Assembly (NCBI GenBank): GCA_949743265.1
Contig: CATJSX010000193.1
Location: forward strand, 1-64,000
Direction: 5' to 3'
Source: an uncultured Peptococcaceae bacterium
Lineage (GTDB): Bacteria > Bacillota > Peptococcia > Peptococcales > Peptococcaceae
Length of the DNA: 64,000 nt
Shown here: positions 1-64,000 of the stretch, piece after piece
Layout: each line of letters begins with the position of its first letter
How positions within the stretch are numbered: position 1 is the first letter of the stretch
Translations under genes and position numbers: made by a program
The notes under the pieces: generated by a model
Database searches by the model: none
What the model was told of the DNA's origin: nothing
What the model saw: the letters and a program-made list of their open reading frames with translations, nothing else

Positions 1-141
1 CTATGCGGTTTTCAAGGTTCAAATATATCTGAAATGCATTTCTGCAATTCATTCAAAAAATTTCATTTTTGACTTGACTTTTAATAGTTAGTCTTTCTAT
101 AAAACAAATTTTCATGAAAAACTTTACTAATTGATTATCCT

Positions 142-960
142 CTATAACGCATCTTTCGGACAATGCTGTGCACATTCAAAACAAAGAATACATTCTGTTC
201 CATTCTTTCTTTTTCTTGAATTATCCGTTATATCAACATTCATAGGACAAATCTTTTTGCACTTGCCACAAGCTATGCATTTGCTCGTATCACAGGTTAC
301 CCTCAGCAAAGAAAAATAACTCATCGGCTTCAGAAATACGGTAATCGGACAAATATATTTGCAGAAAGCTCTATTATCCTCAAAAAGAAATGCCAATCCA
401 ATGCCAACAATATAATAAAGTAAATTTCCTATCAGAAATGCCCAAAACATTATTCTCTCTATATTATCTACATGAGCCCAAAAGAGAACTATCACAAACA
501 TTAACGATACTGCAAAAGTAATATATCTAATCCATTCGATTTTCTTGCGCGGCTGCTTGGGAACTTTGTAGGGAAGAAAATCAAGTACCATCGCTGTCCA
601 GCAAGCATAACCACACCAGCCCCTTCCAAAAATTAGCGGTCCGACTATCTTAGCTATCGCATAATGAATCGTTGCCGCCTCAAATACACCAAGAAATAGA
701 TAATACCAAAATCCTTCGATCTGCATATTTTCACGGCAAATCACGCCTAAATAAATCAACATATACAATCCAACCAACAGTTGAGTTAATCGCCGAGCAT
801 ATCTATGCTTTCTGATAAACAAGAAAATCCCTAATGCAAGAGCAATACCAATATAACTGAAATTGAATAGATAAAACAAATTATCTGTCGTTAGCCAAAG
901 TGTAACGGCTATCGTTTCAAATATTATTAACATAACCATTGATAAGGAATATTTCTTCAT
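142..960 (-). CDS. 4Fe-4S membrane protein (NapH/CcoG-like)
   Basis: A 272-residue membrane electron-transfer protein. It has about five hydrophobic segments from residue 5 to 215. A CxxxC-type motif (GWCGYACW, near residue 115) and CKYICP (near 203) lie between or just after the membrane spans. Two classical ferredoxin-type clusters follow at the C-terminus, CIACGKCKKICP and CILCFECAQHCP. This order matches the NapH/RdxA/CcoG group, which passes electrons between the membrane and soluble partners. The donor and acceptor cannot be told from context, since the gene stands alone. The start is the ATG at 960; an AT-rich spacer precedes it and no strong ribosome binding site is visible. Confidence 0.75.
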   Translation of the reverse strand: MKKYSLSMVMLIIFETIAVTLWLTTDNLFYLFNFSYIGIALALGIFLFIRKHRYARRLTQLLVGLYMLIYLGVICRENMQIEGFWYYLFLGVFEAATIHYAIAKIVGPLIFGRGWCGYACWTAMVLDFLPYKVPKQPRKKIEWIRYITFAVSLMFVIVLFWAHVDNIERIMFWAFLIGNLLYYIVGIGLAFLFEDNRAFCKYICPITVFLKPMSYFSLLRVTCDTSKCIACGKCKKICPMNVDITDNSRKRKNGTECILCFECAQHCPKDAL

Positions 961-1160
961 TATTTTTTATCTCCATGAAATCCCAATTTATGCTTTCGAT
1001 TTTATCACAAATATCTGTACTATTCAAGTTAATGAGTTTTTATCCTATGAATCATCATTAAAAAAGCATTCGAGCGCTTTATGTTTATGGCTTACCAAAG
1101 TTATTAACATAAAGGATAAAAATCGCATTTTTTATGAATACAATGGTCGTTCTGTTTAGT

Positions 1161-1192
1161 TATAATATTTCATATTAAGGGAGGCAAGAGAA
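1161..1192 (+). promoter_or_regulatory. -10 box and RBS of the AraC-clpP pair
   Basis: A TATAAT hexamer lies at 1161-1166 and a GGGAGGCAAGAG ribosome binding site precedes the ATG at 1192. No good -35 box is seen 16-18 bases upstream, so the promoter may need an activator. Confidence 0.4.
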
Positions 1193-1611
1193 TGAATAGA
1201 AAAATAGTGGCGCAAAAAGTGATTGATTATATTGAAGAGCATCTGAATGAGGAAATCGATTTGAAAACTATTGCTAAAAATGTAGGTTATTCCAAATTTC
1301 ATTTAAACCGCCTATTCACAGCAGAAGTGGGATGTACGATTTATCACTATTTGCGGGCACGTCGACTGACGACAGCGGCTGAAAAATTGATCAAAACAGA
1401 AAAATCTCTCGTACAGATTGCTCACGAAACGGGCTATACCTCACAGCAAGCCTTTTCAATGGCGTTTAAACAAGTATACGACTATTCGCCAAAAATCTAC
1501 CGAGACAGAGGGATTTTTAGCGCTAAGCAAGAAAAAATTTCTTTGCTGATGATTACTGTTAGACAAAAATTCTCAAGGATAACCACAAAAAAGGCACGGT
1601 GGGCAGCATGA
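1192..1611 (+). CDS. AraC family transcriptional regulator (DNA-binding domain only)
   Basis: A 139-residue protein consisting almost only of the double helix-turn-helix AraC domain (residues about 5-105: [20 protein letters not shown], then [12 protein letters not shown] and the second helix-turn-helix around [14 protein letters not shown]). There is no N-terminal cupin sensor. The remaining 35 residues are a basic tail. Its TGA stop overlaps the ATG of the following clpP-like gene (ATGA at 1608-1611), so the two are translationally coupled. Stand-alone AraC domains resemble SoxS/MarA or the DNA-binding half of GyrI-type regulators. The target is unknown. Confidence 0.85.
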
Positions 1612-2192
1612 AGACTATTCCTTATGTGATAGAATTAACTGCTAGTGGTGAAAGAAGCTATGATATTTTTTCACGATTGCTCGCGGACCGTATTATTTTT
1701 TGTGGCGAGGAGATTAATGCGGCTTCTTCTAACGCTATCATTGCTCAAATGCTTTTTTTGGAAGCACAAGACAGCCAAAAGGATATTCATCTGTATATCA
1801 ATAGTCCCGGCGGCTCTGTAACAGCTGGCTGGGCAATTTACGATACGATGCATTATATTGCTTGCGATGTATCTACTATTTGTTTAGGCATCGCCGCTAG
1901 TTTTGGCGCTTTTTTACTAGCAGGCGGCGCTAAAGGCAAGCGCAAAGCCTTGCCTAACGCTGAAATAATGATTCATCAACCGGCTATATGGGGCGATGGT
2001 ATTCAAGGAAGTGCCAGCGAAATTAAAATCAAATCGGATTATTTGCAAAAAAGCAAACAAAGGCTTGACCGTATTTTAGCTGAAAATACAGGACGTTCTA
2101 TTGATGAAATTGTTCGAGATACTCAACGGGATTATTTTATGACTGCTAAAGAAGCATTACAGTATGGTTTAATCGACGAGATTTTGCTATAA
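1608..2192 (+). CDS. clpP: ClpP-family serine protease
   Basis: A 194-residue ClpP-type peptidase subunit, which forms the proteolytic barrel for Clp ATPases. The catalytic triad is present: Ser98 in GIAASFGAF, His123 in IMIHQP, and Asp171 before [10 protein letters not shown]. The NSPGGS oxyanion segment is intact. I chose the ATG at 1608, which gives an ATGA overlap with the AraC gene; an in-frame GTG at 1599 is also possible. No clpX or tig neighbours are present, so this is probably an accessory ClpP paralogue rather than the housekeeping copy. Translational coupling to a transcriptional regulator is unusual for clpP. Confidence 0.88.
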
Positions 2193-2259
2193 CAATAATG
2201 TTTAGGAGCAGGCAACAAATTGCCTCAAGGTGGCGACAAAAAGTGCCGTTTAAAATACA

Positions 2260-2319
2260 AAGCCGCGCTAGAACCAGAGCGATCTTTTAAGCGATCGTGA
2301 AAGATTCTAGCGCGGTTTT
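2260..2319. terminator. Intrinsic terminator after clpP
   Basis: A 13-base stem (AGCCGCGCTAGAA paired with TTCTAGCGCGGTT) encloses an imperfect inner stem based on CGATC/GATCG and ends in TTTT. It lies between convergent genes and could serve both. Confidence 0.75.
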
Positions 2320-2397
2320 ACAACGCAGAAATGCGATTTTATCGCTATTCTGGCAGTATTTTTAATATTTACACGCTGAAATAAACCAGTTAGTTTT

Positions 2398-3822
2398 TTA
2401 TTCCTCTTTTGCCGCAATCTCTTTTATTTTAACAATCAATCTTTCCAAACACGCTTTGTCGGTAAAAGGATTCATAATGGTAACGCGCAGATAATATTTT
2501 CCACGAACCCTTGTACTCACCACATAATAAGATCCATCTTCCAAAAGCTTTTGCGTAATTATCTGATTGATTTTATCTGCATCGGCATTTTTCGGCAGAT
2601 ACCGAAAGCATACAATATTACTCTTAGGCTCCATAGCCAACTCCATATTTTTTTCTGCTGTTATCATTTCTGCAAATTGTTTTCCACGGTCAAACAGCAT
2701 ATCGACATTTTGTTGATAAATATCGTCTCCATAGAGCCGCATGATCACATATGTATGAAGAATTGTAATCGGCTTTGTACATTCCAATGTATGTTTTGCT
2801 GAATTCCACCATTCTTCAGACAGCTGATCCTGCCATAAATAAGCAGCTTTCGGAGAAAACTCGTTTACTTTCCGGTTTCCCGTATTATAAATGATCGCTG
2901 TAGACAGCGGCGGCGTCATCATCATTTTATGAAAATCGACAATTAGAGAATCAGAGCGTTCAATTCCTTTTATCAGATGCTTATATTTTTCAGAAAAAAT
3001 AACGGCTCCACCATGAGCACCGTCTACATGAAACCATAACTGATGGCGTTCAGAAAAATCGGCAATGGCTTCCAAATTATCAAAAGCGCCTACAGAAGTA
3101 GTGCAAGCGCACCCAACAACACAAAAAACAATCTTTCCTTCCGATACGGCTTGCTGATATGTACGCTCCAATAATTCTGACCGAATACCGAAATCATTTC
3201 CAACAGGTATTTTGATAATATTATCACTGCGGATTCCCATAATTTTTGCTGCACGCTCCACACTGTAATGCGCTTCTTCAGAAACCATAATAGCAAGCCT
3301 ATAGTAATTTTGCTCTTCAATTCCAGACGATGTACGAGCAGTTACCAGTGCCGTCAGATTCCCCATGGAGCCGCCAGAAACGACAAAACCTGTCGCCCCT
3401 TTGTTATAGCCAAATTTTTCAGCAAGACAATCAATAACAACTTTCTCCATAGCGTTTCCCGCCATTCCCAGCTCGTAGACCGTCGTGCAGTTATTCATAT
3501 ACGCCATCATGGCAGAAGTCAACGCCGTAACTGGCAGCGTAACGGCTACTTGATGTCCTACATAACCTTTGCTGTGAAAATTGATGGAATGTGACATAAC
3601 TTTTTCCATAAGAACAGAAAGCTCCACCAGAGCAGCAGACGAAAAATCCTCTTGCCAAAAACGCAACTGTTCTTCTGGTGAATACCGTTTGATTGTTTCA
3701 GGCATTTCTTTTGTCAGAGATGCTGCTAATTCTTTTGAGATCATGTCTATCAATTTAGGAGCGTCTTTTTTAAATTCTTCCTGAGAATACGCCTTATTCA
3801 TAAGATTTTCTGTCGTTTTCAT
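2398..3822 (-). CDS. Group II PLP-dependent amino-acid decarboxylase
   Basis: A PLP enzyme of the glutamate / 2,4-diaminobutyrate / aromatic amino-acid decarboxylase fold. Key features are FHVDGAHGG (the usual HVDAA cofactor segment), the Schiff-base lysine in VDFHKMMMTPP, and the VVSGGSMGNLTAL cofactor-phosphate loop. The amino-acid substrate cannot be assigned from sequence. The ATG at 3822 is preferred because AAAGGTGG lies 8 bases upstream; an in-frame GTG at 3834 would overlap that site. The gene is divergent from a LysR-type gene whose likely operator sits on this gene's promoter, so LysR control is probable. Confidence 0.82.
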   Translation of the reverse strand: MKTTENLMNKAYSQEEFKKDAPKLIDMISKELAASLTKEMPETIKRYSPEEQLRFWQEDFSSAALVELSVLMEKVMSHSINFHSKGYVGHQVAVTLPVTALTSAMMAYMNNCTTVYELGMAGNAMEKVVIDCLAEKFGYNKGATGFVVSGGSMGNLTALVTARTSSGIEEQNYYRLAIMVSEEAHYSVERAAKIMGIRSDNIIKIPVGNDFGIRSELLERTYQQAVSEGKIVFCVVGCACTTSVGAFDNLEAIADFSERHQLWFHVDGAHGGAVIFSEKYKHLIKGIERSDSLIVDFHKMMMTPPLSTAIIYNTGNRKVNEFSPKAAYLWQDQLSEEWWNSAKHTLECTKPITILHTYVIMRLYGDDIYQQNVDMLFDRGKQFAEMITAEKNMELAMEPKSNIVCFRYLPKNADADKINQIITQKLLEDGSYYVVSTRVRGKYYLRVTIMNPFTDKACLERLIVKIKEIAAKEE

Positions 3823-3947
3823 AGTTTGTTCCACCTTTCTTTTGCTGCTTCGAACATTTTCTTTTGATAAACCAGCCTTCGCAAATGTTAATCCAATTTT
3901 TCCCTCCTGATTTTTCTGTTTTCAAAAATGCTTTTTGTCTTGACTTC

Positions 3948-3976
3948 ATCATACACCCCTATTTACAATAAGTAAA
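3948..3976 (-). promoter_or_regulatory. Decarboxylase promoter with LysR-type operator
   Basis: On the minus strand, TTTACT (3976-3971), a 17-base spacer and TATGAT (3953-3948) form a good sigma-A promoter. The -35 region is covered by the inverted repeat TTTAC-AATAA-GTAAA at 3962-3976, which has the T-N11-A layout of LysR operators and sits in the divergent intergenic region. Confidence 0.55.
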
Positions 3977-4019
3977 ACGAATGATTCTAATGCTATCATT
4001 AAGAAAGATGATTTGTCAT

Positions 4020-4888
4020 ATGGAACGTTATCTTGCCTTACAAAAAATTGTTGAAATGAAAAGTTTTACAAAAGCCGCTGAAGCCCTTGGATACACACAG
4101 TCTTCTGTCAGTCAGATGATTGCATCTTTAGAAAATGAATTGTCTATGAAGTTGCTTGTTCGTTCGCGTACTGGAGTGAAACTGACACTAGAAGGCAAAG
4201 AATTATATCCATTTATTGAAAAACCATATTCCAATACCGAGCTATGCAGGAAAAAGCGCTGGAAATTAAAGGGTTGGAAACAGGAATTATACGAGTAGGA
4301 ACCATCACAAGCGTCACCTGCCATTGGATGCCTATGCTCATAAAAGGCTTTCAGCAGCTTTATCCCAATGTCCAATTTGTTTTTCACAATGGAGATTATA
4401 CTTCTATACAAGAATGGATCAAAACTGGACTTGTTGATTTTGGCTTTATTACTCCTGCCGCTGTTACCGGACTAGAAACCATTAAAATAAAGGCTGGAGA
4501 AATGTTAGCGGTTCTGCCCAAAAATCATCCATTGGCAGAAAATACATCGATACCACTGAGCGCTCTTACCAAAGAACCTTTCATTCTATTAGAAGAAGGG
4601 CGCTTTAACGAACCGTTAGAAGCTTTTCATGCCGCTGGACTAGAACCCAATATTAAATACACCGTTCATGATGATTTTGCCATTATGACTATGGTAGAAG
4701 CAGAGCTTGGCGTAGGAATTTTGGCAAAACTAATGCTGCGCCGCACGAATTACGATATTGTCTGCTTACCAACCGACCCGCCAATTTTCCGCAATCTAGC
4801 CATCGGCTACAAAGAAAAAAACAGCCTACCCATTGCCAGCAAATATTTTATTCAGTATCTGCTAGACAATGCCGACAAGCTGCCTTAA
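4020..4888 (+). pseudogene. LysR family regulator, frameshifted
   Basis: The helix-turn-helix half (MERYLALQKIVEMKSFTKAA, then SSVSQMIASLENEL) reads in one frame to about 4220. The effector-binding half (LETGIIRVGTITSVTCHW onward) continues in another frame to 4888. Adding one A to the five-A run at 4219-4223 restores a continuous protein (about 290 residues) through LYPFIEKTIFQYRAMQEKA, which is a normal LysR linker. So this is a one-base deletion: a recent inactivating mutation, a phase-variable homopolymer, or a sequencing error. Both halves are otherwise undamaged, which favours a recent event or an error. It is divergent from the decarboxylase gene, which it probably controlled. Confidence 0.8.
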
Positions 4889-5005
4889 ATAATTTTGTCT
4901 TTAATCCATAAAAGAATCGTTTTCGCCAGATTTTCATAATATAAAAATTTATATCAAGCGAGAAATTATTTTGCGAAAAACTATTTAAAATCATCTGATT
5001 TAGTG

Positions 5006-5046
5006 TATAATAAGATATAGATGTGAAAACGATTTAACAGGAGGCT
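5006..5046 (+). promoter_or_regulatory. -10 box and RBS of the DegV gene
   Basis: TATAAT at 5006-5011, preceded directly by TG, has no clear -35 partner. AGGAGGC lies just before the ATG at 5051. Confidence 0.4.
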
Positions 5047-5050
5047 AATC

Positions 5051-5905
5051 ATGGGTGTTAGAATTGTAACAGACAGCACAGCTTATTTACCAGAAGATTT
5101 AAAGGCGCAATATCATATTGAAGTTGTGTCTTTAAACGTAATTTTGGACGAAAAGAGCTATCGAGAAATAGATTTAACTAACGAGGAATTTTATCCGAAA
5201 ATGGAAAAAGCCAAAAATATGCCAACGTCCTCTCAGCCCAGTATGGAAGAACTACAGGAAGTTTTTGCTGATATTGCCCAAAAAGGCGACGATATTTTAG
5301 CTATTTTTCTGTCGTCAAAACTAAGCGGTACAGTAACCAGCGCCGGTCCTTTGGCGGCGCAAATGGTAATGAACAATTATCCCCAACGACGCATAGAAGT
5401 GTTTGATGCTTTGACGACTGGCATGCAGCAAGGATTTATTGCTATTGAAGCAGCTAAAGCAGCAGAAGTCGGCAAAAATTTAGACGAAGTCATCGCCAGA
5501 GCTAAAGAAGTAAGAGAAAAAAGTCATTTTGTTTTTGCGCCCAAAACATTGGATTATTTGCGTAAAGGCGGACGCATTGGCGGTGCATCAGCGTTAGTCG
5601 GTAATTTATTGCAAATTACGCCTATTCTAACGGTCAAAGATGGAGCGGTTATTGTATTGAATAAAGTGCGCAGCCAAAAAAAAGCCATCGCTGAAATTGT
5701 CAATGTATTGATGAACGATATTAAAAATAGCGGCGGCTTGGGAGATATTATGGTTCATCATATCAATTGTGCTCATGAAGGACGCAAATTAGCCGATTCG
5801 CTAGAAGCCGCTTTGAAACATCCTGTTCGCATTCAATCTATTGGTCCCATCGTAGGACTGCACGTCGGACCGGGCAGCATTGGTATCGTTTATCACGTAA
5901 AATAA
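5051..5905 (+). CDS. DegV family fatty-acid-binding protein
   Basis: A 284-residue DegV/FakB-like protein. The start (MGVRIVTDSTAYLPEDL) and the motifs PTSSQPS (residues about 58-64), SSKLSGT and YLRKGGRIGG are characteristic of the family. Members bind a fatty acid and, where the kinase FakA is present, present it for phosphorylation and use in phospholipid synthesis. No FakA-type kinase gene is adjacent. It is a monocistronic unit with its own promoter and terminator. Full length for the family. Confidence 0.9.
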   Translation: MGVRIVTDSTAYLPEDLKAQYHIEVVSLNVILDEKSYREIDLTNEEFYPKMEKAKNMPTSSQPSMEELQEVFADIAQKGDDILAIFLSSKLSGTVTSAGPLAAQMVMNNYPQRRIEVFDALTTGMQQGFIAIEAAKAAEVGKNLDEVIARAKEVREKSHFVFAPKTLDYLRKGGRIGGASALVGNLLQITPILTVKDGAVIVLNKVRSQKKAIAEIVNVLMNDIKNSGGLGDIMVHHINCAHEGRKLADSLEAALKHPVRIQSIGPIVGLHVGPGSIGIVYHVK

Positions 5906-5926
5906 AATAATTGCTAATAGCATTTG

Positions 5927-5960
5927 ACAGCCTTCGCCGAAATGGGCGAAGGCTGTTTTT
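5927..5960 (+). terminator. Intrinsic terminator after degV
   Basis: A 12-base perfect stem (ACAGCCTTCGCC / GGCGAAGGCTGT) with a 6-base loop and a T run. Confidence 0.9.
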
Positions 5961-5981
5961 AGGTTCAATCGTATCTTAACA

Positions 5982-6800
5982 TTACTCTGCAATAGGAATC
6001 TCAATCTGCGTAATATAATCATCAATATGGTCAATGACATTCTCATTGATACCCATCTCATAAGAAAAACCGGTTAAAGTCAGTCCTTGTTGCTGAGCAT
6101 AGTCTAAAATTTCCTGATATTTTTGAGAAATTCCTTGCCAGTTTCCTTTATAAAAAGCTCTTAAATATTTACCGCTGGGCTGACTGTGCAGTCCAGTTTT
6201 TTGAACAGGAAACGGCATCTCCATAAACACATGGGAATATTGATCAAAATTTCCCTGATACAGCCGCTCAACAGCAATCATTGCGCCATAATAAGCATCA
6301 TGAAGGCGGCGAAGCTGATATTTTTTAGCTTCAGCAGCAATTATTTCCACTTCTTTATCAAAGGACATATCGTCATTAACTGTAATGGTGATTAGGGAAC
6401 GCCCCTTTTTGTTAACGATGCTGATAGCTGATAAATCCATTGTCAACAATGTCAGCATATTTTGACGATAGTTGTTTAAAGTTTTTTGAACTGCTTTTAA
6501 GTGCGCAATATGTTGCTCTACCTCCGTTATTTTTTCGTTCAATAAAGAAGCAAAATTTGCAGCTGAACGATTTGCCATAAATTTTTGGATATCACTTATG
6601 GCTACTTCCAATTCTCTCATTAAAAGAATCGTTTCCAGCTCAGCGCTTTGATGATAATTATAATACCGATAGCCATTGACTGGATCAATAACAGCAGGCT
6701 TAAATAAACCGATTTCGTCATACCACATCAATGTTTTCTTATTGATGCCATGCAAAGCAGCAAATTGACCGATAGTAAGCATTTTATTTTTTTCTTCCAT
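5982..6800 (-). CDS. MerR family regulator with GyrI-like effector domain
   Basis: A 272-residue regulator. The MerR winged helix is at residues 7-75 (LTIGQFAALHGINKKTLMWYDEIGLFKP, with GYRYY). A coiled-coil dimerisation helix follows at 80-125. The C-terminal ~150 residues resemble the GyrI/BmrR drug-binding fold (FSYEMGINENV near the end). This layout matches multidrug regulators such as BmrR. The neighbouring divergent gene is a MATE efflux pump whose promoter has the 19-base spacer and dyad expected of a MerR target, so it most likely activates the pump on binding a cationic ligand. The RBS AGAAAGGA precedes the ATG at 6800. Confidence 0.85.
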   Translation of the reverse strand: MEEKNKMLTIGQFAALHGINKKTLMWYDEIGLFKPAVIDPVNGYRYYNYHQSAELETILLMRELEVAISDIQKFMANRSAANFASLLNEKITEVEQHIAHLKAVQKTLNNYRQNMLTLLTMDLSAISIVNKKGRSLITITVNDDMSFDKEVEIIAAEAKKYQLRRLHDAYYGAMIAVERLYQGNFDQYSHVFMEMPFPVQKTGLHSQPSGKYLRAFYKGNWQGISQKYQEILDYAQQQGLTLTGFSYEMGINENVIDHIDDYITQIEIPIAE

Positions 6801-6815
6801 TTTGCAAATCCTTTC

Positions 6816-6846
6816 TTGACCATACAGTTACAGTATGGTTTATGAT
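6816..6846 (+). promoter_or_regulatory. MerR-type promoter/operator of the MATE gene
   Basis: TTGACC (6816-6821) and TATGAT (6841-6846) are 19 bases apart, the over-long spacing that MerR activators correct. Centred in the spacer is the perfect inverted repeat ACCATAC-agttaca-GTATGGT (6819-6839). Confidence 0.85.
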
Positions 6847-6891
6847 ACGTGATAATCGCTTGAAGCGCAAGATGAAAGGAGAAAAATTTTT

Positions 6892-8274
6892 ATGGAGAAT
6901 CAAACAATCTACCAAAAACCAGTTACACTGAAAAACATTTTGAAATTCGCTTTACCTACCATTGTTATGACGGTGTTCATGTCGTTTTATACCATGGTTG
7001 ACGGCCTCTTTGTCGCTAATCTTATCAATATGAACGCTTTGTCAGCCATCAATCTGACCGCACCGCTTATTCAGTTAGTTACGGCCATTTCCACAATGCT
7101 CGCCACTGGCGGCAGCGCTGTTATCATGAAAAAAATGGGTGAACAAAGAATAAAAGAAGCTAATGAAGATTTCACCTTTTTGATTTTGATCAATGTGTTA
7201 ACAGGATTGATCATGTGCGGTTTGGGTTATGCTTTAATGGATAATATTTTCGCCAGCATGGCGTTATCTAGTGAAACAGAAAGTTACTGTATAGACTATT
7301 TAAGCCGTTATCTGCTCTTTACCGTACCCATTTTGCTGATGAACAATTTTACACTTTACATGATCGCCAGTGAAAAGGCAACGCTTTCATTGTTCTGTTC
7401 TGTAGCAGGCGGCGTTTTAAACATAATACTTGATTACGTTTTCATCGCCGTTTTTGCTGCAGGCATTGGCGGCGCCGCTATTGCAACTGGTATTGGTTAC
7501 TCGGTAACTGCTGTGGTGGGACTAATCGTATTTAGTCAAAAAAAGAATTTGCTACATTTCCAAAAGCCCGTTGTCCGCCTGAAAGTGCTTGCTAACGCCG
7601 CTACCAATGGCTGTTCTGAAATGGCAACAGCTCTCGTAACGAGCATTATTACTATGATATTCAACTGGAGTATGCTTCACTACGTTGGCGAAGACGGCGT
7701 CGCTGCTGTAACTATCATTATGTACGTTTTGATGTTTGCCAGTTCATTGTATACTGGTTATATTTACGGCATAGCGCCTATGATCAGTTTTTATTACGGC
7801 GAAAAAAATCACGCTAAACTGCGTCGCCTCATTGCCGCCAGCTTAAAAATCATTACGCTGATTTCTTTTGTGATGACAATATTATCGTTTAGTTTAACCA
7901 AACTATTAGTAGCGATATTTGCCTCTCCTGAAAATCCAGTATATGCTCTTGCCGTCAACGGCAATAGAATCTGTACGATAGCGCTGTTGTTTATCGGCTT
8001 TAATATTTTTGCCAGTGGAACGTTTACCGCACTATCCAATGGCATTATTTCAGCCATTCTCGCTTTTTCGCGTTCTTTTGTTTTTATGCTGATTACCATG
8101 CTCATTCTGCCCATTATTTGGGGTATCAACGGTATTTGGCTGGCGACACCTGTTGCAGAATTGATGGCGCTCATGCTCTCAGCGACAATGTTTATCAAAT
8201 ATGGAAAATACTATTTTTATGATAACAACACGCAAAATGGTTTAGCAGCTAAAAAATTTGGCTCAAAAATATAA
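6892..8274 (+). CDS. MATE family multidrug efflux transporter
   Basis: A 460-residue inner-membrane antiporter with about 12 hydrophobic segments in two halves. Typical features are the N-terminal LPTIVMTVFMSFYTMVDG stretch and GAAIATGIGYSV. It expels cationic drugs in exchange for Na+ or H+. The AAAGGAG ribosome binding site is 8 bases before the ATG. It is divergent from a BmrR-like MerR gene, and its promoter carries the matching dyad, so drug-inducible expression is likely. Length is normal. Confidence 0.9.
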   Translation: MENQTIYQKPVTLKNILKFALPTIVMTVFMSFYTMVDGLFVANLINMNALSAINLTAPLIQLVTAISTMLATGGSAVIMKKMGEQRIKEANEDFTFLILINVLTGLIMCGLGYALMDNIFASMALSSETESYCIDYLSRYLLFTVPILLMNNFTLYMIASEKATLSLFCSVAGGVLNIILDYVFIAVFAAGIGGAAIATGIGYSVTAVVGLIVFSQKKNLLHFQKPVVRLKVLANAATNGCSEMATALVTSIITMIFNWSMLHYVGEDGVAAVTIIMYVLMFASSLYTGYIYGIAPMISFYYGEKNHAKLRRLIAASLKIITLISFVMTILSFSLTKLLVAIFASPENPVYALAVNGNRICTIALLFIGFNIFASGTFTALSNGIISAILAFSRSFVFMLITMLILPIIWGINGIWLATPVAELMALMLSATMFIKYGKYYFYDNNTQNGLAAKKFGSKI

Positions 8275-8305
8275 GTGATTGTTTCTTAAATTGTTCTGTA
8301 TACAT

Positions 8306-8420
8306 GTTGTCAGCGGCTTGACAGCGCTTTGACAGGCAGTGTATAATACATCAAAATGAGCAAAGGCGTTCATTATGGCGTAGCAAAACTATGCCAAAAT
8401 GAACGCCTTTGCTTTTTTAT
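8306..8420 (+). promoter_or_regulatory. Leader with candidate ANTAR hexaloops and an intrinsic terminator
   Basis: A terminator stem of 16 base pairs (8359-8374 with 8398-8413) is followed by a T run and lies before the first gene of the nitrogen operon. Its left arm can instead fold as a 7-bp hairpin at 8355-8374 with hexaloop AAAGGC (8362-8367), which has the A1 and G4 bases of ANTAR-protein target loops. A second 7-bp, six-base-loop hairpin lies at 8306-8325 (loop GCGGCT: G4 present, A1 absent). The two states exclude each other. An ANTAR protein is encoded by the last gene of the operon. Caveat: a TTGACA-18-TATAAT promoter (8318-8347) overlaps the upstream hairpin; if it is the only promoter, only the second hairpin is transcribed. 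Confidence 0.6.
8318..8347 (+). promoter_or_regulatory. Promoter of the nitrogen operon
   Basis: TTGACA (8318-8323) and TATAAT (8342-8347) with an 18-base spacer: near-consensus sigma-A elements. The predicted start falls just before the terminator hairpin. Confidence 0.65.
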
Positions 8421-8445
8421 TGTCTCTGAAAGGCAGGAAAACACG

Positions 8446-9540
8446 ATGAAGATAGAAGGTCAAATACGCATTCCCTCCGGTTGTGCCATTGCAGCCGTTA
8501 TTTCCAAAGACGGCAAGCGATTTTCTGGCGAAATGATTACCAATGCTATGAAACCCATGCACGATCGTTCCAATGGTTTAGGCGGCGGCTTTGCCAGTTA
8601 TGGTATCTACCCAGATTATCAAGAATTTTACGCTTTGCATTTATTTTTTGATGAGCGGGCAACGCGCAAAAATTGTGAAGTTTTTTTGAAAGAACGCTTC
8701 GAAATTGTTAAATCAGAAATTATCCCCACCCGCAAAATTCCAGCAATTACTGATGAACCCATCATCTGGCGATATTTTGTTGCGCCGCTAAAATCAATGC
8801 TAGCATCAATGCAGCTTGACGAAAAAGAATTTGTCGCCCAAACGGTAATGAAAATCAATACCGAAATGAAAGGCGCTTATGTATTTTCCAGCGGCAAAAA
8901 TATGGGAACATTCAAAGCGGTAGGTTTTCCCGAAGATGTTAGCAGATTTTACCAATTAGAAGAATACGAAGGCTATTCATGGACGGCGCACGGGCGTTAT
9001 CCAACCAATACGCCGGGTTGGTGGGGTGGTGCTCATCCATTTACACTCTTAGATTATTCTATTGTACATAACGGCGAAATTTCATCTTATGACGCCAATC
9101 GCCGTTTTATCGAAATGTTTGGCTATAAATGCTCACTACAAACGGATACGGAAGTGGTTACTTATATTTTAGATTATCTCATTCGCGTTCAAGGATTAAC
9201 ACTTCAAGAAGCCGCCAGCGTCATTGCAGCGCCTTTTTGGAGCACCATTGAAGGCAAAACCAGCGCCGAAGAACGACAAAAGCTCCTTTATCTGCGTACA
9301 ATTTTTTCCAGTTTATTGATCACTGGACCATTTTCCATCATTTTAGGCTTTGAAGATGGACTAATGGCTTTGAACGACCGGCTGAAACTTCGTTCAATGG
9401 TCATTGGCGAAAAAGATGACAAAGTATTCATTGCCAGTGAAGAAGCCGCTATTCGCGCTATGGCGCCTGATGCCGAAAATATCTGGGCGCCTGCTGGCGG
9501 AGAGGCAGTTATTATTTCTATAAAGGACGGTGCTTATTGA
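8446..9540 (+). CDS. Glutamate synthase glutamine-amidotransferase domain protein
   Basis: A class II glutamine amidotransferase as a separate 364-residue polypeptide, equivalent to the N-terminal domain of GltB. It releases ammonia from glutamine for the synthase. The start at 8446 follows AGGCAGG; the probable nucleophile is the early Cys (residue 13, in PSGCAIAAV). The amidotransferase signature follows: RSNGLGGGFASYGIYP, then HGRYPTNTPGWWGGAHPF and IVHNGEISSYDANR. A longer reading frame from 8356 runs through the terminator hairpin and is rejected. Its stop overlaps the next start (TGATG at 9538-9542), so the synthase parts are co-translated. Confidence 0.88.
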   Translation: MKIEGQIRIPSGCAIAAVISKDGKRFSGEMITNAMKPMHDRSNGLGGGFASYGIYPDYQEFYALHLFFDERATRKNCEVFLKERFEIVKSEIIPTRKIPAITDEPIIWRYFVAPLKSMLASMQLDEKEFVAQTVMKINTEMKGAYVFSSGKNMGTFKAVGFPEDVSRFYQLEEYEGYSWTAHGRYPTNTPGWWGGAHPFTLLDYSIVHNGEISSYDANRRFIEMFGYKCSLQTDTEVVTYILDYLIRVQGLTLQEAASVIAAPFWSTIEGKTSAEERQKLLYLRTIFSSLLITGPFSIILGFEDGLMALNDRLKLRSMVIGEKDDKVFIASEEAAIRAMAPDAENIWAPAGGEAVIISIKDGAY

Positions 9541-11045
9541 TGAGCGTAGCATTTATTTATCCTGAATTCGAAGTGATACGTCATACCGACCGCTGCACGA
9601 ATTGCAAAATCTGTGTGCAACAGTGTGCCAGCGGCGTGCATATTTTCGATGTCAAAAACGACAGACTAACTACTGACGATAGCCGTTGTATCGACTGTCA
9701 GCGCTGCGTTTCCTTTTGTCCAAGCCAAGCGCTTAAAATCGTCAAAAGCGATTGCGCCTTACGCGAAAACGCCAACTGGAAAAGCGATACTATCAAAGAA
9801 ATTTACAAACAAGCCAATAGCGGCGGCGTATTACTTTCTTCTATGGGCGCACCTAAAACATTGCCGGTTTATTGGGATAAACTTTTGCTCAACGCGTCCC
9901 AAGTAACCAATCCTTCCATTGATCCTTTGCGAGAGCCTATGGAAACACGCGTATTTTTAGGCAAAAAACCAGAAAAAATTGCTCGCGATACGCGGGGAAA
10001 ATTGATTTGCCAATTGCCGCCGCAACTAGAATTGGCTATGCCTATTATATTTTCAGCCATGAGTTATGGCTCTATCAGTTATAATGCTCACGCCGCTTTA
10101 GCTAAAGCCGCCACTGAATTAGGTATTCTTTACAATACTGGCGAAGGCGGATTACACGAAGATTTTTATGCTTACGGGCAAAATACTATCGTGCAAGTAG
10201 CGTCTGGTCGTTTTGGCGTTCACGAAGCCTATTTAAAAGCTGGTGCCGCTATCGAAATCAAAATCGGACAAGGTGCAAAACCGGGTATTGGCGGACATCT
10301 ACCGGGTACAAAAATTGTTGGCGATGTTTCCCGTACGCGTATGATTCCCGAAGGCTCCGACGCTATTTCGCCAGCACCTCATCACGATATCTATTCTATC
10401 GAAGATTTACGTCAGCTGGTCTATTCACTAAAAGAAACGACCGAATATCAAAAACCGGTTATTGTTAAAGTAGCCGCCGTTCACAATATCGCCGCTATTG
10501 CTAGCGGCATCGCCCGAAGCGGCGCTGACATTATCGCTATTGATGGTTATCGCGGCGGCACTGGTGCTGCGCCTACCAGAATCCGCGACCATGTGGGAAT
10601 CCCTATTGAACTGGCTTTAGCGGCTGTAGATCAGCGGTTGCGTGATGAAGGTATTCGCAATCAAGTCTCACTCATTGTTGGCGGCAGTATTCGCAGCTCG
10701 GCAGACGTTGTAAAAGCCATCGCCTTGGGCGCGGACGCTTGCTATATAGCGACAGCAGCGCTTTTGGCATTAGGCTGCCATCTTTGCCGCAGCTGTCAAA
10801 GCGGTAATTGCAGCTGGGGCATTGCGACACAGCGTCCAGAATTAGTCAAACGACTTGATCCCGAACAAGGCAGTCAACGATTGATCAATCTGCTGACTGC
10901 TTGGCAACATGAAATTAAAGAATTGATGGGCGGTATGGGAATCAATTCCATCGAAGCCTTGCGAGGTAATCGCCTAATGCTGCGCGGTTTGGGACTAACA
11001 GAAAAAGAGTTGACTATTTTAGGCGTTGCCCATGCTGGCGAATAA
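9540..11045 (+). CDS. Glutamate synthase FMN domain protein with ferredoxin-like N-terminus
   Basis: The central synthase domain of GltB as its own 501-residue protein. Residues about 15-65 hold two ferredoxin-type clusters (CTNCKICVQQC and CIDCQRCVSFC). The FMN/2-oxoglutarate barrel follows (FSAMSYGSISYNAHAAL, GEGGLHED, KIGQGAKPGIGGHLPG, and IDGYRGGTGAAP). A CHLCRSCQSGNC motif near the end matches the 3Fe-4S site. It makes two glutamates from 2-oxoglutarate and glutamine-derived ammonia. No GltD (NADPH) subunit is present, so the ferredoxin domain probably receives electrons directly. The ATG at 9540 with AAGGACGG upstream is preferred over the TTG at 9537. Confidence 0.9.
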   Translation: MSVAFIYPEFEVIRHTDRCTNCKICVQQCASGVHIFDVKNDRLTTDDSRCIDCQRCVSFCPSQALKIVKSDCALRENANWKSDTIKEIYKQANSGGVLLSSMGAPKTLPVYWDKLLLNASQVTNPSIDPLREPMETRVFLGKKPEKIARDTRGKLICQLPPQLELAMPIIFSAMSYGSISYNAHAALAKAATELGILYNTGEGGLHEDFYAYGQNTIVQVASGRFGVHEAYLKAGAAIEIKIGQGAKPGIGGHLPGTKIVGDVSRTRMIPEGSDAISPAPHHDIYSIEDLRQLVYSLKETTEYQKPVIVKVAAVHNIAAIASGIARSGADIIAIDGYRGGTGAAPTRIRDHVGIPIELALAAVDQRLRDEGIRNQVSLIVGGSIRSSADVVKAIALGADACYIATAALLALGCHLCRSCQSGNCSWGIATQRPELVKRLDPEQGSQRLINLLTAWQHEIKELMGGMGINSIEALRGNRLMLRGLGLTEKELTILGVAHAGE

Positions 11046-11080
11046 ATACTCTGGTGGAAGTTTTGGAGGTGTAGTATAAT

Positions 11081-11803
11081 ATGAAATCAATCAAGGTAAC
11101 CCATATGAATCACCAAACATTAAACGATCAGTTGCGTCAAGTTGAAGGCGACTGCATTCTTGAGGGGTGTTGTGGTCAACGTTTTATTGCTGCCGGAATG
11201 TCAGAACGTGCCATTACAATTAACGGCATTCCCGGCAATGCGCTAGGCGCTTATTTAAACGGCGCTGTTATTACGGTTAACGCCAATGCTCAGGACGCGG
11301 TTGGCGACACTATGAACGAAGGTAAAATAATCGTTCATGGCAATATTGGCGACGCTGCCGGTTATGCTATGCGCGGTGGCAAGATTTATATCAAAGGCAA
11401 CGCCGGCTATCGCGCAGGTATTCATATGAAAGCATATAAAGAAAAAATCCCGCTGATGATTATCGGCGGTTCAGCAGGTAGCTTTCTCGGCGAATATCAA
11501 GCGGGCGGCATTATCATCGTACTAGGTCTGCTTACACAAAACAAACGTATTGTAGGCAATTTTCCTTGTACTGGTATGCATGGCGGCAAAATGTTTTTGC
11601 GAGGCGAATGCCTTGATATCAATTTTCCCCGCCAAGTTACTGCTAAATTAGCTGATGATAACGATCGTGACGAATTAAAAACATACCTTGACGAGTATTG
11701 CTTATTATTCGGCTATGATCTTGAAGAAATTTTGAATGCGCCTTTTACTGTGGTTATACCGGATAGCAAAAATCCTTATCAACAAATGTATGTCGCCAAT
11801 TAA
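11081..11803 (+). CDS. Glutamate synthase GXGXG domain protein
   Basis: A 240-residue right-handed beta-helix protein equivalent to the C-terminal GXGXG domain of GltB. This domain is structural and helps align the amidotransferase and synthase sites. Repeated G-x-x-G-x-x-M/L turns are visible (GNALGAYLNG, QDAVGDTMNEG, GDAAGYAMRGG, AGYRAGIHMK). It is the third piece of the split synthase, between the FMN protein and glutamine synthetase. A GGAGGTG ribosome binding site lies upstream. The split is like that of archaeal glutamate synthases. Confidence 0.88.
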   Translation: MKSIKVTHMNHQTLNDQLRQVEGDCILEGCCGQRFIAAGMSERAITINGIPGNALGAYLNGAVITVNANAQDAVGDTMNEGKIIVHGNIGDAAGYAMRGGKIYIKGNAGYRAGIHMKAYKEKIPLMIIGGSAGSFLGEYQAGGIIIVLGLLTQNKRIVGNFPCTGMHGGKMFLRGECLDINFPRQVTAKLADDNDRDELKTYLDEYCLLFGYDLEEILNAPFTVVIPDSKNPYQQMYVAN

Positions 11804-11818
11804 AAGAAAGTAGGTCAC

Positions 11819-13033
11819 ATGATGAAGTATTCGCCACAAGAAGTTCTCCAATACGTCCAAGAGGACGATGTAAAATTTATTCGTTTGGCATTCTGCGATG
11901 TTTTCGGCAAACAAAAAAATATTTCCATTATGCCGCATGAACTCTCTCGCGCTTTTAACTATGGAATTGCTATCGATGGCTCTGCTATTGTTGGTTTTGG
12001 TGACGAAACCCATTCTGATCTTTTGCTGTATCCAGACGCTGCCACGCTATCGCTGTTGCCATGGCGACCGGAACACGGCAAAGTAGTTCGTATGTTCACC
12101 AGTATTCACTATCCCAACGGCAAACTATTCGAAGGCGATACGCGCAGTTTATTAAAAACGGCAGTCGCCGAAGCGCAAAAAAAAGGTTGTCATTTTTCTT
12201 TTGGTGCAGAGCAGGAATTTTATCTTTTTATGCTGGATACCAACGGTAAACCAACAAAAATCCCTTATGACGAAGCCGGCTATATGGACGTTGCTCCCGA
12301 TGACAAAGGTGAAAATATCCGCCGCGAAATATGTCTAACATTGGAACAAATGGGAATTCTGCCAGAAAGTTCCCATCACGAAGAAGGTCCGGGACAAAAT
12401 GAAATTGATTTTCGCTATTCTGATGCCCTTGCCGCTGCCGACAACGCGCTAACTTTTCAAACGATTGTCAAAACCGTCGCTCGCCAAAACGGTCTCTATG
12501 CTGATTTTGGCGCCAAGCCTTTAGCTAATGCGCCGGGCAATGGTTTTCACATCAATATGTCGGTCAAAGCTGACCATGATGCTGATTATCTATATCCCAT
12601 GATTAGCGGTATTTTGGATAAAATCTGCGACATGACACTCTTCTTAAATCCAACAGAAAATTCTTATCAGCGTTTTGGCAGCAATAAAGCGCCAAGCTAC
12701 GTTTCATGGTCCAGCGAAAATCGCTCTCAGCTGGTAAGAATTCCAGCGGCAACGGGAGAATACCGGCGAGCAGAACTGCGTTCTCCCGATCCAACAGCGA
12801 ATCCTTATCTAGCTTTTGCCTTATTGATTTACGCTGGTCTCTATGGTATAGCAAACCAATTGCCTTTACCAAAAGCGGCAGATTTTAACCTCTACAAAGC
12901 CGACGCCGCAACGCTGGCGCAATTCACACCATTGCCGCGCAGCCTAGCAGAAGCTTGTCGTTTTGCCGCTAAAAGTGATTTTATCAGCCAATATCTGCCT
13001 GCTGCCATTCTTAATATTTATTGTCGTCAATAA
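11819..13033 (+). CDS. glnA: Type I glutamine synthetase
   Basis: Converts glutamate, ammonia and ATP to glutamine. The 404-residue protein is a little shorter than the usual ~440. N-terminal beta-grasp domain: KFIRLAFCDVFGKQKNISI. Catalytic features: FGAEQEFYLF, HHEEGPGQNEIDF, the NGFHINMS histidine loop, NSYQRFG and RSPDPTANPYLAFALLIYAG. The usual C-terminal adenylylation segment is not evident. It is 15 bases from the GXGXG gene and in one operon with the complete glutamate synthase, so the operon encodes a full GS-GOGAT cycle. Start codons ATG ATG at 11819/11822 follow AGAAAGTAGG. Confidence 0.92.
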   Translation: MMKYSPQEVLQYVQEDDVKFIRLAFCDVFGKQKNISIMPHELSRAFNYGIAIDGSAIVGFGDETHSDLLLYPDAATLSLLPWRPEHGKVVRMFTSIHYPNGKLFEGDTRSLLKTAVAEAQKKGCHFSFGAEQEFYLFMLDTNGKPTKIPYDEAGYMDVAPDDKGENIRREICLTLEQMGILPESSHHEEGPGQNEIDFRYSDALAAADNALTFQTIVKTVARQNGLYADFGAKPLANAPGNGFHINMSVKADHDADYLYPMISGILDKICDMTLFLNPTENSYQRFGSNKAPSYVSWSSENRSQLVRIPAATGEYRRAELRSPDPTANPYLAFALLIYAGLYGIANQLPLPKAADFNLYKADAATLAQFTPLPRSLAEACRFAAKSDFISQYLPAAILNIYCRQ

Positions 13034-13066
13034 ATTATTGATCACTCGCCAAAAGGAGGACGCGGA

Positions 13067-13651
13067 ATGGATTTGCAGGAACGACTTTACAGTGTGTTGC
13101 TTGTTTCAGCAGCGGAAAATTTTAATATCGCCTTAACCGCTTTACTTCCCGAAGCGCTTTATTCGCCGCTGCATATTGTTTCCAGCGTGAGTGCCGCTAA
13201 AAGAGCCATTTATGAACGTTCTTTTGACTATGTCATTATCAATGCGCCACTAGCCGATGAATTTGGCACGCGTTTTGCTATTGATACTTGCCATACGCAA
13301 GGAACAATCGTTTTGCTTTTGGTAAAAAGTGAACTTCACGCTGAAATTCATGATAAAGTAGTCAAATACGGCGTTTTCACCTTGCCTAAACCCATCTCAA
13401 AAACTACGGTTGCTTTAGCGCTCAACTGGATGGCAAGCGCTAGGGAACGGCTGCGAAAATTTGAAAAAACGACCTTGTCGCTTGAAGAAAAAATGGAAGA
13501 AATCCGTGTCGTCAATCGTGCCAAATGGCTATTGATTAGCGAGCTAAAAATGAATGAACCGGACGCTCATCGCTACATCGGTAAACAAGCAATGGATCGC
13601 TGTATTTCCAAACGGGAAGTAGCAGAAGAAATCATCAAAACTTATTTGTAA
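13067..13651 (+). CDS. ANTAR-domain RNA-binding regulator with pseudo-receiver
   Basis: A 194-residue regulator. Residues 8-120 have a response-regulator fold, but the phosphoacceptor Asp is replaced by Asn59 (VIINAPLAD) and the acidic pair after strand 1 is missing (LLVSAAEN). The KPI lysine region remains. A coiled coil (125-145) leads to a C-terminal ANTAR domain (RAKWLLISELKMNEPDAHRY, then AMDRCISKREVAEEII). ANTAR proteins bind pairs of six-base RNA loops and stop terminator formation. This gene closes the GS-GOGAT operon, and the operon leader has a matching structure, so autoregulation by antitermination is likely. The lost Asp suggests control by something other than phosphorylation. 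Confidence 0.88.
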   Translation: MDLQERLYSVLLVSAAENFNIALTALLPEALYSPLHIVSSVSAAKRAIYERSFDYVIINAPLADEFGTRFAIDTCHTQGTIVLLLVKSELHAEIHDKVVKYGVFTLPKPISKTTVALALNWMASARERLRKFEKTTLSLEEKMEEIRVVNRAKWLLISELKMNEPDAHRYIGKQAMDRCISKREVAEEIIKTYL

Positions 13652-13717
13652 AAAAATATTTGGTAAGCAAACAAAATAAAACGGCTAATCTTTCTTCTTG
13701 TCCAAATTACCAATAAA

Positions 13718-13774
13718 AAAACTTCCTAACCGATGCAAGCAAGGTTGTGCTATTCTGGTTAGGAAGTTTTTTTA
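13718..13774 (+). terminator. Terminator of the nitrogen operon
   Basis: A 12-base perfect stem (AACTTCCTAACC / GGTTAGGAAGTT) ending in seven T. A's on the other side make it usable in both directions between convergent operons. Confidence 0.9.
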
Positions 13775-13830
13775 TTCTCATCAGTTTATGGTTTCGCTTG
13801 TATTGGCTTAACCATTTCTCATGAGATTTT

Positions 13831-14061
13831 TTATTGTACAATTTCAATCGTTACTCGTTTATTCTCTTTTGTCGCAGCAGCTTTGGCGACTGTGCGAATC
13901 GCTTTGGCGATTCGTCCCTGCTTGCCGATTACTTTTCCCATATCTTCCGGCGCTACACGCAACTCAATGGCAATATTTTTACCTTCTTCAACGGCATTCA
14001 CACGAACGTCTTCTGGATGATCAACCAAAGACTTGACCAAATACTCGACCAAAGTTACCAT
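13831..14061 (-). CDS. khpA: KH-domain RNA-binding protein KhpA
   Basis: A 76-residue single KH-domain protein (YlqC/KhpA). The VIGKQGRIAKAIRTVAKAA segment contains the GxxG RNA-contacting loop. In Firmicutes it pairs with KhpB/Jag and influences cell-wall synthesis and RNA metabolism. It sits after rpsP in the conserved ffh-rpsP-khpA order. I place the start at the ATG at 14061 (MVTLVEYLVKSLVD), preceded by AGGCAGGGA, not the in-frame GTG at 14082. Confidence 0.92.
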   Translation of the reverse strand: MVTLVEYLVKSLVDHPEDVRVNAVEEGKNIAIELRVAPEDMGKVIGKQGRIAKAIRTVAKAAATKENKRVTIEIVQ

Positions 14062-14136
14062 AAATAATCCCTGCCTTATCACAACAAAAGACTGCTGCCA
14101 AAAATTTTGCTTTTGCAGCAGCCCTCTTTTCGCTTA

Positions 14137-14382
14137 TTATTTAGAAACGCCAGCTTTTTTGAAAATAGATCTTACGGTATCAGATGGCTGTGCGCCTGTA
14201 GCTAACCATTTTTTAGCTTTTTCAGCGTCTACTTCAATAGAAGCAGGGTTGGTATTAGGATTATAAGTGCCGACTTCGTCAATAAAACGACCGTCTCTAG
14301 GAGCGCGGGAATCAGCAACGACAATACGATAAAATGGGTTTTTCTTTGCGCCCATTCTTTTTAATCTGATTTTTGTAGCCAT
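14137..14382 (-). CDS. rpsP: 30S ribosomal protein S16
   Basis: An 81-residue ribosomal protein ([20 protein letters not shown] is the family's invariant start; [13 protein letters not shown] follows). The ATG at 14382 is chosen because AAGGAGGTG lies 8 bases upstream. It is co-transcribed with ffh upstream and khpA downstream. Confidence 0.97.
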
Positions 14383-14416
14383 GATCAATTCACCTCCTTA
14401 ACAGAATCTTTTATTT

Positions 14417-15760
14417 CTAAAAGAACGGAAATTTGAATTTCCCTTTTTTCGCTTTTTTACTATTGGCTTTCTGAGTAAACTGTTTCATCAATCCTTGCGC
14501 TTGTTCAAACTGTTTCAGCAAACGATTAACATCTTGAACTTTAACGCCGCTGCCAGCGGCAATGCGTTTGCGGCGACTGCCGTTAATAATCTTCGTATTG
14601 CGCCTTTCTTCCGGCGTCATGGACAAAATAATAGCTTTAGAACGTGCCAACTCTTTTTCCGGCATTTCAATGTCCTTGAGCTTATTTTTGCTAAACCCCG
14701 GCAACATTTCCAACATAGAATCAATGGAACCCATATTTTTCATCTGCTCAATCTGCTGTAAATAATCCTCCAGCGTAAATTCCGCTTTGAGCAGTTTTTT
14801 CTGCATTTCTTCTGCATTTTTAGCGTCAAAACTTTCCTGCGCTTTTTCAATCAGCGTCAGCACATCACCCATGCCCAAAATCCGTGAAGCCATACGCTCA
14901 GGATAAAAAGGTTCTAAAGCGTCCAGCTTTTCCCCCATACCGGCAAATTTGATGGGCTTGCCAGTGATTGATTTGACTGACAGCGCAGCGCCGCCTCGGG
15001 TATCGCCATCCAACTTAGTCAGTACAACACCGCTAATATCCAAAAGTTCATTAAAACTTTCGGCAACATTGACCGCATCTTGTCCAGTCATAGCGTCAAC
15101 AACCAGCAAAATTTCCTGCGGCTCCACTGCCGATTTAATCTGCTTCAATTCCTCCATCAACGCTTCGTCAATATGCAGCCGACCAGCAGTATCCAAAATC
15201 ACCACATCATTATTGTTTTTCTGTGCATGAGCAATAGCCTGCTGTGCGATATCTACTGGCGACATCTGATCACCTAACGTAAATACTGGCAGCTCCAACT
15301 GTTCACCCAAAACTTGTAGCTGTTTAATCGCCGCCGGACGATAAATATCACAAGCGACTAACAATGGACGTTTATTCTGTTTTTTCAAGAGCTTACCCAA
15401 TTTACCAGTAGTTGTCGTTTTACCAGATCCTTGCAAGCCAACCATCATGATCACGCTGGGCGGCTTAGGTGCAAACACCAGCTTGCTCTGCGTACCACCC
15501 ATCAGCTCAGTCAGTTCATCATGAACAATCTTAATAACCTGCTGCGCTGGCGTTAAACTCTCCATCACCGCTTCGCCGACGGCGCGAGTATTGATATTGT
15601 CGATAAACTGTTTAACGACTTTATAATTGACATCAGCCTCTAAAAGAGCTACCTTAACTTCACGCAAAACAGCTTTTAAATCTTTTTCGGTAATTTTGCC
15701 CTGCCCTTTCATGCGCTTAAAAATATCCTGCAGCTTATCACCTAATCCATCAAAAGCCAT
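14417..15760 (-). CDS. ffh: Signal recognition particle GTPase Ffh
   Basis: A 447-residue SRP54 protein that delivers nascent membrane proteins to the translocon. N domain at residues 1-90; G domain with VGLQGSGKTTTTGKL (P loop), DTAGR and TKLDGDTRGGAAL; methionine-rich M domain from about 300 (QIEQMKNMGSIDSMLEMLPG, SGVKVQDVNRLLKQFEQ). The RBS AAGGAGGT precedes the ATG. It is second in the ylxM-ffh-rpsP-khpA operon. Confidence 0.97.
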   Translation of the reverse strand: MAFDGLGDKLQDIFKRMKGQGKITEKDLKAVLREVKVALLEADVNYKVVKQFIDNINTRAVGEAVMESLTPAQQVIKIVHDELTELMGGTQSKLVFAPKPPSVIMMVGLQGSGKTTTTGKLGKLLKKQNKRPLLVACDIYRPAAIKQLQVLGEQLELPVFTLGDQMSPVDIAQQAIAHAQKNNNDVVILDTAGRLHIDEALMEELKQIKSAVEPQEILLVVDAMTGQDAVNVAESFNELLDISGVVLTKLDGDTRGGAALSVKSITGKPIKFAGMGEKLDALEPFYPERMASRILGMGDVLTLIEKAQESFDAKNAEEMQKKLLKAEFTLEDYLQQIEQMKNMGSIDSMLEMLPGFSKNKLKDIEMPEKELARSKAIILSMTPEERRNTKIINGSRRKRIAAGSGVKVQDVNRLLKQFEQAQGLMKQFTQKANSKKAKKGKFKFPFF

Positions 15761-15784
15761 ATTGTACCTCCTTCGCGCCGCTTG

Positions 15785-16129
15785 TTATTGATTGAGCTTT
15801 TCCAAAAGCTCAGCTATTTCTTGTTTAATTGCCTCGTCAAGAACCGCTCTTTCGACAACCCTCTGCAAACGAACCACTGCTTCTTGACGGGCGTTTTCTG
15901 CTTTGAGTAAATGGAGCTTTTGTTCATATTCCTCCAAAGCATTTTCTGTCCGCTTGATAACGTCAAAAACTGCCTGCCTAGAAATAGCCGTTTCTTCGGC
16001 AATCTCACCCAAAGACAAATCACATTGATGATAAAGGTCAAACATCGTTTGTTGTTTTTCAGTCAACAGCGGGCGGTAGAGATCAAACAATCTGGCTAAA
16101 TAAGCCCGCCTTTCTATCATGTCTGTCAT
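15785..16129 (-). CDS. ylxM: YlxM family helix-turn-helix protein
   Basis: A 114-residue UPF0122/YlxM protein with a sigma-70 region-4-like helix-turn-helix (LSLGEIAEETAISRQAVFDVIKRTE). It is almost always encoded just before ffh and is linked to SRP function. The ATG at 16129 has AGGAGGGC 7 bases upstream. It is the first gene of the operon and lies 24 bases before ffh. Confidence 0.92.
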   Translation of the reverse strand: MTDMIERRAYLARLFDLYRPLLTEKQQTMFDLYHQCDLSLGEIAEETAISRQAVFDVIKRTENALEEYEQKLHLLKAENARQEAVVRLQRVVERAVLDEAIKQEIAELLEKLNQ

Positions 16130-16143
16130 CTTTTTGCCCTCCT

Positions 16144-16163
16144 GTTAAGTAAAAATACTTAAC
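16144..16163. repeat. Palindrome at the 5' end of the ylxM operon transcript
   Basis: A perfect 8-base inverted repeat, GTTAAGTA-aaaa-TACTTAAC, lies within about 4 bases of the predicted transcription start and just before the ylxM RBS. It would form a 5'-terminal mRNA hairpin or serve as an operator. Confidence 0.5.
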
Positions 16164-16173
16164 AACCTTTGTT

Positions 16174-16202
16174 AGTGTACAAAAAAAAATGCTGTTTGTC
16201 AA
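16174..16202 (-). promoter_or_regulatory. Promoter of the ylxM-ffh-rpsP-khpA operon
   Basis: On the minus strand, TTGACA (16202-16197), a 17-base spacer and TACACT (16179-16174). Confidence 0.75.
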
Positions 16203-16230
16203 GCAAAACATCTTAACATCAGCATTTTTT
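16182..16230 (-). terminator. Terminator overlapping the ylxM promoter
   Basis: AAAAAATGCTG and CAGCATTTTTTTTT pair across a 25-base loop, ending the transcript of the upstream minus-strand gene. The right arm and T run lie inside the spacer of the ylxM promoter, so the two elements share sequence. Confidence 0.55.
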
Positions 16231-16243
16231 CACCACTATAGTT

Positions 16244-16483
16244 TTAGCCCATCATCTTAATTTTTAACAAAGAAATTCCTTCCAGCAAATCGTCTTGATT
16301 TTCTCGACTGATTTGCTTGATCCGCTTAGAAACATTGATCAAATACCCTTCCAGCAATCTTGCTGTCTCAGCCTTCGCTCTGGGCGACGTTTTGCGAAAA
16401 GCCGCCAATTCCAAAAGCACTCCGTCAAGTTGCTGATATAAATCGTTCAGTTTGCCCTCCAGTTGTTGAATATTTTCTGCCAC
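16244..16483 (-). CDS. Small coiled-coil protein, unknown function
   Basis: A 79-residue, almost wholly helical protein with no recognised family. Heptad-like leucines run through IQQLEGKLNDLYQQLDGVLLEL and again through VSKRIKQISRENQDDLLEGI. I place the start at the GTG at 16483, because GGAGG lies 8 bases upstream; an earlier in-frame GTG at 16492 overlaps that site. It is 62 bases downstream of the flagellin methylase and probably in its transcript, so a flagellar chaperone-type role (FlgN/FliT-like) is conceivable but not shown. Confidence 0.6.
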   Translation of the reverse strand: MAENIQQLEGKLNDLYQQLDGVLLELAAFRKTSPRAKAETARLLEGYLINVSKRIKQISRENQDDLLEGISLLKIKMMG

Positions 16484-16545
16484 TGTGAACACCTCCTGTG
16501 ATTATGTATATTCATCACAGATTGTCTTGTTGACGAAAAATTATT

Positions 16546-17871
16546 TCAAAGGCTGGCAAGATCGGGCATATTGATAGCCGTTGTCAACTGCGCAAGAGTA
16601 TCCATGCCGGCATCATTGAGAAAGGCAACGACTGGTAGCGTAACATTTTTATTATGCCCCAAAGAACGCATACTAGCGGCTGTTACTCTGACCAATTCTT
16701 TTTCACCGAAAGATTCATCACCCGCCAACATACCAATCAAAATTAACCGTATTATCATAAACAGCCCGCAAAACCATTGATAATTATGCCAAATATTTCC
16801 TGTCTCTTTTTCAAAAGGCAACAACTGGCGAAACCATTCCATAACTAACAGATTTTCTATAAAATATTCTTTCTCTGCCATCATTTCCTGATAACGTAAA
16901 CAGCCTTTCTGATATCTCTGGCAACTGTTTTCACCATTAGTAATTTGGTTATTTATTTCCCATTGAGCACTACTTTTTTCTTTTTTTCCTTGCTGAAATG
17001 TCCAATCCGTTTGCCAATCTATATTTGTAGCTAATGTCTTCAAAATTCCCTTTTCTTTTAACGTTATGATTAACGCTACATTTGAAAACAGTTTTTCATA
17101 AAATAACAAATGACTTTCCAGTTTAGCTTTAGGCAAAACAGTCAATAATTCCTGCTCATTATTTTGTTTTAAAGCATTTATCAATCCTTTGACTGCCCAA
17201 TTTACCTCGTCAATACGATTATTATCTTCTAAAACTTGCAGTTTTTGACACAACAGTCCCAAAATAATCAGCCGTTCCTCTATAGTGTACTGTCTGTTTT
17301 GTAAAATATCAATCCCAGCATATTGAATAGTCTGCCAATGTGCCGCTATTGGTCGACGTGTCAAAATTCCCTGATCAATTCCTCCAGAAAAAACCGTTCC
17401 ACGCATGATTTCATCTTTTTCTTCAATAAAACCGATGCCTTCTTTTTCCTCCAAAAACAATCGTAGTACAGCTTCACAACTTGATGATAAACTATATTGT
17501 GCAGTTTTATCGTCAACAAACAAATTTTTTGTACGAGGATATTCTCGACAGGTGTTACTAAGATATTTTTCTCCCAGCGATAGCTGTAATTCACACCAGC
17601 TTTCTTCATTTTGAAAAGGACAAGTTTTTCCATCGTTATCGTATTTTATAATGCCCCATGCTCTAGGATCATCTTTGTATCTCGTAATATATTTTTTCAA
17701 TCGTACTGCCAATTCTTTCGGCTGGTGCAAATTATGATAATATTTGTATGTTTTCTTATCAATGAAAATTTTCCAGCCTTCTGTACAGCAATTATCATGG
17801 CATAGTCCGCCTAAACAGTGAAACCTATCGTAAAAATCTGGTTTTAAAATCGTTACTTGAAATTTTTCCAT
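16546..17871 (-). CDS. fliB: Flagellin lysine-N-methylase FliB
   Basis: A 441-residue FliB-family enzyme that methylates surface lysines of flagellin. The N-terminus has the family signature LKPDFYDRFHCLGGLCHDNCCTE, followed by GWKIFIDKKTYKYY. Further cysteines (CPFQNEESWCELQ, NTCREYPR, and RYQKGCLRYQ) complete a Cys-rich set thought to bind a metal cluster. It lies directly downstream of flagellin, from which a terminator at 17901-17930 separates it, so expression would depend on readthrough or its own promoter. The flagellin here is lysine-rich, consistent with its being the substrate. The RBS GGAGAAAAG precedes the ATG. Confidence 0.85.
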   Translation of the reverse strand: MEKFQVTILKPDFYDRFHCLGGLCHDNCCTEGWKIFIDKKTYKYYHNLHQPKELAVRLKKYITRYKDDPRAWGIIKYDNDGKTCPFQNEESWCELQLSLGEKYLSNTCREYPRTKNLFVDDKTAQYSLSSSCEAVLRLFLEEKEGIGFIEEKDEIMRGTVFSGGIDQGILTRRPIAAHWQTIQYAGIDILQNRQYTIEERLIILGLLCQKLQVLEDNNRIDEVNWAVKGLINALKQNNEQELLTVLPKAKLESHLLFYEKLFSNVALIITLKEKGILKTLATNIDWQTDWTFQQGKKEKSSAQWEINNQITNGENSCQRYQKGCLRYQEMMAEKEYFIENLLVMEWFRQLLPFEKETGNIWHNYQWFCGLFMIIRLILIGMLAGDESFGEKELVRVTAASMRSLGHNKNVTLPVVAFLNDAGMDTLAQLTTAINMPDLASL

Positions 17872-17900
17872 ACTTTTCTCCTACTATATTTTTATGTACA

Positions 17901-17930
17901 AAACAAGACGGCAGGTAAGCCGTCTTGTTT
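17901..17930 (-). terminator. Flagellin terminator
   Basis: A 12-base perfect stem AAACAAGACGGC / GCCGTCTTGTTT with a 6-base loop, between the flagellin stop and fliB. It has a T-rich 3' side on the minus strand. Confidence 0.85.
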
Positions 17931-17946
17931 AGAAATCCATTGTGTT

Positions 17947-20124
17947 TTATTGTAGTAATTGCAATACGCCCTGCGGTTGTTGATTAGCTTGTGCCAGCAT
18001 AGCTTGTGCAGCCTGCGTTAAGATATTATTCTTGGTGAATTCCATCATTTCTTTCGCCATATCAACGTCACGAATACGGCTTTCAGCAGCAGACAAGTTT
18101 TCACTGGTAACATTCAAGTTGTTGATAGTATGTTCCAATCTATTTTGTACTGCACCAAGATCCGCGCGGACAGTGGAAACAAAATTGATAGCATCATCTA
18201 CGACATCGATAACTGCATTAGCGTTATCTTGATTCAAAATATCAATTTTATCAACGCCGATACCTTTAGAGCTCATATTAGCAATACCCAATGATACTCT
18301 TTGATCAGCTGTTCCGTTAGCACCGATTTGGAAGGTTAATTTTCCTGAATCACTGCTGCCTGAAGTACCTTTAGTAGAACGAAATTCTAATTTAAACCCA
18401 TTAGCAGTTACATTAGTACCGGTTTCCTCTTTAATGCGGTCAGCCATCGCAATAACATCCAATTTAGTTGGAGAATCGCCCAATACTTTAACAACATTAA
18501 CATCGTTACCTAATTTTTCTAAAGCTAACATCATATTGTCATTAGAGATAGCGTCTTTTTCCCGAACGAATAAGAATTTTTTACCGTCAACCGTAATGAC
18601 ATGATCTTCAATTTTATCATTAGCATTACTAGCATCCCAAACCCCTACGCCAGAAGCTTTACTCATATCATAAGTTTCATAGCGATCTTCTGCACCTTTT
18701 TCTGTTTTCATATCATAGTTAGTAGCATTGCTGCCCGGTCCACCAATAAATCCACCATCTCTAGACACGCCATTTTTAGGGGTATAAACAAAACCTTTCA
18801 TAATGGTTTCCAGATCATTTTTCATATCATTTTGATCATTAGTGTTACTGCCGGGCACCGTCAAAGTATTAGCTGCTACAGTGAAAGACATGGTTCCATC
18901 GCCATTATCAACTGCTCCCTGTAATGCTCCAGCAACATTTTTGCTGCCCGATAAAGTAAATTTAGCATTTGCAGCTGTGATTGCTTTTTCCAATTCCTCT
19001 ACTAATGTTTTCGTATCTTTAACATTATCTAAGAAAACTTTACCTCCTGTTGAATCTGTCAAAGTATTATCATCTGCTGAAGAAATAAATTCAATCACGT
19101 CGCCGCCAATATTTAATTTATCTCCAGAGTTAATTTTGCTAATATCAACACTGTTAAAATCAATTTTAACTTTGTCAGCACCTTCATAAGAAGCTGTTGC
19201 TTTAGACTCTACGCCACTGGTTTTTTGAGCGATACCAATAATAGCTGGAGCTGATGTGCCTGCTTCTTTAGCAGTCAATTTGATGGTGGCATCAGTTGCA
19301 GTAGCTGCCGCTGTTCCGTCGCTTGCTTTTACGACATCAACTGTGAAATGTTCCGTTAAATCAGATTTACCTAAAGCGGCTTTTAAAGCATTAGCCGTTT
19401 CTAAAACAGTTGCGCTTGTACCAGCAGTATTAGCAACCACTTCATTGCCCATCATGATTGCTTTATTGGTAGAATCAAATTTTAAGTTGATAGTTTCTGT
19501 TTGTGATTTTCCATTTTCGTCAGTATAAGTAAAAGTATATTCATTGGTAGCGCCTGCTTGAATAGCACTCAATGCGTCGGCAGTACGATATTCACCAGCA
19601 ACAGCAGAGTTCACAGAAAATGCTCCGATAGACATTGCTGCATCAGAAACAGTTACCTTAGCAGCCGCTTTACCTTTTGTGCCATTGACACCTTCGCCAG
19701 CTAATGAACCGTCCAACAAGTTAATCTTATTGAACTGAGTAGAATTAGCGATACGGTCGATTTCTGTTTTTAAGGCTTCCACTTCTTTATTCAAATTTTC
19801 ACGGTCAACATCATCTTGATAGGTGCCATTGGCTGATTGCACTGCCAATTCACGCATACGTTGCAAAATAGAATGAGTTTCATTCAGCGCTCCTTCTGCT
19901 GTCTGAATCAAGGAAATACCATCCTGAGCATTTTTGCTTGCCATATCTAACCCGCGAATCTGTGCCCGCATTTTTTCAGAAATTGCTAACCCTGCCGCGT
20001 CGTCGCCTGCTCGGTTGATACGATAGCCCGACGATAATTTTTCTAAGTTCTTTGCACTAGCTGATGTGTTGATTCCTAATTGACGGTGGGAATTTAATGC
20101 TGAAATATTGTGTTGTATTCTCAT
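17947..20124 (-). CDS. hag: Flagellin with a large central variable domain
   Basis: A 725-residue flagellin, far longer than the ~270-500 usual in Firmicutes. The D0/D1 regions are canonical: [17 protein letters not shown] at the start, [19 protein letters not shown] and [11 protein letters not shown], and at the end [20 protein letters not shown] with [19 protein letters not shown]. Residues about 160-600 form the exposed, Ala/Thr/Asp-rich D2/D3 insertion. The start at 20124 is set by AAGGAGG, not the upstream in-frame codons to 20205. The leader carries a CsrA-type hairpin and a second GGA in the RBS. fliB and csrA flank it. Confidence 0.95.
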
Positions 20125-20129
20125 GATTT

Positions 20130-20171
20130 GGTTCCTCCTTAAGAACGCTGCCGACGATTTCCTTATCATCG
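20130..20171 (-). promoter_or_regulatory. CsrA-binding leader of flagellin mRNA
   Basis: On the minus strand a 7-base-pair hairpin (20171-20165 with 20158-20152) presents AAGGAA in its loop. A second GGA lies in the AAGGAGG ribosome binding site about 25 bases downstream. This matches the two-site layout by which CsrA represses flagellin translation in Bacillus, and csrA is the next gene. Confidence 0.7.
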
Positions 20172-20264
20172 ACGTTTGATTTGTAATGTTTTTTTGCTTT
20201 GCCAAAAACTTTGACGCTTGAAATCAATGCTTTTCTCTATTGAAACAGGTAAAAGTAATTTCTT

Positions 20265-20293
20265 ATATCAGCCAAAGTCTTTGCCAAAATTTA
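20265..20293 (-). promoter_or_regulatory. Possible sigma-28 promoter of flagellin
   Basis: GCTGATAT (minus strand, 20272-20265) resembles the sigma-28/SigD -10 element GCCGATAT. TAAA lies 17 bases upstream (20293-20290), two more than the usual 15, so the -35 match is imperfect. Confidence 0.45.
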
Positions 20294-20356
20294 TTTTAAT
20301 CACTCTGTTTGGGCCCTAAACAAAGTGCAAAAATAACGCCTTGCCCCCAAACAGCA

Positions 20357-20527
20357 CTACCGCTGTTCGTTCTTCTGTTGCTGCTCATACAGCTCGCCCC
20401 GTACGATAGGCACATCTTTTGGCGCATCAATAGCCAATCGCAAACCATCGCTGGTTTTAACGACTTTAACCATGATTTCATCGCCAATCATGACATACTC
20501 TCCGGGCTTTCTGCCTAAAGTCAACAT
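20357..20527 (-). CDS. csrA: Carbon storage regulator CsrA
   Basis: A 56-residue RNA-binding repressor: MLTLGRKPGEYVMIGDEI, VVKTSDGLRLAIDAPKDVPI and the RGELYE C-terminus are classic CsrA. As a dimer it binds GGA-containing hairpins. The RBS AAGGAGG precedes the ATG at 20527. It is encoded 230 bases upstream of flagellin in the same direction, and the flagellin leader contains a CsrA-type site, so it very probably represses flagellin translation. The antagonist FliW, usually encoded next to csrA, is not in this window. Residue Gly10 follows Pro-8 (KPGE), where many homologues have R-x-G-E. Confidence 0.93.
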   Translation of the reverse strand: MLTLGRKPGEYVMIGDEIMVKVVKTSDGLRLAIDAPKDVPIVRGELYEQQQKNEQR

Positions 20528-20587
20528 TCCCTGAAACCTCCTTGTTATGGGACTTTCCAGCCATTTCCTTGACTGAAAGCAAACAAA

Positions 20588-20625
20588 AAATCGGTGTCAC
20601 AACTTATAAGTTATGACACCGATTT
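20588..20625 (-). terminator. Terminator-like palindrome 1
   Basis: AAATCGGTGTCA ... TGACACCGATTT, with core AACTTATAAGTT and one mismatch. On the minus strand it is followed by TTTTTTG, as expected of a terminator for the MATE transcript. Confidence 0.7.
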
Positions 20626-20730
20626 AAAAGTTCAATAAAAAAAGAACGAAACGGTACAAAAATGTTCCCTATGCATTTGTGAATGTAATGAAAAATGTAA
20701 AACATTTACAAATCTACCGAAAAAACAAAC

Positions 20731-20758
20731 GGTGTCAAAACTCATGAGTTTTGACACC
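20731..20758 (-). terminator. Terminator-like palindrome 2
   Basis: A perfect 28-base palindrome with arms GGTGTCAAAACTCA / TGAGTTTTGACACC, followed on the minus strand by CGTTTGTTTTTT. It shares its outer arms with palindrome 1, so the two may be tandem terminators or a duplicated protein-binding site. Confidence 0.6.
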
Positions 20759-20965
20759 AATCAAGGCAAAAATTCCCTACCAACGGTGATTTTATTGTTT
20801 ACAATAATCATTTCGTCCGACTTTGGCAAAAGTTTAGTTTTTCCTAAAAATTTTTGTCAAAAATTTCGTCATTAGACAAAATAATTTTCTTCAACAAAAT
20901 TTACCGCAGAAAATTAACGAATTTTCTCTGACAAAAATCATCCCCGCACAACGAATAGCCAACTT

Positions 20966-22276
20966 TTAAAAAATTTCATTTCTAAATCGTTCAAACAAAA
21001 ATATGCCAACTAACATCACGATAATTTCTGTAACAGGAAAAGAAAGCCACACTCCTGTCATTCCCCACCATTTAGCGCCTAGCAGAGCGGCAGGAACGAT
21101 AATAATCAACCCGCGCAATAGCGAAATTGCTTGCGCTGGCTTACTATAGCCGAGCGAAACAAAAAAACTAACCAAAATCAAATTGACGCTGACAAAGAAA
21201 ATGGCTGTAAAGTAAAGTTTAAGACCCCAAACGGCGATTTGTTGTAAATACGGTTCTTGTGCACTATTAAATAAAGCCGCTATATGATCGGCGCCAATAA
21301 AAATACTGCCATAGATCATCACTGCCAACAACAGCCCCATCACCAAAGCATATTGCAACAGTTGAACAATTTGGCGTCGCTGCTGACGACCGTAAGCTGC
21401 ACTCAATAAAGGCTGAATACCTTGCGCTAGACCGTTAAAAACAGCAATAATAACCAAAGAAAGATTGGCGACAATACCATAAACCGCAATACCCATATTG
21501 CCTGCCAAATGAAAAAACGTATCGTTAAAAACAATCATCACGATACCACCAGAAACTTCTGTCAGCATAGCAGGCAGTCCCAGCGCCAACAAAGGCAAAA
21601 GCGGCGTTCCTCCTTTGAATCCCAGCCAATGAAAATAACGTCGTTTGCTCAACAAATGAATCAACATCAACGATAAACTGATAACAGGCGCTAAAGCAGT
21701 AGCCAAAACAGCGCCAAACATACCCATCTGTAACGGAAAGATAAACACGTAATCCAAAATAATATTAGCCAAATTACTGCCAAGCATTGCCATCATTGCC
21801 AGCTGCGGCGCACCATCATTGCGTACAAAAGTAACAATTATCTCATTAAAAATAAATAACGGCGCAAAAAACAACAGCGTTTGCAAATAAATTTTGGTCA
21901 TAGCAAAAATTTCCTCATCAGCCCCTAACAAAGTTGTTATTTCATCAGCGACCAATAAGCCCAAAAGAACAAAAACAACAGCGAAAACCACAGCAATATT
22001 GAGCACTACAGTATAAGCGCTATCGGCTTTTTGTTGTTTCTGCTGACTTTTAGCCAGCGAAAACGTAACTGCGCCACCCATACCCAGCATCAATGCTGAA
22101 GCATGGATAAATGTATAGATAGGAATAGCTAAATTGAGCGCCGCCAAACCTGTGTCACCCAACCCTTGCGCAATAAAATAAGTATCTGCCAAAATATAGC
22201 AGGAAAGTCCCAGCATACCCACAATAGTCAGCGATGTGTACCGGATAAATCGACGAAATATAGCCTGATCAGTCAT
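20966..22276 (-). CDS. MATE family efflux transporter (MepA-like)
   Basis: A 436-residue MATE antiporter with 12 predicted membrane spans. Conserved features include MLGLSCYILADTYFIAQGLG (the N-terminal substrate-gate region), GLAQGIQPLLSAAYG, and FSLAKSQQ. It is distinct from the MATE protein encoded at 6892-8274. A strong promoter and a 125-base leader with an intrinsic terminator precede it, so its expression is probably switched by a small ligand; guanidine is a candidate because guanidine-IV leaders control mepA-type genes. The RBS AGGAGG lies 7 bases before the ATG. Confidence 0.88.
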   Translation of the reverse strand: MTDQAIFRRFIRYTSLTIVGMLGLSCYILADTYFIAQGLGDTGLAALNLAIPIYTFIHASALMLGMGGAVTFSLAKSQQKQQKADSAYTVVLNIAVVFAVVFVLLGLLVADEITTLLGADEEIFAMTKIYLQTLLFFAPLFIFNEIIVTFVRNDGAPQLAMMAMLGSNLANIILDYVFIFPLQMGMFGAVLATALAPVISLSLMLIHLLSKRRYFHWLGFKGGTPLLPLLALGLPAMLTEVSGGIVMIVFNDTFFHLAGNMGIAVYGIVANLSLVIIAVFNGLAQGIQPLLSAAYGRQQRRQIVQLLQYALVMGLLLAVMIYGSIFIGADHIAALFNSAQEPYLQQIAVWGLKLYFTAIFFVSVNLILVSFFVSLGYSKPAQAISLLRGLIIIVPAALLGAKWWGMTGVWLSFPVTEIIVMLVGIFLFERFRNEIF

Positions 22277-22402
22277 ATCAATTCCTCCTGTTTAGTCAAA
22301 TAAAAAAACGCCAGTACTTTCTATCTCCTAAGGCCTATCGATAGAAAATCCAACGTTTTTATTCATTACCCGGCGGCAATGAGTTTATCAATATGATTAT
22401 TT
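22277..22402 (-). ncRNA. Riboswitch-like leader of the MATE gene (guanidine-IV candidate)
   Basis: Minus-strand leader. A hairpin TCATT-gccgccgggt-AATGA (22382-22363) is followed at once by a terminator hairpin (22360-22302; inner stem TTTCTATC / GATAGAAA, then a run of seven T). The terminator loop contains GGCC, complementary to GCC in the first loop, so a kissing-loop is possible. The short two-hairpin form and the MATE target match the published guanidine-IV (mepA) class. I am matching from memory, so the class is tentative. Confidence 0.5.
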
Positions 22403-22408
22403 TGGTCA

Positions 22409-22437
22409 AGCATACCATAAATAAAAAATAAAGTCAA
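22409..22437 (-). promoter_or_regulatory. Promoter of the MATE leader
   Basis: TTGACT (22437-22432), 17-base spacer and TATGCT (22414-22409) on the minus strand. Confidence 0.7.
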
Positions 22438-22450
22438 TTGTAAAGCGAAT

Positions 22451-23083
22451 CTATTCTCTCCTATCAAATAAAAAATTGTAAGCATAGATAATAATGATCC
22501 CTGTATTGATCAGCGAAATCAAACATTCCAAAAAAACCAAACAATGAAACCATGCGCCGTAAGGAATCAAATCGCCATAACCAAGGCTGAAATAACAAAC
22601 GAAACTAAAATAAAACGCCGTAGCAAAATCCAGCAAAACAGGCTGATAATTGAACATTGCCGAACGCAATCCTTGCGCATAGCCGGAAAGACTATCAATC
22701 CACAAATAATAGAGCGTAAAGAAAAAGATAATAGCAAGAATCATCAGTGCCGCCAAAAAAACAGCCGTCAGCAGCTTTTGACTTTCACTAAAACGACGGC
22801 TAGGCAAATCTGTCAAAAAAAGCCACATCAATTTGTACCATTGCGGAATCAAAAGAAGCGAATTGATGGTACTGTATAAATAAAGCGCTTGCCGATATTG
22901 GCGCAACGTCTCAAGGGAAAAAAGATGAGTAAAACAAATCATCTGCCCCAATCCAAAAAGAAATGGTCCAGCAAAAAGCAACAACCGCATCAAAAATCCC
23001 CGTTGCCACAAGCTGCTGCTAAACAACTGCCACCAAATGAACAATAACAAAAGAATTTGCAGCGGAAAGAAAAAAGTCATCAT
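22451..23083 (-). CDS. Potassium-channel-like membrane protein
   Basis: A 210-residue protein with about five hydrophobic segments before a two-helix pore module at residues 155-205. The pore has YFSLGYGDLIP, a variant of the K+ selectivity filter (usually TVGYGD), followed by the inner helix FLECLISLINTGIIIIYAYNFLF. This is an Ion_trans_2-type pore with four extra N-terminal spans and no cytosolic RCK domain. It is likely a K+ channel of unknown gating. The AAAGGCGG ribosome binding site precedes ATG ATG. Confidence 0.7.
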   Translation of the reverse strand: MMTFFFPLQILLLLFIWWQLFSSSLWQRGFLMRLLLFAGPFLFGLGQMICFTHLFSLETLRQYRQALYLYSTINSLLLIPQWYKLMWLFLTDLPSRRFSESQKLLTAVFLAALMILAIIFFFTLYYLWIDSLSGYAQGLRSAMFNYQPVLLDFATAFYFSFVCYFSLGYGDLIPYGAWFHCLVFLECLISLINTGIIIIYAYNFLFDRRE

Positions 23084-23273
23084 GATACCGCCTTTTAAAC
23101 AAATTGCTGGTTAATTATATGTTATCGTTGTCAAAATCAGTCCAACAGATGCCTTTATAGCGGTTAACTTCGCAAAAATCCTTTGTTTCGGCGTAATGCT
23201 AAAAACTGTATAAAGTATAAAACAGCAATATGCAGTATTTTCTTGTGAGCACAAGCGAGTTCAATTTTCAACG

Positions 23274-24227
23274 TTAATCATTGGATATGTACTGATAATT
23301 AAAAAATCGGCGTTGAAATTGTTTCTGCGCAAAATCTAAAAAACAACGCAGCAGTTCATTATTGCTGTCTTGCAAATCATCACGATACAACAAACAATGA
23401 CAAACGCTAAAGGAATCAAGCATAGGAATACAAGCAAATCCTTCATTTTGAAATTTGTACTGATAAGCGAGCTTGGACATATAAGCAAGAGCGACGTCTT
23501 CTACAATCAATTTTTTGTGTAAATCTACATTACTAGAAGTAGAAATAGCTTCCGCATACGTCAATTCTGGTACGGCGATGGGCAAAACTTGATAAAGCGA
23601 AAATTTGAAATAATTCTTATCAGCATATTCAGTCAAAATCGCGCTATTAAGTTCTTTATAGCGCATTAACGGATGATCTGGTCGTGTACACAATACCAAC
23701 GTATCGTCTAAAAGCGGCAACAGTTTAATATTCGCCTTCGCCTTTGTTAAAACAGTCATAATATAATTCTTATTTGCTGAAAACAAAGCTAGTTCACAAT
23801 AATCATTCAAAAGATAAGACAATAATTCACCGCTATTAACATCGATAATTTTGACGGACGTACGTGGATGTAACTTAATGAAACGACTGATAACAGTTGG
23901 CAAAAATAAATCAGATAAAATAGAAGCGGAAAAAATAGAAAGAGTCCCCATCAAAGTGGCTTCTGTTTGCCCAAAACGCTGTAATTCACAAAGCGCTTCA
24001 TCGTGTTCTTTGAGAATATTTTGCGCATAGGGAATAAATAAGTGTCCTTGCGGTGTCAGAGAAACGCCTTTGGTGCTACGATTAAATAAAGGAACTTCTA
24101 ACTCTGCTTCTAATTTTTTCAGCTGCGCGTTGACAGCTTGTTGGGTAATGAAAAATTTTTGAGCAACAGCATTGATAGAGCCAGTTTCGGCAGCATGTAA
24201 GAAATAAGCAAGCTGATCTGTATGCAT
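23274..24227 (-). CDS. LysR family regulator divergent from module A
   Basis: A 317-residue LysR protein. The helix-turn-helix is at residues 3-62 (YFLHAAETGSINAVAQKFFI, then QQAVNAQLKKLEAELEVPLF); the effector domain is from about 90. The start is the ATG at 24227 with AAGGAAGTG upstream; the reading frame is open 165 bases further but lacks initiation signals. It is divergent from the module A hydrolase gene, with ACTATAAAC repeated in the shared intergenic region, so it likely regulates that module in response to its substrate or product. Confidence 0.87.
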   Translation of the reverse strand: MHTDQLAYFLHAAETGSINAVAQKFFITQQAVNAQLKKLEAELEVPLFNRSTKGVSLTPQGHLFIPYAQNILKEHDEALCELQRFGQTEATLMGTLSIFSASILSDLFLPTVISRFIKLHPRTSVKIIDVNSGELLSYLLNDYCELALFSANKNYIMTVLTKAKANIKLLPLLDDTLVLCTRPDHPLMRYKELNSAILTEYADKNYFKFSLYQVLPIAVPELTYAEAISTSSNVDLHKKLIVEDVALAYMSKLAYQYKFQNEGFACIPMLDSFSVCHCLLYRDDLQDSNNELLRCFLDFAQKQFQRRFFNYQYISND

Positions 24228-24373
24228 AAAGACACTTCCTTTTTTAATTTCGATAACGCTAGTATAACACAGGCAGATACAATCATCTAACAAATTTTTC
24301 TGCTTCGCGAACAAAAACAATATCTTGTAAAATTTATTTATAATATCCGCTGTTTCTTGTAACAAATCACTGA

Positions 24374-24439
24374 TGGACAATATTATGAGCAAAATTTATA
24401 CTATAAACAAAGTTATAAATACTTTTAATCACTATAAAC
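24374..24439 (+). promoter_or_regulatory. Module A promoter with repeated operator half-sites
   Basis: TGGACA (24374-24379), 17-base spacer, TATACT (24397-24402). ACTATAAAC occurs twice, at 24400-24408 overlapping the -10 and at 24431-24439. This is a plausible LysR-controlled region. Confidence 0.55.
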
Positions 24440-24454
24440 GAAAGGATGACGATT

Positions 24455-26554
24455 ATGTTAAGACGCAAAGGTTTGACAGAAAAAATAATTTTGTTGGGTA
24501 TTGACGGCATGGATCCTCGATTTTCCCGCAAAATGGTAGATGAAGGCAAGATGCCTAATTTGGCAAAATTGATTAAAAAGGGGGCTGCTCGCCACGATTT
24601 GCGTTTATTAGGCGCTGTTCCAACTATTACGCCGCCAATGTGGACAACGCTGGCCACAGGCGCTTATCCCATGACACATGGCATTGAAGATTTTAATATC
24701 AATATTAAAGGAGAATTAGACGTCAATTTTGCTGGTATTTATTCCAAATATGTCCATGCAGAGCCCTTATGGAATGTCACCGCCGAAGCTGGCAAAAAAA
24801 CACTGGTGATGCATTGGCCGGGCGGAGCATGGCCGCCAACCAGCGACAGTGACAATTTAATGGTAGTCGATGGGACAACACCGGGCGCTTTAGGCTTTGG
24901 CTACGCTATGCGTGATAATGAAGCGACAATCATCGCCAACACTAAAGCAAGCGAAGCAAAATATTATCCTTATTCAGCAAGAACAACACACGGTTATGAC
25001 GGCGACGGCAGCGACTTAAATTATTTGGGCACAGGTACTCATATGACGTCCAAAAAAGATTACCATGATGAGTTATGGGCAGATTTTTCCGAAGGAATTG
25101 CTTGCAACGGTTATGTGCCTAAACGATATATGGATTATCGTTTAATGCATTGTTTGCCCGGCGACAGCGGTATGGATGTGTTGAAAAAATTTCCGCAAAA
25201 CGTGTCGCTTTCGCCGATTTCCGAGCCAAAAGATTGGACAAATGCACCAACAGACGCTAAAGAATTTACTTGGCTGCAATTTTTCGGCAACATTCCAGCG
25301 CCTTGCTTAATTCTAAAAAACGAACAAGGCGTTTATGATCGTGTAGCTATTTACAATAGTAAACAAGATATCGAACCTATTGTCGTTTTAGTCAAAGGCG
25401 TTTATACCAAAAACGTGCCCGGCATTGTTCCAAAAGGCAAAACCGGCGACATGGAAAAAGTTATTCGCAATATGTGTTTATTGGAATGTCACGAAGACGG
25501 CTCCTATATTCGGATGTGGGCATCACAAGGTTTTTCTGATGAAGATAATTGTGTTTGGTATCCGCATTGGATATTTGACAAAATTCATGAAAAATTCGGT
25601 CCGCCTGTACCTACGGGACAAAGTTTCGGCGGCGATATGGATTTAATCGACTGTACCTTTAAACAATGGGAACAAGCCGCGCAGTGGATGGCAGACAGCA
25701 TGAAATATATGATGCGCGAAGAAGGCGTCGAAGTTGTTTTCAGCCATTTTCATGGTCCCGATATGATGGGGCACTGCTATATGACATGGCTTAAAGACCG
25801 CGCCGATTCACCATATCCAGAAGATGAAATTTACAAGCTACATGAAAGAAATTACCAAATCACCGACGATTATATTGGCAATTTTTTACCAATGATTGAC
25901 GAAGGCTGGACGATTCTGCTTTTTTCTGATCATTCACTGGTTTGCCGCGAAGAAGACAATTTCCACGAAATTGGCGATAATATGGGCGTTAACACCGGCG
26001 TTATGATGAAACTGGGTTATACAACTTTATTAAAAGATGAAAATGGCAATGCTATTCCTGAAATTGACTGGGCTAATACAAAAGCCGTTCAACAACGCTC
26101 CAATAGTATTTTTATTAACCTAAAAGGTCGCGACCGTTTTGGTATTGTTGATCCTGCCGACAAATATGAATTGGAAGAACAGATCATTACTGATTTATAC
26201 GGTTATAAAGATGAAAAAACTGGCAAGCGGGTCATTTCATTAGCGCTGCATCAAAAAGACGCTAATTTGTTAGGTTTAGGTGGCGATTATACTGCTGGCG
26301 ATATTATTTTCTTTGTTCATGATGATTATTGCTTAGATCATGGCGAAGGTTTATCCACAGCAACAGGCTATGCTGATACTACCTTAAGTCCTATTTTTGT
26401 AGCCGCTGGTTCAGGCATTAAGGAAGGGTTTGAGATGAAACTATTCCCTCGTGAAGTCGATGTCACACCTACAGCAGCGGTATTGTTAGGCGTTCGTATT
26501 CCCGCTCAATGCGAAGGCTCTCCAGCATATAGTATTTTGAGCGAAGAACTGTAA
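24455..26554 (+). CDS. AlkP-superfamily hydrolase, module A
   Basis: A 699-residue cytosolic hydrolase of the alkaline-phosphatase superfamily (COG3379 / type I phosphodiesterase-like). The metal Asp is in LLGIDGMDP; the presumed Thr nucleophile in PTITPPMWTTLATG (aligned with TFPNHYTLVTG of nucleotide pyrophosphatases); further metal ligands in HFHGPDMMGH, FSDHS and CLDHGEGLST. A beta-rich segment around PCLILKNEQGVYDRVAIY is shared with the three paralogues, as are HWPGGAWPP and INLKGRD. It has no signal peptide. The ATG at 24455, with AAAGGATGA upstream, is preferred to 24446. It is followed by an SLC13 transporter gene. Substrate unknown: a phosphate, phosphonate or sulfate ester. Confidence 0.85.
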   Translation: MLRRKGLTEKIILLGIDGMDPRFSRKMVDEGKMPNLAKLIKKGAARHDLRLLGAVPTITPPMWTTLATGAYPMTHGIEDFNINIKGELDVNFAGIYSKYVHAEPLWNVTAEAGKKTLVMHWPGGAWPPTSDSDNLMVVDGTTPGALGFGYAMRDNEATIIANTKASEAKYYPYSARTTHGYDGDGSDLNYLGTGTHMTSKKDYHDELWADFSEGIACNGYVPKRYMDYRLMHCLPGDSGMDVLKKFPQNVSLSPISEPKDWTNAPTDAKEFTWLQFFGNIPAPCLILKNEQGVYDRVAIYNSKQDIEPIVVLVKGVYTKNVPGIVPKGKTGDMEKVIRNMCLLECHEDGSYIRMWASQGFSDEDNCVWYPHWIFDKIHEKFGPPVPTGQSFGGDMDLIDCTFKQWEQAAQWMADSMKYMMREEGVEVVFSHFHGPDMMGHCYMTWLKDRADSPYPEDEIYKLHERNYQITDDYIGNFLPMIDEGWTILLFSDHSLVCREEDNFHEIGDNMGVNTGVMMKLGYTTLLKDENGNAIPEIDWANTKAVQQRSNSIFINLKGRDRFGIVDPADKYELEEQIITDLYGYKDEKTGKRVISLALHQKDANLLGLGGDYTAGDIIFFVHDDYCLDHGEGLSTATGYADTTLSPIFVAAGSGIKEGFEMKLFPREVDVTPTAAVLLGVRIPAQCEGSPAYSILSEEL

Positions 26555-26583
26555 AATAAGCATTTTGAGCAACATCTAACAAT

Positions 26584-26671
26584 TTATAGTTTGATAGATT
26601 GTTAATTTTGAGCCGAAAAACAACGAAGTTTCGCCGTTTCTCAGCTCTTTTTTTGTTGTCTAATAAACTAT
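26584..26671 (+). promoter_or_regulatory. Intergenic region: attenuator-like hairpin and operator-like repeats
   Basis: Between hydrolase and transporter. TTATAGTTT (26584-26592) and ATAAACTAT (26663-26671) are opposed half-sites like those near other modules. Between them GAGC (26610-26613) and GCTC (26644-26647) close an imperfect hairpin followed by seven T, a probable terminator. Confidence 0.4.
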
Positions 26672-26728
26672 AATTTGCTAGACGATTTGATCATTATTTA
26701 ACACTCAAATGAAACGGGAGAGATTTTT

Positions 26729-28144
26729 ATGGAAGAAAAAAGAGTTCACATTATTCATTATATCATGGTCTTTTTATTATGCTTTTTCTTTCGCTTTATA
26801 CCACCCATTGGACAAATTACCCCTTATGGTATGGGGATTTTAGGCACTTTTATTGCGGCTATTTACGGTTGGTCAACAATCGGCATGGTTTGGACCAGTT
26901 TTATGTGTCTAACAGGTATTGGTTTGGTGGTTGGTATGAATCAAATGATTGCCGCAGGTTTTAATATGATGATCATGTCAATGATTTTTGTTTTTGTCCT
27001 CATGGCAGTATTAGATCAAACAGGGGCTATCAACTGGCTAGTCAACACCATTTTAAGCAGTCGTTTCACGCTGGGTAAACCATGGCTGACGCTATTCCTC
27101 TTATTTTTTGCGGGCTATATCGGCGGTATTTTAAACTCTATGGTTATGGCGGTTGTTTTTACCAGTGTATTTGTCAATATCTGCAAAAATCTCAACATCC
27201 AGCCCTATACTAAACTGCCAACTTTTATGATGATTGGATTAGCGCTTTCTTTATTGATGGGACAGATTGGTGTTCCAGTAATGGGTAACGCACTAATGTT
27301 GGTAGCATCGTATAACGCTATGTTTCCAGAACCTTTGAATTTTGCTAAGTATATGGCTTTTATGGTCCCTATAGGAATTTTTATGATGATCATCTATGTT
27401 CTGCTGATGCGATTTGTTTTTCGAATAGACGTCAGTCCATTAAAGGATTTTGATCCCAGTATGGTAGGCAAAAAAGCTGCCATTACGCGAGACCAAAAAA
27501 TGGCGTTAAGTTTCTTTGTGCTCTATATGGTTTTAATCGTTATCTCCTCCATTAGCGCTTTTGGACCGATTGCCGCTTTTTTAAGCAAATTTGGTATGTT
27601 TGGCACGATTGCTTTAATCCTATGCGTAATGATGCTGCTAAAAGGCGAAGATGGTACGCCATTTTTGGATTTTAGAAGTGCCTCTTCAAAAATTGGCTGG
27701 GATCCTATTTTGATGGTGGCATTTATTATGGTTATTTCCAGCTTTATGAATACGCCAGAAACCGGTATTTCGGCAACACTAATGTCATTATTAACGCCTT
27801 TTACAAAGCTTTCTCCAGTGGTATTTATTGTAATCGCCTTATTATTCGCTGCTATTTTGACAAACATTGCCACCAATTTAATCGTTGTTGTTTTGGTCAT
27901 GCCAGTGCTATATAATTTCGCCTTAATGATTGGTATGAATACAATGGGACTGATGTGTTTGCTGTTTGTCTGCTCCCATTTAGCCATTTGCACACCAGCA
28001 GCGGCACCGCCTACAGGAATTTGCATGACCGCCACCAGCATGATTGAACCAAAAACGATGATGAAATATGCTTGCATTGTAATGCCGCTGTTGTTTATCA
28101 TCTTGCTTCTGATGGGAATTCCTTATTCGATGGTGATTTTTTAA
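26729..28144 (+). CDS. SLC13/DASS-type anion transporter, module A
   Basis: A 471-residue integral membrane protein with about 12-13 hydrophobic segments. The opening PPIGQITPYGMGILGTFIAAIYGW and the late loop CTPAAAPPTGICM are shared in position with the other three transporters here. The ion-transporter superfamily moves di-/tricarboxylates, sulfate or similar anions, usually with Na+. It is 174 bases after the hydrolase gene with its own RBS (GGGAGAG), so it probably imports that enzyme's substrate. Confidence 0.82.
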   Translation: MEEKRVHIIHYIMVFLLCFFFRFIPPIGQITPYGMGILGTFIAAIYGWSTIGMVWTSFMCLTGIGLVVGMNQMIAAGFNMMIMSMIFVFVLMAVLDQTGAINWLVNTILSSRFTLGKPWLTLFLLFFAGYIGGILNSMVMAVVFTSVFVNICKNLNIQPYTKLPTFMMIGLALSLLMGQIGVPVMGNALMLVASYNAMFPEPLNFAKYMAFMVPIGIFMMIIYVLLMRFVFRIDVSPLKDFDPSMVGKKAAITRDQKMALSFFVLYMVLIVISSISAFGPIAAFLSKFGMFGTIALILCVMMLLKGEDGTPFLDFRSASSKIGWDPILMVAFIMVISSFMNTPETGISATLMSLLTPFTKLSPVVFIVIALLFAAILTNIATNLIVVVLVMPVLYNFALMIGMNTMGLMCLLFVCSHLAICTPAAAPPTGICMTATSMIEPKTMMKYACIVMPLLFIILLLMGIPYSMVIF

Positions 28145-28205
28145 TCAATCGCTCAGTTATCAATTTAGAAAAAATTTTTTAATGGTAAACACAAACATAC
28201 TCAAG

Positions 28206-28257
28206 CAAAAAAACCGGTCGTTTTGAGCAGAAATCTCAAAGCAACCGGTTTTTTATT
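28206..28257 (+). terminator. Terminator of module A
   Basis: AAACCGGT ... ACCGGTTT outer stem with inner TTTGAG / CTCAAA, ending in TTTTTTATTTT. Confidence 0.8.
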
Positions 28258-28352
28258 TTAAAAATATTTTACATCAAGATGGCATAGCGAAAAAGATTGA
28301 AAATTTGTGAACGCTATGCTAAAATTTTAGCATTGAAACAAATTTTTTCGGA

Positions 28353-28373
28353 GATAAACTATTGTAGTTTATC
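28353..28373. promoter_or_regulatory. Perfect palindromic operator before the LysR gene
   Basis: A 9-base inverted repeat, GATAAACTA-ttg-TAGTTTATC, 38 bases before the LysR start. Its ATAAACTATTG half recurs upstream of the module C hydrolase (35103-35113). It is probably the autoregulatory site. Confidence 0.6.
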
Positions 28374-28411
28374 AATCTTCTGAAATAAATACAATATAAG
28401 AAGGTGTTCAA

Positions 28412-29308
28412 ATGAAAATTGAACATATGCGCTATATCATCGAAGTTTCCAAGTGGCAGTCTATCAACAAAGCCAGCCGTCACCTTTATCTCAATCAGCA
28501 ACAACTTAGCCGTATTATTGCAGCAGCTGAAAGCGATCTGGCAATCACAATTTTTTCTCGAAACACGAAAGGGATTTTTCCCACACCAGAGGGTGAAAAA
28601 GTCATTGCGAAATTTAAACAGATTGTGCAAATCTATGACAGCATCACCGACCATGTACAGCCGCCAGAAACGCTCAATGGTCGTTTAGAAATTTTATCAG
28701 AGATCAATATTTGGACCAGTTACGCTCGTTTTTACAAAGATTTCGCTGAAACCTATCCGCATATTCGCTGTTTCATCAAAAATATGGCTAGTGAAGAAAT
28801 CGTGCAGTATCTTCTCAAAAAAGATGGCGTAGGTATTATTTCCCGTGTATGCGGAGATGATATTACCAGCTATATTATTCCAGATGAATTAGCTTTTTTG
28901 CCCATGTCCAAAGAGCGGCTTATGGTTTATGGCGCTATCGATAATCCTTACATCAAAAAGTACAAAACCATCTCCATGGCAACGCTTCGTGAATTGCCGT
29001 TAATCAACTTCAAGCCTTATGATGGCTATGAATCTTTAATGGAAACAGCTTTTCATCACATTGGTACGCCTAATATCAAATATGAAACCAGCGACATCAA
29101 AGTTTTTCGAGAGATCGTTGCAGGAACAGACAGTCTATTTCTTGCCGTCAAAAAGCCAAAATATATTGTTGACGATATGCTTGATGAAATTCCTTTGCGC
29201 AATAAAATCTTTGTAGAGCATGGGGTAATTAAGAAAAAACAATCAACCAAACTATGCGATACGTTTTTATCTTATTATCAAGAATATTATCAAGGGCTAT
29301 ATACTTAG
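28412..29308 (+). CDS. LysR family regulator, module A/B
   Basis: A 298-residue LysR protein: helix-turn-helix in residues 1-62 (RYIIEVSKWQSINKASRHLY, then LNQQQLSRIIAAAE), effector domain from about 90. It lies between module A (upstream, same strand) and module B (convergent). A perfect palindrome precedes it. Its stop codon forms the first bases of a 116-base inverted repeat. The RBS AGAAGGTG lies before the ATG. Confidence 0.87.
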   Translation: MKIEHMRYIIEVSKWQSINKASRHLYLNQQQLSRIIAAAESDLAITIFSRNTKGIFPTPEGEKVIAKFKQIVQIYDSITDHVQPPETLNGRLEILSEINIWTSYARFYKDFAETYPHIRCFIKNMASEEIVQYLLKKDGVGIISRVCGDDITSYIIPDELAFLPMSKERLMVYGAIDNPYIKKYKTISMATLRELPLINFKPYDGYESLMETAFHHIGTPNIKYETSDIKVFREIVAGTDSLFLAVKKPKYIVDDMLDEIPLRNKIFVEHGVIKKKQSTKLCDTFLSYYQEYYQGLYT

Positions 29309-29421
29309 AGCGTGACTGATCATTAGTTTTGCTATTGATCTGTCATTTCATAGGTATCCGCACGAATGCGTTCCTTACACCTATCATATACAGCTAGCAA
29401 AATAACATCAATCACGCTCTA
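29306..29421. repeat. 116-base imperfect palindrome
   Basis: The arms 29306-29334 and 29395-29421 match over TAGAGCGTGA-TGAT and TTTTGCTA with small interruptions. Inside are two nested hairpins: ATAGGT / ACCTAT and CGCA-cgaa-TGCG. It lies between convergent genes and begins in the LysR stop codon. It could be a bidirectional terminator, a structured RNA or a MITE-like palindromic element. Confidence 0.6.
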
Positions 29422-29436
29422 GTTAATGAAAATAAC

Positions 29437-31443
29437 TTACACTAAAATTTGATAAATCGGCGCGCCTTCACATTGATAAGGCATACGCACTTTTAAAAGA
29501 ACAGCCGCTGTCGGCGCTACGTCCATATGCTTGACAATACGTTCCGTCAAGAAATTTTCTTTAATCCCGGGACCAGCCGCCATAAAAGTCGACCGTACCG
29601 AAGTACCGCAAGCGCCGTCAATAGTAGAAAAACTATCCGCATGGTCAGCCGTATAGCCTTCGGCAATATAGAAAACAATATCGCCGCTTTCTGGTCCTCC
29701 TTCGCCTAGAAGCGCTGCATCTCTGTTGCGCAATGCCAGCGCTACAATACGATGACCAGTCTTTTCATCACGAAGTGCATAAAGATCGGTCATGATCTTT
29801 TCTTCTAACTCAAATTTATCCTCTGGCTCAACAATTCCGTTTTTATCTCTGCCTTTCAAATTGATATAAATATGGCAATAAGAAGCCGTATAAGCCGTCG
29901 TTTTTGTCCAGTCAACTTCTGGAATATCATTGCCATTTTCATCTTTTTTCAGCACTGTATAACCCAACTTACGCATATCATAAGCATTAACGCCGCCAGT
30001 ATTGAGACGGAAGGTAGCAGCGTCATGTTCTGGCGTCGTTTGCCCATGGTCAGAAACAATCATAATAGTCCAGCCTTCGTCAATCAATTCTAAGAATTCG
30101 CCGATATAATTATCGGTCTGAATATAGACTTCTTTAAATAATTCCTGACAAACTTCCGGCGCTAATTTGCTGCCTTTTTTCAAATACTGTACCAGCATAT
30201 GTCCTTGCATATCCACATTATGAAAATGAGAAAAGATAACGTCATAGCCTTCATGACGCGCCATATATTTGATTCCATCAGCATTCCATTTAGCGGAATG
30301 ATCCCAGCTGGCACGCATACATTTGGCAATCAATTTTTCATCAGAACCGCCGGCTAAGCAAACAGGCTGCGGATAACCGACATTTTCCACGACAGTTTGC
30401 AATAAACTTTTAGGCGACCAAACTGTATCGTCATGAAAATCCATAGCTGCTGAAACCCACAAACGCAAATTACTGCCATCTTCTGCTAATTCTAAGACGC
30501 GCATACTGCGATTGACCAATACTTTATCATCATGACGAATAGCTTCATCAACAATATCTTGCACAAAAACATCTTTTTCCAAACAAACGATAGGTTCCGT
30601 TGATTTTTTATTTCTGTAAATAGCTACTTTATCATATTGACCATTTTGATTTTTTAAAATTAAGCAAGGGCGATGAATCAAACCATTAGAAAGTAATAGC
30701 GTACACTCCAAAGCGTCTTTAGGCGCTTCTGTCCAACCGCTGGCTGGCTTAATAGGTGAGCTAACCATATCCATGGGCGTTTCAGACAGATTCATGATAT
30801 TTTCCTCAATAGTCGTCGTTACACGGCGGCTTTTTTTCACCGTTAAACGATTGATCATCATACTCAAATCGCCGTCTTCTTTCGTTTCTTCTGCTTCCAT
30901 ACCTGTAATAAAACATGGCACTTCACTATCTGAAGCCGCTTTAGCGCGAAAAGAAACAGCTTCAACTTTGGGACTGGCAACCATCAACATATCTGGTTCG
31001 ACTTGCGCTGTCCCAACGTTGATACCGCCGGGCTGTGTACCATCAATGACATGCAGATTAGGACTGTCAGAGCTTGGCGGCCAAGCAGAGCCGGGCCAAT
31101 GCCAAACTAATGTTTTTAAACCGGCTTCTGCGGTAACATTCCATAATTGCTCTGCCCGACAATTCGTTGAATCAAAATTGTATTCTTGAATATCGTGTTC
31201 TTCTTCATTATGACGATAATAACCCGTGATGCCATGTACTCTCGCCGTAGCGCCAGTAGCTAAAGTGGTCCACATGGGCGGCGTTACCGTCGGTTGTCCA
31301 CCAATCATTTCATAATCCAGTTGCGCTGCACCACGCTTTAAAAATTCCTTCGTATGAGGCATAACGCCTTCTTCAACATAAGTTTTAGTCAATCTAGGAT
31401 CCAAACCGTCAATCCCTAAAATCAATACTTTTTTCTTATCCAT
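29437..31443 (-). CDS. AlkP-superfamily hydrolase, module B
   Basis: A 668-residue paralogue of the module A enzyme. Metal Asp12 is in LGIDGLDP, probable nucleophile Thr54 in PTVTPPMWTTLATG; other metal ligands in FSHFHNVDMQGH, IVSDHGQT and TADHADSFST. The conserved HWPGSAWPPSSDSPNL, PCLILKNQNGQYDKVAIY and INLKGRD segments are present. It is closest by eye to the module D enzyme. No signal peptide or membrane span. GAGGAGG precedes the ATG at 31443. It is the second gene after its transporter (40-base gap), the reverse of the order in the other modules. Cytosolic hydrolysis of an imported anion ester is inferred. Confidence 0.85.
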   Translation of the reverse strand: MDKKKVLILGIDGLDPRLTKTYVEEGVMPHTKEFLKRGAAQLDYEMIGGQPTVTPPMWTTLATGATARVHGITGYYRHNEEEHDIQEYNFDSTNCRAEQLWNVTAEAGLKTLVWHWPGSAWPPSSDSPNLHVIDGTQPGGINVGTAQVEPDMLMVASPKVEAVSFRAKAASDSEVPCFITGMEAEETKEDGDLSMMINRLTVKKSRRVTTTIEENIMNLSETPMDMVSSPIKPASGWTEAPKDALECTLLLSNGLIHRPCLILKNQNGQYDKVAIYRNKKSTEPIVCLEKDVFVQDIVDEAIRHDDKVLVNRSMRVLELAEDGSNLRLWVSAAMDFHDDTVWSPKSLLQTVVENVGYPQPVCLAGGSDEKLIAKCMRASWDHSAKWNADGIKYMARHEGYDVIFSHFHNVDMQGHMLVQYLKKGSKLAPEVCQELFKEVYIQTDNYIGEFLELIDEGWTIMIVSDHGQTTPEHDAATFRLNTGGVNAYDMRKLGYTVLKKDENGNDIPEVDWTKTTAYTASYCHIYINLKGRDKNGIVEPEDKFELEEKIMTDLYALRDEKTGHRIVALALRNRDAALLGEGGPESGDIVFYIAEGYTADHADSFSTIDGACGTSVRSTFMAAGPGIKENFLTERIVKHMDVAPTAAVLLKVRMPYQCEGAPIYQILV

Positions 31444-31483
31444 TTTTTTAGCCTCCTCAAAATATTATGGCATCATCAACTGC

Positions 31484-32938
31484 TCAAAAAAGCAATGAGC
31501 CAACGGGAATACCAATAACGACAACGACGATAATGCTGATAATAGCCATCAGCCAGCCGTATTTATAAGAATTCGTTCTGCCAATCCAATCGTTGGTAAA
31601 CATCAGCGCCGCTGTGGCGGAACCGCCCGGCGTTGCTACCGCCGTAGCGATGGCAAAAGAAAACAATACGCACATTAAAACGGGATTGCCCCCTAACGCT
31701 ATAGAAAATTGGTACAATACGGGGGTCAATAGAGCCGCTAAAACCAAATTATGAGCGACTTGTGTCAATAAACCAGCGATAATTAAAAATATGGCGCAAA
31801 AAGCCAATCCGCTAAAACGCGTGAAAACTGGCGACATCAATTCAACTAAAAAATTGATTACGCCTACTTCTTCATTGCTCATAGCCGCTGATACCGGCAT
31901 CGTTGCCACAAACATGATGATCATTTCCCAGTTCATGCCATCTTTGGCGCATTCTGCAAAATTAAAGGACACTTTGCCTTTTATTTTTAACATCGCCATC
32001 AGCGTCAGCACAAAAACCAATGAGCCAGTAATCCCTAAAGCGTTAAAAAATTTTGTTACAAAGAAACTTTTAGGCAAAACACTAGGCGCAAACATGGCAA
32101 ACATAAACAAGCATAAGAAAAAGGCTGCGATTTTCTGTTCACCACTCATTTGCGTATGGCGTAATTCTTCAAACATATCGCCTACGCCGTCAAATTTAGA
32201 AATATCTGGTCGCACGATGAATTTCATTATCAGCATATAAACAGCTAAACAAACCACAGTAATTACAAAAGTTAATAAAGTAAAGCTCCCAAAATCAGCA
32301 GTCATTCCACCAGAAACTGTTGCCAAAGAACCCAACACCATCACTTGAACAGCTTTAAATGGAAAGAGCGCGAATCCCAACATAGCGGCATAAACAATAC
32401 CTGCTAATACGACAACGGTATATTTCTCTTGTTTTTGATAGCCCAGCGTTTCGCAAACATTGTAAAAAATACTAAATAGCAACAAAATAGCGGTAAACAA
32501 ACTGACTGTAGCTCCCAAAACATAAGCGGCAATAAAAACCATCAACGTAAAAACATAAGGGCGACCAACACAAATCTTGCGGCTGATAAACCAGTTAGCA
32601 ATAATTCTGCTCAAGCCGATTTTGTCCATATAAGCAGCAAAAATAAATAAAAAGATACACAATACCGTATTATTAACTGCTCCAAAACCGCCGGTTAATG
32701 CTTGCGCCACCGTTTGATAGCCGGAAAGTCCCAGCGCGATAACTCCTAACATACTCGGCCAAACAAATCCAATAAAAGTCCAACCCCATAATAAACCAAT
32801 AAAAATCCCTAAAACTTTCATTCCAATGACATTTAACGATCCCCACGGCTGCAAATATCCAACGCCAAACATCAGCGCTACTGTAATTAGCGAATGCAGC
32901 CAATAGACCCAATCTTTGCTGACGCTTTTTTCACTCAT
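31484..32938 (-). CDS. SLC13/DASS-type anion transporter, module B
   Basis: A 484-residue membrane protein with about 12-13 hydrophobic segments. NVIGMKVLGIFIGLLWGWTFIG near residue 35 aligns with the ITPLGM region of the other transporters; VATPGGSATAALMFTND near 445 occupies the position of their substrate/ion-site loop. It is the first gene of a two-gene minus-strand operon with the module B hydrolase, which supports a transporter-enzyme pair. GGAGATGAG precedes the ATG. Confidence 0.82.
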   Translation of the reverse strand: MSEKSVSKDWVYWLHSLITVALMFGVGYLQPWGSLNVIGMKVLGIFIGLLWGWTFIGFVWPSMLGVIALGLSGYQTVAQALTGGFGAVNNTVLCIFLFIFAAYMDKIGLSRIIANWFISRKICVGRPYVFTLMVFIAAYVLGATVSLFTAILLLFSIFYNVCETLGYQKQEKYTVVVLAGIVYAAMLGFALFPFKAVQVMVLGSLATVSGGMTADFGSFTLLTFVITVVCLAVYMLIMKFIVRPDISKFDGVGDMFEELRHTQMSGEQKIAAFFLCLFMFAMFAPSVLPKSFFVTKFFNALGITGSLVFVLTLMAMLKIKGKVSFNFAECAKDGMNWEMIIMFVATMPVSAAMSNEEVGVINFLVELMSPVFTRFSGLAFCAIFLIIAGLLTQVAHNLVLAALLTPVLYQFSIALGGNPVLMCVLFSFAIATAVATPGGSATAALMFTNDWIGRTNSYKYGWLMAIISIIVVVVIGIPVGSLLF

Positions 32939-33268
32939 AATCTCATCTCCTACCTCTAATCATCATTTTTTGCTCATCAAATGCTCTAAACGTTTAGAAT
33001 TCCGTGTACACATTTTCTTTTGATGGTTCAAATTATACGGATTATTTCCGTTTTAGCATAGATATCTATTATGCGTTGCAGTTGTCTGCTACACATATTT
33101 ATCATAATGATTTTTTGTTTTTTCCTAACGCATTGTTACTTTTTTATAAGCACAAAAACAGCCTCAAACGAAACAAATTGCTTTCGCATAAGGCTGTTGT
33201 AACATACAAAAAGCCGTTAAACGTCGAAAACTTCGTCGTTTAACGGCTCAACTACTTTTATAAAATTA
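32939..33268. other. Intergenic stretch with tandem terminators
   Basis: There is no gene. The promoter-proximal part for the module B operon is AT-rich with no clear sigma-A match. The distal part holds two minus-strand terminators, listed separately. Confidence 0.6.
33157..33249 (-). terminator. Two tandem terminators after the M23 gene
   Basis: On the minus strand, stem AGCCGTTAAACG / CGTTTAACGGCT (33248-33237 with 33223-33212) with TTTTTG follows the M23 stop. About 20 bases on, a second hairpin has arms AACAGCC / GGCTGTT (33157-33199) and TTTTTG. Confidence 0.8.
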
Positions 33269-34306
33269 TTATTGTGCTCTGCGACTGGTTGAAATATATT
33301 CCAGCGGATTAAAGGTTGCTTTCCCTTTTCTCACTTCAAAATGCAAATGATCGCCAGTAGAACGTCCTGTGCTGCCGACTAAACCAATAACTTGTCCTTG
33401 CTGAACAATTACGCCTACTGTTGTTTTAATCTCGCTCATATGTGCGTAACGAGTAACGGAACCGTCAGCGTGCTCAATATCAACGCAATTTCCATAGCCA
33501 CCGCTGTAGCCAGCTTTGATTACTCGACCGGTCCATGCTGCATAAACGGGATCGCCAGTATCGCCGTCAATATCCACGCCTGTGTGGAATCCTCTGCCTC
33601 TACCGCCATAAGGCGAACTGATGCGAGTAGCCGTCGTCGGCCAAATCATCGGATTATAATCAACTGGTATGCCATTAACTTCAGCGCCTTGATTATTGCT
33701 GGCAACTTCAGGTGTCTGTACTTGTCTGGTTTCAGTCATGCTTCTGGAAGTCTGTTCAACTTTGTAAGGAGCAAGATTTTTGATTTTACGATTGATATTG
33801 TTGTAAACCGCTGGCGAATCTGGCGTTGCCGCCACGACTTCTTTCCAAATGGGCTGACTGTCAACAACATTTAAACGATTAACGCTAGGCACATATTTTA
33901 CATTGCGATTTAAAATTTCCTCATAAAATGCAACCGGAAAATAAGCATGGTCATCACGCATCTGCACCAAATAGGTAACGTTTTCGTCTTCAACACCGGC
34001 AAAAATAGTACCGCTATCATTATCAAAACTCAGTTCAATCTGATAATGCTGCCCATCAGCAGCCACCATAATTTTATCCTGCTTGTCCGCTCCCCAAACG
34101 ACTGAAACGCCAACCAATTCCATGACTTGCTTGATGGGTAAAAAAATGCCATCACTATTAGTGATAATCTCACTATCATCAAAAATCAAATATTTATCTT
34201 CAACATTAGGCAGATTTGGCGGCGGCACTTTAAAATCCGCCCACGCTGTCATAGGAAACAACAAACATACCCCTAACAAAATCCATACAGAAACTAACCG
34301 TTTAAT
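33269..34306 (-). CDS. M23 (LytM-type) cell-wall endopeptidase
   Basis: A secreted peptidoglycan hydrolase of about 345 residues. The N-terminus reads M-KRLVSVWILLGVCLLFPMTAWA-D, a good signal peptide, only if translation starts at the ATT at 34306, which has AAAGAAAGGG 9 bases upstream; an in-frame TTG at 34279 gives a poor signal and no RBS. No ATG/GTG is available. Residues ~40-150 resemble a copper-amine-oxidase-N-like stalk domain (YLIFDDSEIITNSDGIFLPI). The C-terminal M23 domain has all zinc ligands: HTGVDIDG, and GDHLHFEV with RYAHMS. It probably trims cell-wall or spore-cortex peptides. Confidence 0.82.
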   Translation of the reverse strand: MKRLVSVWILLGVCLLFPMTAWADFKVPPPNLPNVEDKYLIFDDSEIITNSDGIFLPIKQVMELVGVSVVWGADKQDKIMVAADGQHYQIELSFDNDSGTIFAGVEDENVTYLVQMRDDHAYFPVAFYEEILNRNVKYVPSVNRLNVVDSQPIWKEVVAATPDSPAVYNNINRKIKNLAPYKVEQTSRSMTETRQVQTPEVASNNQGAEVNGIPVDYNPMIWPTTATRISSPYGGRGRGFHTGVDIDGDTGDPVYAAWTGRVIKAGYSGGYGNCVDIEHADGSVTRYAHMSEIKTTVGVIVQQGQVIGLVGSTGRSTGDHLHFEVRKGKATFNPLEYISTSRRAQ

Positions 34307-34610
34307 ACGATCACGCCCTTTCTTTAATAGTCGATCCCCTCTAATAAAATCTTCAATTGTTTGGCGCCTGCTTTTTCTTTAATGACTATCAATATAATAC
34401 TAGCAGGCTTGTCTATGTCTTAAATTGTTTTTATTTTACCATAAGATTGCCACATATGGCATACTTAAACACGCATTTTTGCTTTTTTGTAACTTATCAA
34501 ATTTTTTCATGGGACTGACACCATTTTGTTGAAAAGGGCATAATCTGTGATTAAAACGATAAGAAATCGTCAAGACTATCGTTATTAGCCTTGATTGGAG
34601 TGTTTAAACT
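34307..34610. other. Intergenic region with gin promoter elements
   Basis: There is no gene. Near the right end is a sigma-F-like promoter, GCATA (34538-34542), 15 bases, GATAAGAAAT (34558-34567), which matches GYATA-N15-GGnrAnAmT at most positions. A hairpin AACGATA / TATCGTT spans 34555-34583. Confidence 0.4.
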
Positions 34611-34841
34611 ATGACAAATCACAAAAATAACATTTATCCCTGCTGTGCTTTATGCCACCAAATACCATCTGGCGGACTACACGACGGGCTGAGGATTATG
34701 GGGCGATTTATCTGCTCCGACTGCGAACGCACTTTGGTCGCTTTGCCTTGCGACGATGAGCGCTACGGACATTTTGTGCAACTTTTGAAAACAGCGTTTC
34801 ACCCCTTTGAGTCCACTATTCAGCGCTACACTTCTGTCTAA
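34611..34841 (+). CDS. gin: Anti-sigma-G factor Gin (CsfB) family protein
   Basis: A 76-residue zinc-binding protein. CALCHQIPSGGLHDGL and FICSDCERTL give the paired CxxC knuckles spaced as in Gin/CsfB, and the following helix (DERYGHFVQLLKTAF) also matches. In Bacillus, Gin is made in the forespore under sigma-F and blocks early sigma-G (and sigma-E in the forespore). It indicates an endospore former, as does spoIIE later in the window. A possible sigma-F promoter lies upstream. The RBS is GGAGTG. The gene is solitary, followed by its own terminator. Confidence 0.78.
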   Translation: MTNHKNNIYPCCALCHQIPSGGLHDGLRIMGRFICSDCERTLVALPCDDERYGHFVQLLKTAFHPFESTIQRYTSV

Positions 34842-34880
34842 TTCCCCCTTTATATAGATATGGTCTGAAAAGACGACCAA

Positions 34881-34915
34881 AAATAGACAGCCGAGATTGG
34901 CTGTCTATTTTTTAT
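34881..34915 (+). terminator. Terminator after gin
   Basis: AAATAGACAGCC / GGCTGTCTATTT, a 12-base perfect stem with a 6-base loop and a T run. Confidence 0.9.
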
Positions 34916-35155
34916 GCCCTCATAAATCCAAATAGATATCTCCCATGAATTGTTTCGCCACAATAAAAAGTTTGGTTTGGCATGATTTTGTACACAAAGA
35001 TGCTTTGTTTTACTTTATGGATTGAATTATATATTATGATAATTGTAAACAACGTATAGCGTTATCCGGATACGCCAGAAAAACTATTGGCATCAAATGT
35101 TTATAAACTATTGATGAAGTTTGAAAGCAATCAAAAAATTTAGGAGGCAACCGAT
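34916..35155. promoter_or_regulatory. Upstream region of module C
   Basis: TATGAT at 35035-35040 is the best -10. ATAAACTATTG at 35103-35113, followed by GAAGTTTG, repeats the half-site of the palindrome at 28353-28373. GGAGG lies before the ATG at 35156. Confidence 0.45.
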
Positions 35156-37282
35156 ATGGGATTAAAAAGAGCAATGGTCATCGGCTTAGATGCTGCTGAC
35201 CCAGTACAAATAAAAAGATTGATGGCTGAAGGCAAAATGCCGAATTTAAAAAAATTGTTAGAGGGCGGCACTGCTAACGAAAACTTAGCCATGATTGGCG
35301 CACTGCCTAGTGTTACGCCGCCAAACTGGTGCTCTATTGCTACTGGCGCTTGGCCTCGTACGCATGGCGTTACTTGCTATAATAATACAACAATAGGACA
35401 AAGTCTAACTTTGGAAGAACTAAATTGGACCAGTTCTAACGTCACAGCCGATTATATTTGGGAACAATTTGACAAAGAAGGCAAACGTAGCATTGTCTTA
35501 AGCTACTGTGGCGCATGGCCTCCTCGTGACGACAAAAGTAATGATAAATCAATTATCATTGACGGTTCCGGCGTGGTTCCTTTCTTACGCTGTGCGCTGG
35601 ATTATCAAAAAGTTATCACTATGGAAGAAGGGGATTTCCCTATGGAATATACACCCCATGTCATTAAAAGTGATAATACCGACTGCATCATTATGGGCGA
35701 TCAGTATGACGAATTAAAAAAACAATCCATGAAAACTGAGCAAGGCGATTTAGTCTCTTGGGCTGGTCATGAAGGTATTACCGCCTATCCTGCTGGCATT
35801 GAAGATTTAGAGGAAGACGGCAATATTGCCGCTTCACAAAAAGATCACGCCGAAAACTATCGCCCAAGCAAAGCCGATAAACTGAAAACAGCTTTAAAAA
35901 CGCCTGCTAATTGGAGTTTTGAATTGCCAGAAGGCGCCAAAGAAGCCACCATCATGTTAGCTAAAAATACTGTTCGTCGTTTTGCCATCGTGACAGCTTC
36001 TGATGGCATTCATTACGACACCGTTACGATTTACAAAAATAAAAAAACTTCGGAACCACTGGGTACAGTTACCGGCGTTGGAAATTGGTCAGAATTTATG
36101 TATGATTATATGATTAAAGATGATATTGAACGCAAAGTTGCTTACAAAATCAATATTTGCGATATGGCAGAAGACGGCAGCAAAGTCATTCTATATTGGT
36201 CTTATGCAACGGATTTAGACAATCTGGATTATTTTTATCCAAAAGAAGTGGGGCGCAAATTGTATGATGAAGTAGGTCCCATGATTCAATTTGCTTCTGT
36301 TGACGTTCGCAGTGATCACAAAGAAAATGACAAGCTGGTATTTGATACTTATGCCAAAGAAGGTTGTGAATGGTTTGCCAAAGCCGCTCATTGGCTGTTT
36401 AAAGAATATCCCGACTGGCAGTTGTTTTATGTACACATTCACTCTATTGATAATTTCCAACACTGGTTTGTCAATGATTGTGTGCCTCAAAGGAATCCAG
36501 AATACCGTTATTATCAGGAACTCATTGATGCGGTTTATACCGAAAATGATAAATTTATCGGCGAAATGATGACTTATTTGGACGACGATACGTCCATCAT
36601 TGTTACCTCTGATCACGGCTGTATGCCAAAAAGTGCTGGTGATGATTATGAAATCGGCTCCATTGGCGGAACATCAACCAAAATGATGAAAAAATTAGGC
36701 TATACCGTCACATATCGCGACGAAAACGGCAAATTACAAATTGACTGGAGTAAAACAAAAGCTGTCGCTAAGCGTTCGTCTTATATCCACGTTAATTTGA
36801 AAGGCAGAGATCCCGAAGGTATCGTGGAGCCAGAAGATTACCATCAATTAGTACTGGATATCATCAGTGATTTATATAATTATCGCAACAAAGACGGTAA
36901 ACGCGTCGTTGCTCACGCTTTCACTCGTGATGAAATGGAATACTTGGGTATGGGCGGCATTCACTGCGGCGATATCCTCTATCAATTAGTGCCAACTTTT
37001 AATAACGAACATGCCAACGTTATGAGCACGACTCATCACGAAGGATGGTCCATGCAAAACTTGTGTATTATGGGCGGCGCAGCTTTCAAATCAGGAGAAT
37101 TCATTGATCGACCAGTACGTATTACCGATATTGTACCGACAGTCTGTCATATTACTGATACCGGTATGCCCGGCAGTGTAGAAGGCGGCATTATTTATCA
37201 AGCCTTGAAAGGCTTTGAAGAAGGTCGTTATGAACGAGGCGATGAGTGGCTGTTGCCTACTGGCAAACGCTTAATTAAATAA
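35156..37282 (+). CDS. AlkP-superfamily hydrolase, module C
   Basis: A 708-residue and the most divergent of the four paralogues. Metal Asp12 is in IGLDAADP (Ala replaces the Gly of the usual DG), probable nucleophile Thr54 in PSVTPPNWCSIATG; metal ligands in VHIHSIDNFQHW, VTSDHGC and NNEHANVMSTTHHEG. YCGAWPP and VNLKGRD are kept, but the WPPSSDS motif is altered (WPPRDDKSND) and the LILKN segment is replaced by RFAIVTASDGIHYDTVTIY, suggesting a different substrate. No signal peptide. It is the first gene of a five-gene cluster with an ABC ATPase, zinc-ribbon protein, transporter and dehydrogenase. Confidence 0.83.
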   Translation: MGLKRAMVIGLDAADPVQIKRLMAEGKMPNLKKLLEGGTANENLAMIGALPSVTPPNWCSIATGAWPRTHGVTCYNNTTIGQSLTLEELNWTSSNVTADYIWEQFDKEGKRSIVLSYCGAWPPRDDKSNDKSIIIDGSGVVPFLRCALDYQKVITMEEGDFPMEYTPHVIKSDNTDCIIMGDQYDELKKQSMKTEQGDLVSWAGHEGITAYPAGIEDLEEDGNIAASQKDHAENYRPSKADKLKTALKTPANWSFELPEGAKEATIMLAKNTVRRFAIVTASDGIHYDTVTIYKNKKTSEPLGTVTGVGNWSEFMYDYMIKDDIERKVAYKINICDMAEDGSKVILYWSYATDLDNLDYFYPKEVGRKLYDEVGPMIQFASVDVRSDHKENDKLVFDTYAKEGCEWFAKAAHWLFKEYPDWQLFYVHIHSIDNFQHWFVNDCVPQRNPEYRYYQELIDAVYTENDKFIGEMMTYLDDDTSIIVTSDHGCMPKSAGDDYEIGSIGGTSTKMMKKLGYTVTYRDENGKLQIDWSKTKAVAKRSSYIHVNLKGRDPEGIVEPEDYHQLVLDIISDLYNYRNKDGKRVVAHAFTRDEMEYLGMGGIHCGDILYQLVPTFNNEHANVMSTTHHEGWSMQNLCIMGGAAFKSGEFIDRPVRITDIVPTVCHITDTGMPGSVEGGIIYQALKGFEEGRYERGDEWLLPTGKRLIK

Positions 37283-37389
37283 CTGCTCGCCCAAAATTGA
37301 TTTAGTCAATACGCTGTCAAGTGGCTTACTGTGGAAAAACTTGACAGCGTTCTTTGATAAATAATGATATTGAAAGAGATGACGAGCAA

Positions 37390-38196
37390 ATGAATTTAAT
37401 AGAAACCAAAGCATTATCTCATAAACAAGGAAGTAAATTTTTGCTAAAAAATATTAACTGGGAAGTAAAAGAGAATGAACATTGGATTGTCTTTGGTGCC
37501 AACGGCTGTGGTAAAACGACGCTACTCGGTACCATAGCTGGATACCGCCACTACAACAAAGGCGAAGTCAAATTATTCGGTGAGGTTCTTTCCAGAGAAA
37601 ATGCGGTGCTGTTGCGACAAAAAATTGGTTTTGTCAGTGCTTCTTATATGGACAGATGTTTCCGACACGAAAGTGGATTGGACATTGTATTGAGTGCAAA
37701 ATTTGGCGGTTTTGGACGTCGGTTAGCTATTACTGATCATGACGTCAAAAGAGCGATGCAGCTGTTAGACGCTTTCGGTATAGTAGAAAAAGCTAATTAT
37801 CCTTATGATATGCTTTCACAAGGACAACGACAAAGGCTATTATTAGCCAGAGCATTGATGGTATCGCCAAAACTATTATTGCTGGATGAGCCGCTAAACG
37901 GCTTAGATGTCATAGCAAGAAATTTTTTCTTAAACACTCTGCAAGAAATTGCCGATACACAAAATGTCAGTATCATCTACGTTACTCATCAAACGGAAGA
38001 AATCCTGCCTTTTTATACTAAAGCTATGCTTTTAAAAAATGGCGCAATATACGCGCAGGGAGATTTGGAAAAAATATTTTCTGTCGAAATAATGAACGAA
38101 TTTTTCGGCTATTCGACAAATATTCACTGGCATGAAGGACGCGTACAGCTAGCTATCAGCAGCGAATTACGACTGTCCAAAACAATCTGGGCATAA
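37390..38196 (+). CDS. Stand-alone ABC ATPase
   Basis: A 268-residue ABC ATP-binding subunit. Walker A GANGCGKTTLL, Q loop in KIGFVSASY, signature LSQGQRQRLLLARAL, Walker B LLLLDEP, and the H-loop in IYVTHQTEE are intact. No permease or binding protein is nearby, so it may serve a permease elsewhere or act like the ModF/YlmA group, whose partners are unknown. I use the ATG at 37390; the upstream in-frame TTG at 37354 lacks an RBS. It lies between the module C hydrolase and transporter genes, all on one strand. Confidence 0.8.
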   Translation: MNLIETKALSHKQGSKFLLKNINWEVKENEHWIVFGANGCGKTTLLGTIAGYRHYNKGEVKLFGEVLSRENAVLLRQKIGFVSASYMDRCFRHESGLDIVLSAKFGGFGRRLAITDHDVKRAMQLLDAFGIVEKANYPYDMLSQGQRQRLLLARALMVSPKLLLLDEPLNGLDVIARNFFLNTLQEIADTQNVSIIYVTHQTEEILPFYTKAMLLKNGAIYAQGDLEKIFSVEIMNEFFGYSTNIHWHEGRVQLAISSELRLSKTIWA

Positions 38197-38220
38197 AACC
38201 AAAGGCGGAGGTAAAATCAA

Positions 38221-38634
38221 ATGAGTATCATTAACCATTATTCTGGATACGGCGCACAATCAAAAGAAGATACAGACGCCTTAACTCAACGCAGCAAACG
38301 CTGCATCTGTAAAAAATGCGGCGGTAAATTGACAACCAGCTTAATTATTTACGATATTTACGGTGGAGCAGGCATGGAATTATATTGCCCCCATTGCCAG
38401 CAAACGGAATTTGGCGTCGAGCCTGAAATTTACGAAATAGCGCAGTATTATGTAGAAAATTTTCAATTTAACTATTTTTTGGATATGGAAGAAAACGATT
38501 TAAATGAACAGCTTAATATTGCCAAAGTGGCGGATATGCTTAGCTGGCTGTTTAAAAATTTAGGTTTATTAGATCATAACGGCTTAAAAAACACTCTGCC
38601 AGATTATCAATTTTATAAACGATTGCATCGATAA
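38221..38634 (+). CDS. Zinc-ribbon protein, unknown function
   Basis: A 137-residue protein I do not recognise. CICKKCGGKL (near residue 31) and LYCPHCQQTEFGVEPEIYEI (near 58) supply two CxxC pairs of a zinc ribbon. The C-terminal half is helical and acidic (DMEENDLNEQLNIAKVADMLSWLFKNLGLL). It has a GGCGGAGG ribosome binding site and lies 24 bases after the ABC ATPase and 19 bases before the transporter, so it is certainly co-transcribed with module C. Confidence 0.7.
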   Translation: MSIINHYSGYGAQSKEDTDALTQRSKRCICKKCGGKLTTSLIIYDIYGGAGMELYCPHCQQTEFGVEPEIYEIAQYYVENFQFNYFLDMEENDLNEQLNIAKVADMLSWLFKNLGLLDHNGLKNTLPDYQFYKRLHR

Positions 38635-38653
38635 AAATAGGAGGCGTATTCTT

Positions 38654-40108
38654 ATGACAGAAAAAAGAATAGACAAACAAGGCATTTGGATGGCAATATC
38701 GTTGCTCATCATGATAAGCACTCATTTTATGTCAGGAATAGGACCAATCACTCCCTTGGGAATGCAGGTTATTGGTATATTTATCGGTATGATTATTGGT
38801 TGGAGCACTTGTGGTATGCTGGTCCCGAGTTTGTTGGGAATTTTAATGTTGGGTTTAACGGACTACACCGCTTCGCCAGAAACCAGTTTAGGATTATTAT
38901 TGACACACAATATTTTTATCAGTTCTTTAGTTGCCTTTATTTTGTTGGCTTATATCAATGATTCCGGCATTATGGACGTTATTTCTCAATGGTTAGTAAC
39001 CAGAAAATTCGCTGCCGGAAAACCATGGTTGTTTATGTGTTTCTTTTTTTCTATGATTACCGTTATTTCTTTTATTTTTAATCCAGTCGTGCTCATCTTA
39101 TTAGGTTTTAGTTTCATGTCGCCAATTTTGAAAGAAATGGGCTATACCAAAGAAGATGAACTACCCACTTATCTTTTTTTAGGTATCGCTATCTTTACTT
39201 TAGCCACCGTAGCGATTCCGTTTTTGCCATCAGCTATTTATACAAGAGGAATTATCGCCACAGCAATAGGCAGCCATATCAGTTCTTTTGCATATTTTAT
39301 GTGTATTAGCGTACCCTTATTTACTGCTTTGGCGCTATATCTCATTATTGGCAAATTTATTTTACGTGTGAATACCACAAAATTTGTTCAAGGCACTGAT
39401 GTTTTATTAAAACAAATTGGTGATAACAAAATCAAAATAACCACTGGTCAAAAACGAGGCGCTATTGTTTTAATCATTTTTGTCGCAGCATTAGCGCTCG
39501 CTGCACTACTGCCCAAAACTTGGGCTCCCATCGCCTTTTTAAATCATTTTGGTTTGGTAGGCATATGTGTCGCCTTGGTACTATTATTGTTAGTATTAAA
39601 AGATGAAGAAGGAAAACCTTTAACGACTTTTCCCAAATTGATTAACGGTATTTCGTGGGACATGGTAATGCTAACGGGCGCTATTATGGTCATTGCCGGT
39701 GCTCTCACTTCAGAAGGAACAGGAATCGCGCAAGCAATGGCAATGTGTGGCGTTATCGTTTCTAAAATGCCTACAGCTATTTTTGTTCTATTAGTTATGT
39801 TAGTTTTATGTATTTTTAGCCAATTTTCTATGAATATGGTACTGCAAATGGTGTTCGCGCCTATTCTTGCCCCTATCTTAGTCAGTGCAGGAATCAACCC
39901 AATGATCGCTGTTATGGCAGTTTACTTTGGTACACAATGGGCGTTTATGGCACCTTCTGGCAGTATGATGGCAGCATTGGTTTTTGGCAATACAGAATGG
40001 GTCAATACAAAGATACTTTATAAATGCATCATTCCATGGATCATTTTAAGTTTAATCGTCACAGCGATAATGTCCTTAACTTTCCCTGACATATTCTGTC
40101 CAATATAA
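38654..40108 (+). CDS. SLC13/DASS-type anion transporter, module C
   Basis: A 484-residue membrane protein with about 12-13 hydrophobic segments. SGIGPITPLGMQVIGIFIGM near residue 25 and MAPSGSMMAALVFGNTEW near 435 mark the same sites as in the other three transporters. It is the fourth gene of the module C operon, 19 bases after the zinc-ribbon gene, with AGGAGGCG upstream. Import of the substrate of the module C hydrolase is inferred. Confidence 0.82.
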   Translation: MTEKRIDKQGIWMAISLLIMISTHFMSGIGPITPLGMQVIGIFIGMIIGWSTCGMLVPSLLGILMLGLTDYTASPETSLGLLLTHNIFISSLVAFILLAYINDSGIMDVISQWLVTRKFAAGKPWLFMCFFFSMITVISFIFNPVVLILLGFSFMSPILKEMGYTKEDELPTYLFLGIAIFTLATVAIPFLPSAIYTRGIIATAIGSHISSFAYFMCISVPLFTALALYLIIGKFILRVNTTKFVQGTDVLLKQIGDNKIKITTGQKRGAIVLIIFVAALALAALLPKTWAPIAFLNHFGLVGICVALVLLLLVLKDEEGKPLTTFPKLINGISWDMVMLTGAIMVIAGALTSEGTGIAQAMAMCGVIVSKMPTAIFVLLVMLVLCIFSQFSMNMVLQMVFAPILAPILVSAGINPMIAVMAVYFGTQWAFMAPSGSMMAALVFGNTEWVNTKILYKCIIPWIILSLIVTAIMSLTFPDIFCPI

Positions 40109-40143
40109 TCAAATATCTCATTGCTTAAAAGGAGCGTTCATAA

Positions 40144-40914
40144 GTGGAAAAGTATACTGATTTAAAAAACAAAATCGCTTTAGTAACTGGCGCTAGTGCA
40201 GGTATGGGCAAAGCTATTGCTCAAAAATACTTGGAAGCAGGCATGATTGTTATCGGTACTGGTCGTAGAAAAGAAAAGTTAACGCAGACCTTCGCTAATT
40301 TGCCTGACATCTATCGCAAAAACTTCATTCCGTTCAAAAGCGATGTCAGCAGTTCTGCTGATAATAACGCTTTGCTAAGCGAAATCAAAACACAGTTCGG
40401 CAAACTAGACGTATTAGTTAATAATGCAGGCGTTATGGACGGCATGACGCCTGTTGGGGATGTGAGCGATGAGTTATGGCATCAAGTCATGGCTGTCAAT
40501 CTTACTGGCCCTTTTGAGCTTTGTCGCGGCGCAATCAACTTAATGTTAGCGCAAGGCAATGGAACCATTATCAATATCGCTTCCGGCGGCGGTATTGGCG
40601 GTGGACGCGCTGGGGCTGCCTATGTTGCTTCCAAATTTGCTTTAGTAGGATTAAGCAAAAACATTGCCTATATGTACGCTTTAAAAGGCATCCGTTGTAA
40701 TGTAATTTGTCCCGGCGGCGTAGCAACAGAAATTGGTGCCGACAGCAATTTTCATCCTTTGGGCGTGGAGCGCGTTATGCAAGACGGTACGAAAAGCATT
40801 CGTATCGGCTTGCCGGAAGAAATCGGAGAAGTCGCTTTATTTTTAGCATCTGATGCTTCTAGTTTAATTAACGGTGTTGCACTTCCTGCTGACGCCGGTC
40901 GCTCAGCATGGTAA
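40144..40914 (+). CDS. Short-chain dehydrogenase/reductase
   Basis: A 256-residue classical SDR using NAD(P). Cofactor loop TGASAGMGKAIA (residues ~14-25), NNAG at about 95, catalytic Tyr-Lys in AAYVASKFAL and the conserved INIASG serine before it; ICPGG follows. GRRKEK after strand 2 carries basic residues that favour NADP. GTG start at 40144 with AAAGGAGCG upstream. As last gene of module C it probably oxidises or reduces the alcohol or ketone released when the module's ester is hydrolysed (inference). Confidence 0.85.
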   Translation: MEKYTDLKNKIALVTGASAGMGKAIAQKYLEAGMIVIGTGRRKEKLTQTFANLPDIYRKNFIPFKSDVSSSADNNALLSEIKTQFGKLDVLVNNAGVMDGMTPVGDVSDELWHQVMAVNLTGPFELCRGAINLMLAQGNGTIINIASGGGIGGGRAGAAYVASKFALVGLSKNIAYMYALKGIRCNVICPGGVATEIGADSNFHPLGVERVMQDGTKSIRIGLPEEIGEVALFLASDASSLINGVALPADAGRSAW

Positions 40915-40993
40915 AACATAGAAAAACACCGTTCCGCTAATAATCTCTACGCAATGCAGTATTATCAAGTGCCTACAGTTTGCAAAACAGCAA

Positions 40994-41038
40994 AAAAACA
41001 GCGGTGAGTTTCAACAATGAAACTTACCGCTGTTTTTT
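40994..41038. terminator. Bidirectional terminator between module C and hydG
   Basis: AAACAGCGGTGAGTTTC / GAAACTTACCGCTGTTT with one mismatch, flanked by A's on the left and T's on the right. Confidence 0.88.
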
Positions 41039-41047
41039 GACAGCTTA

Positions 41048-42469
41048 TTAAAATCTAAAGTCTCGCTCGCCGGCAGCAATTTGCGTCAATCGTTCCTGTG
41101 TAATCCGTTTAGTATTAGGATGATCAATATGATTCAATTCATCAGCGATAACTTTCTCGCCAATCGCTTTTGTTGATGAAGAAGCATAATCCTCTAAATA
41201 TTCCTTTAACGTCATGATAGCATTAGGCTGACAGCAATTAGCAATCTGACCAGTCTTCGCTAAACGCATAAAACGATCGCCTGTGCGCCCTTCTCGATAA
41301 CACGCTGTACAGAAGCTGGGCAAATGACCTTTTCCCAAAAGCCAGCCAACCACTTCGTCTAGTGTGCGATTATCACTAACGTCAAATTGCGCCGAGTTGT
41401 CCGTTTCTTTATCTTCTTGTTGCGCGTAGCCGCCAACGGAAGTAGAAGAAGCGCCGCTAATTTGAGAAATGCCTACTTCCAAAGCTCTAGCACGAACATC
41501 AGCTGATTCTCTAGTAGAAATAATCATTCCTGTATAAGGAACAGCGATACGCAAAACAGCAATAATTTTGATAAACGTATCATCGTCAATGCCGTTATCA
41601 AAATCGTCAGGGTTAATATCGTCAGCTCGCTTGATACGCGGAACACTAATGGTATGAGGTCCAACGCCGAAAGCAGCTTCCAAATGTTCAGCATGCATTA
41701 AGATACCAACAAAATCATAACGATACAGATTTAGCCCATATAAAACCCCTAAACCCACATCGTCAATGCCTCCTTGCATAGCGCGATCCATAGCTTCTGT
41801 ATGATAAGCATAATCGCTTTTGGGTCCTGAAGGATGAAGTTCCTCATAGGCTTGCTTATGATATGTTTCTTGGAACAATATATACGTGCCAATACCAGCA
41901 TCTTTCAATTTACGATAATTTTCAACTGTTGTAGCGGCGATATTGATATTGACTCGACGAATAGCGCCGTTTTTATGTTTGATATCGTAAATCGTTTTGA
42001 TGCTTTCCAAATAATAGTCCATCGTATTTTCTGTAGGATGTTCTCCTGCTTCTAAAGCCAGCCGTTTGTGACCCATATCCTGCAAAGCAATAACTTCTCG
42101 ACGAATATCATCTTGAGATAATTTTTTGCGGGAGATATGCTTATTTTTCAAATGATAGGGACAATAAACACAGCCGTTTATACAGTAATTGGATAAATAC
42201 AACGGCGCAAACATAACGATACGATTGCCGTAAATTTTTTGTTTGATTGCTTTCGCCAATGAAAACAGCTTTTCATTCAAATCAGGCAAATCGCATGCCA
42301 AAAGCACTGCCGCTTCTCGGTGCGTTAATCCTTGGCAATCCTGCGCTCGTTCAATCAATTGCTCGATTAAGAAACGATTGGATTTGTTGCTTTCAGCATA
42401 AGCTAAAGTGTCTAAAATTTCTTGGTGGTCGATAAATTCGGTGGCAGTTGACGATTTAGGATCGTACAT
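41048..42469 (-). CDS. hydG: [FeFe]-hydrogenase maturase HydG
   Basis: A 473-residue radical SAM tyrosine lyase, which makes the CO and CN ligands of the hydrogenase H-cluster. The radical SAM cluster motif is in NYCINGCVYCPYHLKN (residues ~93-108). The C-terminal second-cluster motif is CTACYREGRTGDRFM with IANCCQPNA. RVNINIAATTVENYRKLKDAG is typical. It follows the TM1266-type gene at 25 bases with a similar RBS (GGAGAGATGATC). HydE, HydF and the hydrogenase itself are not in the window. Confidence 0.95.
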   Translation of the reverse strand: MYDPKSSTATEFIDHQEILDTLAYAESNKSNRFLIEQLIERAQDCQGLTHREAAVLLACDLPDLNEKLFSLAKAIKQKIYGNRIVMFAPLYLSNYCINGCVYCPYHLKNKHISRKKLSQDDIRREVIALQDMGHKRLALEAGEHPTENTMDYYLESIKTIYDIKHKNGAIRRVNINIAATTVENYRKLKDAGIGTYILFQETYHKQAYEELHPSGPKSDYAYHTEAMDRAMQGGIDDVGLGVLYGLNLYRYDFVGILMHAEHLEAAFGVGPHTISVPRIKRADDINPDDFDNGIDDDTFIKIIAVLRIAVPYTGMIISTRESADVRARALEVGISQISGASSTSVGGYAQQEDKETDNSAQFDVSDNRTLDEVVGWLLGKGHLPSFCTACYREGRTGDRFMRLAKTGQIANCCQPNAIMTLKEYLEDYASSSTKAIGEKVIADELNHIDHPNTKRITQERLTQIAAGERDFRF

Positions 42470-42494
42470 CGATCATCTCTCCTTTGTAAATACC

Positions 42495-42764
42495 TCATTT
42501 ATCGTTCATGGAACCCATGTTTTTGGCATAAATGGTTTTGACGCTGATGTTTTTGAGCATGCCGAGCTTGCCAGAAAGAGAACTGATGGTATCATTGGAA
42601 GCATCAATGGCAATAGAAATGATATTAACGCCACCTTGTCGATAGGGAATTCCCATGCGTCCAATAATGTATTGATTGTACTCGTGCAGAATATCGTTGA
42701 TTTTTGCTGATGCGGCAATATCTTCCACAATGATGCCGATTAGCGCAATACGACTTTCACTCAT
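42495..42764 (-). CDS. TM1266-family hydrogenase-associated protein
   Basis: An 89-residue ACT-like/NikR-C-like small protein of the TM1266 'iron-only hydrogenase system regulator' family: RIALIGIIVEDIAASAKINDILHEY, then GRMGIPYR and VNIISIAIDA. It is commonly found next to hyd maturation genes; the ligand is unknown. Start at 42764 with GAGGAGAG upstream; the reading frame is open 42 bases further without signals. It is the first gene of the operon with hydG. Confidence 0.85.
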   Translation of the reverse strand: MSESRIALIGIIVEDIAASAKINDILHEYNQYIIGRMGIPYRQGGVNIISIAIDASNDTISSLSGKLGMLKNISVKTIYAKNMGSMNDK

Positions 42765-42945
42765 GATCATCTCTCCTCTTAGCGCGGTATAAAAAAATCT
42801 CCGCACCCCAAAAATAGGCGCAAGAGATCGACATTAGCATCTTTTGGTTACCGCCTTGTCATTTGGGACGTACCCTCATGGAATCAGAACGATTGATTGT
42901 GTAAATTTCTTTTACCGCAGAAAATTTCTTTGGTATCAGATGATA
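42765..42945 (-). ncRNA. Structured leader with terminator before TM1266-hydG
   Basis: A ~180-base untranslated leader on the minus strand. Its 3' part is an intrinsic terminator (42828-42791: ATCTC / GAGAT and GCGCC / GGTGC, then seven T) that ends just before the RBS. The upstream part contains GGG-tacgt-CCC, GGCGGTAACC and GATGCTAATGTC, with possible long-range pairing TGACA / TGTC and ATCG / CGAT. Some strings recall SAM-I riboswitches, but the full S-box order is not met, so the class is unassigned. Confidence 0.55.
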
Positions 42946-42950
42946 AATTC

Positions 42951-42979
42951 AGTATAGCACCATTTGAAAAAAATAGCAA
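42951..42979 (-). promoter_or_regulatory. Promoter of the hydG operon leader
   Basis: TTGCTA (42979-42974), 17-base spacer, TATACT (42956-42951) on the minus strand. Confidence 0.65.
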
Positions 42980-43452
42980 GAGAAAATCTACATATTTTTA
43001 TGAATAAAATTATTTTTAAAAAACCGTTAAACTGCTCAATATCATAACAGTCAAGAGCGACACCCATTCTTAAAAAATATCTCATCATACGATGAATTGG
43101 TATGATGGCATAAGAAAAACTATTTTGAAAAACTTATACAAAGCCCTATCCGCACAATTTTTCTCTTTTTATGCAATAAAAAAGAGACTATGAATTTATA
43201 CCAACTGACACTTGTTTAAATTCCATTAGCCTCAAAAATATAAATAACCAACAAGATTTTGTTAGTACGCTCAGCATACCATTCTTAAAGAAACTTATTC
43301 GGTATAATTAGCCTCTAATCAACACATTAGTTATACTGAAAGGACTAATATTGAATCCTGCTGTTTATATTATATCGCAAAATAACTATAAAAGCAACTA
43401 TCATTCGAAATAATTTTGCCTACGCTAAACTCTCTGCTAAGCTGTGTTTTTC
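42980..43452. other. AT-rich stretch without a gene
   Basis: No reading frame with a start, RBS and reasonable length is present on either strand. No clear repeats were seen. It may hold regulatory sequence for the divergent units or gene decay products. Confidence 0.5.
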
Positions 43453-44388
43453 TTATTTAGTTCCCAGAATAATATGCCCTTTCTGACTCGTAATTTTTAA
43501 AATATGACGTCCTTCTCCAATAACAGCTAGGCAGTGATTTGTTTCGTTAACAATAAACTTATCCCAATCGTACTTAGTATAGTTAACAGCAATAGCACCA
43601 TAAGGGCTGTCCAACTGGCAAAATAAATCATAGGGCGTACGACGAGTCTTGATGGTGACATCGCCTTTTTGCGTGTTAATCTGCCAAATGCCTTTGATTT
43701 GAGTCGTCGTAACGATTATATTCCCCGTTTGGCTATTACCATCCATATGACGGATAGCAGTGCGCTCAATAGTCGTATGCCCACTATCATTTTTTAAAAC
43801 AAGATCATTGATACTGCTGGAAAAAATATGTAAATCTGCCAAAGACGACGTAATATTTCCTTGTTTGAGATCCAAATCCATTAAATCCGCATTGCCTCTA
43901 CCAATAGCAATGTTTAAGGAATCACATCGCAAACGGCGAATATCCAATAACGCCGCCTTAGCTGTTAGCGAAATCACCGAAAATCTATTTTTCGGCACGA
44001 TAATGCGCAATGTTAGCGCAGCATCTTTATCCTCTGTTAAATAATCCACTTCATTGCATAAAAAAACATAAACGGTTTCGCCGTCTTGATAAAGATTGAG
44101 CCTTTGACCACCATATCCTTCACCATAAAGAATGGCAGAAACCTCTTGAGCATCTACACTACCCGCCAATTCGACTTTGACACCATTAGCATTGATGACC
44201 ATTTTTTGCGCTTCATCGGCAGCTAAAGTATAACGGCTACCGCCGTTAACTCGTCCAAATCCGCCTTGCCCATCGTTCAAGCTGTAAGCCCAGCAAAAAA
44301 GAATTGCCAAACTCAGCACTGCCCAAAGTAAAAGTATACGCCATATTTTTCGATGGCGGCGCCATATTTTTTTTGCGGACAGTTTCAT
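43453..44388 (-). CDS. Membrane-anchored DUF4097-like beta-repeat protein
   Basis: A 311-residue protein with a basic N-terminus (KKIWRRHRKIWR), one membrane anchor at about residues 17-35, and a long extracellular beta-solenoid-like part. Repeated strands such as LRCDSLNIAIGRGNADLMDL, LKQGNITSSLADLHIF and INTQKGDVTIKTRRTPYDL are typical of DUF4097/DUF2807-type proteins, whose function is unknown. The ATG at 44388 follows GAAAGGCG. It stands alone. Confidence 0.65.
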   Translation of the reverse strand: MKLSAKKIWRRHRKIWRILLLWAVLSLAILFCWAYSLNDGQGGFGRVNGGSRYTLAADEAQKMVINANGVKVELAGSVDAQEVSAILYGEGYGGQRLNLYQDGETVYVFLCNEVDYLTEDKDAALTLRIIVPKNRFSVISLTAKAALLDIRRLRCDSLNIAIGRGNADLMDLDLKQGNITSSLADLHIFSSSINDLVLKNDSGHTTIERTAIRHMDGNSQTGNIIVTTTQIKGIWQINTQKGDVTIKTRRTPYDLFCQLDSPYGAIAVNYTKYDWDKFIVNETNHCLAVIGEGRHILKITSQKGHIILGTK

Positions 44389-44506
44389 GGTCGCGTCAAC
44401 GCCTTTCTATAAAAGATTTGCTTTATTATACACTAAAAATCCAAATTTGACCAGTAGCGTATTACTGACTGTCAATCATTTCTGCCATAACACATCGTCA
44501 TAAAAT

Positions 44507-44573
44507 AGTATAGCCCCACTTGAAATTTTCACGACTGTTCAAAATCGTTGCCATTTCGAAGTGAGGCTATACT
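44507..44573. repeat. 67-base near-perfect palindrome
   Basis: AGTATAGCCcCACTT pairs with AAGTGaGGCTATACT (one mismatch); nested inside are GAAAT / ATTTC and ACGA / TCGT. It lies downstream of pncB on the minus strand. There is no long T run, so it is a weak terminator candidate or a palindromic element. Confidence 0.55.
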
Positions 44574-44658
44574 TGCACCTTACGTATATTTTCGACGAAG
44601 CGCATTTTTCATCTCGCCTGATGATACTTTGTCAATATCTGCACATTAAAAACTATGC

Positions 44659-46119
44659 TTATTTGGAAGTTACCTTGACTTGACTATACTTCTCCAGCAA
44701 ATTATCTTTCATCTGCCACAATTTCGGTGACAAATCTACATAATACTTATGAGGATGCTCAAACCGAAGAATCTCGTCCCAAAGCGTCTGAATAGATTTT
44801 TCGCAATAGGTACGAATTTCTTGTACAGAAGGCATTTGATAAACGCATTCGCCTTGAATAAAAATAGCTTCTTGCAAAGGTTTAGCAACAAAATCTTGGA
44901 GCAGCTTTCGTTTCCATGTATAATCAGGATGAAAAATTTCATACGGTTCACTATCGTCAATCACTTCATCAGCCAAAGCAATAACATCAGCAATGGCTTT
45001 ACCGCTTTGCCGTTCATAAAGCCGCCACGTCTTTTTGTAGCCGGGATTGGTAATTTTTTCTACGTTTTCACTAATTTTTATTCTAGGAACAATTTGACCA
45101 TTTTCTTCTACTGCCGCCAGTTTATAAACACCGCCAAAAACCGGATCGGATTTCGCTGTAATCAACCGTTCGCCAACACCGAAAGAATCAACTTCTCCAC
45201 CTTGCATGAGAATATCGCGAATGATATATTCATCAAGCGAATTGGAAGCAACAATATCACAATCAGGAAAGCCTGCTTCATCCAACATTAAACGCGCTTT
45301 TTTAGATAAATAGGCGATATCGCCGCTATCAATGCGAATTCCTTTTGGTCTAAAACCAGCCGGTACTACTACTTCATTAAAAATTTTGATAGCATTAGGT
45401 ACACCTGAAGCCAGTACATTGTATGTATCGACTAAAAACGTACAGTTATCGGGATAAGTTTGCGCATAGCGTCGAAAAGCTTCTTCCTCATTATCAAACA
45501 ACTGCACCCAGCTGTGCGCCATAGTTCCCAAAGCAGGAATCTGCATATCACGGTCAACGATAGTACAAGCTGTACCAGCACAACCGCCAATATAAGCAGC
45601 CCGTGCGCCATAAACAGCTCCGTCAGCGCCTTGCGCTCGTCTGGAACCAAACTCCATAACGGCGCGTCCTTCAGCTGCACGCGCAATACGGTTAGCTTTC
45701 GTTGCAATTAACGATTGATGATTGACGCACAATAAAATCATAGTTTCAATAAACTGTACTTGCAACGCTGGCCCTCTCACTGTTATCAACGGTTCTTTCG
45801 GAAATACCGGCGTCCCTTCCGGAATGGCCCAAACATCACAAACAAATTTAAAATGAGCGAGATAGTCCAAAAAACCTTCGCTAAAACACTTTTTACTGCG
45901 CAAAAAATCAATATCTTCTTCAGTAAAAGAAAGATCTTTCAAATACTCGATGACTTGTTCTAAGCCAGCCATAATAGCAAAACCGCCGTCATCAGGAATT
46001 TTTCTAAAAAACATATCATAATAAACAATTTTGTCATGAACATGGTGTTCAAAGTAACCGTTAGCCATCGTGATTTGATAAAAATCAGTCAACAGCGTTA
46101 AATTTTGTGGTCTTTTCAT
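44659..46119 (-). CDS. pncB: Nicotinate phosphoribosyltransferase
   Basis: A 486-residue enzyme that converts nicotinate and PRPP to nicotinate mononucleotide in NAD salvage. LLTDFYQITMANGYFEH at the start is diagnostic; EFGSRRAQGADGAVYGARAA, and GIRIDSGDIAYLSKKAR with FGVGERLITAKSDPVFGGVYKL, mark the phosphate- and substrate-binding sites. The ATG at 46119 has GAGGAGG upstream; a longer in-frame start at 46149 lacks one. Last gene of an NAD-salvage operon, 33 bases after the nicotinamidase gene. Confidence 0.93.
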   Translation of the reverse strand: MKRPQNLTLLTDFYQITMANGYFEHHVHDKIVYYDMFFRKIPDDGGFAIMAGLEQVIEYLKDLSFTEEDIDFLRSKKCFSEGFLDYLAHFKFVCDVWAIPEGTPVFPKEPLITVRGPALQVQFIETMILLCVNHQSLIATKANRIARAAEGRAVMEFGSRRAQGADGAVYGARAAYIGGCAGTACTIVDRDMQIPALGTMAHSWVQLFDNEEEAFRRYAQTYPDNCTFLVDTYNVLASGVPNAIKIFNEVVVPAGFRPKGIRIDSGDIAYLSKKARLMLDEAGFPDCDIVASNSLDEYIIRDILMQGGEVDSFGVGERLITAKSDPVFGGVYKLAAVEENGQIVPRIKISENVEKITNPGYKKTWRLYERQSGKAIADVIALADEVIDDSEPYEIFHPDYTWKRKLLQDFVAKPLQEAIFIQGECVYQMPSVQEIRTYCEKSIQTLWDEILRFEHPHKYYVDLSPKLWQMKDNLLEKYSQVKVTSK

Positions 46120-46152
46120 TGTTTTTCCTCCTCGTGTGAGACACGGCATTGT

Positions 46153-46827
46153 CTATTTGATCTGCCGAAATATTTCTATACCACTAGAGCGCATCAAATA
46201 TAAAGCTAAAACGTTCATGACCTCTTGATCGTGTTCTCCACCATTAAAAGTGTGAACGGCTTCCATAGCAATCATAACGCGAACAAACCGATTTTGCTGA
46301 TTAAAATAAGTTTTTAAAGCCAGCGCCAGCTGCATTACACAAATATCGGTACAGTCACCAACCAAAATGAAATGATTATAATCTTGATGTTCACCTAACC
46401 ACTGCGTAAATTCTGGTGCAAAAAAGCCGTTGGTTGAATTTTTGGCAATAACAGTTTCAATAGTCAGCACTTTTAATTCATCAACAAGCGCACTTTCCGG
46501 TTCGTTTTTTAAGCAATGAATGGGAAAAGCAGCAAATTCTATAGCATCATTTTCGTGAGAATCAACAAACGCCACTTGCGCTATACCCATTTCTTGTGCA
46601 GTTGTCACCATACGCACAATAGGCGAAACGATACTGCTCATTGAAGCGTCAGCCATAGCGCCAAACTTAATAAAACCATTAACTACATCAACCACCATAA
46701 GAGCAGTTTTTTCTTGGGGCAAATCTGCAAAAGTTAAATCAGGCGCTTTGAGCAATAAATCATAAATTTCACCCAAACTTTGTTTAGCTTTTGCCAAAAA
46801 TTGTTCTTTGTTGTCAGTCAGTTCCAC
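46153..46827 (-). CDS. pncA: Nicotinamidase (isochorismatase-like cysteine hydrolase)
   Basis: A 224-residue cysteine hydrolase. The catalytic triad is visible: Asp in LMVVDVVNGF, Lys in VIAKNSTNGF, Cys in VGDCTDICVMQLAL. In this operon it should deamidate nicotinamide to nicotinate for PncB. It overlaps the upstream Nudix gene by 10 bases. Its N-terminal ~40 residues are longer than in E. coli PncA. Confidence 0.87.
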   Translation of the reverse strand: MELTDNKEQFLAKAKQSLGEIYDLLLKAPDLTFADLPQEKTALMVVDVVNGFIKFGAMADASMSSIVSPIVRMVTTAQEMGIAQVAFVDSHENDAIEFAAFPIHCLKNEPESALVDELKVLTIETVIAKNSTNGFFAPEFTQWLGEHQDYNHFILVGDCTDICVMQLALALKTYFNQQNRFVRVMIAMEAVHTFNGGEHDQEVMNVLALYLMRSSGIEIFRQIK

Positions 46828-47711
46828 AGATCAATCGCTCCTTTCGAAAATGCTTTTGCTAACCAAAGCGGATCCCGCATATATAGTGGCTGCTGCGCAA
46901 GATTTTTTTCTGTCTTAAGTATCTTATCAGCCATGTCAGTCCAAAAATCAGCTGATGTTACTGTCTTTCCCAACACAATTTCATAAACTTTTTGCAACTG
47001 CGCTAAAGTAAAATACTGCTCATCTATCAGTTGAAAAAGCCAATCCGTCATTTTAATCTTCTGGCGAAAACTTTTCAATCCGTGGTTAATAATAGCTGCA
47101 TGATCGAAAGCTAAGCCATTATTGGCAACTATCATTTGCTGAATAGGAGAACCTTTCCGCTGTAAATTTAACTGAGCGGATAATTGCTGATTTTCATTAG
47201 TCAATGTTAAATAATCGCTCCATTGGTAGGTTGACGCATCAGCCACTTGAGAAATATTGAGCGCTTCGGTGTGACAATTGATATCAAACCAAGCCGCTTC
47301 TTGGGCGTCGTCACCAGCTTGTAAACTATTTTCATTAGGAGAAACAACCGACAAATAAGCTGTGCTGATCACTCTAGTACGAGGGTCTCGTCCAACATTG
47401 CCGTAAGTATGCAATTGACTGAAATAGCGAGGCTGCAAACTGGTTTCTTCTTGCAGTTCCCGACAAGCAGCCTCCGGTAAATTTTCATCAATTTCGACAA
47501 AACCGCCCGGCAATGCCCAATGATCTTTAAAAGGATGATTTTTGCGTTTAATCAATAGCAATTGCAGTGTATCAGCGACAGGCGAGCGCTTACTCTTGCC
47601 AAGCGTAAATACCAGTATATCAACCGACACTGAGGGACGGTCATATTGGCTGGCGTCGTAATTAGCCAAAAATTCTTGTTCGCTTTGCGTTTCTTCTTTT
47701 ATCAGATCCAT
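46818..47711 (-). CDS. Nudix-domain protein with NrtR-like winged helix
   Basis: A 297-residue protein. Residues ~35-165 hold a Nudix fold with the box GGFVEIDENLPEAACRELQEET, which keeps the catalytic glutamates. The C-terminal ~100 residues (YFTLAQLQKVYEIVLGKTVTSADFW) match the winged helix of NrtR. NrtR proteins are ADP-ribose-sensing repressors of NAD genes; some also hydrolyse ADP-ribose. As the gene is in an operon with pncA and pncB, autoregulation of NAD salvage is likely. The ATG at 47711 has GGAGAACTAGAAGA upstream and overlaps the previous gene by 10 bases. Confidence 0.83.
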   Translation of the reverse strand: MDLIKEETQSEQEFLANYDASQYDRPSVSVDILVFTLGKSKRSPVADTLQLLLIKRKNHPFKDHWALPGGFVEIDENLPEAACRELQEETSLQPRYFSQLHTYGNVGRDPRTRVISTAYLSVVSPNENSLQAGDDAQEAAWFDINCHTEALNISQVADASTYQWSDYLTLTNENQQLSAQLNLQRKGSPIQQMIVANNGLAFDHAAIINHGLKSFRQKIKMTDWLFQLIDEQYFTLAQLQKVYEIVLGKTVTSADFWTDMADKILKTEKNLAQQPLYMRDPLWLAKAFSKGAIDLWN

Positions 47712-48547
47712 TCTTCTAGTTCTCCATCGGGTAACAATTCCCACCCATCGTAAATCCCATCATACTGTTCAATAAAATCATATGCGTCATACGTCTGTTC
47801 CGCTAATGCTTCCCAGTTCAGCGGATGTTTAATCATAATCCGCAATCCAAAAGGATATTCGCCCATTTTTTCCTCATAAAAATTGTCATCCAAAATTTCT
47901 GCTCCGTTAGCCCTTAACGCTATGGCAGCTTGTCGCCGGTCTGCACCGTTGGTAAAAAAGTACCAATGACAAACTTCCCGAGCGTTTATCATATCCTCGC
48001 CAGCTTTGGTCATTCGTTCTACAACGCGACGGTTTTTCATCAGCTGCATTTCGATAACACTGGGATAAAGCACTTCGTAATAAAAATCCCATTGTCCATC
48101 GGACTCAATCAAATAATTAAACTGATGGTCATTGCATTCAGCAGCTACTTTACCCACCAAGGGTGGCAAAATATTGCTGTCTTTGGCATAGAAATACATC
48201 ATTCTGCTGCCGCCAGTCGTTACTGTAGCAACAAAACGACAACCAGCTTCTTTGGTGAAAATTTCTTCTACGCGATCCTCTATTTCAAATAAACGCGGCT
48301 GTTCTTCCTCCGTATAAAAACCATCCTCAGTAGGATTGTTGATTGTAATCTGTACACCAAAAAGCTGATTATATTTGAAAATAGGTGCTACTTTAGCCAA
48401 AGACAAATCCAACAAAACCAGCGCCTTATCTTCATCAAAATAAGTAATATACATATCCCATTCGCTAGGAATATCACCGTCTGGCGGTTGTTGATTATCA
48501 TTGGCAGCAGTAAATTCAATAAAATCTTTTATCTCTTGATCATCCAT
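47702..48547 (-). CDS. DUF695-RraB-like two-domain protein
   Basis: A 281-residue acidic protein. Residues ~25-165 resemble DUF695 (WDMYITYFDEDKALVLLDLS). Residues ~180-275 resemble RraB (RRQAAIALRANGAEI, then EQYDGIYDGWELLPDGELEE). RraB in E. coli inhibits RNase E; the role of this fusion in Firmicutes, which often lack RNase E, is unknown. It is first in an overlapping operon with the NAD-salvage genes. AAAAGGAG precedes the ATG. Confidence 0.72.
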   Translation of the reverse strand: MDDQEIKDFIEFTAANDNQQPPDGDIPSEWDMYITYFDEDKALVLLDLSLAKVAPIFKYNQLFGVQITINNPTEDGFYTEEEQPRLFEIEDRVEEIFTKEAGCRFVATVTTGGSRMMYFYAKDSNILPPLVGKVAAECNDHQFNYLIESDGQWDFYYEVLYPSVIEMQLMKNRRVVERMTKAGEDMINAREVCHWYFFTNGADRRQAAIALRANGAEILDDNFYEEKMGEYPFGLRIMIKHPLNWEALAEQTYDAYDFIEQYDGIYDGWELLPDGELEEWI

Positions 48548-48717
48548 GAAAAAATCTCCTTTTCTTTACGGTTATTTATCATTATACCGCATTTGCTGTT
48601 AATCATCGCATGATATTTCTAATTTTAACTATTGTTGCCATCAATAAGATAATATCTTTTGCTGACAAAAATTTTTGCTTTTGCCAATATTATTGACAGC
48701 AAATGCAGAAAAAAATT

Positions 48718-48800
48718 GTTTTGTCGCTGAAACTGACGATATTTTACGCGCATATGTTTACCCTATCCGACAGTTTTTTTATCTTTGATACGCTATGATA
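48718..48800 (+). promoter_or_regulatory. Possible Spo0A-controlled spoIIE promoter
   Basis: TTTGTCG near 48720 and its near-inverse TCCGACA at 48766-48772 resemble Spo0A boxes (TTTGTCGAA). TATGAT at about 48794 may be the -10. AAAGGTGTG precedes the ATG at 48838. Confidence 0.4.
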
Positions 48801-48837
48801 GTATGGTTAAAGAATACGAACAAAAGGTGTGAAAAAC

Positions 48838-51141
48838 ATGAGCAAACAACTAATGACAACTTTTAAAACGCAGCATTTTCCTATTGATGAATTGTTAGTA
48901 GCTTGTGGTGGTTTAATTTTAGGACAAGCCGTTCTTTGGGGAACAATTCGTCCTTTTGCGCTAGCTTGGCTGACCGCAGCGATTTTAAAAGGTAAGCAAC
49001 AAGGGCTTTTCGTTTTTGTCGCTGTTTTTATCAGTTCTTGGGGACTGGGTTTTGGGGGAGAAATGGTGGCGACGGTGCTGGTAGCATTAGCGCTTTTAGT
49101 GATTTTTTGGGCAGAAAATTTTTGGCACAGTCAATGGTGGCTGGCAGCGCCTTTAACAACAGCAGCTTGTAATTTAATTGGTAAAGGCATTTTCTATTTT
49201 TTACCGATGCCGTATTGGTACCATTGGTCTTCTATTGTATTGGAAAGTTTGTTAATTGGTTTGTTCGTTTTAGTCAGCCAGCTCGTTTTGGAACTATCGA
49301 GTGAATGGAACAGAATAAATGAAGACTGCACAATGGAAGAAAAAGCGGCACTAATCATGACGGTGATGGCGTTTTTGTTGGGTTTAAGTAACTGGCAAAT
49401 TGCTGGCTTAGATGTACAAAGCATAGCCTCCCGTTTAGTCATATTGATAACCAGCTATTGGTATGGCAGCGGCAGCGGCGCTATATTAGGCGTTTTAGTC
49501 GGCTTAATTCCCAGTTTTTGGGGCGGCATAGCTACCAGCAGCATGGGGTTTTATGGTTTAGCGGGTCTTTTATCAGGATTACTAAAAAACAAAGGTAAAC
49601 TAGCGGTATGGTTAGGTTTTTTATCGGGCAATTTGCTCTTGATGCTTTACTTTGCTTCCAGTCAGCAAATACTTTTTGGCATCATTGAAACATTTTTGGC
49701 AGGTGCTATTTTCGCTGTATTGCCTTTACAACAGCAAACAACATTATGGCTTATTCCAGAACAAAAACCCTTGGCAGAAACTGATGCTATTGAACAAGAA
49801 AAAATGACTCGCATCGGTCGTATTTTTGCTGGATTAAGTGAAGAATTGGCTACAGAAGCAACAGAAAATACAGAAGAAACAGCGCGAAATGCTCTGGAAC
49901 AAATGTATCAGCAAATTTATTGGCAAGTATGTCACGACTGTCCCAAATGGCAGCAATGCTGGGAAAAAGATAGTCGTAATTTGTATCAAGAACTGAGCCG
50001 CGCTTGCGATTTTTTAGATAAAAAAGGACGAAATGAACATACTTTTTCCAGTTGGTTTCATAATCGTTGCCGCCATAGTAATGAAATGGAGATTGCTTTA
50101 TTGAATCAAATGGCGCTTATCAAACAAAAAAATTATTACCAAACACAACTAACTGCCGCTCAAGAAACTATTGCCAAACAATTAGCCGATCTTGCCGCTA
50201 TTGTCGATCATGTCGCTCACGAAACAGACTATGGCCAAGAAGCTGAACGGCAGATTCGGCTACAAGCGCAAAAAGAACAGTGGCCTTTGGAAAAAATTCA
50301 TGTCTATGAAAATAAAGAAAACGATTGGGAGATAGCTTTGCAATTCAAAAATTGTTTAGGCGCTAAAAACTGTCATCATTTGGCAGAGAAACTTTCTAAA
50401 TGGTTAAAACGCCAGTATATTCAACAAACAGTCGTTTGTGCTGAAAAAGAAAACGACTCCTGTCAAATGCATTTCATTCCGCAAAAAAGTTGTCAAGTGG
50501 TGCTGGGTAGCGCACAGATGACTAAAAACGGCAGTGATATTTCCGGCGATCATTGGCGACTGCTGGAACTATCTGCTGGCAAAACAGCGATTATTTTAAG
50601 CGACGGTATGGGAAGCGGTCGAGCCGCCCGTCAGCAAAGTGCAACGACAGTTAATTTGCTGGAACGTTTGCTTTTGGGTGGCGCTACTCATCAAATGGCG
50701 TTAGAAATTATTAACGATGTTCTCTTGCTACGCGCTAAAGAAGAAAGTTTCGCAACAATAGATTTGCTTCTTTTGGATTTAATTAGCGCACGCTTAGAAT
50801 TGATCAAGATTAGCGCGGCACCATCTTTTATCAAACGACAAACTATGGTCAGAATGTTTAAAAGTTGTTCTTTGCCTGTAGGTATTTTAGAAGAAGTAGA
50901 CAGTGTAGCCCAAGAGTATCCTTTGCTGACTGACGATCTGCTCATTATGATGAGCGACGGCGTCTATGATGCTTTGCCTTCAGCAGAAGCATGGCAGGAA
51001 ACCATCAAAAATCTACCTACTAACGACGCGCAAATGACAGCCGATTATTTACTGGCTATAGCAAATAGTCATTATGATAACGATCACAATCCCGACGACA
51101 TGACTGTATTAGTCATACAAATAAAATCCGTCCAAGAATAA
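48838..51141 (+). CDS. spoIIE: Stage II sporulation protein E (SpoIIE) phosphatase
   Basis: A 767-residue membrane PP2C phosphatase that dephosphorylates SpoIIAA to activate sigma-F in the forespore. The first ~310 residues form about ten membrane spans. A cytosolic linker (EEKAALIMTVMAF falls earlier; a Cys-containing part has CHDCPKWQQCW near 365) leads to the PP2C domain from ~545: ILSDGMGSGRAARQQSATTV, and LLIMMSDGVYDALPSAEA and PDDMTVLVI. All expected Asp metal ligands are present. It marks the organism as an endospore former. ATG at 48838 is preferred over the GTG at 48829. Its promoter region faces the NAD operon. Confidence 0.92.
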   Translation: MSKQLMTTFKTQHFPIDELLVACGGLILGQAVLWGTIRPFALAWLTAAILKGKQQGLFVFVAVFISSWGLGFGGEMVATVLVALALLVIFWAENFWHSQWWLAAPLTTAACNLIGKGIFYFLPMPYWYHWSSIVLESLLIGLFVLVSQLVLELSSEWNRINEDCTMEEKAALIMTVMAFLLGLSNWQIAGLDVQSIASRLVILITSYWYGSGSGAILGVLVGLIPSFWGGIATSSMGFYGLAGLLSGLLKNKGKLAVWLGFLSGNLLLMLYFASSQQILFGIIETFLAGAIFAVLPLQQQTTLWLIPEQKPLAETDAIEQEKMTRIGRIFAGLSEELATEATENTEETARNALEQMYQQIYWQVCHDCPKWQQCWEKDSRNLYQELSRACDFLDKKGRNEHTFSSWFHNRCRHSNEMEIALLNQMALIKQKNYYQTQLTAAQETIAKQLADLAAIVDHVAHETDYGQEAERQIRLQAQKEQWPLEKIHVYENKENDWEIALQFKNCLGAKNCHHLAEKLSKWLKRQYIQQTVVCAEKENDSCQMHFIPQKSCQVVLGSAQMTKNGSDISGDHWRLLELSAGKTAIILSDGMGSGRAARQQSATTVNLLERLLLGGATHQMALEIINDVLLLRAKEESFATIDLLLLDLISARLELIKISAAPSFIKRQTMVRMFKSCSLPVGILEEVDSVAQEYPLLTDDLLIMMSDGVYDALPSAEAWQETIKNLPTNDAQMTADYLLAIANSHYDNDHNPDDMTVLVIQIKSVQE

Positions 51142-51215
51142 TAATTGCTTAAAATAAAAATTATCGTTTGGCTATTTGTGCGTATAAAACAACCCAAAGA
51201 AAAATTAAATTATCA

Positions 51216-51255
51216 AAACGGCATAACCCTTATCGTTGGGTTATGCCGTTTTTTG
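51216..51255 (+). terminator. Terminator after spoIIE
   Basis: ACGGCATAACCC / GGGTTATGCCGT perfect 12-base stem followed by TTTTTT. Confidence 0.9.
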
Positions 51256-51600
51256 TTTCTATGTGTATTAAATTTCACCTGCAAAAGTTACCCCCTTTTT
51301 CAACGTACAGATTATGATTTTCTTAATCAATTCATTGATGATTGCGAAAATAACTTTCTTAATGTTTTCACATATTCATAAAGAATTATGGGAAAACCAT
51401 CAAGATTGTATCCGTTAAACAACAAGGTTATGCTTATTATAGAGAATCTGTTCTTGATTTTTGTTTTCTTTTAACATTGGCGTCTTATATGGCTTTAACA
51501 ATGCTTTTTGCACAAAAATAGAATACAAAAATGAAGATATTTTACAAGACTTTTGAAAATCTTTGTTTTACAATGGTTTTTGGCAAGGAGGGAATTACTA
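51256..51600. other. Non-coding stretch with possible gene remnant
   Basis: There is no complete gene. A startless reading frame at about 51396-51521 (IKIVSVKQQGYAYYRESV ... ALTMLFAQK) looks protein-like and may be the 3' end of a decayed membrane protein gene. Confidence 0.4.
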
Positions 51601-52431
51601 ATGAAGAAAGAAATTAGAACCGTTGTTTATGATGAATCATTGCGAATTGAAGCCTATCGCTTTGAAGGAATTGTACAACCATTTCCAAATCATTTCCATG
51701 AGCATTACGTAATTGGTTTTATAGAAAATGGCAAACGCTATCTATCTTGCAAAAATGCGGACTACACAATTGAACAGGGAAATATTGTTTTATTTAATCC
51801 GGGGGACAACCATACTTGTATACAGTCTAACGACGGTACATTAGACTATCGTAGCTTTAACATCAGCAAAGAAATTATGCTTGATTTAGCAGAGGAAGTA
51901 ACAAGTAAACGAGAACTGCCAAGATTTTCAAAGAATGTTATTAGTGATGATGAAATCATCTGTTATCTGCGTCCACTACATGAAATGGTGATAAATGGCA
52001 ATAGCGACTTCGGAAAAGAAGAAAACCCGCTGTTTTTGTTGTCCAGCTTAATCCAGAAGTATAGTCAGCCTTTTGAAAGCTGTATTCCAGAGTGCAGGCA
52101 GGAAATTGAAAAAGCCTGTACATTTATGAAGCAACACTTTATGGAGCGCATCTACTTAGAGCAAATCTGCCATCAGGCAGGATTAAGTAAGTCAACGCTT
52201 CTCAGAGCATTTACAAAATCAAAAGGAATTACCCCATACCGATATTTAGAAACAATTCGTATCAATGAAGCCAAAAAAATGCTATCAAAGGGGATATCTC
52301 CGCTCGACACCGCTATACAGACAGGCTTTTCCGACCAAAGCCATTTTACGAACTATTTTACCAGCTTTATTGGACTTGCACCGGGAGTGTACCGTGAAAT
52401 CTTTTTTGAAAAAAATAAGGATGGTGAATAA
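51601..52431 (+). CDS. AraC family regulator with cupin domain
   Basis: A 276-residue regulator. An N-terminal cupin is at about residues 15-90 (FPNHFHEHYVIGFIENGKRYL, then GNIVLFNPGDNH). The C-terminal AraC double helix-turn-helix spans 170-270 (ERIYLEQICHQAGLSKSTLLRAF and SPLDTAIQTGFSDQSHFTNYF). ATG at 51601 has AAGGAGG upstream. It ends one base before the EamA transporter gene, which it probably regulates. Confidence 0.9.
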   Translation: MKKEIRTVVYDESLRIEAYRFEGIVQPFPNHFHEHYVIGFIENGKRYLSCKNADYTIEQGNIVLFNPGDNHTCIQSNDGTLDYRSFNISKEIMLDLAEEVTSKRELPRFSKNVISDDEIICYLRPLHEMVINGNSDFGKEENPLFLLSSLIQKYSQPFESCIPECRQEIEKACTFMKQHFMERIYLEQICHQAGLSKSTLLRAFTKSKGITPYRYLETIRINEAKKMLSKGISPLDTAIQTGFSDQSHFTNYFTSFIGLAPGVYREIFFEKNKDGE

Positions 52432-52432
52432 A

Positions 52433-53332
52433 ATGGTGACAGAAAAACGCACAGGACATTTAGCAGCTTTGCTCACAATCATTATATGGGGAACCACCTT
52501 TGTTTCCACAAAAATGTTGCTTATAGATTTTCAGCCTGTAGAAATCTTATTTTTTCGCTTTATTATGGGCTACTTAGTTTTACTGGCAGCATATCCGCAC
52601 CGTATAAAAAAATTAAAGCGGAAACAAGAAATAACTTTTGCTGCTGCGGGCTTTTGTGGCATATATCTATACTATTTATTAGAAAATATTGCATTGACTT
52701 ATACAACGGCTTCTAATGTTGGCGTAATTATATCATCAGCTCCATTCATTACTGCGCTATTGGTGCACCTGTTTATGAAGTCAGAGGAAAAGCTACAGAT
52801 AAACTTTTTCATTGGCTTTGTTATTGCAATGACAGGAATTATATTGATTAGCTTCAATGGCTCACAATTAAAGTTAAACTCTATTGGAGATATATTAGCA
52901 TTGGTCGCCGCTTTTGTGTGGGCTTGTTATTCTATCTTGACTAAAAAGATAGGCAGCTTTGGACTTCCTGTTATCCTTACCACACGCAGAACATTTTTCT
53001 ATGGCATTTTATTGATGATACCGACACTATTCCTGTTTGACTTTCGATTAAATATGTTACATTTTACAGAGGCAGCAAATCTATTCAATATTTTGTATTT
53101 AGGAATCGGAGCGTCCGCTTTCTGCTTTGTAACATGGAATTATGCTATAAAAATATTAGGAACTGTTAAAACAAGTATTTACATTTACATGGTTCCTGTC
53201 ATAACTGTTATAACATCTGTGTTGGTTTTAAAAGAAACTATTACAACGCTTTCCGCAATAGGAACAATATTAACCGTCATTGGGCTATTTCTTTCCGAAT
53301 ACAACCAAACGAAGAACAAAGAAAATGAATAA
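52433..53332 (+). CDS. EamA/DMT family transporter
   Basis: A 299-residue ten-span membrane protein with two EamA repeats (LLTIIIWGTTFVSTKMLL ... LVAAFVWACYSILTKKIG). The family exports metabolites or amino acids. It starts at 52433 after AAGGATGG, one base beyond the AraC gene stop. The pair is a common regulator-exporter cassette in clostridia. Substrate unknown. Confidence 0.87.
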   Translation: MVTEKRTGHLAALLTIIIWGTTFVSTKMLLIDFQPVEILFFRFIMGYLVLLAAYPHRIKKLKRKQEITFAAAGFCGIYLYYLLENIALTYTTASNVGVIISSAPFITALLVHLFMKSEEKLQINFFIGFVIAMTGIILISFNGSQLKLNSIGDILALVAAFVWACYSILTKKIGSFGLPVILTTRRTFFYGILLMIPTLFLFDFRLNMLHFTEAANLFNILYLGIGASAFCFVTWNYAIKILGTVKTSIYIYMVPVITVITSVLVLKETITTLSAIGTILTVIGLFLSEYNQTKNKENE

Positions 53333-53699
53333 GCCAAATTTTTCAGATTTGATTTAAGGCTACAAGGTTTATAATGAAGTTGTAAAAGAGGCGAAAAGTC
53401 CTAACAAGAACGCCAATAAATATTTTATAGTACAAACAAAAACTATATACATTTAGATAAATATATAGCTGTCAAGGGTAAACTTCAAGCCCTTGGCAGC
53501 TTTTCTCGTCTTTGTAAATGGGCGTAATTTCTATATAAATTTTTGTTAATGCGTCCAAATTTCATAATAAAAAGTTGCAACAAAACGCAAAAAATAAATT
53601 ATTAGAACTATGCATCATAAAAAACGCTCTCTATAATAATAGCTAAGATAAACGCGTGCACGTATAATTCTAATATTTCAATTTTTAGGAGGTACTATA
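53333..53699. other. Intergenic region before module D
   Basis: There is no gene. It holds a terminator at 53468-53505 and AT-rich upstream sequence of module D with AGGAGG at 53687-53692. No copy of the ATAAACTATTG half-site was seen. Confidence 0.55.
53468..53505 (+). terminator. Terminator after the EamA gene
   Basis: AGCTGTCAAGGG / CCCTTGGCAGCT with an internal wobble pair and a T run. Confidence 0.8.
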
Positions 53700-55742
53700 A
53701 TGCTAAAAATATCAGATAAAAATATTTCGGAAAAAATAATTGTTTTAGGTATTGATGGAATGGATCCTAAACTAACCAGAAAATTTGTTGATGAAGGAAA
53801 AATGCCTAATACCCAAAATTTGATTGAACGAGGGGCGCAGCGTCATGATTTAATAATGTTGGGAGCGCAGCCCACTGTGACTCCACCAATGTGGACAACA
53901 TTAGCAACGGGCGCTTATCCAATGACTCACGGAATTACTTGTTTTTGGAGACAGACTCCCGGGAGAATTGATATGGTGGAATATAATTTAGATTCCAGAT
54001 ACTGTGAAGCGGAACAGCTATGGAATGTTTTTGCTGAAGCAGGGAAAAAAACATTAGTATGGCATTGGCCTGGTTCTTCTTGGCCGCCAAGCAGCGACAG
54101 TCCTAACTTAAGCGTTGTAGATGGAACAAGTCCAGGAAATGTTAATATGAGTGTTGGTGTTGTTGATGGTGAAAAAATTTTGGTTGCAAGTGTCAATTCG
54201 GAAAAAGTATTGTTTAAAGCACAAGCGGCAACTGACGGTGAAATTCCATGTGTCATTACAGATTTGCAACCACCAGAAAAAGCTTATAGTATAGCAAACA
54301 GTTTAAATACTAAACAGAAAGTAAAAGTTATGTTGTCAACTGACGAAGGAGAAGGAGCCGTACCTGAAGCACCCTTCGATGTTGTTTATTCGCCAATTAA
54401 AGATGCTGATGACAAATGGACAAATGCTCCTGAAGGTGCAAAAGAATTTATTATGCTGCACGCAGAAGGCCTAATTAGAAGACCATGTTTAATCTTAAAA
54501 AATGATGCAGGCATCTATGATAAGGTAGCAATTTATAAATCCAAAAAAGCTTTAGAACCCATTGCCATATTACAAGCTGGAAAGTACGAAAAAGACATTT
54601 ATGATGAAGCCATAAAAAACGATAAAGTGATTCCTGCCAATAGAAATATGCGCATTTTAGAACTAGCTGAAAATGGGGAAAAATTGAGAATGTGGATTTC
54701 AAGCGGGATGGATATGACTAATGATTCCATGTGGCATCCTAAAACACTTTTTCAAAATGTCGCGCAAAATATTGGCTATCCCCAGCCGACCTGTATGATT
54801 GGAAATGCTAGCATTCAAATCTCCAAAGAATGCATGTTAGAAAGCTGGACAGCAATTGGCGACTGGCAGGCTGAAGCATTAAATTATCTGATTGAAAAGG
54901 AAGACTATGAAATTATCTTTTCCCACTATCATAATGTTGATTTGGAAGGACATATGACTATTCGATATTTAAAAAATGGCGGTAAAGGTACCCCTGAAGA
55001 TTATAAAAATTTGGTAGAAATGGTTTATCAGCAGACCGATGACTATATTGGTAAATTTATACATCTTTTGGATAAAGGGTGGACGATTTTAGTAGTATCT
55101 GATCATGCTGCAGTCTGTCCGGAGCATGGAATCCGCGAAATTGGTGATATGACAGGAATCAATGTTGGCGTTATGAGAGAATTGGGCTTTACCTTTGTAA
55201 AGCAGGATGAAAATGGAAATGATTTACACGAAATTGATTGGAAAAAAACAAAAGCATTAGCCGTTCGAGGTAATCATATCTATCTTAACCTTAAAGGAAG
55301 AAATCAACATCAATTAGAAGACGGCACTGTGATTGATGGTATTGTCGATCCAGCTAATCAATATCAAGTAGAAGAAGAAATTATGACGGGTCTATATGGC
55401 TATAGAGATAAAGTAACTGGCATGAGAATTATCGCTTGTGCTTTGCGCAATAAAGATGCTGTTTTGTTGGGATTAGGCGGTCCCCAAAGCGGAGATATTA
55501 TTTATTGGACAGCCGAAGGGTACAACTACGATCATTGTGATTCGCTTTCCACCACGGAAGGTTTTGGTGGTACTAGCGTGTCGCCTATCTTTATTGCAGC
55601 AGGTAAAGGTTTAAAAGAAAATTTTGAAACGACACGAGTCATTCGTGAAGTTGATGTCGCACCTACAATTGCCGTATTAGGTGGTATTAGAATGCCTGCA
55701 CAGTGTGAGGGTGCCCCTGTATATCAGATTTTAGCAGATTAA
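53700..55742 (+). CDS. AlkP-superfamily hydrolase, module D
   Basis: A 680-residue paralogue of the module A-C enzymes. Metal Asp19 is in LGIDGMDP, probable nucleophile Thr61 in PTVTPPMWTTLATG; metal ligands in FSHYHNVDLEGH, VVSDHAA and NYDHCDSLSTTEG. HWPGSSWPPSSDSPNL, PCLILKNDAGIYDKVAIY and LNLKGRN are conserved. By eye it is closest to module B. A small insertion (QHQLEDGTV near residue 535) is unique to this copy. No signal peptide. It is followed by a transporter and two LysR genes. Confidence 0.85.
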   Translation: MLKISDKNISEKIIVLGIDGMDPKLTRKFVDEGKMPNTQNLIERGAQRHDLIMLGAQPTVTPPMWTTLATGAYPMTHGITCFWRQTPGRIDMVEYNLDSRYCEAEQLWNVFAEAGKKTLVWHWPGSSWPPSSDSPNLSVVDGTSPGNVNMSVGVVDGEKILVASVNSEKVLFKAQAATDGEIPCVITDLQPPEKAYSIANSLNTKQKVKVMLSTDEGEGAVPEAPFDVVYSPIKDADDKWTNAPEGAKEFIMLHAEGLIRRPCLILKNDAGIYDKVAIYKSKKALEPIAILQAGKYEKDIYDEAIKNDKVIPANRNMRILELAENGEKLRMWISSGMDMTNDSMWHPKTLFQNVAQNIGYPQPTCMIGNASIQISKECMLESWTAIGDWQAEALNYLIEKEDYEIIFSHYHNVDLEGHMTIRYLKNGGKGTPEDYKNLVEMVYQQTDDYIGKFIHLLDKGWTILVVSDHAAVCPEHGIREIGDMTGINVGVMRELGFTFVKQDENGNDLHEIDWKKTKALAVRGNHIYLNLKGRNQHQLEDGTVIDGIVDPANQYQVEEEIMTGLYGYRDKVTGMRIIACALRNKDAVLLGLGGPQSGDIIYWTAEGYNYDHCDSLSTTEGFGGTSVSPIFIAAGKGLKENFETTRVIREVDVAPTIAVLGGIRMPAQCEGAPVYQILAD

Positions 55743-55832
55743 GCTTTGCACCATAAGGGCCAATAATATTTGGCTCTTATGGCAGGCTTACTAAAATTGA
55801 GCAAATTTACTTTATGTAAGGAGGAACTATGT

Positions 55833-57284
55833 ATGTCAAATGATAGAATTCAAAAAAGTTCTCCAATCTATATTTTTCATTGCGTAATATTTTTCCTTTT
55901 AACATTTGGTTTTGGCTATTTACCAGCTATAGAACCAATTACTCCTTTGGGAATGAAAACATTAGGTATATTTTTAGGATTATTGTATGGTTGGTCATTT
56001 GTTGATATGTTTTGGACAAGCCTCATAGGACTCTTAGCAACAGGATTAACTGGTGCAATGACGGTTAACACTGCCATTTCTGTTGGTTTTGGCAGCAACA
56101 TTACCCAAATGGTATTGTTCTGCGCTGTATTTTCAGCTTATCTTAGTACAGTCGGTTTTACCGAATATTTAGCTTATTGGTTTATTAGTAGAAAATTTGC
56201 AGTTGGAAGGCCATATGTATTTATCTTTCTAATTCTATTTGCCGCATTCATTTTAGGTGCTTGCATCAGCGTTATTGCAACCCTTATGATTGTATGGTCA
56301 ATTTTTTACGGTATATGCGATATCTTAGGCTATAAAAAAGGAGATAAATTCACATCAATCATTATGGTAGGAATTTCTTATTTTGCAGCATTAGGTGGAG
56401 GAATTTTCCCATGGAAACCTTTGGCCGCTGTAGTATATGGTTATATGATTCCGTTTGGCTATGAGGCAGACTTTGTAAGTTTCACAATTGCTTGTGTTGC
56501 CGTTTCTATTGGATGTTTTGCTTTGTTTATGTTTGCTGTTAAATTTATTATTCGTCCTGATGTCACCTTTTATATGCAAGCCGGCGATTCATTTGCAGAG
56601 CATCGTGAAAAGAAAATGAATAAAGCCCAAAAAATTGGCGCTTTTTGTTTAATTGCTTATATTGCTATGTTATTTCTACCAGAAATTATGCCTGTTGGTA
56701 TGACTGGAAGGGCAACATTAAAAAATCTTGGTATGGCTGGCTGCGTTATGCTAATTCTGGCAATTTTAGTTATGATAAAACCAAATGGCGAATCTTTATT
56801 AAATTTTAAGCAAGCAGCTAATCAGGGAATCAATTGGGATGTTATTGTTTTAGTTGCCTCTTCTCTGCCTGTTGCTAGTATATTAGGTAGCGCTGAGGCT
56901 GGCGTTATGACTTTGGTTGGAAATGTATTTGGCAATATTGTCGCTAATGTTAATCACATTGCTTTTGCCGTTATTGTCGTATTATTAGCAAGTGCAGTAA
57001 CACAAATTGCTCATAATTTAGTATGTGCAGCAGTATTCACACCAATTATGTGTACATTTGCCGCACAAATCGACATTTCTCCTATGATAATTGCACCTAT
57101 GTTAATTTTAGCTTTAACCGTTGCTATTGCAACGCCTGGCGCTTCTACAACTGGTGCGCCTATTTTTGGAAATAGTACTTGGTGTCCCATTAAAGATGCG
57201 TATTTATACAATTTCTATGGGTGGATCATTACAATGATTTGTATGGTGACTATTGGACTTCCGATAACTGCTTTATTCTTTTAA
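55833..57284 (+). CDS. SLC13/DASS-type anion transporter, module D
   Basis: A 483-residue membrane protein with about 12-13 hydrophobic segments. IEPITPLGMKTLGIFLGLLYGW and ATPGASTTGAPIFGNSTW mark the two conserved loops. ATG at 55833, preceded by AAGGAGG, is preferred to an earlier in-frame codon at 55770. It is closest by eye to the module B transporter (both have long AQIAHNLV/TQIAHNLV and TQVAHNLV segments), mirroring the hydrolases, so B and D probably arose by duplication of a pair. Confidence 0.83.
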   Translation: MSNDRIQKSSPIYIFHCVIFFLLTFGFGYLPAIEPITPLGMKTLGIFLGLLYGWSFVDMFWTSLIGLLATGLTGAMTVNTAISVGFGSNITQMVLFCAVFSAYLSTVGFTEYLAYWFISRKFAVGRPYVFIFLILFAAFILGACISVIATLMIVWSIFYGICDILGYKKGDKFTSIIMVGISYFAALGGGIFPWKPLAAVVYGYMIPFGYEADFVSFTIACVAVSIGCFALFMFAVKFIIRPDVTFYMQAGDSFAEHREKKMNKAQKIGAFCLIAYIAMLFLPEIMPVGMTGRATLKNLGMAGCVMLILAILVMIKPNGESLLNFKQAANQGINWDVIVLVASSLPVASILGSAEAGVMTLVGNVFGNIVANVNHIAFAVIVVLLASAVTQIAHNLVCAAVFTPIMCTFAAQIDISPMIIAPMLILALTVAIATPGASTTGAPIFGNSTWCPIKDAYLYNFYGWIITMICMVTIGLPITALFF

Positions 57285-57293
57285 TATAGAAAA

Positions 57294-57343
57294 AATAAGT
57301 TGCACGCTGTTTGTTTGATGATAAAAATAGCGTGCAACTTATT
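57294..57343 (+). terminator. Hairpin after module D transporter
   Basis: A 15-base perfect stem, AATAAGTTGCACGCT / AGCGTGCAACTTATT. The T run is short, so termination may be weak. Confidence 0.65.
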
Positions 57344-57401
57344 GCCGTTGTAAATACTTTTGTTTCATGATATGATAGTAAAAAATTTAGAGGTGACAAA
57401 A

Positions 57402-58382
57402 GTGGATTTTAGAAGTTTTGAGTATTTACTTGCTCTTGAAAAATATCAATCGTTGAAAGATGTTGCCAGAAACTATGGTGTGACTGAACAAACTGTAAAA
57501 AATTATATTATGCGATTGGAAGAAGAGTTTCAAATTTCTTGTTTTGATAAAAGTATAAATAAAAATAAATTCATATTGTCACCTTATGGAAAAAAAGTAA
57601 AAAAGATAGCAATAACTGTATTAGAAGATTATCAACAGTTACAAAAAGAACTAAATCATAGCATTAACATGAAAATTGACAAAAACAAGTCGATGTATGA
57701 TTTTATTATAGGTGTGTCAGCTATTCCAAAATACAAATTTATGGATGATATTTTCGACGATATGTTGGAACACGGTTTTTATGTATCAGTTATAAAGAAA
57801 GATCCAATCGATATTGTATTAAATACAATTAGCGGAAAACTAACCGTTGGTTTATTTACTTGGCATAATAAAATTAAACAAGATTGGAATACACAAGCGA
57901 TTATATTACCATTAACTCAAGAACAGCCATATATCGTTATAGAAAAAAGACATTCATTAGCTACTCGTAAAAAAGTAACGATTGAAGACCTAAAAAATCA
58001 TAAATTAGCGATTTATCAAGAAGGCGATACGCCAGCTAATCCTTCAATTAGTTATTTATATGAAAAAAATATTCCACAAGTCATTACAAATGACTGCATA
58101 TTATTTGAAAAAGCAATTATCAAAAGCAACGCTGTTGGATTTATAACAGACTCTTTAATAGGCGGAAAATTTTTTAATCATGAAGAAAGATTAAAATTTA
58201 TTCCCTTTGATAGTGTAAAAGGAAAAATTTATTTAATAATAAATCGCGATTTTTATAAGCACAATTTTGATAAAATAAAGTTTTTCCTAAATGTATTATT
58301 GGATTTATTACAAAGAGGTGACAATGTTGAAAACCGAGCAATTAGAGATTTTCTTAATTGTATGCAAGATGAATTCATTTAA
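57402..58382 (+). CDS. LysR family regulator, module D, first
   Basis: A 326-residue LysR-type protein. The helix-turn-helix (FEYLLALEKYQSLKDVARNY, then TEQTVKNYIMRLEEEF) is somewhat divergent; the effector domain follows. GTG at 57402, with GAGGTGAC upstream, is preferred to a TTG at 57360. Its 3' end overlaps the next LysR gene by 59 bases in another frame, so the two are tightly coupled. The protein is AT-rich and lysine-rich compared with neighbours. Confidence 0.8.
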   Translation: MDFRSFEYLLALEKYQSLKDVARNYGVTEQTVKNYIMRLEEEFQISCFDKSINKNKFILSPYGKKVKKIAITVLEDYQQLQKELNHSINMKIDKNKSMYDFIIGVSAIPKYKFMDDIFDDMLEHGFYVSVIKKDPIDIVLNTISGKLTVGLFTWHNKIKQDWNTQAIILPLTQEQPYIVIEKRHSLATRKKVTIEDLKNHKLAIYQEGDTPANPSISYLYEKNIPQVITNDCILFEKAIIKSNAVGFITDSLIGGKFFNHEERLKFIPFDSVKGKIYLIINRDFYKHNFDKIKFFLNVLLDLLQRGDNVENRAIRDFLNCMQDEFI

Positions 58383-59238
58383 TTTAGCTGCAAAATCTTT
58401 GAATATTTCACATCAGATGATTAGTAAAACAATAAGAACTTTGGAAATAGAATTGAATAGCGATCTATTTTTAAGAACAAATCAAGGCGTAACGACAACA
58501 GAATACGGTGAAAAATTGCGTATTTTTGCTGAGAAAGCATTAAATGACATAAAAACATTGATGCCAACGGAAAAACGAGCATCAAAAAAAGAAATTATTT
58601 CGGTTTTAACCACAATGGGGCCAGCAAATAGTTTTTTGTTAAGTGCAGTAAATGAAATCGGCTATTATTGCCCTAATGTCATCGTAAATCTATACCATAG
58701 AAATCGCGAAGAAATCATAAAGCAAATCAACCAAGAAAAAGAATATATAGGATTCATTACGATTAGCGACGATGAACAGATAGAAAAAGTGTTAAGAAAT
58801 AACATGATTGGCTATGAAATTTTGGCGACAGATAAAACAATTTTAGTATGTTCGAAAGAACATCCTTTAGCCATAAAATCTGGCGCTGTTTCCTTAAAAG
58901 AGATCGCCAAATATCCTATAACGATTTATTTGGACAATGAAAACGCTGATAGTTTTTTATTAAAAGCAATGAAAAAGAAAAATATAAAGTATAACCTTCA
59001 TTTGAAAACTAATAACATATTATCTTTGGAAAATGCGCTTCTCAATACACAATCTGTTGGTACATCTACAAAATTGATCAAAAAATGCAATAATTTCTTC
59101 CATAATACTGATAACTTGGCATTTAAAACAATTTCTGCCATTCCTGAATTAAAAATCTTAGTTATATATAACAAAAAAATGCAGAAAAAAGCCAATCATT
59201 TTTGCAGATTGTCAGAAAATATTTATTTTAAGAATTGA
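58324..59238 (+). CDS. LysR family regulator, module D, second
   Basis: A 304-residue LysR protein: helix-turn-helix LEIFLIVCKMNSFNLAAKSL, then SHQMISKTIRTLEIEL; effector domain from ~90. ATG at 58324 with AAAGAGGTGAC upstream. It overlaps the preceding LysR gene by 59 bases. The two share little sequence beyond the fold and may form a regulatory pair for module D. Confidence 0.86.
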   Translation: MLKTEQLEIFLIVCKMNSFNLAAKSLNISHQMISKTIRTLEIELNSDLFLRTNQGVTTTEYGEKLRIFAEKALNDIKTLMPTEKRASKKEIISVLTTMGPANSFLLSAVNEIGYYCPNVIVNLYHRNREEIIKQINQEKEYIGFITISDDEQIEKVLRNNMIGYEILATDKTILVCSKEHPLAIKSGAVSLKEIAKYPITIYLDNENADSFLLKAMKKKNIKYNLHLKTNNILSLENALLNTQSVGTSTKLIKKCNNFFHNTDNLAFKTISAIPELKILVIYNKKMQKKANHFCRLSENIYFKN

Positions 59239-59921
59239 AATTTACCATATATGCAGAAGTATACCCAGATACTGCTTTAAGTTCCATATAAATACCCAAA
59301 ACTGACATAAGATTTATGAACCATTACAAATGAATAGCACCAGATTTAATGAACTATGAAAAAATTTGCAAAAAACTTTTTCATATAACAAAACCATAAG
59401 ATTGCATTTCATTAGGAAGCAGCTTGTCAAAGGTTTCGTGTGATAGCCTCATGGGTATCTGGGACGCGTGCCCATTCCTCCAGCACCACCTTGATCTGAT
59501 GTGCCTTATAGTTTTTCACCCAGTAGCGGCCTTAAAGCAAATCCCCAGTGATTTTTCAGAACGTCATTGACAATCTTGTTTCCCCACATGGGCTCGTCGG
59601 AAACTTCCATGTATTCGTCTTGAAGATAGCAATAGTAAAAATCACGCAAGTTAATAATCGTCATTGTTGTACCCTCATATCGTTTTTGTGGTTGGGTTGC
59701 CGGAAAACGATATGGAAAGCGGTACCATAGGAAACTGTCCCTTACCTTAGATCTGTTTGTCCCAAGGTCGTGTAAATAAAAAGCGCTTGCGCGGCAAAAT
59801 ACCATGCAGGCGCACAAAGATTTTTCTGTCGTACAAGGAGTGAATTCAGGCATAGACAGCACGCCCCCTGTCAGCGTAACAGCATCCGTTGGTCAACACC
59901 GTTCTCACCAATTTTTTCAAC
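59239..59921. other. Decayed mobile-element remnant
   Basis: No intact gene. The minus strand carries fragments with locally higher GC: VKNYKAHQIKVVLEEWARVP (about 59515-59430) and MTIINLRDFYYCYLQDEYME (about 59665-59600). The latter resembles the N-terminus of sigma-like proteins of conjugative elements, but is cut after about 25 residues. Frames join abruptly, as after deletions. Confidence 0.5.
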
Positions 59922-60599
59922 CTAAAGTGCAATACCTCGTTCTGCCAACAATGCTATCCAGATACTATTCCAAAGGAAATAATAAGAAACAGAAAGTATA
60001 GCTGTTGCAATGAATACAATTTTTCTTTTTGATATGCTATACTCTGGTCTGCTTTTTTCGGATGAAAAAACATAGATTGCGGGTATACCATCTTTGTCAT
60101 AGAATACACAAGAAGCCGGATATATCACACTAACTGTATTGCCAACCTGCAAACTACATTCACTGTCACAATCGCGGATTTTAAAATAGACACGGCTCAA
60201 AAGATATGGATTTACAGATTTCTTCGCTTTTTTAGACAATATATCTGCTATGTCATATATCCTTTTTTGCTTTAGTACAATGGTTCCTGTTTTCACTAGT
60301 ACCCTCCCTCTGAGAACTGCCAGAACAGCCTGATAATATTTCACGTACTGAAGTGTAGCAACGAGTGCCAGACCTATCCATATAAGTGGAATAATTAAAC
60401 CAAAGAGAGTCTGTTCTTCGTGTACTTTGCTCGCCCCAAAAATAGATTGAACAGCCGGATTTACGACAGAAATAAAATATAGTGAGATGCCAGAGAACGA
60501 CAATATGATAAATACGGTGTGCTTAATGATATTACTCACATATGTTCTAAAAATTTTTGAATTGCCAATTGTATTTTCATCTTTAAAAGCATCACTCAA
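59922..60599 (-). CDS. Membrane protein of unknown function
   Basis: A 225-residue protein not recognised. It has two hydrophobic segments near residues 28-50 and 66-85 and one near 193-215, with a soluble part between (residues ~95-190) rich in basic residues and containing a few Cys (IRDCDSECSLQVG). It lies between the element remnant and cydB and may be cargo of that element. Its codon use resembles clostridial genes. The RBS is not obvious. Confidence 0.55.
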   Translation of the reverse strand: MSDAFKDENTIGNSKIFRTYVSNIIKHTVFIILSFSGISLYFISVVNPAVQSIFGASKVHEEQTLFGLIIPLIWIGLALVATLQYVKYYQAVLAVLRGRVLVKTGTIVLKQKRIYDIADILSKKAKKSVNPYLLSRVYFKIRDCDSECSLQVGNTVSVIYPASCVFYDKDGIPAIYVFSSEKSRPEYSISKRKIVFIATAILSVSYYFLWNSIWIALLAERGIAL

Positions 60600-60648
60600 T
60601 AAACGTTAAATTCATTTTAGCTGGCAAAGTGACTGTTACTATTGGTAT

Positions 60649-60690
60649 AAAAAAGATACCTCATCGAAAATTCCGATAGGTATCTTTTAA
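60649..60690 (-). terminator. Terminator of the cyd operon
   Basis: AAAGATACCT / AGGTATCTTT with inner ATCG / CGAT, followed on the minus strand by TTTTTTTATACC. Confidence 0.85.
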
Positions 60691-60786
60691 TCATTAAATA
60701 GTCAATAATAACTTTTCATCTAAAAACTTCATAAGCCTAAAGTTAAAACGCTTTATCAATTTTTTAAAAAACTTGCTTTTTCTTCA

Positions 60787-61794
60787 TTAATATTCAACGT
60801 CTTCAGCGGTAACTCGTTTACGATACACCCAATAATTCCAACTCTGATATAACAAAACGATAGGTACCAAAGTTATAGCTATAATCGTCATGATTTTTAG
60901 TGTATATGGCGAACTAGAAGCATTGTAAATGGTTAAACTCCAGTTAGGATTTAAAGTCGAAATCAAAACTCGTGGGAACATACCAATAAAAACAGCCATT
61001 GTAACCAAAACAATAGTTATGGCGCTGGCAGCAAAAGAAATTCCCAATTTGTTTTTCATCTGCAAATAAACTGAGGCTAATAAAGCCACTGCTGCTAAAA
61101 CGACCAAAACTAACGAAGGGATTTTACTAAAAATATCTGTTGTCATCAATGCCAGTGCTACCCAAAGCAATACGGCTACTACCAAAATGACGCCGGATTT
61201 AACAGCAATATTAGCAATACGTTTCTGTAAATCCTCACCACTGGCTTTCAATCGCAAAAACAACGCGCCGTGAAATAAAAACAACACGACAAAAACCAAG
61301 CCGCCAACGATAGTAAATGGCGTTAAAAGAGTAAAGAAATTGCCAACAAAATTCATTTCTGCGTCAATCGGAACGCCTTTCATCAAATTTGAGACCGCGA
61401 CACCCCACAAAAACGCTGATAAAAAACTAGCAATACTAATCAAAAGATCCCAAGTATTACGCCATTTAAGACTGTCTACTTTGCTGCGAAATTCAATGCC
61501 TACACAACGTATAATCAAAGTCAACAGCACTAAAAATAATGCTAGATAAAAGCCGCTAAACAACGTTGCATACCAGTTAGGAAACGCCGCAAAAATAGCG
61601 CCGCCGGCAGTTAAAAGCCAAACTTCATTGCCATCCCAGAAAGGACCAATGGTATTCAAAACGATACGTCGTTCTGTATCGTTTTTACCAACAATAGAGG
61701 TTAGCATACCAACGCCATAATCAAATCCTTCTAAAAAGAAGAAACCAGTAAATAGAATTGCTATTAAGCAAAACCAGAGAATATTTAAATCCAC
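60787..61794 (-). CDS. cydB: Cytochrome bd oxidase subunit II
   Basis: A 335-residue integral membrane subunit with about eight spans (ILWFCLIAILFTGFFFLEGFDYGVGML at the start; FWDGNEVWLLTAGGAIFAAFPNWYATLFSGFY is diagnostic). With CydA it reduces O2 to water using quinol without pumping protons. It overlaps cydA by 10 bases. In an anaerobe it probably serves O2 removal. Confidence 0.95.
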   Translation of the reverse strand: MDLNILWFCLIAILFTGFFFLEGFDYGVGMLTSIVGKNDTERRIVLNTIGPFWDGNEVWLLTAGGAIFAAFPNWYATLFSGFYLALFLVLLTLIIRCVGIEFRSKVDSLKWRNTWDLLISIASFLSAFLWGVAVSNLMKGVPIDAEMNFVGNFFTLLTPFTIVGGLVFVVLFLFHGALFLRLKASGEDLQKRIANIAVKSGVILVVAVLLWVALALMTTDIFSKIPSLVLVVLAAVALLASVYLQMKNKLGISFAASAITIVLVTMAVFIGMFPRVLISTLNPNWSLTIYNASSSPYTLKIMTIIAITLVPIVLLYQSWNYWVYRKRVTAEDVEY

Positions 61795-63164
61795 ACTGAA
61801 CCCTCCTCGTTTCGAGTGATTTCTGCTGTTTCATCTGGCGATTTTTTAGCAAATTTGCTCAATAAATAAACGTCAACAACCGCCAATATACCATAAATTG
61901 CGGTAAAACCAATAAGCGTTAACAAAATATAGCCAGCTGGCATGACTGTTGAAACGCCGTCAGCCGTTTTCTGCAAACCATAAACAATCCATGGCTGACG
62001 TCCCATTTCTGTTATTAGCCATCCTGCCGTATTTGCCAAGTAAGGCAGAGCAATCGCAAAGAGCATAACTTTCAAATACCATTTTGGTTTGACTGATTTT
62101 TCTTTCCAAGCCAAATACAAACCAAATAATGCTAAAAGAATCATCAATCCACCACTGCCTACCATTAAACGGAAACTCCAAAATAGTGGCGCTACTTGCG
62201 GAATATAATTACCTTCACCATATTGTGCCGTATATTCAGCTTGTAAATCATGAATCCCTCTTACTTCGCCGCTGAAACTATTGTATGACAAAAAACTTAG
62301 CATATTAGGCACAGCAATTTCCCAGCTGTTTTGACCATTTTCCTGATCAATGCCCGCCAATGCGATAAAATCAGCCGGATCGGCAGTTTCCCAGTGTGCT
62401 TCGGCAGCTGCCATTTTCATTGGCTGAACATCAATTAAAAATTGTCCTTGCATATGACCAATACCGGCAACCAATAAGCTAGCGATAACACCAACAACTG
62501 CGCCCCATTTAAAAGACGTTCTAAAAAAAAGTGAATCCTGCTTTTTGGCTAAATGATAAGCGCTAATACCCATTATAAAAAAGGCAGCTGTTTTTACACC
62601 TGCCGTAACAACATGGGGAAATTGATGCCACAAATAAGGATTAAGCAACAATGCACCAAAATCTGTCATTTCAGCCCGTCCATTGGCTAAAATATAACCT
62701 TGTGGATTTTGCATAAAAGAATTAGCTGTCAAAATCCAAAATGCTGATAAATTGCTGGCAAAAGCTACCAGCCAAATAGAAGCCAAATGAATTTTTTTGG
62801 GCAATTTATCCCAGCCAAAAATCCAAACGCCTAAAAAAGTCGATTCGATAAAAAATGCTGCCAAAGCTTCAATAGCTAACGGCGCACCAAAAATATCACC
62901 GACAAAACGAGAATACTCAGACCAGTTCATACCGAATTGAAATTCTTGCACAATACCGGTCGCTACGCCCATAGCAAAGTTGATTAAAAACAATTTGCCC
63001 CAAAATTTGGTCATTTTTTTATAATGCTCGTTATTAGTGCGATAATACTGCGTGTGCATCAAGGCAATCAATATTGACAGCCCCAAGGTCAGCGGCACAA
63101 ATAAAAAATGATATACCGTTGTGATTGCAAATTGCCACCTTGCCAATAATAATTGATCCAACAT
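61785..63164 (-). CDS. cydA: Cytochrome bd oxidase subunit I
   Basis: A 459-residue subunit binding hemes b558, b595 and d. The N-terminal LLARWQFAITTVYHFLFVPLT contains the heme-ligand His; FGAPLAIEALAAFFIESTFLG and GRQPWIVYGLQKTADGVS are conserved. The Q loop is of the short type. It is first of the cydAB operon; cydDC are not in the window. Confidence 0.95.
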   Translation of the reverse strand: MLDQLLLARWQFAITTVYHFLFVPLTLGLSILIALMHTQYYRTNNEHYKKMTKFWGKLFLINFAMGVATGIVQEFQFGMNWSEYSRFVGDIFGAPLAIEALAAFFIESTFLGVWIFGWDKLPKKIHLASIWLVAFASNLSAFWILTANSFMQNPQGYILANGRAEMTDFGALLLNPYLWHQFPHVVTAGVKTAAFFIMGISAYHLAKKQDSLFFRTSFKWGAVVGVIASLLVAGIGHMQGQFLIDVQPMKMAAAEAHWETADPADFIALAGIDQENGQNSWEIAVPNMLSFLSYNSFSGEVRGIHDLQAEYTAQYGEGNYIPQVAPLFWSFRLMVGSGGLMILLALFGLYLAWKEKSVKPKWYLKVMLFAIALPYLANTAGWLITEMGRQPWIVYGLQKTADGVSTVMPAGYILLTLIGFTAIYGILAVVDVYLLSKFAKKSPDETAEITRNEEGSVWI

Positions 63165-63460
63165 GTTTTTTTCATTCCTCCTTATTTTTTAGGAACTATC
63201 TGCATAGCCCTTGCACCAAATACTGACTAATTATTAACTTGAGTGATTTTCTGACCATTATGACAAGCAAGTAACAATCGTACAGCATATGGGCATAATT
63301 TTGCCTTGCGAATAGTTCTTCTAAATGATGAATTTTCTTACCCTGTATCACAATTTATCAAACAAAAATTGTACACTATTGTTTTCCGTTTAACTTACCA
63401 AAATTTGTGGTATATTATTAACAGTAATTGTTTCAAATTGACATAAAGGAGTTGATCGTC
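63165..63460. other. Divergent intergenic region between cydA and a zinc-ribbon gene
   Basis: AT-rich. ATCACAATTTATCAAACAAAAATTG at 63346-63370 holds a half-site like those of Rex or FNR (TTGTGAT), but the dyad is poor. No other structure seen. Confidence 0.35.
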
Positions 63461-63601
63461 GTGCCCAAAGCTGGTGAAACGCCCGGTGCTGGCAATTTCC
63501 AATGCACCAAATGCGGCTATATTGTTGCTTTAGCAAACGCTACTGACAAGTTGCCTGTTTGCCCAAAATGTCGCGCTGTTGATTATATCAAGAAAAAATA
63601 A
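63461..63601 (+). CDS. Small zinc-ribbon protein
   Basis: A 46-residue protein: MPKAGETPGAGNF, then CTKCGYIV and LPVCPKCRAVDYI. Two CxxC pairs form a rubredoxin-like zinc ribbon. GTG start at 63461 with AAAGGAG 9 bases upstream. Small proteins with the PGxGxFxCxxCG pattern are common in Firmicutes, and their function is unknown. Confidence 0.75.
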   Translation: MPKAGETPGAGNFQCTKCGYIVALANATDKLPVCPKCRAVDYIKKK

Positions 63602-63623
63602 ATTAGATTTTTTGCTAAGAATA

Positions 63624-63667
63624 AAAACAGATCACCGCAAAATTTATTGGCGATGGTCTGTTTTTCG
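63624..63667 (+). terminator. Terminator after the zinc-ribbon gene
   Basis: AAAACAGA / TCTGTTTTT arms with an imperfect inner stem. Confidence 0.65.
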
Positions 63668-63804
63668 TTATTTTTTATGTACTATATTTTTTAACACGAG
63701 TTCTTGTCGCTGCTAAGCGATAAACTGAAATTTAGCAACTATGATTTATATGCAGTAAATCAGCCCCCACGACAAACTGAATATCATATAATGTGATAAT
63801 AAAT

Positions 63805-64000
63805 TTATTTCCTGTTTGGCTTTCTTTTGATGCTCAACAATCTAATGAAATCATTAAACAAAGAAGTATCCACCGGCTCAAACATTATCCATTTTCCATC
63901 ATGATAAGTTTGCGTTTCGTCATATATTTTTTGAACTTCTTGTGAGTAATTTGCTCTATCTGTTTCAAATTTTAACCGTTCATCTTTTCCTAAGATAATC
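63805..64000 (-). CDS. DUF3788-like protein, 3' end (partial)
   Basis: The last 65 residues of a minus-strand gene that runs off the window. HDGKWIMFEPVDTS and FNDFIRLLSIKRKPNRK at the C-terminus match the end of DUF3788 proteins. Function unknown. Confidence 0.6.
   Translation of the reverse strand, partial: IILGKDERLKFETDRANYSQEVQKIYDETQTYHDGKWIMFEPVDTSLFNDFIRLLSIKRKPNRK

Follow-up and report, generated by a model that had tools for sequence, protein, structure and literature searches.

A single hexaloop at the predicted 5′ end of a GS-GOGAT transcript: a candidate ANTAR-controlled attenuator in an uncultured Peptococcaceae bacterium

NitR-type ANTAR antiterminators are present in the GS-GOGAT operons of C. 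saccharobutylicum and C. acetobutylicum. In an uncultured Peptococcaceae bacterium, a GS-GOGAT operon ends in an ANTAR gene and is preceded by a terminator whose left arm contains the sequence of a six-base-loop hairpin. The question raised by this locus is whether the ANTAR protein encoded in the operon operates the leader as an attenuator and, if it does, whether through one hexaloop or two. ANTAR targets were defined as dual hexaloops, with linkers of 5–12 nt in eut leaders (PMC3369931), or with linkers of 2–25 nt allowed (PMC8164766). Both hexaloops are needed by EutV of E. faecalis, where removal of P1 abolished induction (PMC3369931), a result that counts against a single-hexaloop reading. 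According to the work on the EutV-RNA structure, a single hexaloop is the minimal binding unit, but a dimer has to engage the two hexaloops one after the other (PMC8934654), which likewise counts against that reading. Glutamate and glutamine synthesis are already among the known ANTAR targets (Ramesh et al. 2012, PMC3369931), and the GS-GOGAT cluster Clo1313_2030-2036 of C. thermocellum has an ANTAR gene, noted in a paper that also points to NitR (PMC4676874). In a literature search with most subscription-journal papers outside its scope, we found no paper describing a natural single-hexaloop leader and none devoted to NitR.

The operon and its leader

The window is the whole stretch of DNA analyzed, 64,000 nucleotides long, and the features of the locus are collected in Table 1. 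The ANTAR domain is C-terminal in the product of the last gene (Pfam score 59.8 bits, cut-off 27.3). The glnA product scores below the cut-off of NCBIfam GlnA. The gltA start was placed by comparison with the starts of relatives; the ATG at 8356, though in frame, was rejected because it is part of the hairpin and the leader frame is not conserved. A promoter scan of 8446-13651 found no strong internal promoter. In many relatives about 1.7 kb lie between gltB(FMN) and gltC, probably encoding an electron-donor subunit, and are missing at 9537-11081 of the window. The inverted repeat at the operon end has A and T runs on both sides, so that it is likely a bidirectional terminator.

Table 1. Features of the GS-GOGAT operon and its leader, in coordinates of the window
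Feature	Position	Strand	Basis
Sigma-70 type promoter: −35 TTGACA (8318-8323), 18-nt spacer, −10 TATAAT (8342-8347)	8318-8347	+	12/12 consensus matches
Single ANTAR-type hexaloop hairpin: 7-bp stem, loop AAAGGC (8362-8367; A1, G4)	8355-8374	+	Conservation, stem covariation, folding
Intrinsic terminator: left arm 8358-8374 (the hexaloop sequence), right arm 8398-8414, U run 8413-8418	8358-8418	+	
gltA, class II glutamine amidotransferase subunit of glutamate synthase	8446-9540	+	Pfam GATase_2
gltB-like FMN/4Fe-4S glutamate synthase subunit	9537-11045	+	Pfam Glu_synthase, 472 bits
gltC, GXGXG subunit of glutamate synthase	11081-11803	+	Pfam GXGXG
glnA, short type I-like glutamine synthetase, 404 aa	11819-13033	+	Pfam Gln-synt_N and Gln-synt_C
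ANTAR RNA-binding regulator with pseudo-receiver domain, last gene	13067-13651	+	Pfam, alignment, structure model
Operon-end terminator: 20-bp perfect inverted repeat, T run in right arm	13712-13776	+	

The position of the promoter predicts a transcript start at about 8354-8355, and the hexaloop hairpin begins seven bases past the −10 box. Folding gave −5.5 kcal/mol (z −4.4) for the lone hairpin and −40.4 kcal/mol (z −12.2) for the leader including the terminator, so that holding the hairpin would require a factor. The RNA model R1, built on the leaders of relatives, matched the leader at 8350-8416 with 71 bits, while Rfam 15 gave no family above the gathering score either at this leader or at the type B elements described below. 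A first-pass annotation, made from the sequence of the window, had proposed a GS-GOGAT operon closed by an ANTAR gene, a 7-bp hairpin with A1 and G4 in its loop, and a terminator sharing its left arm with that hairpin. All three are upheld: the operon by the Pfam assignments, the hairpin by folding, conservation and covariation, and the terminator by the consensus pairs found in relatives.

The operon and leader are patchily distributed in the window's own family, where a close ANTAR orthologue was found in 6 of 13 genomes, yet GltA of the window is 82–86% identical to GltA of several Clostridia. This suggests that operon and leader were horizontally transferred.

Conservation of the leader and its association with the ANTAR protein

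Querying species genomes with the ANTAR protein yielded 80 loci, mostly from gut and rumen Clostridia. The gene immediately upstream of the ANTAR gene was glnA in all 78 resolvable loci, the other two being cut by a contig start, and the whole glt operon was present at many of the 80. A hairpin of the form TGAGC-AANGGC-GTTCA, or a close one, was carried by 47 leaders located before gltA or glnA, the window's included. Of the 47 leaders, 36 have a high-scoring promoter, and in 30 of these the GAGC segment begins 6–13 nt past the −10 box; in ten of the other eleven, a TATAAA-like box can be read at a comparable distance, which makes a total of about 40/47.

Concerning the terminator, 28 aligned leaders share 17 consensus pairs. 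Both partners have changed in 8 of these, most of them in the distal half. The half containing the hexaloop varies mostly via G-U pairs on the right arm, which is what a left arm constrained by an additional function would lead one to expect. The hexaloop stem could be assessed with the help of a second leader type, AAGGC-AAAGGC-GTCTT, which has an identical loop on a different stem. Across both types, 93.8% of the cells were paired, versus 79.7% in shuffles, and the covariation between the types amounted to 59 two-sided cells, versus 18.6 in shuffles; slid controls gave at most 53% paired and at most 16 two-sided cells. What does not vary in the hairpin is the C-G pair that closes the loop, together with positions 1, 2 and 4 of the loop, A1, A2 and G4 being conserved in 60/60 aligned hairpins and position 3 being variable. 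More distant leaders keep A1 and G4 on other stems (GGGC/GCTC, CAGC/GCTG, CGGC/GTCG), the hexaloop being single and often beside a promoter.

Further elements were found in the window's genome. Two R2 elements, detected de novo (E 1e-11 and 9e-13), lie in tandem at C152:51571-51745 (L233 1072-1246) and precede the genes for a type III glutamine synthetase (glnN) and an ammonium transporter fused to P-II (amtB-PII). The first element starts 9 nt past a TTGACA-TATAAT promoter. A 3-mismatch pattern scan of the same genome had returned 57 matches, mostly noise, and covariance models were used instead; weak matches of R1 (G000:C34, E 0.008) and of R2 (C77 and C32) were set aside as elements. In relatives, type B elements stand most often before the GS III gene, and also before gdhA, gatCAB, pyrG, asnB, nadE, purC, purA, glmS, gltB, dapF and amtB (gltB and some amtB being named from translation alone); most of these genes, as assigned, make or use glutamine, glutamate or ammonium.

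The relation between leader and ANTAR gene was examined in a sample of 150 genomes from the family to which G052 belongs, accepting R1 matches with E up to 1e-4. R1 matched 33 of them and the ANTAR profile 74. An ANTAR orthologue was present in 32 of the 33 R1-positive genomes, compared with 74 of all 150 (Fisher p 4e-11, uncorrected for relatedness). In 27 of the 33, the R1 match and the ANTAR gene share a strand, the match lying 1.4–7.9 kb upstream. R1 matches in the window's own class (46 genomes) were confined to genomes with a close ANTAR orthologue. Concerning R2, 24 of 27 positive genomes had an ANTAR protein and 3 had no orthologue. These results bear on an alternative in which the leader is a constitutive terminator or 5′-end hairpin, or the target of another RNA-binding factor, with the ANTAR protein acting elsewhere. 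That 42 of the 74 ANTAR-positive genomes gave no R1 match would agree with it; among 15 of these that were inspected, about half had more diverged single-hexaloop leaders. The near-exclusive co-occurrence of R1 with the ANTAR orthologue, the A1/G4 signature of the loop and the fact that the window's genome combines three such elements with just one ANTAR gene speak against it, and we consider it unlikely.

The only ANTAR protein of the window's genome is the product of the last gene of the operon. Its predicted structure (pLDDT 87) matches EutV-RNA 6ww6 at TM 0.77, and also Rv1626 and AmiR. By alignment, the EutV RNA contacts K149, E160 and M172 correspond to K153, E164 and M176, which are invariant here. 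The positions of EutV K143 and K147 are basic, with one His at K147, that of Y164 is His or Gln, and R142, R175 and R177 are not conserved among the aligned ANTAR proteins, which counts against the reading preferred below. In the receiver domain, Asn59 occupies the phospho-Asp position, at the end of the third strand, in 23/23 aligned proteins, and the acidic pair is replaced by Ser-Ala or similar (Ser14). Judged by the alignment, this is a pseudo-receiver and not a phosphorylatable one, so that control by a histidine kinase is unlikely. A phosphorylatable receiver is not universal among ANTAR proteins.

One hexaloop or two

The first-pass annotation had taken a hairpin at 8306-8325 for the second hexaloop, which would give a classical dual target with 8306-8325 as P1 and 8355-8374 as P2, transcribed from an upstream promoter or by read-through from the MATE gene. 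The upstream sequence can indeed fold into a hairpin of 7 bp with a six-base loop and G4 (−7.1 kcal/mol), and the stretch from the MATE gene to the leader shows no evident terminator. Genuine dual leaders also occur within the order: L159 (3641-4319, minus strand) and L104 have one directly before their own, more distant ANTAR gene, with the form GTGC-AATGGC-GCAC, 14 nt, GGAC-AAAGAC-GTCC. The loop of the upstream hairpin, however, is GCGGCU, without A1, and the linker to 8355 would be about 29 nt, versus 5–12 in eut leaders (PMC3369931). The hairpin also contains the −35 box of the perfect promoter, so it should not be transcribed from it; this overlap, admitted at the outset as the weak point, proved decisive against P1.

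The relatives have no counterpart of the upstream hairpin either. In the approximately 40 of 47 leaders where the hexaloop hairpin starts right after the −10 box, there is no room for an upstream P1. Counting stems of at least 4, a second A1/G4 hexaloop was found upstream in 2 of the 47, versus a shuffle mean of 2.2, that is, at chance level. Six or seven of the 47 have a longer 5′ segment (e.g. L046, L049, L064), where no A1/G4 hexaloop stands out. Downstream, within the terminator loop, a second hexaloop was plausible in 4/47 only (L027, L062, L067, L068), and the search for a second hexaloop at either place was thus answered negatively. We regard the dual target as very unlikely. So, it can be said that ANTAR antitermination and autoregulation, as first proposed, receive good support from the comparative evidence (conservation, covariation, co-occurrence with the ANTAR gene, and a regulon), while the paired-hexaloop architecture was not found in the window or in its relatives. 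The lack of a second hexaloop is no refutation of ANTAR control but the sign of a variant, and the leader would be, by its sequence features, a 5′-terminal single-hexaloop form and not the published dual-hexaloop motif. As a separate observation, 8306-8325 contains a TGTCA-N6-TGACA inverted repeat around the −35 box, which may be due to chance; we take it to resemble a GlnR/TnrA box with the spacing off by one.

The palindromic character of the element and its adjoining the promoter could also fit a DNA operator at +1 for a repressor. This is highly improbable, since the tandem pair before glnN has its second copy about 100 bp further downstream, with a separate right arm and T run for each copy, and the right arms drift via G-U pairs as RNA pairing allows. 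Hardly credible is a role for the NTG in the stem as start of a leader peptide (MSKGVH...) driving attenuation, or as a leaderless start, for although ATG, GTG or TTG occurs at that place in 45/47 leaders and the frame is open into gltA in the window, codon 3 switches freely between Lys and Asn, stops occur anywhere from codon 8 to beyond 30, and type B leaders (e.g. before GS III) do not have the codon.

Proposed mechanism and significance

The reading that we prefer, with a probability of about 0.8, is that the leader would be an attenuator, operated via the single hexaloop at the predicted transcript 5′ end by the ANTAR protein that the operon itself encodes. When the polymerase leaves the promoter, the first 20 nt would fold into a weak hairpin with the loop A1-A2-N-G4-G-C. 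The active ANTAR protein would grip this loop and block pairing of its 3′ half with the terminator's right arm, so that the polymerase would read through into gltA-gltB-gltC-glnA-antar. With the ANTAR protein inactive, the far more stable terminator would form and transcription would stop. Since the regulator is encoded by the last gene, we propose that the circuit is self-controlled. The same protein probably operates the two tandem elements that precede the genes for GS III and Amt-PII as well.

Concerning the signal, the missing phospho-Asp and the lack of a kinase gene in the operon indicate that a partner or ligand signaling glutamine status probably sets the activity of the ANTAR protein. 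The leading candidate is the neighboring glutamine synthetase, on the basis of gene adjacency and the missing phospho-site. AmiR offers a precedent, its receiver-like domain being controlled by the partner AmiC and not by phosphorylation. The window's protein also shares with AmiR (1qo0), by alignment, the His at the EutV Tyr164 position; unlike in AmiR, the partner would be a different one.

The window's system has in common with the dual-hexaloop systems of EutV/eut, NasR and AmiR an ANTAR protein, an A1/G4 six-base loop overlapping the left arm of a terminator, and nitrogen genes; it differs in its single hexaloop, placed where the transcript is predicted to begin. The likeness to EutV-RNA extends to the fold and to the Glu, Lys and Met contacts, whereas Tyr164 is His and R142, R175 and R177 differ in the window's protein. 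The paper on that structure predicts one hexaloop as a possible target and holds two necessary for antitermination (PMC8934654), whereas the natural leaders described here have one. With the NitR-type clostridial systems, the window shares the ANTAR gene in a GS-GOGAT cluster and the proposed antitermination; unlike the available part of that account (PMC4676874), which gives no leader structure, the present work describes leader, architecture and regulon. The link of ANTAR proteins to GS-GOGAT genes is thus already known, and what is added here is the single-hexaloop form of the leader, with a candidate regulon.

The accepted model requires two hexaloops, and the structure indicates that the dimer binds them one at a time; natural and widespread leaders with one hexaloop make the question directly testable. 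The single-hexaloop form would explain why dual-hexaloop searches and Rfam miss this leader. A broader proposal, in which one 5′-terminal hexaloop suffices in many gut Bacillota, governing a glutamine regulon through a non-phosphorylatable ANTAR protein switched by the neighboring glutamine synthetase, is tentative and rather doubtful as a whole. For many uncultured gut Clostridia and their relatives, the elements described here provide a candidate regulon of nitrogen (glutamine) genes.

Follow-up and report, generated by a model that had tools for sequence, protein, structure and literature searches.

A probable guanidine-IV riboswitch upstream of a MATE-family efflux transporter gene in an uncultured Peptococcaceae bacterium

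Guanidine-sensing leaders and the layout of the element

Guanidine-IV riboswitches (GGAM-1, or the mepA motif; Lenkeit et al. 2020, PMC7736828) are built from two hairpins with conserved loops that are joined by a loop-loop pseudoknot, the 3' hairpin being a terminator. The sugE/emrE leader of Raoultibacter timonensis binds guanidine in vitro, with a KD of 190 uM by in-line probing (PMC7736828). In the published class, guanidine promotes the kissing loop and so blocks formation of the full terminator, while elongation of P2 shortens the linker between P1 and P2 and strains the kissing loop (PMC11611296). The related Gd4v elements, whose ligand is unknown, share this overall architecture and terminator platform and also have MATE genes among their associated genes; in the transaminase-linked subset of Gd4v the terminator invariably bears an additional hairpin and position D1 is a base other than G (PMC9788692). 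Guanidine-II riboswitches (RF01068) likewise use a loop-loop interaction for guanidine sensing but have other sequences, with ACG loops, and no match to them was found in the window (the whole 64-kb stretch of DNA analysed here) or in the rest of its genome.

We found a two-hairpin element at positions 22384-22302 on the minus strand of the window, between a promoter-like site and a MATE transporter gene (Table 1). The preliminary description, which named no strand, had listed a good promoter, a short hairpin with a loop, a terminator hairpin with GGCC in its loop and a downstream MATE gene, and each of these is present on the minus strand. The loop of P1 can also be given as GCCGCCGGGT, and 26 nt separate the U-tract from the start of the MATE ORF. 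P2 alone has a fold energy of -20.1 kcal/mol, and the 110-nt leader is unusually stable (z=-3.9, with equal stability in 0 of 200 shuffles). A simple terminator scan reported no terminator at the element, because the scan accepts loops of 8 nt or less and loop 2 is longer. A 210-aa protein with an ion-channel domain (weak Pfam match to Ion_trans_2) is encoded co-directionally at 22451-23083 (minus strand) and ends just upstream of the riboswitch promoter.

Table 1. Positions of the leader features and of the gene downstream, in window coordinates
Feature	Position	Strand	Evidence
Promoter-like site TTGACT-17-TATGCT, extended -10 (TG)	22409..22437	-	Consensus scan, 9/12 matches; consensus match only
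P1 hairpin UCAUU-GCCGCCGGGU-AAUGA	22363..22382	-	RNA fold; covariation, 82 homologs
P1 loop GCCGCCGGGU	22377-22368	-	RNA fold
Kissing-loop pseudoknot 5' half, GCC in loop 1	22372..22374	-	Pairs with 22335-22333; covariation G-C/A-U and C-G/U-A
Kissing-loop pseudoknot 3' half, GGC in loop 2	22333..22335	-	Covariation
P2 hairpin, the intrinsic terminator stem, 21 bp, one bulge	22304..22360	-	RNA fold; covariation
Loop 2 GAUAGGCCUUAGGA, 14 nt, contains GGCC	22339-22326	-	RNA fold
Terminator U7 tail (T7 in DNA)	22302..22308	-	Sequence
Ribosome-binding site AGGAGG	22284..22289	-	Sequence
MATE-family efflux transporter gene, 436 aa, regulated gene; ATG at 22276	20966..22276	-	ORF; Pfam MatE 5.3e-30

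Homology to sugE-linked guanidine-IV elements

Pattern and profile searches both singled out the element. A motif pattern, partly tuned on the window element, occurred once in the 64-kb window and in none of 100 shuffles. A profile built from 11 sugE-linked elements, with the window excluded, gave a sole match in the 64 kb, at 22381-22316 on the minus strand (E=3.7e-15), and a leave-one-out profile built from all of the other homologs again had the window element as its sole match (E=1.1e-15). The model R3, whose training set included the window, matched the genome from which the window comes at 4.5e-19; R3 matches in the class below about 28 bits mostly had no motif or no terminator and were counted as chance, with one exception (L185, described below). 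The element agrees with all of the positions that are invariant across 13 sugE-linked rows, i.e. its highly conserved loop nucleotides match those of the sugE-linked examples. It differs from them in that a MATE gene is regulated instead of sugE, and in that an A replaces the common T at one variable position of loop 2; otherwise nothing essential differs. The 3' hairpin resembles an intrinsic terminator with a U-tract, and the gene directly downstream is of a kind typical of the class (SugE, MATE, GNAT and others).

Rfam 15, searched at both gathering and relaxed thresholds, gave no informative match for the window element; weak matches to snoRNA families were dismissed as chance. Clear homologs of the element were also without a match, as was the element that immediately precedes emrE/sugE in R. 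timonensis, which our pattern scan does recover just in front of that gene. The R. timonensis locus agrees with the published construct in gene and species, and the agreement is to be read at that level. Since this sugE-linked element is missed by Rfam as well, the family seems to be absent from the library; Rfam 15 thus appears to hold no guanidine-IV model, and its silence does not suggest that the window element is foreign to the class.

The pattern scan of public genomes returned at least 119 stretches, of which at least about 109 loci were kept; ten of the 119 listed matches were dropped as chance, eight after inspection and two (L141 and L158) by taxonomy alone. Most homologs were gathered by a pattern that fixes the loops, and loop conservation among them is therefore partly a matter of construction. 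The same leader precedes MATE relatives in Acetoanaerobium, Monoglobus, Enterococcus faecalis and E. raffinosus, and three SMR (sugE) loci with the element came from the phylum (L026, L035 and L038). Among the matches listed, the closest recognised gene in the 1.2 kb downstream of each of the 109 homologs encoded a MATE protein in 53 cases, a PNPOx-like protein (pyridoxamine 5'-phosphate oxidase / NimA-like) in 18, an SMR protein in 17, a putative B3/4-domain-like protein (our own naming) in 8 and another protein in 13. The placement of 18 and 8 of the 109 listed elements before PNPOx-like genes (e.g. L056, L066, L077, L117 and L123) and B3/4-domain-like genes, respectively, suggests guanidine-linked roles for these two families. 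On the Selenomonas plasmid pSRC1 (L013) the element stands before a gene of the pyridoxamine-oxidase family and combines CCGCC with AGGTC.

Covariation and the proposed switch

We scored the structure on 82 homologs, using 7 pairs of P1, 8 pairs of P2 and the 3 pairs of the pseudoknot. In this set 90.6% of cells were paired, and two-sided changes were seen in 292 cells, where shuffles gave 87 and slid-register controls no more than 75; the covariation score was 0.498 against 0.183. Two-sided changes occurred at all 7 pairs of P1 and at all 8 pairs of upper P2, the latter being 95% paired. The way in which the homologs were selected does not account for the covariation of the stems, because the pattern fixed the loops and not P2 (apart from its closing base) or outer P1.

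The pseudoknot joining the two loops also covaries. The combinations found were GCC/GGC (89), ACC/GGU (21), GCC/GGU (7) and, in one lineage, GCU/AGC, so that one pair is G-C, A-U (21) or G-U (7) and another is C-G or U-A (in sequences retrieved with the model and through the protein); an A-C mismatch was not seen among the homologs examined, an apparent exception in L054 being a parsing error. The A-U cases represent few evolutionary events, as many of them come from close relatives. In genomes of the Selenomonas family there is a guanidine-IV-like lineage (L206-L232) in which loop 1 is CCACCGGGT and pairs with AGGTC in loop 2, which amounts to a clean compensatory exchange at one pseudoknot pair. 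The window does contain both a promoter and a strong terminator here, as would be expected if the leader were a plain promoter followed by a constitutive terminator or attenuator without ligand sensing. However, a plain terminator would leave the conserved P1, the conserved loops and the loop-loop covariation over many genera unexplained, and we regard this reading as extremely improbable.

The preliminary description had named the element a candidate guanidine-IV riboswitch, on its size, its two-hairpin form and its target gene. The sequence, both stems, the covarying pseudoknot, the terminator platform, the types of gene downstream and the homology to sugE/emrE elements, that of R. timonensis included, support that assignment, and on the anatomy, homology, covariation and gene association observed here we put the probability at about 0.9 that the element is a guanidine-IV riboswitch (GGAM-1, mepA motif) controlling the MATE efflux pump via transcription termination. 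By analogy with the published class, guanidine would be the ligand, the mechanism would be steric and the element would most likely act as a transcriptional ON switch. Without ligand, P2 would zip to its full 21 bp, leaving about 2 nt between P1 and P2 and straining the kissing loop, and RNA polymerase would stop at U7. In the presence of guanidine, loop 1 (GCC) would kiss loop 2 (GGC) in an interaction that holds and is stabilised by the ligand; lower P2 would then stay unformed, the terminator would fail and the pump would be transcribed. The P1-P2 spacing, which is 2 nt with the full P2 and about 13 nt with upper P2 only, fits the published strain model as far as anatomy can indicate.

A Gd4v-type variant, i.e. 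the same architecture and mechanism serving another guanidine-like ligand, has to be weighed against this assignment. Gd4v is the closest relative, occurs in Firmicutes, barely responds to guanidine and also precedes MATE genes (PMC9788692). The extra terminator hairpin of Gd4v (D2) is absent from the window element, however: just 7 nt separate the pseudoknot GGC from the 3' side of P2, and the 14 nt of loop 2 are unpaired, without a hairpin. At D1, transaminase-linked Gd4v never has G and sugE-linked guanidine-IV always does; a non-G D1 was not seen in the window element, which has G wherever the sugE-linked set always has G, D1 being taken, from the text of the paper, as one of those positions. 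These differences make a Gd4v-type variant very unlikely. Gd4v was set apart here by its published description, and none was recognised in the Selenomonas family in the R3 search. A MATE leader in Limosilactobacillus fermentum (L010), whose loop 1 reads GTCGCCGGGTCC and whose terminator loop contains an internal hairpin CCCACTTGGGG, resembles that description and is a possible Gd4v element.

The genome that carries the window has one further copy, divergent in sequence (L185, G000:C104:18122-18201; 20 bits with R3), with loop 1 GCCATTGGGT and loop 2 ATTGGCGCATAGAA, in which the terminator and U-run are kept. It is followed by a MATE-like N-terminal remnant (MKKFFQYVTLNILERLGLSY) and then by an intact gene of the PNPOx family, and its loop signature was found in 0 of the other 398 genomes in the phylum sample. 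L185 is probably a decayed copy and less probably a variant of altered specificity. Since this degenerate copy sits in the same genome, decay does occur in the lineage, and the window element could itself be a guanidine-IV element that has lost switching. The window copy, however, retains all of the conserved loop positions, both stems, the promoter, the U-tract, the ribosome-binding site and an intact MATE ORF, which makes such decay highly improbable.

The MATE pump in its host

The guanidine-IV assignment, which we prefer, does not make the gene mepA. The MATE protein scored 101.5 bits against NCBIfam MepA (cut-off 850) and reached the equivalog cut-off of neither MepA nor FepA; 'mepA' therefore suits the motif name and not the gene, which is a MATE-family gene and not MepA proper. 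The protein shares about 50% identity with element-linked MATEs from unrelated genera and 31-38% with those of its own taxonomic family. MATE relatives from that family have leaders without the element, which counts against the class reading. The MATE gene and its switch may have been acquired together.

No SMR-family protein was found in the host genome at E<=0.001, and searches for riboswitches of the guanidine-I, -II and -III classes found none there; these absences are likely and not certain, because the assembly is 98% complete and in 208 contigs. As neither an SMR gene nor one of these riboswitches was detected, the MATE pump may be the main guanidine exporter of the host. That it is the sole riboswitch-controlled guanidine exporter in the genome, replacing SugE/Gdx in this role, is a tentative proposal that we hold to be somewhat improbable; if true, it would offer a clean system in which to prove guanidine export by MATE proteins.

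The element is an ordinary, good new example of a class already described. Such riboswitches are small and hard to spot, and as the class is seemingly not covered by the standard RNA library, routine genome annotation tends to miss them. In this case the host, with no detectable SugE-type exporter, would provide a simple test of guanidine export by a MATE protein, a question posed in the guanidine-IV literature.
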